From contig VGSH01000020.1 of NCBI GenBank assembly GCA_016875025.1, positions 1 through 34,616 on the forward strand: a stretch of DNA of 34,616 nt. Direction: 5' to 3'. The notes below the pieces were generated by a model, which made no database searches, had not been told where the DNA came from, and saw only the letters and a list, made by a program, of their open reading frames with translations. Shown here piece by piece: positions 1-34,616 of the stretch. This DNA comes from Deltaproteobacteria bacterium. GTDB taxonomy: Bacteria > Desulfobacterota > WTBG01 > CAIYCZ01 > CAIRTM01. The position numbers and the translations under genes were made by a program. Numbering within the stretch: the stretch's first letter is position 1; each line of letters starts with the position of its first letter.

Positions 1-204
1 CCGGTAATCGGCCTGGGCGGCATCATGAATGCCGCCGACGCATTGCAGTTTTTAATTGCCGGCGCCTGTGCCGTTCAGATCGGTACGGGCCTGTTTGTTG
101 ATCCTGCAGTCGCCGTCCATGTCGTGACCGGGATCAGGGATTACATGAACGCGCATGGTTTTGAGCGTCTGGAGCAAATCGTCGGAAGCTTGATTCTTGA
201 ATGA
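1..204 (+). CDS. pyrD: dihydroorotate dehydrogenase, C-terminal fragment (truncated by window start)
   Basis: Frame 1 reads PVIGLGGIMNAADALQFLIAGACAVQIGTGLFVDP...GSLILE*, typical class 1 PyrD C-terminus. Confidence 0.85.
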   Translation, partial: PVIGLGGIMNAADALQFLIAGACAVQIGTGLFVDPAVAVHVVTGIRDYMNAHGFERLEQIVGSLILE

Positions 205-277
205 TGTGCAGGGCAGACGCCCATGCTCATTGCCTGCACAGCAGCGGTGCTGCTGTGCTTATGGCGGGATTGCTTAT

Positions 278-1378
278 ATGAAAAAACGAAAACATACGAA
301 AACAATTATGGTCGGCACGGTGCCGGTGGGCGGCAGCTCTCCGGTGAGCGTACAGTCCATGACCAGTACCGACACCCGTGACGCAGGTTCAACCATACGC
401 CAGATCAGAAGGCTTGAGCGCGCCGGTTGTGATATCGTGCGCGTTGCGGTTCCGGATGAGCAGGCCGCAGCGGTACTGGGAGCGATCGTCAAAGCTGCGA
501 GCATACCTGTCATTGCCGATATTCATTTCAGCCACCGCCTAGCACTGCAGAGCCTTGAGGCTGGCGTGCACGGCCTGCGCATCAATCCCGGCAACATCGG
601 CGCCGCCTCGCGTGTACGCCAGGTGGTGGACGCAGCCCGGCAGCGCAGCGTGCCGATCAGAATCGGCATTAATGCCGGTTCGCTTGAGAAGGACATTTTG
701 AAAAAGTACGGCCGGCCCAGCGCGCAGGCCCTTGCTGAAAGCGCGCTTCGCAATGTCGGCCTCATCGAGGATATGGGGTATGATCAGCTTAAAATTTCGA
801 TCAAATCGGCTGATGTGCCCACAACTGTCGAGGCCTACCGGCTGGTTTCAAAAAAAACACGCTATCCGCTGCATATCGGGGTGACCGAGGCGGGAACCCT
901 GTTTTCGGGAACGATAAAGTCCGCCATCGGCCTGGGTATTCTGTTGCAGGACGGCATAGGAGACACGCTGCGGGTTTCGCTTTCGGCCGATCCGGTCGAA
1001 GAGGTGCGGGTCGGCTTTGCGATACTGCAGTGCCTGGGCCTGCGCCGCAGCGGCCCTGAGCTCATTTCATGCCCGACCTGCGGCCGGCGCCAGATTGATG
1101 TCGTGCGCCTGGCCGCCCGTGTTGAAAAGCATCTTGTGCGCAGCCGCGCTCCGATTACGGTGGCCGTTATGGGCTGCGAGGTCAACGGCCCGGGGGAAGC
1201 GCGCGAGGCTGATATCGGTATTGCCGGCAGCCGCAGCCGGGGCGTCATATTCAAAAAGGGCCGTATTGTAAAAACGTGCCCGCAGGAGCGTGTGTTTGAG
1301 GAGTTTCTGCGTGAACTGGAAGGGTTAGAACAGGAGGCGGCGCCTGACAGGGCTGCCGGAACGAAAAAACACTCCTGA
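278..1378 (+). CDS. ispG: 4-hydroxy-3-methylbut-2-en-1-yl diphosphate synthase; start reassigned from 197 to ATG 278 (MKKRKHTK)
   Basis: SVQSMTSTDTRD, ADIHFSHRLA, RINPGNIG, CPTCGR and GCEVNGPGEA motifs. Confidence 0.95.
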   Translation: MKKRKHTKTIMVGTVPVGGSSPVSVQSMTSTDTRDAGSTIRQIRRLERAGCDIVRVAVPDEQAAAVLGAIVKAASIPVIADIHFSHRLALQSLEAGVHGLRINPGNIGAASRVRQVVDAARQRSVPIRIGINAGSLEKDILKKYGRPSAQALAESALRNVGLIEDMGYDQLKISIKSADVPTTVEAYRLVSKKTRYPLHIGVTEAGTLFSGTIKSAIGLGILLQDGIGDTLRVSLSADPVEEVRVGFAILQCLGLRRSGPELISCPTCGRRQIDVVRLAARVEKHLVRSRAPITVAVMGCEVNGPGEAREADIGIAGSRSRGVIFKKGRIVKTCPQERVFEEFLRELEGLEQEAAPDRAAGTKKHS

Positions 1379-1420
1379 ACCGGGCGCATGACCCGGCGGA
1401 GACAGCACAGAGGAGACAGC

Positions 1421-3136
1421 ATGCGTTATACCCAGTTTCTGATACCGACATTGCGTGAGGTTCCGGCGGATGCCGAAGTTGTCAGCCATCAGCTGATGCT
1501 GCGCTCGGGCATGATCCGCAAGCTGGCCGCAGGTATTTATTCAACACTCCCCCTGGGAGAGCGTGTGATGCAGAAAACCTCGCAGATCGTGCGTGAGGAA
1601 ATGAACCGGGCCGGAGCCCTTGAGTTGACCCTGCCGTTCGTACAGCCTGCGGAACTGTGGCATGAAAGCGGACGCTGGAACGTGTACGGCAAAGAGTTGC
1701 TGCGCCTGAAAGACCGCAATGAGCGCGAGTTCTGTCTTGGGCCCACGCATGAAGAGGTCATTACCGATGTTGTGCGCGGTCTGATTTCCTCCTATAAGCA
1801 GCTGCCAATTACCCTCTACCAGATTCATATCAAGTTCCGCGATGAAATCCGGCCGCGTTTCGGCGTTATGCGCGCGCGGGAATTCATCATGAAGGACGCC
1901 TACAGCTTTGATGCGGATGAGGCCGGGGCCGAGCGCAGCTACATGAAGATGTATGCAGCGTACACAAATATTTTTGCCCGTCTGGGCCTGCGCTTCCGGG
2001 CTGTGGAGGCTGACAGCGGGCCGATCGGCGGCAGTTTTTCCCATGAGTTCATGGTGCTGGCCGATACGGGTGAGGATGTGATCGTTATCTGCAGCGCGTG
2101 CGATTATGCCGCCAATACTGAAAAGGCGGAGATACTGGCGCCCGATGTTCGCGATGCGGCTCCGGACCGGTTCGGGGTGCTTGAGCGCGTGGCCACACCG
2201 GATATGCGGACCATTGAAGAGGTGTGCTCGTTTTTAAAAACCGACCCCGCTTCGGTCATAAAAACGCTGGTGTTTGATACCGGCGACGGTGCGGTCGCCG
2301 CGCTTGTGCGCGGGGATCATGATATCAATGAGATCAAGCTTAAAAATTACCTGAAGTGCAGCGAGCTGTCTCTGGCCGACGAGGAGCTGATTGAAAAGGT
2401 GACCGGCGCGCCGCGCGGATTTGCCGGGCCTGTGGGCCTGCGCGGCGTGCGCATCATCGCCGATTACGGCCTGAAGGGCAGCATCAATATGGTTGCCGGC
2501 GGCAATGAGCGCGATGTGCATGTCGTCAACGTCAACATGAGCCGTGATTTCAGCGTTGATGCGTTCGCCGATATACGGCTTGCCGGAGATGGCGATGCCT
2601 GTCCGCGCTGCGCTCGTCCGCTCACAACCACACGCGGCATCGAGGTCGGGCATATTTTCAAGCTGGGCACCAAGTACAGCACCTCGATGCAGGCGCAGTT
2701 CCTTGATGCGCAGGGGCAGTCGCACCCGATGGTCATGGGCTGCTACGGGATCGGCGTCGGCCGTACTGTGGCCGCTGCAATTGAACAGTCACATGACAGT
2801 GACGGCATCATCTTTCCCGCTCCGATTGCGCCGTTCAGCGTGCTGATCGTGCTGGTGAATCCTACAGATGAACAGCAGAATCAGATTGCCGCTGACCTGT
2901 ATGAAAAGCTTCTCGGGCATGGCGTGGACGTGCTTCTTGATGACCGCGACGAGCGTCCCGGCATTAAGTTCAAAGATGCCGATTTGATCGGCATCCCCCT
3001 GCGGGTGACGGTGGGTCGCAATGCCGTGAAGGACGGATGCCTCGACATGAAGTGGCGTAAAACCGGCGAACAGGTACAGGCCCCACTGGCCGATGCCTTT
3101 GACAGGATACTCGAAGCACTGCCGAATCTGCAGTAG
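1421..3136 (+). CDS. proS: prolyl-tRNA synthetase, bacterial type with YbaK-like insertion; start reassigned to ATG 1421
   Basis: [71 protein letters not shown]. Confidence 0.96.
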
Positions 3137-3179
3137 GACTGCCCGGTCGTGACTGCAGGCGGCGCAGGGGTCAGGTGTA

Positions 3180-5339
3180 ATGGCTGAGTCAAAGATCGTC
3201 CGCATAAATGACATCATCGAGCAGGTGACCTCTTATTTCCCCGAGGCTGATCTCGGTCTTATCAGCCGCGCATATGTTTTTTCCGCCAAGGTTCATCAGG
3301 GGCAGACCCGCATGTCGGGCGAGCCCTATTTGAACCATCCGCTGTCCGTGGCCAAGATCCTGGCTGATCTTAACCTTGACGTTTATACCGTGGCAACGGG
3401 ATTGCTGCACGATACGGTTGAGGATACCTGTGCAACGCTTGAAGAAATCCAGGACCTGTTCGGCGATGAGGTGGCATTTCTGGTCGATGGGGTTACGAAA
3501 ATCAGTAAAATTACGAGTGACCGCAAGCAGGATACGCATGCCGACAATTTCCGCAAGATGATACTTGCCATGTCGAAAGACATACGCGTCCTTCTGGTCA
3601 AGCTGGCTGATCGCATCCATAACATGCGCACGCTTGAATTTATGCCGGTCGAAAAGCAGGAGCGCACCGCCCGCAATACCCTGGATATTTATGCCCCGCT
3701 TGCCAGCCGTCTGGGCCTGTATCTTGTTAAACGTGAGCTTGAAGACCTGTCTCTGCGCTATATGCACGCGGAAATGTATCGCGACATTAAAGACAAGCTC
3801 ATGCGGACGTCCGAGCAGCGCGAACGCTATGTCAATGAGGTGATCGGGATTATCGAGTCCAGGCTGGCGCAGTCCGGCATCAAAGCCGGTATTACCGGGC
3901 GGCATAAACATCTGTTCAGCATCTATAACAAGATGCAGACCCAGAATCTTAATTTCAGCCAGATATATGATCTGACCGCGTTTCGCATTATCGTGAATGA
4001 CCGGCCGGAATGCTATGAGGTGCTGGGCATTATCCATGCGCTGTGGAAACCGATTCCGGGCCGCTTCAAGGATTATATTTCACTGCCCAAGGCGAACATG
4101 TACCAGTCGCTGCATACGAGCGTTATCGGCCCGTACGGGCAGCGGATTGAAATTCAGATCAGAACCGAAGAGATGGACCGGGTCGCCCGGCACGGGATCG
4201 CAGCCCACTGGAAATACAAGGAGGGCAGCACGGACGAGCAGAAGCATGATCAGAGCTTTGCCTGGCTGCAAAATATTCTGGAATCTCAGAAGGAAATGAG
4301 CGATTCGCGCGAATTTCTGGATGCGTTCCGGGTTGAGGTTTTTCCCGATGAGGTTTTTGCTTTTACTCCCGCCGGGAAAGTGATTGAGCTGCCGAAAGGG
4401 GCAACGCCAATAGATTTCGCCTATGGCATTCATACCGATATCGGCAACCGCTGCGTGGGCGCCAAAGTAAACAACGGTATCGTGCCGCTGCGCTATGAAA
4501 TCCAGAGCGGGGATGTTGTTGAAATTCTGACTCAGCCCGGACATCACCCCAGCCGGGACTGGCTGAAAATAGTTAAAACATCGCGGGCCCGGACAAAAAT
4601 CAGAAACTGGATACGTCAGCAGGAACTCGAGCGCAGCATTGTGCTGGGTCGAGAGATCGGGGAAAAGGAGTTTCGCAAGCATAAGCTTAATTTTGCACGG
4701 ATGCTCAAGGATGGTCAGCTGGTTGAAAAAATGGGCAGAGGTCAGGTTAAAGATGCCGATGACCTGCTGGCCGCAATCGGACAGGGCCGTATCGGCATCC
4801 GGCAGGTTATCAACAAATGTATGCCGGATGAGGCTGAAGGGACCGCTCCGGAGCCGGAGAGTTCAAAACGAGCACAGAAAATCCGCGAACGCAATAATAC
4901 GATTGGCGTCGTCGTGCAGGGGATGGACGATTTGCTGGTGCGTTTCGGCAAATGCTGCAACCCAATTCACGGGGATCAGATCAAGGGGTTTATTACGCGC
5001 GGCAGGGGTGTGACGATTCATGCCCGGGAATGCACGTTTTTGACGTCTGCTGATCCCGAGCGCATTATTGATGCGCAGTGGGATGAGCGCGCGCGGCATG
5101 TCTCGGTTGTGCCGATTGAGGTTATCTGTGAGGATAAAAAAGGTCTGCTGGCTTCAATTACATCCTCGATCGCGAGCGCGGAGACCAATATTCTCAACGC
5201 AAGCGTCAGAACAACACCCGAGAAGAAGGCTGTCAGTGTTTTTAACGTAGAAATCAACAGCCTTGCAATGCTGGATGCCGTGATCGCAGCAATCAGGAAG
5301 GTCAAGGGTGTGCTGAAAGTGTCACGGTTGAAACCTTAG
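3180..5339 (+). CDS. RelA/SpoT family bifunctional (p)ppGpp synthetase/hydrolase (HD, synthetase, TGS, ACT)
   Basis: HD region GLLHDTVEDT, synthetase region LPKANMYQSLHTSVIGP, TGS FTPAGKVIELPKGATPIDFAYGIHTDIG, C-terminal ACT. Confidence 0.95.
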   Translation: MAESKIVRINDIIEQVTSYFPEADLGLISRAYVFSAKVHQGQTRMSGEPYLNHPLSVAKILADLNLDVYTVATGLLHDTVEDTCATLEEIQDLFGDEVAFLVDGVTKISKITSDRKQDTHADNFRKMILAMSKDIRVLLVKLADRIHNMRTLEFMPVEKQERTARNTLDIYAPLASRLGLYLVKRELEDLSLRYMHAEMYRDIKDKLMRTSEQRERYVNEVIGIIESRLAQSGIKAGITGRHKHLFSIYNKMQTQNLNFSQIYDLTAFRIIVNDRPECYEVLGIIHALWKPIPGRFKDYISLPKANMYQSLHTSVIGPYGQRIEIQIRTEEMDRVARHGIAAHWKYKEGSTDEQKHDQSFAWLQNILESQKEMSDSREFLDAFRVEVFPDEVFAFTPAGKVIELPKGATPIDFAYGIHTDIGNRCVGAKVNNGIVPLRYEIQSGDVVEILTQPGHHPSRDWLKIVKTSRARTKIRNWIRQQELERSIVLGREIGEKEFRKHKLNFARMLKDGQLVEKMGRGQVKDADDLLAAIGQGRIGIRQVINKCMPDEAEGTAPEPESSKRAQKIRERNNTIGVVVQGMDDLLVRFGKCCNPIHGDQIKGFITRGRGVTIHARECTFLTSADPERIIDAQWDERARHVSVVPIEVICEDKKGLLASITSSIASAETNILNASVRTTPEKKAVSVFNVEINSLAMLDAVIAAIRKVKGVLKVSRLKP

Positions 5340-5386
5340 TGCTGATTAGTTTTGTGCCGTGCGGTATCTGATTACAAAGCAGAGAG

Positions 5387-5413
5387 ATTGCCACGGCCGT
5401 ACGGCCTGGCAAT
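5387..5413. repeat. near-perfect palindrome ATTGCCA-C-GGCCGTACGGCC-TGGCAAT
   Basis: Directly read inverted repeat; flanks GAGATTGCC...GGCAATGA resemble common dispersed GTCATTGC...GCAATCTC palindromes. Confidence 0.6.
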
Positions 5414-5627
5414 GATACGTACCTACTGGCGTTATCGGTTACAGTAGTTCTGTAATTACTGGCCCTTCATTGCACTCAGCGTAAGCTCGGTGAAGCGATC
5501 TCAAATTTAAAACGCTGTAGTCACAGAACGCATGCGCCCTGCTGCCGGCAGTACCCGCGCTATGTGTGTATGGAGGGTGCGTTTCGACAGGGGGTTGGTG
5601 GCGTGATATGGTGCTGCCGTGGCACGA

Positions 5628-5852
5628 TTAAACAGCTGCGTTAACGGGTTTGGATGCTTTGCGGCCAGGTTTTGCAACAAAGCCTGAACGGATGCAGCGT
5701 GTACAGGCGTACACTCGTTTTGTGGTGCCATTGCTCATTGAACGAACCCGTTGTACATTGGGTTTCCATACCTTTTTGCTTTTATTGTGCGCGTGGCTGA
5801 TACTGTAGCCTACCTGGCGCCCTTTGCCGCATATGCTGCAGACTTTTCCCAT
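5628..5852 (-). CDS. rpmB: 50S ribosomal protein L28, four-cysteine form; start reassigned to MGKVCSICGKG
   Basis: MGKVCSICGKGRQVGYSISHAHNKSKKVWKPNVQRVR...VYACTRCIRSG. Confidence 0.93.
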   Translation of the reverse strand: MGKVCSICGKGRQVGYSISHAHNKSKKVWKPNVQRVRSMSNGTTKRVYACTRCIRSGFVAKPGRKASKPVNAAV

Positions 5853-5914
5853 GGGTTTATTCTCCTGTGACTTCCGTGCATTTTGGTAAAACCGACCAGT
5901 CATTAAAATTTAAT

Positions 5915-5942
5915 ATTATACCAAAATTGCAACGTATATCAA
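5915..5942 (-). promoter_or_regulatory. sigma70-like promoter for rpmB (minus strand TTGATA-16 nt-TATAAT)
   Basis: -35 at 5942..5937, -10 at 5920..5915 on the minus strand, about 63 nt upstream of the rpmB start. Confidence 0.55.
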
Positions 5943-6052
5943 TAGCAAATAACGCAATTTTTAAAAAAAACCATCTGCGGCCACGGGCTTTGAGCGCTAC
6001 GAACGGGTGAGATTAGCAGGCTATTCTGAACAGGGGCAAGACAGTAAAAAAA

Positions 6053-6116
6053 GGGAAGGAAAGCCCATTGGCAGGCTTTTCAGGGAAAAAGCGGAGGGGC
6101 AACCCCTATCCTTCCC
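6053..6116. other. nested stem-loop structure (GGGAAGGA/TCCTTCCC outer stem enclosing two hairpins)
   Basis: Outer 8-bp stem 6053-6060/6109-6116; inner AAAGCC/GGCTTT and AGGGG-CAA-CCCCT hairpins. Confidence 0.45.
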
Positions 6117-6193
6117 GCAATAGTTATTAAATAACTGATTTTGTGGAATAAATCAAGGCCGGAGGCGCACATTTATCGCATTGTGCGATGTGA

Positions 6194-6523
6194 TCAGGTG
6201 CTTTTTTGATGGAGCCGCTGGTATTCTTCCTCGCCGGTTTTGAACTCGGTGATCAGCACACCCATGCCGTTTTTGTTCGCCAGATGGAAAAGATTACTCG
6301 GCACTTTGCGGGCCCACACAACCCGGCATGACATTTCGATCGGCTCGGCTGTCCCTTTGAGGCTGATCTCCAGGATTGTTCCGGGAGGGAATACTTTTTG
6401 TGTTTTGATAAAAAAGCCAGCTGCTGAAACGTCTTCCGTCAGGGCGCTGTGGGTACCGCTTTCAGATCGGATGCTTATCTGGAGGGTTTTCTTAATGCGT
6501 TTGAAAAGGCGTTTGTCCGACAT
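6194..6523 (-). CDS. PilZ domain protein (putative c-di-GMP binding)
   Basis: KRLFKRIKKTLQISIRSESGTHSALTEDVSAAGFFIKT, PilZ-like arginine region and D/N-x-S-x-x-G motif. Confidence 0.75.
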   Translation of the reverse strand: MSDKRLFKRIKKTLQISIRSESGTHSALTEDVSAAGFFIKTQKVFPPGTILEISLKGTAEPIEMSCRVVWARKVPSNLFHLANKNGMGVLITEFKTGEEEYQRLHQKST

Positions 6524-6613
6524 TGGGTATTCCCTCGTGCGTATAAGAGTTATCTATCTTTGTATGCACATGTGTACACCGGTGAATGTCAACGCAGCGA
6601 TAGTGGGCAGCCC

Positions 6614-6991
6614 TCATGGGTTCTTCGCGCGTGGGGCTAATTGTATTATTTTTCCTGTCGGACCGGAACTGTCCTCGCATGCGCATACGGGGTTTTCCGC
6701 CGTTGGGGCTTGAAGTGCAACAGCCGTCATAAAGTACTCTTCCCAGTTTATGGTGAATATTTCACCGCACATCTGGGGAAGACGGAGCTTCCATGTAAGG
6801 TCGACCGGCGGCAGCAGGAGCGCGGTAAAATGTACGGCGTACCAGTCTTTCTTAATGTCCGGGCTTATGTCGTGCACAACTGCGTAGAAGATACCGTCCG
6901 GTGTCCCCACTAATACTATATCGCCTTCAAGGGTGTCTTTCTTTAACGAAATGTATCGTTTGATATCTGTCAGTTTTTTGGCCAGAGACAT
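6614..6991 (-). CDS. hypothetical protein, 125 aa
   Basis: Intact ORF co-directional with the PilZ gene; no family recognised. Confidence 0.55.
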   Translation of the reverse strand: MSLAKKLTDIKRYISLKKDTLEGDIVLVGTPDGIFYAVVHDISPDIKKDWYAVHFTALLLPPVDLTWKLRLPQMCGEIFTINWEEYFMTAVALQAPTAENPVCACEDSSGPTGKIIQLAPRAKNP

Positions 6992-7162
6992 CTGTCTTCC
7001 CCTGTGTACGGCGTGCCGGAGCCTGTAATCAATAGTGTTGTTGTGCGTTTTACGACTTTAATCCAGATTTGCAGGAGATGCAAACCTAATTTGTTCATAT
7101 TTCATGATCATTGCCGTGCTTGGTTTTTTGGTTGAATCAGGTATAAAAAAAATATAGTATAT

Positions 7163-7448
7163 CAGTAGTGTCCAGAATAATTTAGAACAGGCCCTCCGGC
7201 CGGGGCCGTGCCGTCCCATCCGGCAGTTTGTGCACTGCCGATGCAACGGCACGTCCTGTAAAATTCATTGTATACACGGCCCGGGCGCACTGCTGTAGAC
7301 AACAATCGCGGGGGCGTGCCTGGCCCGTTTGAAATATTGCGGCACACGGGCCGATAATGAAATGAGGTCTTCTTTGCCGGATGGGACGGCACGGCCCCGG
7401 CCAGAGGGCCTTCAGCAGCGATTGAATAATTTATTTTGGACAAATCTG
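7163..7448. mobile_element. MITE-like non-autonomous element, 286 bp, long imperfect terminal inverted repeats, flanked by 9-bp direct repeat ATAGTATAT (7154-7162 and 7449-7457)
   Basis: Arms 7190-7225 and 7375-7410 are 35/36 reverse complements; outer ends CAGTAGTGTCCAGAATAATTTA vs CAGATTTGTCCAAAATAAATTA; 9-bp direct repeats abut both ends. Confidence 0.75.
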
Positions 7449-7512
7449 ATAGTATATATCGAAGAAGTGAATAGACGGACTGTAATGCAAGGAGATTCTA
7501 CAGGGGGGAGAT

Positions 7513-8070
7513 ATGCTGCGAGCCAACGTTGCCAAAGATATGCCGCAGGTAGACAGCACTGCGTATGTTGATCCGGACGCGATTGTTATCGGTCGTGTCT
7601 TAATCGGCGCTAACTGTTTTATCGGTGCGGGGGTTGTCCTGCGTGCAGACCGTTTTTCACTTGAGGATGAACATTGTTCGATTATCATTGGAGACGGAAG
7701 CGTTATCCAGGATGTTGCGGTTCTGCACGCCCACTCGGAAACCTGTATTCAGGTCGGATCAGGCACCACAATCAACCACGGGGCGGTTGTGTACGGACCG
7801 GCTACGATCGGGGACGGTTGTTTCATCGGCTGCAGGGCGATTTTGCATTATGCCCATATCGGCAACAATGTGTTTGTGCGCAGCATTTGTGTGCTTGAAT
7901 CGGTCTCCATTCCCGCGGACCGTTTTATCGATATAGGCTCCTGTATAACGCAGCAGAAGGATGTTGACCTTCTGCGGCCGATCACCGCAGAAGAAAAACA
8001 CTTTATGTTGCGTGCAGTTGAGGAAAGCCGTGATTATCCGGTCCGCTACAAATATTCACTTGAGATTTAA
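7513..8070 (+). CDS. left-handed beta-helix / gamma-carbonic anhydrase-like hexapeptide repeat protein
   Basis: Repeated hexapeptides (IGRVLIGANCFIGAGVVLRAD, IGDGCFIGCRAILHYAHIG); HAHSE and NHGAVVYGP segments. Confidence 0.85.
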   Translation: MLRANVAKDMPQVDSTAYVDPDAIVIGRVLIGANCFIGAGVVLRADRFSLEDEHCSIIIGDGSVIQDVAVLHAHSETCIQVGSGTTINHGAVVYGPATIGDGCFIGCRAILHYAHIGNNVFVRSICVLESVSIPADRFIDIGSCITQQKDVDLLRPITAEEKHFMLRAVEESRDYPVRYKYSLEI

Positions 8071-8123
8071 TACGGCTGCCCGGACTATGCCCGTGCGTCC
8101 CGCAGGCCTGTCGTAAGGATTGT

Positions 8124-9551
8124 ATGGAGAGACACTACAGCCCGTTTGATCCGCACGCTTTTCCCGCGCATGTGCGCGACTATCTTATTCCCGAATATGC
8201 CGGAGACTGCGTGTATGAATGCATTGCCTGCGCATACTCCTGCCCCCTTGACCGATTCTTATATACGTGCCCCGCATGCGGCAGTTTGTTGAAAATTACG
8301 GACCGCTCTTTTGATGAATTGAAGAAAATACCGGGCCCCGTGTGGCGCGATATTTTCGACTATCGCACGCTGCTGCGGATTGAAGCGCTGCAGGGTATTT
8401 TCCTGTTCAAAGAACTGCTTTTTCCCGCAATCCCGCTTCAGGACGTCATCTATCTCGGGGAAGGCCATACGGCCCTGGTTCGCGCCAACACACAGCTTGC
8501 CCGGTATGCCGGTTCGGAATTTTTTATAAAAAACGACGGTTTCAACCCATCGGCAAGCTTTAAGGATCGCGGCATGGCCAGTGCGGTGAGTTTTATCAAT
8601 TACTCGATCCGCACGCGCGGTCTCAGCGAAGTGCTGGGCATTTGCGCATCTACCGGCGACACGTCGGCTGCAGCCGCGTTGTATCTGAGCTATCTTGACA
8701 GCTCGATCGTCAAGTCGGTTGTGCTGTTGCCTAAAGGAAAAGTTACGCCGCAGCAGCTTGCGCAGCCGCTCGGCAGCGGTGCGGTTGTGCTGGAAATTCC
8801 GGGGGTGTTCGACGACTGCATGCGCATCGTCGAGCAGCTGGCTGAAACCTACCATGTGTGCCTGCTGAACTCTAAAAATCCCGTTCGAATCATGGGCCAG
8901 AAATCGTATGCCTATGAAGTTGCGCGGCAGCTGGGCTATAAGACCGATGACCTGACCGTGGTTGTGCCGGTTGGTAATGCCGGCAACATTACAGCGATTA
9001 TGGAGGGATTTCTCGATATGCACCGCCTGGGCATTATTGAGGATCTGCCTCATATTCTGGCCGTGCAGAGCCGGCATGCAAATCCGGTGGCCCTGTGGCG
9101 ATCTTCGGGAGAGTATGCGCCCGTGCCCGTGAGGCCGAGCGTTGCCCAGGCGGCCATGATCGGCGACCCGGTATCGTTTCCCAAAGTGCGCGCCCTGGTT
9201 GCGAGCGATTTTGACGACCGCTTTGCCTGTATCGACGTTGAAGAACAGGAGATTATCGAGGGCATGCTGCAGGCCAATCGATGCGGGAGCGTGGTGTGTA
9301 CCCAGGGCGGCGAATCAATCGCCGGTCTGCGCAGGGCTCTTGCGAGCGGTATTGTTTCTCCCGAGCGCACGTTTGTGGTCGATTCAACGTCCCATCAGCT
9401 GAAATTTTCGAATTTTCAGCAGATGTTTTTCGAGAACACCTTTCCGCCGGAGTATGAAATCACACCGCGTTCCGGATTTGTCAATGCGCCCGTGCAGCTT
9501 GCGGCATCTGCCGGAGCGGTTGCCGATTACTTGGGGCTGAAGAAGAAGTAG
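8124..9551 (+). CDS. thrC: threonine synthase with N-terminal Cys-rich ribbon
   Basis: PLP motif NPSASFKDRGMASAV, STGDTSAAAALY, CIACAYSCPLDRFLYTCPACGSLL. Confidence 0.9.
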   Translation: MERHYSPFDPHAFPAHVRDYLIPEYAGDCVYECIACAYSCPLDRFLYTCPACGSLLKITDRSFDELKKIPGPVWRDIFDYRTLLRIEALQGIFLFKELLFPAIPLQDVIYLGEGHTALVRANTQLARYAGSEFFIKNDGFNPSASFKDRGMASAVSFINYSIRTRGLSEVLGICASTGDTSAAAALYLSYLDSSIVKSVVLLPKGKVTPQQLAQPLGSGAVVLEIPGVFDDCMRIVEQLAETYHVCLLNSKNPVRIMGQKSYAYEVARQLGYKTDDLTVVVPVGNAGNITAIMEGFLDMHRLGIIEDLPHILAVQSRHANPVALWRSSGEYAPVPVRPSVAQAAMIGDPVSFPKVRALVASDFDDRFACIDVEEQEIIEGMLQANRCGSVVCTQGGESIAGLRRALASGIVSPERTFVVDSTSHQLKFSNFQQMFFENTFPPEYEITPRSGFVNAPVQLAASAGAVADYLGLKKK

Positions 9552-9557
9552 ACACGC

Positions 9558-9929
9558 ATGAAAAAGATTCTGATTGTCGATGACAGCGTTTCGATTGCCA
9601 ATGCCATGCGGCGTGCGCTTGAAAGCCTCGGCTACGAGGTTGAGACATTGAATGAAAGTGCCACGTTTTTTGACGGCCGGGTTACCGCCTTTGACCCTGA
9701 TCTGCTGATTCTTGATATCAACATGCCGCGCTTTGACGGTTTTTACGTTCTGGAAATGGCGAAAAAAATAAACACCTGCCCGCGCGCAAAGTTTTTGATG
9801 TGTTCGACTAAAATTTTTGAGCAAGATTTGAACCGTGCCAGATCGCTTGGCGCGGATGACTCTTTGATAAAACCGTTTAATGCAGCCGAGCTGACGGCAA
9901 AAGTTTCCGCGTTGATCGGCCCGCCATGA
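9558..9929 (+). CDS. single-domain response regulator (CheY-like receiver)
   Basis: KKILIVDDSVSIANAM, LLILDINMPRFDGF and conserved K in SLIKPFNAAEL. Confidence 0.92.
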   Translation: MKKILIVDDSVSIANAMRRALESLGYEVETLNESATFFDGRVTAFDPDLLILDINMPRFDGFYVLEMAKKINTCPRAKFLMCSTKIFEQDLNRARSLGADDSLIKPFNAAELTAKVSALIGPP

Positions 9930-9964
9930 CGGACTGACCACTGCACTTGCGTGGGAGTAATGCC

Positions 9965-10438
9965 GTGCCTGCTATAAAGGGTGAGATTGAGATTCGCTTC
10001 TGGGGCGTGCGGGGATCAATGCCGGTGTGTTCGCCCGACGTGGTAGGATACGGCGGCTGCACCCCGTGTGTTGAAATCATTGCTGACAATGGCACCCATA
10101 TTGTCCTGGATGCCGGAACCGGCATCCAGGCGCTGGGCATGCATTACTTAAAAATTTTTAACTTTATTCGCTCGGCCGATGTGCTGATTCATGACGCGCA
10201 GTACACGCCTATGGAGTATTCCGCGAAAATCGGCTGGGGACATTGCAGCTTTACGACTGCGGTCAGGGCCGCCATCTACGGCCAGGTGAAACATCTGGTG
10301 CTGTTTCATCATGACCCTCTGCGCACCGATGCACAGATCAGGGAGATGCTCCAGTCGTGCGCGGCCATGGTGCGCGCCAGCGGTGCTGCCCTGACGGTCT
10401 CAGCCGCGTCGCAGACCGCTTCCCCTCTGCAGCTCTGA
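9965..10438 (+). CDS. MBL-fold metallohydrolase-like protein, internally shortened (lacks HxHxDH); likely GTG start
   Basis: [14 protein letters not shown]...[10 protein letters not shown]...[14 protein letters not shown] then directly [15 protein letters not shown]...GWGHCSF...LVLFHHDP. Confidence 0.75.
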
Positions 10439-10462
10439 AGAAATTCCGGCCTGTTACAAACT

Positions 10463-11104
10463 CTATTCCCGCCACCCGGCTGCTTTGAGACGTTCAATTG
10501 TCTCGTGCAGCAGCATTGCCGTAGCACCCCAGATATGATGGCCGTATAAGAGAAATCCCGGCACGCTGCGCTGTGTGCCGAGTATGTTTTTTTGCCGGTA
10601 TTCACGTGCACCGGGAGCGCATAGATGCGCGAGAGGTACCGTGTATATGGCGTCAACCTCGCGCGGGTCAGGAATGCATCCGGGAATGCCGGGGAGCCAT
10701 GCTACAAAGGGATCAATGCAGAAATCAGAGGCGATGATGTAGGTCGGTTCCAGCGGACCGACGATAATAAGGGAGTCAGGCTCAATGCCGATTTCCTCAC
10801 GGGTTTCCCGCAGGGCGCATGTGAGCGCATCCTCGCATTTTTCCCGGCGTCCGCCGGGGAAGGATATCTGGCCGGGGTGATGGCGCAGGTTATCGCGCCG
10901 TTTTATAAGAATGACATGCAGTCTGGCTGCATCTGAAAACAGTACTATTAAAACAGATCCTGTGCGGGCTGTGCCGGCAAGCCCGGCAGTCCGCTCGGGT
11001 ATGCGGCCGACGGGTGACATGACAATACGTGCACTGCGGGTATCGAAGTCCTTGAGCTGAACAGCGTTGCAGACAGTCTGCTGGCGGGTTGTGTCCTGGC
11101 TCAT
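10463..11104 (-). CDS. NUDIX hydrolase, CoA pyrophosphatase (NudL)-like
   Basis: Nudix box GGRREKCEDALTCALRETREEIGI preceded by HHPGQISFPGG. Confidence 0.9.
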   Translation of the reverse strand: MSQDTTRQQTVCNAVQLKDFDTRSARIVMSPVGRIPERTAGLAGTARTGSVLIVLFSDAARLHVILIKRRDNLRHHPGQISFPGGRREKCEDALTCALRETREEIGIEPDSLIIVGPLEPTYIIASDFCIDPFVAWLPGIPGCIPDPREVDAIYTVPLAHLCAPGAREYRQKNILGTQRSVPGFLLYGHHIWGATAMLLHETIERLKAAGWRE

Positions 11105-11180
11105 GGAGGATACGATGCTCTGTCAGTTTCCGGCGCGCTTCCGGCGGTTGCCGTTACGCGCTGATGCATGCGCAGCCTGA

Positions 11181-12017
11181 TTACAGGTTCAGTCCGCGAT
11201 AGGTTTTTTTCTGAAAACATATTTTGCGCCGGGCGCAGGTCCAGCGCTGCTTTTCAGCCAGAAGACGCATGAAGGCTGTGCCGTCATGGATGAGCGTTCC
11301 GCCGACCACATCTACGCCGCGCGCGAAAAGCGGGTCAGGCAAATAACCGGCTGTCGGGCCGACAACGGAAACAAACGCATCCGGGCGGCAGTGCTCAAGA
11401 ATTGTGTCAAGCGTGTTATTGTAGACGGTCGTGCTGGTGCACAGCACTTTGTTGCAACGCTTAAGCTCGGCGGTATCGAGTGTAACGTGAATGTGCGGAT
11501 AAAGCTTCCGGTAGCTGTCGTCAAGCTCGATAACGGTCAGCCTCGCGCCGCAGGCTTCGATCCGGTCTATCAGGGGTGAAAAAAAACCCACCATGCCGAT
11601 GTGGTCGGCCTCGGTTATGTCAAGCAACCCGAGAGAGTCGGTTGCCGTGTCGAGTTCAACACGGCCGGAGCGCATGACGTGGCTGCATATGGCATTCAGG
11701 GCGGCCATGGCAAGCATATGCTCAATCGGATCGTGGCTGCCGAAGCGGGCGGTTAGCTCGCCGGGTGAGCGCCCGGAGACAGCGTCCGGCCGCAGCAGTT
11801 CGTAGGAAGAGCGGCAGTGCTCCGGCAGCATAACGTAGCTGATGCCGACCGAATCGTCGCTCAGACGCAGGGCCATGAATTCAGAATCGTGCGGCTGCCT
11901 GTCTTTGAACAGCGGCGGCAGAAACAGTTCGGCGATGGCTGGCAGGGGAACCGAGGCTGCAATCGTTTCCGCCATGGCGCGAAAATCATCAATCAGGTTT
12001 GCGGGCGACATATGCAT
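11181..12017 (-). CDS. DUF364 / putative heavy-metal chelation domain protein
   Basis: FFSPLIDRIEACGARLTVIELD...VLCTSTTVYNNTLDTILEHCRPDAFVSVVGPTAGYLPDPLFARGVDVVGGT. Confidence 0.7.
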   Translation of the reverse strand: MHMSPANLIDDFRAMAETIAASVPLPAIAELFLPPLFKDRQPHDSEFMALRLSDDSVGISYVMLPEHCRSSYELLRPDAVSGRSPGELTARFGSHDPIEHMLAMAALNAICSHVMRSGRVELDTATDSLGLLDITEADHIGMVGFFSPLIDRIEACGARLTVIELDDSYRKLYPHIHVTLDTAELKRCNKVLCTSTTVYNNTLDTILEHCRPDAFVSVVGPTAGYLPDPLFARGVDVVGGTLIHDGTAFMRLLAEKQRWTCARRKICFQKKTYRGLNL

Positions 12018-12048
12018 GGCGTTGACCGGATGGCGCTCTCATGGCCGG

Positions 12049-12702
12049 TTATGCATGGCGGGTGAGACAGTTTTCAAGAGTCTCGCGGCCGGAGCGAAAC
12101 TGGTTAACCGGAAAGACAGGATCAGGATAGCCGACGGCGATAAACAGGGCCGGCAGAATGTCATCGGGCAGGCTCAGGGCTGCTTTAACCGCGTCGGCGT
12201 ACATGAGGGTAAGGGCGACGGCACAGGTCCCAAGACCGCGCGCATGGGCCGAAAGCATCAGGTTCTGCGCGGCCATGCCGATATCCATGTAGCGTACCGG
12301 CGGCATGTGCGCGTGCATGGTTAGCAGCACCACGGCCGGCGCATCGTAAAAGCGGAAGCTGCCGCTTTCAATGAAGGCGGCGTTGCCGTCTCCCAGCTGG
12401 GCGATAAAGGGTCGTATGCCGCGAAAAAGCTGTTTTGTTCGTTCGACATATTGCGGCGGGATGGTTTTGCCTTTTGAAGGATCATAGCCCCTGCGCTCTT
12501 CCCGGTGGGCTTGCCTAACGCACTCGACGAGGTGTTGCAGCGCCCGGCCTTCGATGATGTGAAAATGCCAGGGTTGCTGGTTCGAAGCAGACGGCGCCCA
12601 GAGAGCGTCAGTGAGTATGACGTTCAGTACGTCGGCCGGCACCGGGCGGGGTAGAAATCCGCGGCAGGTTTTGCGCTCTCGCAGGCAAACAAGTGCGTCC
12701 AT
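12049..12702 (-). CDS. nitroreductase family protein
   Basis: RKTCRGFLPRPVPADVLNVILTDALWAPSASNQQPWHFHIIEG; GMAAQNLMLSAHARGLGTC. Confidence 0.9.
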   Translation of the reverse strand: MDALVCLRERKTCRGFLPRPVPADVLNVILTDALWAPSASNQQPWHFHIIEGRALQHLVECVRQAHREERRGYDPSKGKTIPPQYVERTKQLFRGIRPFIAQLGDGNAAFIESGSFRFYDAPAVVLLTMHAHMPPVRYMDIGMAAQNLMLSAHARGLGTCAVALTLMYADAVKAALSLPDDILPALFIAVGYPDPVFPVNQFRSGRETLENCLTRHA

Positions 12703-12716
12703 GCAATGTGTCTTTC

Positions 12717-12998
12717 TTATTGGCGTGGCACGTTTTCCGAGAGGTTCTCAACAAGTTTTGTGTAGCAGTCTTCAACCTCCTGCAGGCGTTTTTCGGCGTT
12801 GCTGAGGAATACGCCGATCTGCCCGATTTCATCCCTGAGCTGCTCAAAGGATGTTGCCTGATCCTGCGCGCGCAGTGAAAAATCCTTTATTTTATTGACC
12901 AGCATCTGGGCCGAGGCCGCGAAAAACTGGCATTCCTCGTAGTCGGTCACAATAATCGCGGTAAGACGCTCGCGTGCCTGCCGGGTCAGTACTGCCAT
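12717..12998 (-). CDS. hypothetical helical/coiled-coil protein, 93 aa
   Basis: Intact ORF immediately upstream of the nitroreductase gene, same strand. Confidence 0.55.
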   Translation of the reverse strand: MAVLTRQARERLTAIIVTDYEECQFFAASAQMLVNKIKDFSLRAQDQATSFEQLRDEIGQIGVFLSNAEKRLQEVEDCYTKLVENLSENVPRQ

Positions 12999-13188
12999 GG
13001 GGGAGCCTTTCGCCGTATTATCCCTGGTTGCGTCCCTGTTGTGGCGCAGGGGGTGCTGAGGAATTGCTTGAAAAAAACAGGCTTATACAATATAACGATT
13101 ATACGTGTTCCGCAAGGCTATTTTTTTTCCTGCCGGGGCAGTGCATATGCCTGTATCCATTTGGTTTCCAATGTGAAAGTTGGTTTTT

Positions 13189-14442
13189 ATGGAATGTATC
13201 GTGATTAACGGCGGCCGGGCCCTGCAGGGCCGGGTTGCTGCCAGCGGCGCTAAAAATTCAGCCCTTGCGATTATGGCTGCGACGCTGCTTGGCAGCGGTG
13301 AGCACCGTATCAGCGGGGTTCCGGATCTGCGTGACATCAGCACCATGAAACGCCTGCTTGAACATCTGGGCGTGCGCATCACGGGGTCGGCTGATCTCAG
13401 GCTTGATGCAACGCATATTGATATCGTTGATGCGCCCTATGAGCTGGTCAGGACAATGCGCGCGTCGTTTCTGGTGCTTGGTCCCCTGCTGGCCAGGTTC
13501 GGCAACGCGCGTGTTTCACTCCCCGGCGGGTGCGCCATCGGGCTGCGACCGGTTGATATTCATATCAAGGCGCTTGAGGCCATGGGCGCCCGCATCAGTA
13601 TTGAGAGCGGTTACGTGAACGCTGTCTGTGAGCGCATGCGCGGAGCACGTATTCTTTTTGACATGCCCACGGTCGGCGGTACCGAGAATGTCATGATGGC
13701 CGCCTGCCTGGCCGACGGGGTGACCGTGATCGAAAATGCGGCCCGGGAACCTGAAATCACTGATCTGGCCGTGGCCCTGCGCTCGGCCGGGGCCCGCATA
13801 TCCGGTGACGGAACCGGCACCATTACGATTGAAGGCGTCCGGGAGCTTGCGCCGATCGTGCATACGGTGATGCCTGACCGGATCGAGGCCGGAACCCTTT
13901 TGATCGCCGGCGCTATCACAGTAGGGGACGTGACGGTTGAGAACTGTCCCGTTGCCTACATGGGCGCAACGCTTGAAAAGCTGCGCGATATCGGCTGTGT
14001 TGTTGATGAATCGGAGAACTGCGTACGCATACGTGCTGACAGGGGCCTGAAGCCGGTCGAGGTCACCACGAGTCCCTATCCCGGCTTTCCGACCGACATG
14101 CAGGCCCAGCTCATGTCGCTTTTGACCCTTGCAGGCGGCACCTCGCTGATCCGCGAGACGATTTTTGAAAATCGTTTTATTCATGTCGCCGAGCTTGACC
14201 GCATGGGCGCCCATATCCGGGTTGAGCGTGACTGTGCGGTTATAACCGGGGTTGAGCAGCTAGAAGGCGCCCGCGTCATGGCATCTGATCTGCGCGCCAG
14301 CGCATGCCTGATCCTTGCCGGGCTGGCTGCGCACGGTACAACCGTTGTTTCGCGCATTTATCATCTTGACCGCGGCTATGAGGCCCTGGAGGAAAAACTT
14401 CGCCGTCTCGGCGCTGACATACGTCGTGAGAAGGAAACATAA
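13189..14442 (+). CDS. murA: UDP-N-acetylglucosamine 1-carboxyvinyltransferase
   Basis: INGGRALQGRVAASGAKNSALAIMAATLL; LPGGCAIGLRPVDIHIKALEAMGA; YPGFPTDMQAQ. Confidence 0.95.
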   Translation: MECIVINGGRALQGRVAASGAKNSALAIMAATLLGSGEHRISGVPDLRDISTMKRLLEHLGVRITGSADLRLDATHIDIVDAPYELVRTMRASFLVLGPLLARFGNARVSLPGGCAIGLRPVDIHIKALEAMGARISIESGYVNAVCERMRGARILFDMPTVGGTENVMMAACLADGVTVIENAAREPEITDLAVALRSAGARISGDGTGTITIEGVRELAPIVHTVMPDRIEAGTLLIAGAITVGDVTVENCPVAYMGATLEKLRDIGCVVDESENCVRIRADRGLKPVEVTTSPYPGFPTDMQAQLMSLLTLAGGTSLIRETIFENRFIHVAELDRMGAHIRVERDCAVITGVEQLEGARVMASDLRASACLILAGLAAHGTTVVSRIYHLDRGYEALEEKLRRLGADIRREKET

Positions 14443-14475
14443 ACGGGCACAGCCCTTTTCGACAGGTACCCCATC

Positions 14476-15756
14476 ATGCGTATGCTTCGATCCACAGACA
14501 AAGGTTTTGCTGCTGAATTCAGCGCGCTGCGCGCACGCGCGAGTCTGCCGACGCAGGAGGCGGAGCAGGCTGTCAGGAGCATTATCTATGAGGTCAGAAC
14601 AGGCGGGGATGCGGCCCTGCGGAGCCTGACACGCCGGTTTGACGGGCATGAAATTCTTGCGGTCGATCCGTCAGACATTAAGTCCGCCCGCAAACGGGTT
14701 GACCCAAAGGTATTTAAATCCCTGCAGCTGGCATTTAAACGCATTGAGTCTTTTCACCGCCGCCAGTTGAGCAATTCATGGATCACCACTGAAAGTGATG
14801 GGGAAATACTCGGGCAGCTTGTGCGCCCGCTGGAGCGCGTCGGCATCTATGTCCCGGGCGGCAAGGCCCTGTACCCGTCATCGGTTTTGATGAACGCAAT
14901 TCCGGCAAAGGTTGCCGGTGTTTCAGAAATCATCATGGTCAGCCCGGCCGGGCCTGACGGCCTGCATCCGCTCGTGCTCGCAGCCGCGGACCTGTGCGGC
15001 ATCAGCCGGATTTTCCAGATCGGCGGCGCTCAGGCGGTTGCCGCCCTGGCCTACGGGACTGAGTCCGTGCCGCGGGTCGACAAGATCACCGGTCCCGGCA
15101 ACATCTACGTTGCGCTTGCCAAAAAGCTTGTATACGGCGATGTCGACATCGACATGATCGCCGGCCCGAGCGAGATTTTGATAGTCGCCGACGGCAGCGG
15201 AGAACCGGCCTGGGTCGCGGCCGACCTGCTTTCGCAGGCTGAGCATGATGAGATGGCGTCCTCCGTTCTGATCACAACCGATGAGCCGTTCGCCGCCCGT
15301 GTTTTTGATGAGCTGCAGGCCCGCCTGGCGCAGCTTCCGCGCGAGACGATTGCGCGCACATCGATCGATGGACACGGCGCGATCATCATCGCGCCTGATC
15401 TCGCCCAGGCCGTGAACCTGGCCAACGAGATGGCCCCGGAACATCTGGAGCTGTTTGTTGAGCGCCCCTGGGATCTGGTCGGGCAGATCAGGAATGCCGG
15501 CGCGGTTTTTATGGGCCATCATACGCCCGAGCCTCTGGGCGATTACCTGGCCGGGCCCAATCATGTCCTGCCGACCGCAGGCAGCGCGCGGTTTTATTCA
15601 GCCCTGTCCGTGGATGATTTTATTAAAAAGATCAGCCTGCTGTGCTTTACGCCATCTGCGCTTGATGCGCTCGGAGATGATGCTGTCCGCCTTGCCGCCT
15701 GCGAGAACCTGGATGCGCATGCCGGCAGTGTTGCCGTGCGCCTTATTCGGAAGTAG
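14476..15756 (+). CDS. hisD: histidinol dehydrogenase
   Basis: RVGIYVPGGKALYPSSVLMNAIPAKVAGV; KITGPGNIYVALAKKLVYG; DMIAGPSEILIVAD; AEHDEMASS. Confidence 0.96.
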   Translation: MRMLRSTDKGFAAEFSALRARASLPTQEAEQAVRSIIYEVRTGGDAALRSLTRRFDGHEILAVDPSDIKSARKRVDPKVFKSLQLAFKRIESFHRRQLSNSWITTESDGEILGQLVRPLERVGIYVPGGKALYPSSVLMNAIPAKVAGVSEIIMVSPAGPDGLHPLVLAAADLCGISRIFQIGGAQAVAALAYGTESVPRVDKITGPGNIYVALAKKLVYGDVDIDMIAGPSEILIVADGSGEPAWVAADLLSQAEHDEMASSVLITTDEPFAARVFDELQARLAQLPRETIARTSIDGHGAIIIAPDLAQAVNLANEMAPEHLELFVERPWDLVGQIRNAGAVFMGHHTPEPLGDYLAGPNHVLPTAGSARFYSALSVDDFIKKISLLCFTPSALDALGDDAVRLAACENLDAHAGSVAVRLIRK

Positions 15757-15760
15757 CTCA

Positions 15761-17194
15761 ATGCAGTCTTTCAGTGCCCTCCGGCTGCATCCGATCGTTC
15801 ACACTGTATCCCGGATTACGCAGGAAGCGCGCGCTGCGGTGTATCTTGTCGGTGGTGCGGTGCGGGATGCTCTTTCCGGTATCGGGCGAGCACATGATTT
15901 TGATTTTGCGCTCTTCGACGGCTTTGACGGCCTGGTCGCGGCTTTTGCGCGCTCTGTGCGCGGCAAGGTCATTCCCTGGGACGTTGACCAGCAGCGTGTC
16001 GTGTTCCGGCAGGGCGGCTCACGGATCACGGCTGATTTTTCCCGCATGAACCAGACCGACATTATTTTTGATCTTCAGCAGCGCGATTTCACGGTCAATG
16101 CCATGGCCCTTGCGCTGCATGAGCCCGGCACCTGCCTGATCGATCCCCTTGGCGGCCAGGCCGATCTCGATGCCCGGTGCCTGCGCATGTGTTCGAAGCA
16201 GGCCTTTGAAGCCGATCCCCTGCGCATGCTGCGTGCCTTCAGGTTGGCGCGGCAGCTGTCCTGCGTGATTGAACCCCTGACGCTTGCCAGCATTCACCGC
16301 AACAGCGCCCTGATTGTGCACAGCGCCCGCGAGCGCGTCAAGCGCGAGCTGTTCGCGATTTTGCATGCCCCAGAACGGGAAGCATCCCTGCGCGCTCTTT
16401 TTGATACGGGCCTGCTTGCTCAGCTGCTGCCTGATATTGCTGTGATTGAGGGTGTGCAGCAGAGCGCTCCCCATGAGCACACGCTTTTTGAACATAGCCT
16501 GCGCACGGCCGGGTTCCTGGATGAGGCGCTGCGGATAACGCAGTCGTGTTGCAGCGATCTGCAGGCACAGTCTGACGAGTATTTGAATCAGAGCCTTGAA
16601 GAAGGCGTGACTATGATGTCTCTGTTGTGCTTTGCGGCCCTGCTGCATGATATCGGCAAACCTGAGTGTGCCAGCGAGCAGGCCGGCAGGATTCATTTCT
16701 ACGGGCATGAGAGATCCGGCGCTCGCATTATCCGCGGAATGGCGCGCTCTGTCGGATTGGGGCGCAAAGCGCAGTCTGTACTTGCCGTCCTGGTTGAGCA
16801 GCATATGCGAATCCTGCACATGTCTTTGCTTGAGAGTGTGAGTGAGCGCGCCAAGGCTCGCTTTGTGCGCGATTGCGGTCCGGCCGCGGTCGGCGCGTGC
16901 CTGCTCGCGATCGCCGACAGCCTGGCGACCGGCTCCGGGCCTGAGTATCGGGATTCCAGTCGGCGCGTGCGCGATATTGCAGCGGATCTGTGCGCCCGTA
17001 TTCTTGCAACCAGTGATCTGCAGGAGACTGCGCCGCTGCTCACAGGTGCCGATGTTATGGATGCCCTGCAGTCCGGGCAGGGCCCGCAGGTGGGCCGCAT
17101 TCTCAAACAGGCGGCCCGGCTTGAGCGCAATGGAACTCTTCATGACCGGGAAGGCGCCTTGGCATGGCTGCGCAGTCAAAGACCTACCGATTAA
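15761..17194 (+). CDS. CCA tRNA nucleotidyltransferase / poly(A) polymerase family with HD domain; start reassigned from 15455 to ATG 15761
   Basis: VYLVGGAVRDALSGIGRAHDFDFALF, RDFTVNAMAL, DPLRMLRAFRLA, HDIGKPE. Confidence 0.88.
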   Translation: MQSFSALRLHPIVHTVSRITQEARAAVYLVGGAVRDALSGIGRAHDFDFALFDGFDGLVAAFARSVRGKVIPWDVDQQRVVFRQGGSRITADFSRMNQTDIIFDLQQRDFTVNAMALALHEPGTCLIDPLGGQADLDARCLRMCSKQAFEADPLRMLRAFRLARQLSCVIEPLTLASIHRNSALIVHSARERVKRELFAILHAPEREASLRALFDTGLLAQLLPDIAVIEGVQQSAPHEHTLFEHSLRTAGFLDEALRITQSCCSDLQAQSDEYLNQSLEEGVTMMSLLCFAALLHDIGKPECASEQAGRIHFYGHERSGARIIRGMARSVGLGRKAQSVLAVLVEQHMRILHMSLLESVSERAKARFVRDCGPAAVGACLLAIADSLATGSGPEYRDSSRRVRDIAADLCARILATSDLQETAPLLTGADVMDALQSGQGPQVGRILKQAARLERNGTLHDREGALAWLRSQRPTD

Positions 17195-18756
17195 AATTTA
17201 CAGGCTTGCGCCTGGGCGAGACGGGCACGATAGCGCTGCGTGAGGCGCTGGCACAGGCGCTCGGCGTTGCCACAGAGCGTATCGAATCCGTGCGCATCCT
17301 GCGTCGTTCGCTTGACGCGCGCCAGCGCACGTTGTGCTATGAGTACAGCCTTGCCGCAGACATCTGTCTTACTGCTGAAGAGTTCGAGCGCATAAGCTCG
17401 GACAGCCGGTTCAGCCTGTATCAGGAAGAGCCCATGCCTGTTGGTCCACGACTGAGTCTCAAGCAGCGCCCGGTTGTGGTCGGCTGCGGCCCGGCCGGGC
17501 TTTTTGCTGCTCTGGCCCTGGCTGAGCGGGGGTGCCCACCACTGGTGATCGAGCGCGGGGAGCGCATTTCCGGGCGCGTTGCAGCAGTGCAGGCGTTCTG
17601 GAAGCACGGTGAGCTTAATCCCGAATCAAACGTGGTGTTCGGCGAAGGCGGAGCCGGAACCTTTTCTGACGGCAAGCTGACTGCCCGCGGCTCCTCTCCG
17701 TTTAAACAACGCGTGCTGGAGGAATTGGTCGCCTGCGGGGCTGACAGTGATATTCTTTTTGATACCCGTGCGCATGTAGGCACCGACCGCTTACGCCGGG
17801 TTATTCCGGCTCTGGTCGAGCGTTTGCAACAGCGGGGTGTTGAGTTCCGGTTTGGCAGGCGCCTTGATGATATCGTGATCGAGCAGGGCAGGGTTCGCAG
17901 TGTACATATTGCCGGGGAGATGCTTGAAACCGGACTTGTTGTCCTGGCAGTCGGGCACAGCGCACGCGACACTGTGCGCATGCTTGCGGGGCGGGGTATG
18001 CGCATTGAGCCCAAGGGCTTTGCGGTGGGCGCGCGCATCGAGCATCCGCAGGACCTGATCGATTGCGCGATGCGCCGCGACGGGAGCGCGCGCAGCGCAT
18101 ACGGCCCGGCAGACTATGCCCTGAAGCATCAGGACACTGTCTCCGGCCGGGGAGTGTACAGTTTTTGCATGTGCCCCGGAGGTCTCGTGATCGGCTGCTC
18201 CTCGCAGCCGGAAACACTGTGCGTTAACGGCATGAGTTTTTCAAAGCGCTCTGGCAGCCGGGCCAACGCGGCCATAGTGGTCACGGTTGCGCCGGATGAT
18301 TTCAACTCAAACGATGCGCTCGGCGGCATTGCCTTTCAGGAACACATAGAGCGCCTTGCATATGCCGCAGGAGGCATACCGTACTATGCGCCGGCACAGT
18401 GCGTGGCTGATTTTGTGCGCGGCTGCGCCTCAATCGACCTGCCGTGCGAACATATTACTTATACACCCGGTGTTACCCCTGCTGATCTGGCCTCTTTGCT
18501 GCCCGTGTTTATTGTCGATCCGTTGCGGCGGGCGCTTGCCGCGTTTGATAAAAAAATACCCGGTTTTATCGAGCAGGGTATTCTGATTGGCTTTGAAACA
18601 CGCACCTCATCACCGGTGCGCATGCTGCGCGATCCGGATACGTTCCAGGCTGCAGGCATTGCCGGCCTGGTGCCGGTCGGCGAAGGGGCAGGCTATTCAG
18701 GCGGAATTGTTTCAAGCGCAGTTGACGGGCTCAGGGCAGGGTGGCGCGTGGGGTGA
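17164..18756 (+). CDS. COG2509-like FAD-dependent oxidoreductase
   Basis: VVVGCGPAGLFAALALAERGCPPLVIERG; NPESNVVFGEGGAGTFSDGKLTAR; overlaps the preceding gene by 31 bp. Confidence 0.88.
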   Translation: MAAQSKTYRLKFTGLRLGETGTIALREALAQALGVATERIESVRILRRSLDARQRTLCYEYSLAADICLTAEEFERISSDSRFSLYQEEPMPVGPRLSLKQRPVVVGCGPAGLFAALALAERGCPPLVIERGERISGRVAAVQAFWKHGELNPESNVVFGEGGAGTFSDGKLTARGSSPFKQRVLEELVACGADSDILFDTRAHVGTDRLRRVIPALVERLQQRGVEFRFGRRLDDIVIEQGRVRSVHIAGEMLETGLVVLAVGHSARDTVRMLAGRGMRIEPKGFAVGARIEHPQDLIDCAMRRDGSARSAYGPADYALKHQDTVSGRGVYSFCMCPGGLVIGCSSQPETLCVNGMSFSKRSGSRANAAIVVTVAPDDFNSNDALGGIAFQEHIERLAYAAGGIPYYAPAQCVADFVRGCASIDLPCEHITYTPGVTPADLASLLPVFIVDPLRRALAAFDKKIPGFIEQGILIGFETRTSSPVRMLRDPDTFQAAGIAGLVPVGEGAGYSGGIVSSAVDGLRAGWRVG

Positions 18757-18761
18757 CAACC

Positions 18762-18787
18762 GTAGGTTGCTTAGCGAAGCGTAACCC
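18762..18787. repeat. small stem-loop repeat-like sequence GTAGGTTGCTTAGCGAAGCGTAACCC
   Basis: Imperfect inverted repeat just downstream of the oxidoreductase stop. Confidence 0.4.
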
Positions 18788-18836
18788 GATATATCTACAT
18801 CTGTGCCTTTCCGATACAAGAGCTGTTACTCCTTGC

Positions 18837-18881
18837 TTGACAAAATGGTTTAACAGTCTATAATACATACCGACTGGTCGG
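18837..18881 (+). promoter_or_regulatory. sigma70-like promoter (TTGACA-16-TATAAT) plus palindromic operator CCGACTGGTCGG before tetR
   Basis: -35 18837-18842, -10 18859-18864, palindrome 18870-18881, tetR ATG at 18900. Confidence 0.75.
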
Positions 18882-18899
18882 ACTTTCTTTGGTGCAACT

Positions 18900-19499
18900 A
18901 TGGCTGTGAACAAGGCGCCGGAACAGCGGCGCGAAGAGATATTTGAGGCTGCGCTGAGCTGTTTTAACAGCAATGGCTATCATCAGACAACCATTGATGA
19001 GATCGCCGCACAGGCCGGCATTTCAAAAGGCGGCATTTACCATCATTTCAGCTCCAAAAAAGAGCTTGTGATTGAGCTGTTCAGGAACCGTGTTAACCGG
19101 TATTTTGAATACCTGACCGAACAGGTTCGCGGCGCTGCCGACGCTGCCCAGGGCTTGAACGTGCTGGTTGAAAAATCAGTTGAAATTTTCCAGGAACACG
19201 AGCCGGTTTTGCGTTTTTGCCTCGATTTTGTTGCCATGAGTTCACGGGAGCCCGAATTTCGTGCGGAAGTAGCGGCCATGTATCGCCACAGGGTGGCAAC
19301 GGTTTCCGCGCTGATACAGGAGGGAATAAGAACGGGTATCTTTAAGCAGGTTGATTCCGAAGGTGTCGGGCGCGCCCTGTATTTTTTGTCGATGGGATTT
19401 TTCCTGAGTTATTTCACCGTTCCGCTGGATTTTGATCCGCAGGAACAGCACAGGCTTAATTTGAAAACCATTATGGACGGGCTTATTAAGAACCAGTAA
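18900..19499 (+). CDS. TetR/AcrR family transcriptional regulator
   Basis: RREEIFEAALSCFNSNGYHQTTIDEIAAQAGISKGGIYHHFSSKKELVIELF. Confidence 0.95.
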   Translation: MAVNKAPEQRREEIFEAALSCFNSNGYHQTTIDEIAAQAGISKGGIYHHFSSKKELVIELFRNRVNRYFEYLTEQVRGAADAAQGLNVLVEKSVEIFQEHEPVLRFCLDFVAMSSREPEFRAEVAAMYRHRVATVSALIQEGIRTGIFKQVDSEGVGRALYFLSMGFFLSYFTVPLDFDPQEQHRLNLKTIMDGLIKNQ

Positions 19500-19510
19500 A
19501 GGAGTATGCG

Positions 19511-20317
19511 ATGAAGAAGAGAGCACGTAGTGTGGTGATGACTGTTGTGCTGTTTGTTGCCGTTTTCGGGTGCGGACGCTTTGCCGCGAAGGACGTGCAG
19601 CCAAAGGCCGAGGCGGTACCGAAGGCTCAGGCGATCATTGCGGCTGCGGAAGTCGACAGCGGGCATCCCGAGATCGAACCGGGACTGAGTTGCAATGACT
19701 GCCATGAAATCAAGCTTGACGCCAATACCACTGCCACGAAGGTCTATCTGTTTGGTCAGTCTCCCGGCCACAGCGAAGGCGAGGGCGTGATGTCCAAAGA
19801 GCGCGTGTGGGCTGAGATTGAAAAAGCCATCGGCGGACTGAAGCACGATTCAAAAACGTTCATCCTGGCAACAAGCCTCAACAATGTGCCGCTCTCGACC
19901 ACCTGCGAGTGGACGCTTGACCCGAAGACCGGGAAGCTGTACGGCTTTCACGAGGCCGGCACCGAGAAACTGCGCCATATCGAGGCCAACCCCAAAGTGA
20001 GCATGAACTATCACAAGGAGTTCGATAGCGAGACCTTCAAAGATTTCCTGTGCGTTCAGGTGCGCGGCACCGCGCGGCTGATCAACGGTGATGACCCTGA
20101 TTTCGAGCGCATCATGATCGAGCTGCTGCCCTATGAATTCGGCGCCAGGGTGCCGGCCGATGCAACGCCTGAGCAGCGCGAAGCCCGTTTGAAAGCCTTC
20201 AGACAGGGCGTGAAAAAAGCCTTTCTCATCAGTGAGATCACCCCGGAGCAGATCACGATCGCCAACCAGAAGTTCCGCGCTGAGGGTATGCGGGTCTACC
20301 AGCGCTGGACGCGGTAA
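19511..20317 (+). CDS. exported single-CxxCH (c-type heme motif) protein fused to pyridoxamine 5'-phosphate oxidase-like split-barrel domain
   Basis: N-terminal signal/possible lipoprotein (VVLFVAVFGCG), LSCNDCHEIK, then KTFILATSLNNVPLSTTCEWTLDPKTGKLYGFHEAGTEKLRHIEANPKVSMNYH. Confidence 0.75.
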   Translation: MKKRARSVVMTVVLFVAVFGCGRFAAKDVQPKAEAVPKAQAIIAAAEVDSGHPEIEPGLSCNDCHEIKLDANTTATKVYLFGQSPGHSEGEGVMSKERVWAEIEKAIGGLKHDSKTFILATSLNNVPLSTTCEWTLDPKTGKLYGFHEAGTEKLRHIEANPKVSMNYHKEFDSETFKDFLCVQVRGTARLINGDDPDFERIMIELLPYEFGARVPADATPEQREARLKAFRQGVKKAFLISEITPEQITIANQKFRAEGMRVYQRWTR

Positions 20318-20370
20318 GGGCGCATAGTGCGCCGGTATGCATGCGGGTTAGATGGCGTATTATTGTTGGA

Positions 20371-20487
20371 GTCGTGAAAAGTCTGAAGATGCTAATTTCA
20401 GTCATTCCGGCGCAGGCCGGAATCCAGGCATTTTAAACACCTACAAAGATACTGGACACCGGTCTTCACCGGTGTGACGACTTTTTA
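20371..20487. repeat. compound inverted repeat (GTCATTCCGGCGCAGGCCGGAATCCAG ... CTGGACACCGGTCTTCACCGGTGTGACGAC)
   Basis: Two hairpins (CCGGCGCAGGCCGG, CACCGGTCTTCACCGGTG) within outer GTCGTGAAAAGTC / GACGACTTTTT arms. Confidence 0.65.
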
Positions 20488-20554
20488 TAACTGTATTATA
20501 ATTGAATTTCTACGCGCAGTTGATCTGATGCGGCTTCTGAACAAGGAGATAATT

Positions 20555-21358
20555 ATGAAAAATGTCGTTATTACAGGCAGTTCAAAAGGCATCGGCCTTG
20601 GCCTTGCGCATCATTTTCTCAAGCGCGGGCATCGGGTAATGCTCAGCAGCTTTGCCCGTCAAGAGATGGAGCAGGAGCTCGATAAGGCCCGCCAATTGTA
20701 CGGCGCGGATAAGGTAGCGGCCTGCGCCTGCGATGTTACCGATGTGGAGCAGGTGCGCGGCCTGTGGAAGGCAGCTGTGGACCGCTTCGGAACGGTCGAC
20801 ATCTGGGTGAACAACGCCGGCATTGCCAACACAACGCGGCTGCTGTGGGAGCTTGAAGCCCGTGAAATCCCCCGGGTGGTCGGCACCAATCTGACCGGTG
20901 TTATCTTTGGTACGCAGGTCGCCCTGCAGGGCATGCTGGCCCAGGGCTCGGGACAGGTGTATAACTCCGAAGGTTTCGGCAGCGATGATATGGTGGTGAA
21001 GGGCCTGAGCGTGTACGGGGCAACCAAGCGCGCGGTGCGCTATTTCAGCGAAGCCCTTGCGCAGGAAGTCGAGGGCCAGCCGGTGCAGGTCGGCACGATC
21101 AGCCCCGGCATCGTGCTGACGGATTTTCTGCTGGATGACATGCGAAAAATGGACCCCGAGCAGCTTGAAACCACCAAGGCTGTCTATAATGCGCTTGCCG
21201 ATGACGTTGATACGGTAACGAACTTTCTTGTCGATGAACTGCTGGTTAACCGCGAAAACGGCCGGCGTATTATATGGATGACGGAAGAAAAGGCCAATCA
21301 GTATTTCGCCGATGAGAGCCGGTTGGCGCGAGATTTATTTTCGCAGTACGGCCTGTAG
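20555..21358 (+). CDS. SDR family oxidoreductase, chlorophyll b reductase (NYC1/NOL)-like; start reassigned to ATG 20555
   Basis: VVITGSSKGIGLGLAHHFLKRGH, NNAG, VYNSEGFGSDD...YGATK, SPGIVLTDFLL, tandem paralogue of the next gene. Confidence 0.88.
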   Translation: MKNVVITGSSKGIGLGLAHHFLKRGHRVMLSSFARQEMEQELDKARQLYGADKVAACACDVTDVEQVRGLWKAAVDRFGTVDIWVNNAGIANTTRLLWELEAREIPRVVGTNLTGVIFGTQVALQGMLAQGSGQVYNSEGFGSDDMVVKGLSVYGATKRAVRYFSEALAQEVEGQPVQVGTISPGIVLTDFLLDDMRKMDPEQLETTKAVYNALADDVDTVTNFLVDELLVNRENGRRIIWMTEEKANQYFADESRLARDLFSQYGL

Positions 21359-21361
21359 GAG

Positions 21362-21517
21362 CAGGATGCCTTAAAACACATATCTGCGGCGTTTTGCGTA
21401 TCATTCGTTACGCCCCGCTGTGCGGGGCAGGGCGGCGTACGGTAGGGGCACGGCATGCCGTGCCCCTACAATGCATAAGATCGCACGCCTTGCATCTTTA
21501 CATTTTTGAACAGCCTG
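21362..21517. repeat. palindromic repeat family, copy A (contains 28-bp perfect palindrome)
   Basis: Left arm CAGGATGCCTTAAAACACATATCTGCGGCGTT and right arm GCACGCCTTGCATC...TTTTTGAACAGCCTG align with reverse complement of copy C. Confidence 0.7.
21442..21469. repeat. perfect 28-bp palindrome GTAGGGGCACGGCATGCCGTGCCCCTAC (core of copy A)
   Basis: Read directly; identical to 22437-22464. Confidence 0.95.
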
Positions 21518-21568
21518 AACAGGATGAATAGTACATATCTGGTTATTGTATAAAAGGAGACAAAGCGC

Positions 21569-22372
21569 ATGAGGGTTGTGGTTATTACCGGAAGTACAAA
21601 GGGCATCGGGCATGGCCTGGCCCGTGAATTTCTGAAGCGCGGCTGCCGGGTTGTCATAAGCTCGCGCAGCAGCGCTGCCGTCGAAACGGTTTGCGCTGAG
21701 CTGGTAGCGCAGTTTGGAAGCGGTCTGATTACAGGCCTTTCGTGCGATATAACAGATGCCGGACAGGTGCAGGCTTTATGGGACCATGCCTGCAAAATGT
21801 TTGAACGGGTTGATATCTGGATCAATAATGCCGGCATCAGCCATGCCCGCAAAATGCTCTGGGAGCTTGATCCCGCAGAAATCAGCCGGGTAGTCGCTAC
21901 GAACGTGACCGGGATGATGCACGGCTGCCGGGTGGCAGTTGCGGGCATGCTGGCGCAGGGGTCAGGAGCAGTGTATAATGTCGAAGGCCACGGCAGCAAT
22001 GATATGATCCTGCCCGGCATGAGCGTGTACGGCGCCAGCAAGCGCGCGGTGCGCTATTTTACGCAGGCACTGGTGCAGGAAACAGAGGGCAGCGGGGTCC
22101 GCATCGGTGCTGTCAGCCCCGGCATGGTTGTTACGGAACTGCTTATGACGGACTGGCAGGAAATGGAACCTGAACAGCGCGAGCAGACCCGGGTTATTTT
22201 TAATATTCTGGCCGACACGGTCGAGACGGTCACGCCCTGGCTGGTTGATGGAATGCTGAACGATCAGGCCTCGGGCACCTGGATTGAATGGATGAACGAG
22301 GAAAAGGCGCAGCAGCGCTTTGAGGATGAAGCCTTTCTCAGCCGTGACCTGTTAGGCGATTTTGGCCTGTAG
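21569..22372 (+). CDS. SDR family oxidoreductase, chlorophyll b reductase (NYC1/NOL)-like, second tandem copy
   Basis: VVVITGSTKGIGHGLAREFLKRGC, VYNVEGHGSND...YGASK, SPGMVVTELLM, FNILADTVETVTPWLV. Confidence 0.9.
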   Translation: MRVVVITGSTKGIGHGLAREFLKRGCRVVISSRSSAAVETVCAELVAQFGSGLITGLSCDITDAGQVQALWDHACKMFERVDIWINNAGISHARKMLWELDPAEISRVVATNVTGMMHGCRVAVAGMLAQGSGAVYNVEGHGSNDMILPGMSVYGASKRAVRYFTQALVQETEGSGVRIGAVSPGMVVTELLMTDWQEMEPEQREQTRVIFNILADTVETVTPWLVDGMLNDQASGTWIEWMNEEKAQQRFEDEAFLSRDLLGDFGL

Positions 22373-22507
22373 CGCGCTGTTGAAAAACACACACCTGCTG
22401 CGTTCCCTCGCCATGTCGGGATCACTGCGGTGTACGGTAGGGGCACGGCATGCCGTGCCCCTACAAATGATAAAGTGCGGCTTCATCTGAACGTTTTTGA
22501 ACAGCCG
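22373..22507. repeat. palindromic repeat family, copy B (contains 28-bp perfect palindrome)
   Basis: CGCGCTGTTGAAAAACACACACCTGCTGCGTT left arm; CGTTTTTGAACAGCC right arm. Confidence 0.7.
22437..22464. repeat. perfect 28-bp palindrome GTAGGGGCACGGCATGCCGTGCCCCTAC (core of copy B)
   Basis: Read directly; identical to 21442-21469. Confidence 0.95.
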
Positions 22508-22576
22508 GTACAGAAAGACTTTTTTCACAACCCTATAGACCCAGGGCGGGATCGCGCTACGGCAGGGGAGGTGCCC

Positions 22577-22981
22577 ATGGATTCTATGAAGAAGAACGAC
22601 AAAGATGAAAAGCTCAGCCGGTTTTATGACGAGCTGCGCCGCGAGCGTCAGCAGACCCATCGCAGCTACCGCGACCGGGCGCTCAGTATTCTGCCGCATG
22701 TGTGCGCGTTGTGCGGCCGTGAGTTTGAAGGCAAAAAGCTGCGCGAGCTGACCGTGCACCACAAAGACCACAATCATGACAACAACCCAGCCGACGGGAG
22801 CAACTGGGAGCTTTTATGCATGTACTGCCATGATGAGCTGCATGAGCGCGGCGACGATGCTCAGTGGTATGGTGATTCTTCTCCGGTGAAAAAAAACAAT
22901 ACCCAGTCCGGATTTAAGGCATTTGAGGGTCTGGATAAGCTGCTGGCCGGTAAGCGTAAGCCTGAGATAAAAGACGGCTGA
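22577..22981 (+). CDS. HNH nuclease family protein, YajD-like; start reassigned to ATG 22577
   Basis: CALCGREFEGKKLRELTVHHKDHNHDNNPADGSNWELLCMYCHDELH. Confidence 0.85.
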   Translation: MDSMKKNDKDEKLSRFYDELRRERQQTHRSYRDRALSILPHVCALCGREFEGKKLRELTVHHKDHNHDNNPADGSNWELLCMYCHDELHERGDDAQWYGDSSPVKKNNTQSGFKAFEGLDKLLAGKRKPEIKDG

Positions 22982-23118
22982 TATGCGCCGGTTTTGACAG
23001 GACCGTTCGGTTCATTAAGAGTTGGAATTGCTTTAAAAAAGGTTATGGCAAAGCCTGGCAGGGCGGGCCTGGTCTTCGTGATGCGGAGCTAACAGGCTGT
23101 TGAAAAAGTCCTTTTATA

Positions 23119-23243
23119 CAGGCTGTTCAAAAACGCTCGGATGCAAGGCGTGCGAAATCATGAGGAATGAGGCGTACTTTGCCGTACGCCGCAGTGACGA
23201 ATGATGAGCACAACGCAGCAGATGGGCGTTTTTGAACAGCCTG
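23119..23243. repeat. palindromic repeat family, copy C (inverted orientation, alternative core GGCGTACTTTGCCGTACGCC); partial half-copy at 23093-23118
   Basis: CAGGCTGTTCAAAAACGC ... GCGTTTTTGAACAGCCTG terminal inverted repeats; core stem GGCGTAC/GTACGCC. Confidence 0.8.
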
Positions 23244-23561
23244 CTAAAGGTGCAGTGCTTCCTCATGCATGCGCATGGCTTCCGGGTATCCAGCACACAG
23301 GGCTTTTCACCACAGCATGTTCTGCAAGTATTGCAGTCGGTACGTGCATCTGTTGTCCCTTCGTAATCCTGCGGCACCTCAAGCAGTGCGCACAAGGCAA
23401 TAAGCGCAGCAACCAGCAGAAGTTTTCTTATCAGTTCCTCGTTTTTTTATCTTGCCTGCTATAAAGTGCAGCCATAATAATATTGTTGTGAATATTCAGT
23501 GCTGCATGCAAACAGCGCATGGCAGAGCCTCAGCAATGAAGTGGCATAGACGTACTGGAAT

Positions 23562-23599
23562 AAAAAACCCCTGCAGCAGGAACGCTGCAGGGGTTTTTT
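23562..23599. terminator. bidirectional rho-independent terminator
   Basis: AAAAAACCCCTGCAGC-AGGAAC-GCTGCAGGGGTTTTTT. Confidence 0.92.
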
Positions 23600-23621
23600 A
23601 TTAGAGCAGGAAGAAACCGGG

Positions 23622-24902
23622 TTAGTTTACTTTTTGCAGATACGAAGTTGTAAACATATCAGCAGTCACGGAACTATCAGAGATTTTCGGCTGGGTGATT
23701 TTTTGTTGATTCGACAAACCACCATGCGTTCGCTGAACATCAAAGTAGTGCGATCCGACAATGACCGGTTTCATCACGCCAGTCATTGTTTTGAGCGGCT
23801 GGGTGCTATTGAAGAACATCTTCCAGAAGCGGCCCTGCTGGTCGTAAATTTCAGTAAACATGATGTAATACGTCTCGGGGTCAAGGTACCAGACGCGTTT
23901 ACTGTAGAGGTAGTTGGGGTCTTTGCTGATCGCATCAACAATCAGCAGGTTGCAGCGTTCAAAGGTCATGTCGTTGGACAGAACCTGTCCGGGAATGCGT
24001 GAAATGCGGCCGACACCGTCATGCCGGTCGGTCAGCAGGTCTTTTTTGCCCTTGTAGGTGTACGTATTACGGGTAAGCTGTCCGTCCCACAGGTACTCAT
24101 CGTCATAGATGATGTCCGAGCCGTCGATGGCATCAGTGCGCTGGGCGGTGTTGACGCGACGAATGCGGCGGAACTGGCTGTACCACAGGTAGGAGTCATC
24201 TTCCTTTTTCTGGTCGATGTAGCGCAGCGTGTACATGCGCGTGTTCAAAAACTCCGCCGGCATGTACATGTGCAGGAACATGCCCCGGCGGTATCCGCGC
24301 GGGTTTTTGTCCACGGCCGGCTTGGGGTCGAGCTCTGTGCGGTTAATGAAATAATACTCCCAGTATTCCTGGTCCGCCATGCGCTCGCTTCTGTTCTTGG
24401 GGTTGACGTTCGGCGAATATTTGCGGTAGTTGTGGGTGTCGCCGCGGTTTTGCATCTCAAAGTTCCAGGCCATTTTCGTGCCGTCTTCGCCCGGGTTCAT
24501 GAACAGACGCCCTGCAAGTGAAGCCAGGTTGTCGATCGAGCCGTCTGCGGCCAGGTTGGCTTTGCCTGCGTTGGCCTGGCTGGCTGCGATGAAGTTGGGT
24601 GTTTCAGCAACAAACTCATACGGTCTGATCGTAAAGAAAAAGCCCTCGGGCGGCGCGCCCCATTCCTGATGGTTTTTAATAACGTTCACAAACGCTTCGG
24701 GCAGGAACTGGGCAACCTGATCGACATTCGTGTGGTCAACCTTTTTCCCGGCCCAGGTTTTTTCCCATTCGCGCACTTTTGCCAGCTCTTCATCCGAGTA
24801 GGCCTTCTGCATTTCCTGCGCTGCCGCCGGCACCATCATGAGTAATAACGCTGCGCAGGCGCATACCACGATGGTTCTGATTCCGATTGTTTTCATGCTC
24901 AT
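23622..24902 (-). CDS. DUF1329 family exported protein (LolA/outer-membrane lipoprotein-sorting-like)
   Basis: Signal peptide; NRGDTHNYRKYSPNVNPKNRSERMADQEYWEYYFINRTELDPK; RVWYLDPETYYIMFTEIYDQQGRFWKMF. Confidence 0.82.
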   Translation of the reverse strand: MSMKTIGIRTIVVCACAALLLMMVPAAAQEMQKAYSDEELAKVREWEKTWAGKKVDHTNVDQVAQFLPEAFVNVIKNHQEWGAPPEGFFFTIRPYEFVAETPNFIAASQANAGKANLAADGSIDNLASLAGRLFMNPGEDGTKMAWNFEMQNRGDTHNYRKYSPNVNPKNRSERMADQEYWEYYFINRTELDPKPAVDKNPRGYRRGMFLHMYMPAEFLNTRMYTLRYIDQKKEDDSYLWYSQFRRIRRVNTAQRTDAIDGSDIIYDDEYLWDGQLTRNTYTYKGKKDLLTDRHDGVGRISRIPGQVLSNDMTFERCNLLIVDAISKDPNYLYSKRVWYLDPETYYIMFTEIYDQQGRFWKMFFNSTQPLKTMTGVMKPVIVGSHYFDVQRTHGGLSNQQKITQPKISDSSVTADMFTTSYLQKVN

Positions 24903-24934
24903 AAACCTGACCTCCTTAGCTGAATAAAATAACG

Positions 24935-26530
24935 TTAAAATTCATACCGCAACCGCAGTATTAGACTGTCCAGCTTGTCATATGCGTGCGAAAGGCCGTT
25001 CTCGGAAGCGTATTTATGTTTTGCGCCGCCATAGCATTTCAGGCCTATATCGAACCGGAAGCCACTGAAGGGCCCTGAATCGGGAAACATGTAGGTGAAT
25101 GACGGCACGGCCATCCATTTCCCGATGTGCGGGTAGTAGTTGCCGAGGAAGGTGAATGTCCAGGTGGCATTGAACATCTGCTGCATGACAAAAAGGGTGA
25201 ATGAATCCATGGTGGGGCTGCCCGGCTTGTAAAAGCGGTCGGCAAGGCACAGGTCCCTGTCGTAGTTTAAAACACGTTCATTGAAATAGGTAAAGGATGT
25301 CTGCAGCTGCTGGCCCTTGCCGACGGCCTGCGTCCACCAGGGGATGGTCCAGTACCAGCTGCCCTGCATGGCGACGCCGAGTATGTTGCGGCGGGTGGCG
25401 TCATACAGGCCGTTTGTATTGCCATTCAGGCCCTTGACCAGGGGACTGCCGATCTCCATGAACCACTCAAGGCGCCAGACCGTATCTTTCAATTTTGTCG
25501 TGAAGGTCTGTGCGGTTCCGCCTATGGTCTGAAGGCGTTTGTATTTGTATACGGAGTAGTCGGGCTGTTTGGGAAGCGGGTTGAATACGTCAAAGTACAG
25601 GTTGGCGTGTTGTAGTGCGCGAGCGACGTCAACGCTTGTGGGTCCGTCCGAGAGGGCGTTCCAATAAAGCAGGGTCCAGTCGATATTATAGGTAAAACCC
25701 TGCACCCGGCCGCCGAACTCGTAGTTCGAAAGAGCCCAGCCGGGCTCGTCATCCCGCCATTTTTCCTGCATCCATGAATAATAGCCCCGGTCTCTGATGG
25801 GTGCAAATGCATCAGGCCGTTGTTTGAAGAATGAAGGTCCCCAGTGTGTGCCTTCATAGGGCAGCCTCAGCGCTTTAAAATCACCTGGATTAAAGATAAG
25901 CTCAAACAGCAAATTGCCGGGCAGCTGCGACTGGTAAAAGGTCCTGATCAGCCACAGGCCGCGTTTAACTTCTTCCCAGGTGTCAACGCCCGGAACACCC
26001 CAGCGCAGGTCAAGCGGGTTGACCACGTCGGCGACGCGGTTCATGTCGAGCTGGCCCCAGATCACGATCTGCTTGCCGGCCCGGACCTGCCAGGGGCCGT
26101 TTGAGTAATCAAGGTACATTTCCGCAATGACATCTTCGATTTTTTGCGGATGCGTATAATTGTGCCGGTCCTCGTTATAGAGGCTGCGGCGATTATTGTC
26201 ATCATAGTTCTGAGTGGCCTGATACCAGGCGCGAAAGCTGCTGAAAACGCGAAACGCGCTCTGCTGATCTTCCTTGACGGTGTAGAGTATTTCAAGAAGC
26301 GTGGAAAAGTTCGAGAAGTCTAAGTGGGTGTCATGGTTATCTCCCGGGCTCCCCCCGTCGGAGAATTCGCGGTCGTATCCATTCAGACGGTAGTAGCTTG
26401 TGTTCTTGACAAAACCGCTGAGAATGAGCTTTCCGTCCATGAGCGCGATTTCAGCCCGTGATGTTGACGGCACGGCGAGCAGCAGCGCCAGAACAATCAG
26501 CGTGAGCGAAAAAAACAGTCGTTTTTCCAT
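24935..26530 (-). CDS. DUF1302 family, predicted outer-membrane beta-barrel; start reassigned to MEKRLFF
   Basis: Signal peptide; VRAGKQIVIWGQLDMNRVADVVNPLDLRWG; beta-rich, terminal aromatic LRYEF. Confidence 0.82.
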   Translation of the reverse strand: MEKRLFFSLTLIVLALLLAVPSTSRAEIALMDGKLILSGFVKNTSYYRLNGYDREFSDGGSPGDNHDTHLDFSNFSTLLEILYTVKEDQQSAFRVFSSFRAWYQATQNYDDNNRRSLYNEDRHNYTHPQKIEDVIAEMYLDYSNGPWQVRAGKQIVIWGQLDMNRVADVVNPLDLRWGVPGVDTWEEVKRGLWLIRTFYQSQLPGNLLFELIFNPGDFKALRLPYEGTHWGPSFFKQRPDAFAPIRDRGYYSWMQEKWRDDEPGWALSNYEFGGRVQGFTYNIDWTLLYWNALSDGPTSVDVARALQHANLYFDVFNPLPKQPDYSVYKYKRLQTIGGTAQTFTTKLKDTVWRLEWFMEIGSPLVKGLNGNTNGLYDATRRNILGVAMQGSWYWTIPWWTQAVGKGQQLQTSFTYFNERVLNYDRDLCLADRFYKPGSPTMDSFTLFVMQQMFNATWTFTFLGNYYPHIGKWMAVPSFTYMFPDSGPFSGFRFDIGLKCYGGAKHKYASENGLSHAYDKLDSLILRLRYEF

Positions 26531-27013
26531 ACCCCTCTCCTTTTTGCTGTCTTTGTTATTGGTTGAGCGTGTGCGCGCTGGGCCCTTGTGTAACTGCATC
26601 GCAATGATACGTCTCTTTGAGTTCATGCTCTGCCCGGTGAAACTGTGAGTACAGCGTCTGCATTGCAATGGTTTAAATATATCAAAAAATTAACATACAC
26701 GTTCATGAAATACAAGCATTAAAAATAAAAAATAGTAAAAAAAATAAGGGATATATTTACCTGCGTAAATTTAGATCACCGGCTGTTTCAGAAGCACGTA
26801 GTGAATAAATAAATATCCGTCCAATATTACACTATGTCAGCGGCGTTTTCTGTACAGCACGTTTGGTGCTGGCATCGGACCCTATTCCCCGTCCGGTATG
26901 TACCCGTGGCTGTCAAAGCTTACTGTCGGCAGCGGGTTGTTAGTCTGCCCGGTACGGGGCGACAGGCACTGCTGTGCATGGTCAGGACTGCGGTGCGTCA
27001 GAGTCAATGAATG

Positions 27014-27054
27014 ACAAAAGTCCCCGCGATCTGCTCGATCAGGGGGACTTTTGT
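27014..27054. terminator. rho-independent terminator (serves the minus-strand RND gene)
   Basis: ACAAAAGTCCCC...GGGGACTTTTGT stem. Confidence 0.85.
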
Positions 27055-27083
27055 GTTCGTGTGGCGCAGTACTGATAAGCTGC

Positions 27084-29543
27084 TTATTTACAGTGCCTGA
27101 TCAGGAATTTGGGCTTAAATGTTGCCAGCAGTGCCGGCAGTATAATCAGAGAACCCAGCATGTTGAACATCAGGATAATGGCAAGCAGAAATCCCATCAG
27201 GGCCTGAAACATCATCTTGGAAAGAAACCAGAATATAATGCCGCAGATAAGGGTCGTAGCAATATAGATGATGGCTTTGCCGGTTGTACCCATGGCCTTG
27301 ACGATGGCCTGGTTGAGATTGCCGCAGGCGATGCATTCTTCCTCTGCGCGGCTGAGCAGATAAATGCCATAGTCAACGCCCAGGCCGATTCCCACCGCGG
27401 AAACCGGCAGTGTGGCTGTTGTCAACGCAAGGGTTTGCTTGTTAAAGGCCATGAAGGCAAACGCGAGCGTATTGGCAAGAATCAGGGGCAGGGTTACCAT
27501 GAAGCCCGCCATCCAGTTTTTGAAAATGATAACGCACAGTAAGAATACGGTAATGAGGGCTATCACGAACGTCCACAGGTTGTACAGTGTCAGGCATTCA
27601 TTGATGGCAGCCTGCACGCCAACCGCGCCGCCCGCAAGCCGGTAATAGACCTCTTCGGCCCCTTCGATTTTTGGTTTGGCGGGAATCGGGGCTTCTTTTT
27701 CACGGAAAAAACCGTCGACCCAGTAGACGAAACGGTCAAAGCCCTCGCGCTTGACATCCGTCTCTCGCAGGACGAACCGGGATTCCTCGCGAAGATATTT
27801 ATAGATGCGTTTGAAAATGGTATCGATGGTTGCGGTCGTTTTATCGCGCGCGTAGATGATGACATTCATGGTCTGTTCTTCGATATCAACGTATTGATCA
27901 AACTGCCCGGGGGCGGAACCGTAAATAACAGATTTATAGAGCTGGCGCAGTTGATTGTCTACATTGGGCATGAACGACCAGTTCGGATCCGTGTCGCGCA
28001 CGCCGCGGTTTCGGCCCGGTATCTGGCCCAGGATGGAAAAAGCCATGATGACCCGCATGTTTTCTGTCTTGCGCATATAGTTGGTGAAGTTTTGTATATC
28101 GCGCAGCACTTCGGGATGGCCGACCGCGTCCGCCTTGTCGCCTTCAACCACCACATAGAGCGGGCTCAAGAGCGGCATGGCGAATGTTATTCTGAATGCA
28201 TCGGTGTTGTAGCGGTGCCAGGGCCACAGGATCTCGGAACCCGGCAGAGCGCTGCCGATGGTGATGTTTTTGCTGTAATTGGCTGACCAGGCGAGCAGAA
28301 TGGCGGCCACCACCAGCACGACGGTTCTGCCGCCGGGGCTCACAATCCGGCGGCCGCAGAAGGCAATCAGATGGTCAAGCCAGCCTTCGCCCTCTTTTGC
28401 GACCCGCAGGGGCATGTAGGACAAAAGGATCGGCACGAGTATCATGGCTACCGCAACCGTTGCGAACGCCCAGAAAGCGCAGGACAGGGTAATTTTCTGC
28501 AAAATCGGAATCGGTGTCAGTGCGATGACCATGATGCCGGCTGCGTCGGTGATAATGCCGGCAAAGCCGGGTATAAACAGGTGTTCAATGACGTTTTTGC
28601 AGGCCTTCTTTCCGTCCTGATGCAGGTAGGCCTCCTCGGTGTATCGCTTGTAGACCTGCAGGGAATGCGAGGCCGCCATGGCGGCGATCAGGAACGGGAA
28701 CACAAGCACCAGCGGATCGAGGTTGATCCGCATCAGGCCCAGGAACCCAAGGCCGAAGATCGCGCTGACAGCAGCCGCCAGTATCGGCAGAACCATGCCG
28801 CGGATAGAGCGGAAGAATATATAGAGCATGATCATCATGGCGATAACTGTAATGCCAAGGATCTTGAGCACGTCCATTACGTAGTTATCGACATATCCCA
28901 GGTGCATGGGTTCGCCGGCGATGTTGACGATGATGTTCTCATCCTCGAACTCATTGCGCAGAGCAATAAAGTATTTGAACAGTTCGCGGTAATCAATCTG
29001 CTCCTGGAAGTAATCGACCATGATGAGGGTTTTTTTGCTGTCGAGCGAAACGAGTACGGGATAGGCCATCGGGCTGCCGTACACGGTCTGGCGCAGCTCA
29101 TGCAGCCCCTCAGGCGTGGTCGGCACGTCGGGGAACATGATATTGTCCATGCTCATGCCCTGGGTTGTTATCTTGATGTCGCGCACGCTGCGGCTTGCAA
29201 GCGACATGATCTTGTTGCGGTCGACACCCGGCGACGTATACAGCTTTTCAGTAATGGCCTTGACCTTCGTGAGGGTTTCGACGTTAAAGATGTCCTTGTA
29301 TTTGCCGCCGTCCTCGGGATCACGCACCTGCAGCATGATCAGCACCTGGTTGGAGCCGCCGAATTTCGACTCGATCTGCTCGTGCAGCTTGGTGTAGGCG
29401 TGGTTGCGGGGCAGAAGGTCGGGGTAGATCGTTTTGACCGTCAGGTGCGCAATGGCCTGGTAGAGAAAGAAGATCGTAATGCCGATCATGACAAGGAGAA
29501 TCGGCAGCCTTTTTTCGATAATGAAATCTGCGAAACGTTTCAT
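27084..29543 (-). CDS. RND superfamily / MMPL-type transporter
   Basis: 819 aa, two sets of multi-TM segments; VGIGLGVDYGIYLLSRAEEE. Confidence 0.92.
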   Translation of the reverse strand: MKRFADFIIEKRLPILLVMIGITIFFLYQAIAHLTVKTIYPDLLPRNHAYTKLHEQIESKFGGSNQVLIMLQVRDPEDGGKYKDIFNVETLTKVKAITEKLYTSPGVDRNKIMSLASRSVRDIKITTQGMSMDNIMFPDVPTTPEGLHELRQTVYGSPMAYPVLVSLDSKKTLIMVDYFQEQIDYRELFKYFIALRNEFEDENIIVNIAGEPMHLGYVDNYVMDVLKILGITVIAMMIMLYIFFRSIRGMVLPILAAAVSAIFGLGFLGLMRINLDPLVLVFPFLIAAMAASHSLQVYKRYTEEAYLHQDGKKACKNVIEHLFIPGFAGIITDAAGIMVIALTPIPILQKITLSCAFWAFATVAVAMILVPILLSYMPLRVAKEGEGWLDHLIAFCGRRIVSPGGRTVVLVVAAILLAWSANYSKNITIGSALPGSEILWPWHRYNTDAFRITFAMPLLSPLYVVVEGDKADAVGHPEVLRDIQNFTNYMRKTENMRVIMAFSILGQIPGRNRGVRDTDPNWSFMPNVDNQLRQLYKSVIYGSAPGQFDQYVDIEEQTMNVIIYARDKTTATIDTIFKRIYKYLREESRFVLRETDVKREGFDRFVYWVDGFFREKEAPIPAKPKIEGAEEVYYRLAGGAVGVQAAINECLTLYNLWTFVIALITVFLLCVIIFKNWMAGFMVTLPLILANTLAFAFMAFNKQTLALTTATLPVSAVGIGLGVDYGIYLLSRAEEECIACGNLNQAIVKAMGTTGKAIIYIATTLICGIIFWFLSKMMFQALMGFLLAIILMFNMLGSLIILPALLATFKPKFLIRHCK

Positions 29544-29582
29544 GGTTGTTGTGTAACCCCCTGTACGGATGATTCGGTTTAG

Positions 29583-30701
29583 TTATTGACGCGCAAACGG
29601 TCCCCAGCTCGGCATGCCGCGAAATTCCAGCGCTTTGGGCATCTCAAAGAATTTCATGTCGTAGGAAAGGCCCGAGAGGAACTGCCAGGTTTTGCCGCCG
29701 TCGTTCGTGTTGACGACCAGGCCTGCCTGACCCACGACCCAGCCCTTATCCGGGCTGCTGAAGGCAATATCCTTGTAATACTGTTTTGATTTAATGACAT
29801 CTTCCTGCAGGCGCCACGTTTCGCCGTTGTCCTCTGACAGCAGGTAGGCGCCCTTGTCGCCCACGGCCCGGCCGATGCCGTTTTTGATCTCAAGCGTGTA
29901 CAGGGGAAACGCGCTTTCGGTCTGCATGGCCTGCCAGCTTTGTCCGGCGTCGGTTGTGCGCAGTATGGTGGCATCAAGCCCGCAGACAAAGGCGGTGCCG
30001 GCGTCGATGGCCTGCACGCAGAACAGGGCCGGACGCGGGTTTGAGAATTCGTCTTCGATCGTTGCGCGTTCAAAGTCCTTCGGGATCTGCTGGTTCCAGG
30101 TCTGGCCGCCGTCGCTGGTGTACAGGATCAGGCCGGCTTCGCCGACGATCCAGCCGTGCAGGGCATCGGCCATGTCGATATTGCTCAGTACCCTGTCTTC
30201 GACTTCAGTCAGCCGCTGCCAGGTTGTGCCGCCGTCAGTGGTGCGCAGTACGGTATTCCATTCGCCTGCAGCCCAGCCGTTTTTTGCGTCAATGAATGAA
30301 ATGCTGAACAGATGATACTCAGAGCCGGTCTCCTGGCGCTGCCAGGTTGTGCCGCCGTCGCCTGTGTGCAGAATGGTTCCATACAGGCCCGATATCCAGC
30401 CCGTTTTTGTGTCAAGGAACTGACCGTCAGTCAGCAGGGTTTCATTTTCCGCAGCCGGGTTGTCCTGGCGTTGCCAGGTTGTGCCCCCGTCTCCCGAGTG
30501 GAAAATTTTACCGGTGGTGTCGGCTATCCAGATGTTGTCATCGTCGACTGCCTGCACAACATGGACACTGTCGGTCGTAATGACCTTGATGTCCGGAGCG
30601 CTAAACGTGCTTTTCCTGTCTTTGCAGCCGACGGATGCTCCCAGCAGCGCTACCATGAGAGCAGCAGTGGCTGTCTGTACTAACGGCTTCCACATTGACA
30701 T
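29583..30701 (-). CDS. YCF48-related BNR/beta-propeller lipoprotein
   Basis: Lipobox-like ASVGC; repeated (S/T)xDGGxTWxxQ and GW(I/A)xG units. Confidence 0.88.
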   Translation of the reverse strand: MSMWKPLVQTATAALMVALLGASVGCKDRKSTFSAPDIKVITTDSVHVVQAVDDDNIWIADTTGKIFHSGDGGTTWQRQDNPAAENETLLTDGQFLDTKTGWISGLYGTILHTGDGGTTWQRQETGSEYHLFSISFIDAKNGWAAGEWNTVLRTTDGGTTWQRLTEVEDRVLSNIDMADALHGWIVGEAGLILYTSDGGQTWNQQIPKDFERATIEDEFSNPRPALFCVQAIDAGTAFVCGLDATILRTTDAGQSWQAMQTESAFPLYTLEIKNGIGRAVGDKGAYLLSEDNGETWRLQEDVIKSKQYYKDIAFSSPDKGWVVGQAGLVVNTNDGGKTWQFLSGLSYDMKFFEMPKALEFRGMPSWGPFARQ

Positions 30702-30826
30702 GTCTTGTTTACTCCTGTCTACCGGTTTTTAAAGGATACTTGATTTGAGTTATATTTGGTCCAGATTGTGATAGCTATGCAGACTTTGGGAAGGTACCCT
30801 GGCGGCACTCCTTTAAGAAAAAAATC

Positions 30827-30873
30827 TTGACATAAATCATGCGTCAGTTATTATCAGTATTTACTTAATTAAG
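30827..30873 (+). promoter_or_regulatory. sigma70-like promoter (TTGACA-16-TATTAT) with adjacent palindrome CTTAATTAAG
   Basis: -35 30827-30832, -10 30849-30854, palindrome 30864-30873; gene start 30956. Confidence 0.6.
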
Positions 30874-30955
30874 CATGCAAGTCAAGCAAAAATTGAAATT
30901 TATTTACTGGACTGGAATAGCAATCTAAACCCACTCAGGTAACAGGAGGTATATC

Positions 30956-32317
30956 GTGAAAAATTTGTATGATCTTGTCGTCGTTGGAGCCGGCCCCGCC
31001 GGTCTGGTCGCCGCCAAAACCGCTGCGGAAAACGGCCTGTCGGTTGCCGTGCTTGAGCGCAAGGAAAATATTCATGAAATTCTGCGCATGTGCGGTCAGA
31101 TGATCGTTTCGCTGTCGGGCAAATACATGGGCGAGCGGGTTGTATATAATGAAAACGCAAAGCTTTTGAGTTTTCCCCATAACGGATTTACCCTGAAATA
31201 TGACGGCCCTGCCAGGGATTTCTATTCATGGCGGATATACTCTCCGAATGAGGAAACCGTCGTGTTCGGCGACTACGATGCCAACCGTGCCAAGGGCAAA
31301 GCCGGCCGCGCGAGCGCGGTCTATGACAAAAGCTGGCTTTTGCGCAGTCTGGTTGAGGAGTGCCGCGGACTGGGCGTTGATATTTTCGGCGGTGAGAATG
31401 TCATAGATGTCAGAAAAAAAAGCGATGCAGTGGAAGTGCATACCGCATCCGGCAAGCATTTCAAAGGCGTTTTTGTTGTTGCGGCTGACGGGCGCCAGTC
31501 GCGTGTGGCGCGCGTGCTGGGCATGAACAAAGACCGCGGATTCTACGGCTCGGTTACATCGGTCGGCTATGAGATGACCAATCTCAATCTGGCCCAGCCC
31601 GAGGCCCTGCATCAGCCTCTGCTGGAAAGCGGGGATCCGCCCATGATGGGTTTCATTGTTCCCCGCGCCTGGGACCATGAGGGCGATCCCGTCTGGCTTA
31701 CCATGATCACCAATGTTGATCCGAATGCCGATCATAAAGCACTGCTTGACAATTTTATCGAAAAAAGCCGCTATGCGTCCTGGTTCAAGGGCGCGAAAAA
31801 AATCCGCACATGCGGCTGCGCCGGCAATATGTACTCGCCGATCGTGTATCCGTTCCGGGACAATGTTCTGTTTGCCGGTGATGCGGGCTGGTGTCAGGAA
31901 GCCGAGATGACCGGGGCGGCCATGTGCGGTGCGCGGGCCGGCAGCGCGATTGTCGAGGCCATGCTTGAAGGCAAGCACAATGCTGAAGGCGTACAGAGCT
32001 ATCTTAACTGGTGGAAAACAGACCATATTGATAAGCTGGATCACAATGTGTTTCTGCGAAATCTGTACATGCCGATCCTGTGCAAGGACGATGAAATTGA
32101 CTATATTTTCAAAAACATCACCGAAACGCTTAAGACCGTGCTTGACCCTTACGAAGTACCCGAGAATCTCGGTAAAGCATTGATCAAAATTATTCCCCGC
32201 ATTCAGGCTGAGCGGCCGGATCTTTTGAAAAAAATGACCGGCTTCAGCAATTTGCCGCCTGATGTTGTGTTGAAAAAGACCATTCGTGCAGGCTTTGACT
32301 GCCGGTTTACCACCTGA
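30956..32317 (+). CDS. FAD-dependent oxidoreductase, geranylgeranyl-reductase/PHBH-fold superfamily
   Basis: YDLVVVGAGPAGLVAAKTAAENGLSVAVLERK; VVAADGRQSRVAR; NVLFAGDAGWCQEAEMTGAAMCGARAGSA. Confidence 0.85.
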   Translation: MKNLYDLVVVGAGPAGLVAAKTAAENGLSVAVLERKENIHEILRMCGQMIVSLSGKYMGERVVYNENAKLLSFPHNGFTLKYDGPARDFYSWRIYSPNEETVVFGDYDANRAKGKAGRASAVYDKSWLLRSLVEECRGLGVDIFGGENVIDVRKKSDAVEVHTASGKHFKGVFVVAADGRQSRVARVLGMNKDRGFYGSVTSVGYEMTNLNLAQPEALHQPLLESGDPPMMGFIVPRAWDHEGDPVWLTMITNVDPNADHKALLDNFIEKSRYASWFKGAKKIRTCGCAGNMYSPIVYPFRDNVLFAGDAGWCQEAEMTGAAMCGARAGSAIVEAMLEGKHNAEGVQSYLNWWKTDHIDKLDHNVFLRNLYMPILCKDDEIDYIFKNITETLKTVLDPYEVPENLGKALIKIIPRIQAERPDLLKKMTGFSNLPPDVVLKKTIRAGFDCRFTT

Positions 32318-32459
32318 GCGTTGCGCTCCGGGCGGTTCTGATCATATGAGGCGTTCTTTCATGTGCCCCGGCCAGGAAGAGCGCCTTTTATGTTTGTATG
32401 TGTATGCTGTCGTGAAAGTTTTTGGGTTTTGTTAAAAATTTTACAGGGAGGATGCTGTC

Positions 32460-33248
32460 ATGATCTTGAACGCACTTGGAATAATTCTGGCTTTGCTGGT
32501 ACTTGTGATTGTGGTTTTTGTCGTCAAAGCGCGCCTGGCCGGCAATGCCCAGTATAGCAGGTATGCGCAGTATACCATGCAGACCCTGGCAAAATCCTAC
32601 GCGCTTGTACCCTTTGAGGTCAAGCCGGAATATCGTAAAATTCACCCCGCCAAAATGCTCAAGCTGTTTAAAATCCTGGTCAGCAGCTATACCACCGACC
32701 GGCTTGCGCGGGTCAACTCGCTTGACGCCACCATGTTTGTGTTCATGAAGATGTACACCCTGATGATCCGGCCCGATTACAGGTATAACCTCCCGGTGCT
32801 GTCGGTTGATTTTATTTTTATCGGCAAAAAAAGGGTGTTCGTAATCGAGGTAATCGATCCGGCAAAAATCGATGATGAAAATAAACGCATCCACTACGAC
32901 AGGATGCGCGTGTTCCAGGATACGGTCAGGCAGTACGAACAGTCTCCAACCAAGGACTGGTATAAGGATTTTCTGACCGATTTCAGTATTCATATCAAGG
33001 CCGATGCAACCAAGGATGCCGAGCTGTTCAAGATGTATCAGACATTTCTTGAGGCCTATCTTGATATGGCCAAACATGCGCAGCCCCTGTCGCCTGAACT
33101 GCGCGACAAAGTCAAAACAGGCTTTGAAACGTATGTTGATACACTGCTGGGCAAGGGCGGTCCTGCTGTTGATGTGTTTAAAAAATTTCTGGGACCCGAC
33201 GGGCAGAAGGAATACGTGCGCACGGTCATGTTCGGGCTTGACGACTGA
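32460..33248 (+). CDS. membrane-anchored protein resembling ferredoxin-dependent bilin reductase (HY2/FDBR) family
   Basis: N-terminal TM helix; YNLPVLSVDFIFIGKKRVFVIEVIDPA and C-terminal FKKFLGPDGQKEYVRTVMFGL resemble FDBR signatures by eye. Confidence 0.6.
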   Translation: MILNALGIILALLVLVIVVFVVKARLAGNAQYSRYAQYTMQTLAKSYALVPFEVKPEYRKIHPAKMLKLFKILVSSYTTDRLARVNSLDATMFVFMKMYTLMIRPDYRYNLPVLSVDFIFIGKKRVFVIEVIDPAKIDDENKRIHYDRMRVFQDTVRQYEQSPTKDWYKDFLTDFSIHIKADATKDAELFKMYQTFLEAYLDMAKHAQPLSPELRDKVKTGFETYVDTLLGKGGPAVDVFKKFLGPDGQKEYVRTVMFGLDD

Positions 33249-33302
33249 GCTCTTTCCCGATTACGTGTGTCTTTGTCTCGCCGGTGACAACAGGTACAGG
33301 AA

Positions 33303-33953
33303 GTGGATGCCATGCTGCTTGAACAGGAACGCATTCTGGTTGCTGAATATGGACGGAGGCTGATTGAAAGCGGGTTGACGGTTGGCACCGGCGGCAACCT
33401 GAGCGTTTATGACCGTGCCTCCGGTCGTGTCGCCATCTCGCCGAGCGGGCTTGAGTATGAGCGCACGCAGCCTGAAGATGTTGTAGTAGTTGACACGGAC
33501 GGCGCAATCGTTGAGGGTGTGCGCCGCCCGTCAAGCGAGCTTGCCATGCATCTGGCAGTCTACGCTCAGCGCCCTGACGTGGGTGCGGTCGTGCATACGC
33601 ATTCGGTGTTTGCGACCACGCTGGCCTGCCTTGAGTGCAGCCTGCCTGCCGTGCATTATTTGATCGGCTTTGCCGGCCGCGAGGTCAAATGCGCGCCGTA
33701 TGCCACATTCGGTACCCGCGAATTGGCCGAGTCCGCCAGCCGCACGATCGGCGATGCCCAGGCCGTGCTGCTGGCTCATCACGGGCTGCTGGCCTGCGGA
33801 GCTGACCTGCCGGCTGCATTCAATGTGGCCGAGCAGGTAGAATACTGCGCTGAGATATATTGGCGCGCCCGCGCCATCGGCACGCCTGCCGTGATACCCG
33901 AAGGGGAAATGGACAGGGTTATTGAAAAATTCGCCGATTACGGCCGTTGCTGA
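33303..33953 (+). CDS. class II aldolase/adducin family protein (L-fuculose-phosphate aldolase-like)
   Basis: VGTGGNLSVYDRASGRVAISPSGLEY; HLAVYAQRPDVGAVVHTHSVFAT; LLAHHGLLACG. Confidence 0.92.
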   Translation: MDAMLLEQERILVAEYGRRLIESGLTVGTGGNLSVYDRASGRVAISPSGLEYERTQPEDVVVVDTDGAIVEGVRRPSSELAMHLAVYAQRPDVGAVVHTHSVFATTLACLECSLPAVHYLIGFAGREVKCAPYATFGTRELAESASRTIGDAQAVLLAHHGLLACGADLPAAFNVAEQVEYCAEIYWRARAIGTPAVIPEGEMDRVIEKFADYGRC

Positions 33954-34091
33954 GCGTGTACGCGCTATTTTTTTGGGGCATAAAGCTCCTTGGCTGCCAT
34001 TTCATGAAATTCTGCTATCCAGGGATGTTGTGGGACTATGACGACATGGTTATTTCCTATTGTTAAAAATTAATGATGCAGGTTTTTACGA

Positions 34092-34547
34092 ATGCATAAA
34101 AACAAAATTTGCATAGCAGTATTGTCCGTTACCCTGGTTTTGTATCTCGGTCTCTCCTTGATTATGTACAGCTTTATGGAGGAGGATGCGTATATCTATT
34201 TCCGGCAGGCAGAGAACATTGCACATGGACATGGGTATGTTTTTAATCAGGGTGCCGAGCACGTCGAGGCCTGCAGCTCTATTACGTGGCTTGCTTTATT
34301 GACGGCATCGGTAAAACTTGGATTTGATGTAATAACTTCGGCAAAGCTGCTGGGTATTTTCTTCGGGACACTCAGCCTCTTTATGGTCTTCAAAATTAGC
34401 GGGCGACTTAATGATACATTGCCCTGGGTTGTATTGCCATGCTTTCTGACAGCCGTGCATGTGCCATTTTTGCTCTGGAATCTGGCCGGGCTCGAAACAG
34501 CCCTGTACACGTTTTTTATTGCTTCGTCAATAAAATCTGTGGGTTAA
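34092..34547 (+). CDS. N-terminal part of a multi-TM glycosyltransferase-like membrane protein (short; possibly degraded)
   Basis: MEEDAYIYFRQAENIAHGHGYVFNQGAEHVEACSSITWLALL...NLAGLETALYTFF; stops at 151 aa. Confidence 0.55.
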   Translation: MHKNKICIAVLSVTLVLYLGLSLIMYSFMEEDAYIYFRQAENIAHGHGYVFNQGAEHVEACSSITWLALLTASVKLGFDVITSAKLLGIFFGTLSLFMVFKISGRLNDTLPWVVLPCFLTAVHVPFLLWNLAGLETALYTFFIASSIKSVG

Positions 34548-34616
34548 TTCTGGCTCTGGCAAATCGCCAAGCACGTGATATAGGGCTATTTCTGTGCATT
34601 TTAGACTTTTAAACCC

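Follow-up and report, generated by a model that had tools for sequence, protein, structure and literature searches.

Whether a protein of the ferredoxin-dependent bilin reductase (FDBR) family can be tethered to a membrane, and what it would then reduce in a non-photosynthetic bacterium, is the question raised by one open reading frame in the window (the whole stretch of 34,616 nucleotides analysed here). A first-pass annotation, made from sequence alone, had described its product as bilin-reductase-like, with a transmembrane helix at residues ca. 4-22, a YNLPVLSVDF segment carrying a conserved Asp117, a following strand and a C-terminal end resembling that of FDBRs. The gene and its parts are as follows.

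32445..32451, + strand: ribosome-binding site AGGGAGG, 8 bases 5' of the ATG, read from the sequence
32460..33248, + strand: membrane-anchored FDBR-fold protein P0001, 262 aa (ORF; Pfam PF05996 E 7.6e-16; AlphaFold2 pLDDT 95.8; Foldseek matches to FDBRs; 80% identical ortholog L001; dN/dS ca. 0.11)
32460..32525, + strand: transmembrane helix predicted by hydropathy, residues 1-22, then KAR (helix 2-46 in the structure model; present in all 14 anchored loci)
32574..33233, + strand: FDBR domain, residues 39-258 (Pfam PF05996, profile positions 4-227 of 228)

The location given for the ORF held (ATG at 32460, stop at 33248, 262 aa), and the gene is under purifying selection. Its nearest relative, L001, shows 77% nucleotide and 80% protein identity and has the same neighbours; 114 of the 180 differences between the two fall at codon position 3, with a dN/dS of ca. 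0.11. The proposed helix held as well. Residues 1-22 include a hydrophobic stretch with a mean Kyte-Doolittle value of 3.17 over 19 residues, and an N-terminal hydrophobic helix of varying sequence recurs at 14/14 related loci examined. The anchor is thus a real and conserved feature of the subfamily (14 loci, one clade with 99/99 support).

The protein is a member of the FDBR family. Fe_bilin_red (PF05996) matched with 58.9 bits, 27.9 above the cut-off of 31; no other Pfam family matched, and RCC_reductase (PF06405) was not listed at E <= 1. The NCBIfam models for PebA, PebB and PcyA also matched, with scores under their equivalog cut-offs, as one would expect if the relationship is distant. 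Using a profile of the anchored relatives, GtPEBB (2.5e-13), PcyA, PebA and HY2 were found in the PDB. Structure prediction with AlphaFold2, based on a 37-sequence alignment, gave a model with pLDDT 95.8 and pTM 0.91 for which Foldseek returned 45 PDB matches at E <= 0.001, every one a chain of an FDBR or of red chlorophyll catabolite reductase (RCCR). The best of these were PcyA 2g18 (1.1e-12) and GtPEBB 6qx6 (1.3e-12, TM 0.76), and the predicted alpha/beta/alpha sandwich agrees with the fold of PcyA, PebA, GtPEBB and HY2. The first-pass annotation would have been refuted by the lack of a significant FDBR/RCCR profile match, or by a model without the sandwich fold and the conserved Asp117, and neither was the case. 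YNLPVLSVDF with Asp117, the next strand and the C-terminal end are all present and align with known FDBRs. The label bilin-reductase-like therefore held, while action on bilins has not been shown.

Aligned with characterized enzymes, four sites of the domain can be assigned.

32757..32759, + strand: Thr100, in the column of PcyA His88 (Asn in PebA/PebB), without variation among the anchored sequences
32808..32810, + strand: Asp117, aligned with catalytic GtPEBB Asp99 / PebA Asp84 / PcyA Asp105, unchanged throughout the anchored clade (counted over 12 anchored sequences)
32991..32993, + strand: His178, conserved without exception in the anchored clade and found only there
33156..33161, + strand: Gly233-Gly234, at the site where GtPEBB has its second catalytic Asp, Asp219

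The catalytic role of the Asp99/Asp84/Asp105 position is known from earlier work (PMC6755814). The PcyA signature of Glu76 and His88 is not met, with Leu88 and Thr100 in the respective columns. Also not met is the second Asp of A-ring-reducing FDBRs of the PebB/PebS type, whose role was described for GtPEBB Asp219 (PMC6755814). All 12 anchored sequences aligned carry Gly-Gly at this site (Gly234 in the Asp column), whereas Asp is found in every non-anchored sequence aligned, be it a soluble paralogue, PebA, PebB or a phage relative. For PebA the Asp99 equivalent is sufficient and the second Asp dispensable (PMC6755814), and a single-Asp FDBR could therefore still carry out a two-electron reduction. 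It is possible, as an inference, that His178 replaces the lost Asp as an acid/base. The missing second Asp had gone unseen in the first-pass annotation, as had eight further FDBR-like genes, the absence of a canonical heme oxygenase, and a gene context pointing to flavodoxin and the handling of apolar compounds.

The source genome (estimated 100% complete) contains nine PF05996 matches above the cut-off, and 13/17 genomes of its class carry 6-17 FDBR-like genes each. Their total of 145 includes a few below the Pfam cut-off. In a phylum sample of 390 genomes, 16 of them from the class, above-cut-off matches were obtained for 12 genomes, all 12 in the source class, and one other genome gave a 19-bit match. 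Within this sample the family is confined to the class. The anchored form was found at 14 loci in 11/17 class genomes, several of which are incomplete metagenome assemblies, and at none outside the class. No anchored relatives were found in phages and IMG/VR, and the search of plasmids yielded only distant cyanobacterial PebA, taken as references. Maximum-likelihood analysis placed the 12 anchored sequences in one clade (99/99) whose sister is a soluble clade from the same genomes (98/98); PebA, PebB and phage sequences group together, apart from both. Cyanobacterial PcyA, pre-PcyA and Schekmanbacteria sequences were not part of the tree and deeper placement is thus not fixed.

Some FDBR-like genes of the class depart from the usual form. 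In the source genome itself (L042:8049-9032, G000:C2), a 2[4Fe-4S] ferredoxin is fused to an FDBR domain directly 5' of an aldehyde:ferredoxin oxidoreductase gene. Other class genomes likewise have FDBR matches in frames of comparable length (331-341 aa), known from these matches alone. At L053:1522-2262 and L040:9780-10526, anchored FDBR genes are directly followed on the 3' side by FDBR-like genes that have diverged strongly (19 bits and no Pfam match) and might encode partner subunits. Another FDBR-like gene, L055 (G004:C171:1700-2368), contains four in-frame stops (3 TGA, 1 TAA), and one at L045:5859-6464 has an in-frame TAA inside its match.

The pathway that would supply and use a bilin was not detected. 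Searches of the 17 class genomes for canonical heme oxygenase (PF01126) gave 0/17, with three control genomes positive. The class also returned no match for the phycobilisome globin (PF00502), the PHY domain of phytochromes or the photosynthetic reaction centre (PF00124), again with positive control genomes. The heme oxygenase result covers PF01126 only and does not extend to the HugZ, IsdG and ChuW types. Related proteins of heterotrophic bacteria, the pre-PcyA lineages, typically have clusters (pre-1/pre-3) of a heme oxygenase, a phycobiliprotein-like globin, an Fe-S protein and two V4R proteins (PMC10151467). Of such clusters, no PF01126 or PF00502 match exists in the class, and inspection by eye of the fetched neighbourhoods recognised no heme oxygenase, globin, Fe-S protein or V4R pair (V4R without a profile search).

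The genes preceding the anchored FDBR in the window are of a different kind.

18900..22372, + strand: TetR regulator, exported split-barrel protein with CxxCH, two SDRs (at L040, the other anchored FDBR of this genome is preceded by these genes in identical order)
23622..24902, - strand: DUF1329 protein, AmeB-like (PF07044, 126 bits)
24935..26596, - strand: DUF1302 outer-membrane protein, AmeA-like (PF06980; 5' end uncertain, ORF opens at 26668)
27084..29543, - strand: HAE3/MMPL RND transporter, AmeD-like (PF03176; TIGR00921 HAE3, 123 bits, below cut-off)
29583..30701, - strand: YCF48/BNR-like protein, AmeC-like (PF14870, 136 bits)
30956..32317, + strand: geranylgeranyl-reductase (GGR)-like FAD protein, 453 aa, probable operon partner (TIGR02032, 81 bits, below the cut-off of 158.8; adjoins anchored FDBRs at 8/14 loci)

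A complete AmeABCD-type gene set (DUF1302, DUF1329, YCF48/COG4447-like and HAE3 RND; four-gene composition from PMC6394551) lies beside the FDBR operon on the opposite strand. Resemblance to AmeABCD rests on domain composition, and an apolar substrate of the cassette is a possibility drawn by analogy only. By inference, the set at 18900-22372 may form one functional unit with the FDBR. Within this set, the protein at window positions 19511-20317 is an exported PNPOx-like split-barrel protein with a CxxCH heme-c motif, and relatives are present at 1-10 per genome in 14/17 class genomes. We considered this protein as a link to heme degradation and rejected it, with relatives within 1.5 kb of only 2/145 FDBR genes (0.8 expected) and 0/14 anchored ones.

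Across the class, 11/14 anchored loci have a flavodoxin-like gene within 1.5 kb (ca. 0.05 expected), in most cases at a distance of 43-93 bases. A GGR-like FAD gene is found near 8/14 (0.2 expected) and frequently stands opposite an AmeABCD-like cassette for the efflux of apolar terpenoids. Because the expected counts presuppose genes placed uniformly, and because related genomes do not count as independent, the neighbour counts represent conserved synteny and not independent events. The flavodoxin-like partner carries a Flavodoxin_5 domain. Its structure model is of moderate quality (pLDDT 68), with a front half matching flavodoxins and a C-terminal half without assignment. In the window and in its closest relative, G001, the operon contains no flavodoxin gene and homologues are encoded elsewhere in the genome; the donor would therefore act in trans. 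The other anchored FDBR operon of the source genome comprises TetR, the exported CxxCH split-barrel protein, two SDRs, an FMN reductase, a UbiD-like decarboxylase and a flavodoxin-like protein. The GGR-like family is expanded to 11-25 members per genome where FDBRs occur.

Further observations concern these gene families. Flavodoxin-like proteins of ca. 360 aa with a signal peptide (L051:7625-8716, L048:8430-9554 and relatives) have no sequence relative that we could find in the PDB. A tandem array of six GGR-like FAD genes is situated beside YCF48-like, DUF1329 and DUF1302 genes at L081:2944-11975. At L039:5649-7601, an OYE-family enzyme is encoded two genes 5' of a soluble FDBR paralogue. 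Its best model was 'bilirubin reductase, long form', at 384 bits compared with a cut-off of 750. This score was level with that for BaiCD, also far below its cut-off, and the assignment as bilirubin reductase was rejected as not specific.

Based on the charges flanking the helix (N +1, C +3), the FDBR domain of the window protein is predicted to be cytosolic. The opposite charge bias was observed in 8/9 orthologues adjoining a signal-peptide flavodoxin and in 0/4 without such a partner (Fisher p 0.007). This value is uncorrected for relatedness and suggestive only; a periplasmic domain in relatives with exported flavodoxins remains a possibility resting on the charge pattern.

The best-supported mechanism, with activity inferred, is that of an FDBR-like, membrane-held reductase fed by flavodoxin or ferredoxin and using Asp117 as proton donor. 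A small one-electron carrier (the flavodoxin-like protein, usually encoded adjacent, or a ferredoxin) would deliver electrons singly to a substrate sitting in the sandwich pocket of the FDBR domain. Asp117 would donate protons, and a conjugated double bond would thereby be reduced by two electrons. Held at the inner membrane by its N-terminal helix, the domain would have access to a hydrophobic substrate, and an isoprenoid-like or other apolar unsaturated compound may in this way be taken up, reduced or detoxified. Support for the donor comes from the flavodoxin-like neighbours and the ferredoxin-fused paralogue of the same genome. Biliverdin from an own heme oxygenase is probably not the substrate because no canonical heme oxygenase was found, and with the second Asp also missing and the gene context as described, a non-bilin substrate is likely, although inferred and unproven. 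That this substrate is apolar or isoprenoid-like is no more than possible, being guessed from neighbours of the GGR-like and Ame-like kinds. Taken as a whole, our best reading, of a membrane reductase that receives electrons from flavodoxin or ferredoxin and acts on an apolar unsaturated compound, could as readily prove wrong as right. Activity, donor, substrate class and topology are all inferred. To our knowledge no characterized FDBR acts on anything but a bilin, and RCCR acts on a chlorophyll-derived linear tetrapyrrole. Known FDBR/RCCR substrates are thus all linear tetrapyrroles, so that homology makes a tetrapyrrole the default, against our preferred explanation.

The most serious alternative is a true bilin reductase, which would receive its bilin from non-canonical heme opening or from the environment and for which the anchor would only provide a position near uptake or export. 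This is possible, though rather unlikely. Homology and fold are strongly those of FDBRs, and Asp117 together with Thr100 resembles the pre-3 pre-PcyA enzymes, which keep Asp105, carry Thr at the His88 position and reduce biliverdin (PMC10151467). The exported split-barrel protein with CxxCH is encoded upstream, and some split-barrel proteins (HugZ type) open heme. On the other hand, PF01126 was found in 0/17 genomes, no bilin-binding globin or PHY domain was detected, the heme oxygenase, Fe-S protein, V4R proteins and globin of pre-1/pre-3 clusters were not seen here, and the protein lacks the second Asp on which A-ring reduction depends. In our reading, which is without activity data, action on bilins is less likely than on another substrate.

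Other explanations carry less weight. RCCR-like reduction of chlorophyll- or pheophorbide-derived linear tetrapyrroles from sinking algae could be considered because the fold also matches RCCR (3agb, E 3.4e-8), one paralogue weakly matches PF06405 (17.6 bits, below cut-off) and sister lineages come from freshwater metagenomes (L001 record title only). It is very unlikely, however, as profile and structure are nearer to FDBRs and RCCR comes after oxygen-dependent ring opening (the ring-opening enzyme was outside this search). A non-catalytic, FDBR-derived binder presenting an apolar compound or tetrapyrrole to RND export or to the FAD enzyme would fit the exchange of the second catalytic Asp for Gly-Gly across the whole clade as well as the membrane anchor and transport genes alongside. 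We regard this as unlikely given that Asp117, Thr100 and His178 are invariant and that close linkage to flavodoxin-like genes fits a redox enzyme. A spurious FDBR resemblance, for which only the pairwise identity of 13-17% to solved FDBRs would speak, can be all but excluded, since profile, profile-to-PDB and structure searches independently concur and the catalytic columns align.

FDBR homologues in heterotrophs are already known (PMC10151467). In the literature searched we found no transmembrane-anchored FDBR, no ferredoxin-FDBR fusion and no report of an FDBR-like radiation reaching 17 genes per genome where canonical heme oxygenase is lacking; literature on FDBRs plus anaerobes, flavodoxin or membrane anchoring yielded nothing comparable. 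The linear tetrapyrroles used by characterized FDBRs and RCCRs stem from oxygen-dependent ring opening, and on this basis Rockwell et al. (PMC10151467) proposed that FDBRs arose after oxygenic photosynthesis. A class with 6-17 FDBR-like genes per genome, no canonical heme oxygenase, a ferredoxin fusion and an anchored branch beside a flavodoxin gene makes this proposal testable. It also offers a set of radical-type reductases still to be explored, whose fold is defined and whose electron donors are obvious. Our inference, suggested by the data, is that the FDBR fold came to serve other kinds of electron-transfer chemistry, probably something other than the usual formation of bilins. A bolder reading, against which we lean slightly, is that a non-phototrophic class made the FDBR fold a general single-electron reductase family acting on substrates other than tetrapyrroles. 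Flavodoxins or a fused ferredoxin would be the donors, and the anchored branch would be coupled to GGR-like enzymes and apolar efflux. If true, the fold would not be bound to oxygen-dependent tetrapyrrole metabolism, with possible consequences for its age and oxygen dependence (an oxygen-free life of these bacteria is not established).

Compared with PcyA, PebA, PebB, HY2 and PebS, the anchored protein has the same fold, a whole-domain profile match and an equivalent of the Asp at position 117, and it shares the C-terminal G-x-x-x-x-x-x-Y-x-x-x-x-x-F end of FDBRs. Unlike these enzymes, it carries an N-terminal transmembrane anchor and Gly-Gly in place of the second Asp, and relative to PcyA, Thr replaces His88 and Leu replaces Glu76. 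No canonical heme oxygenase or biliprotein was detected in its genome, and flavodoxin, GGR-like and efflux genes are linked to the reductase. As FDBR-family proteins of non-photosynthetic bacteria, the pre-PcyA lineages pre-1, pre-2 and pre-3 of heterotrophs (PMC10151467) are comparable, and pre-3 also combines Asp105 with Thr at the His88 position. The proteins described here differ from them in being anchored and in having many paralogues per genome without a nearby heme oxygenase, V4R pair or bilin-binding globin. RCCR (PF06405) and the Schekmanbacteria sequences intermediate between FDBR and RCCR, which fall with the RCCR outgroup (PMC10151467), share the overall fold, and a similarly deep position outside the known FDBRs is possible (no direct comparison), with the anchored protein clearly nearer to FDBR than to RCCR models. 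AmeABCD makes Castellaniella defragrans tolerant of apolar monoterpenes (PMC6394551). The cassette next to the FDBR operon matches it in all four kinds of genes (composition compared, not sequences), but unlike AmeABCD it is arranged divergently to an operon of a GGR-like and an FDBR-like gene.
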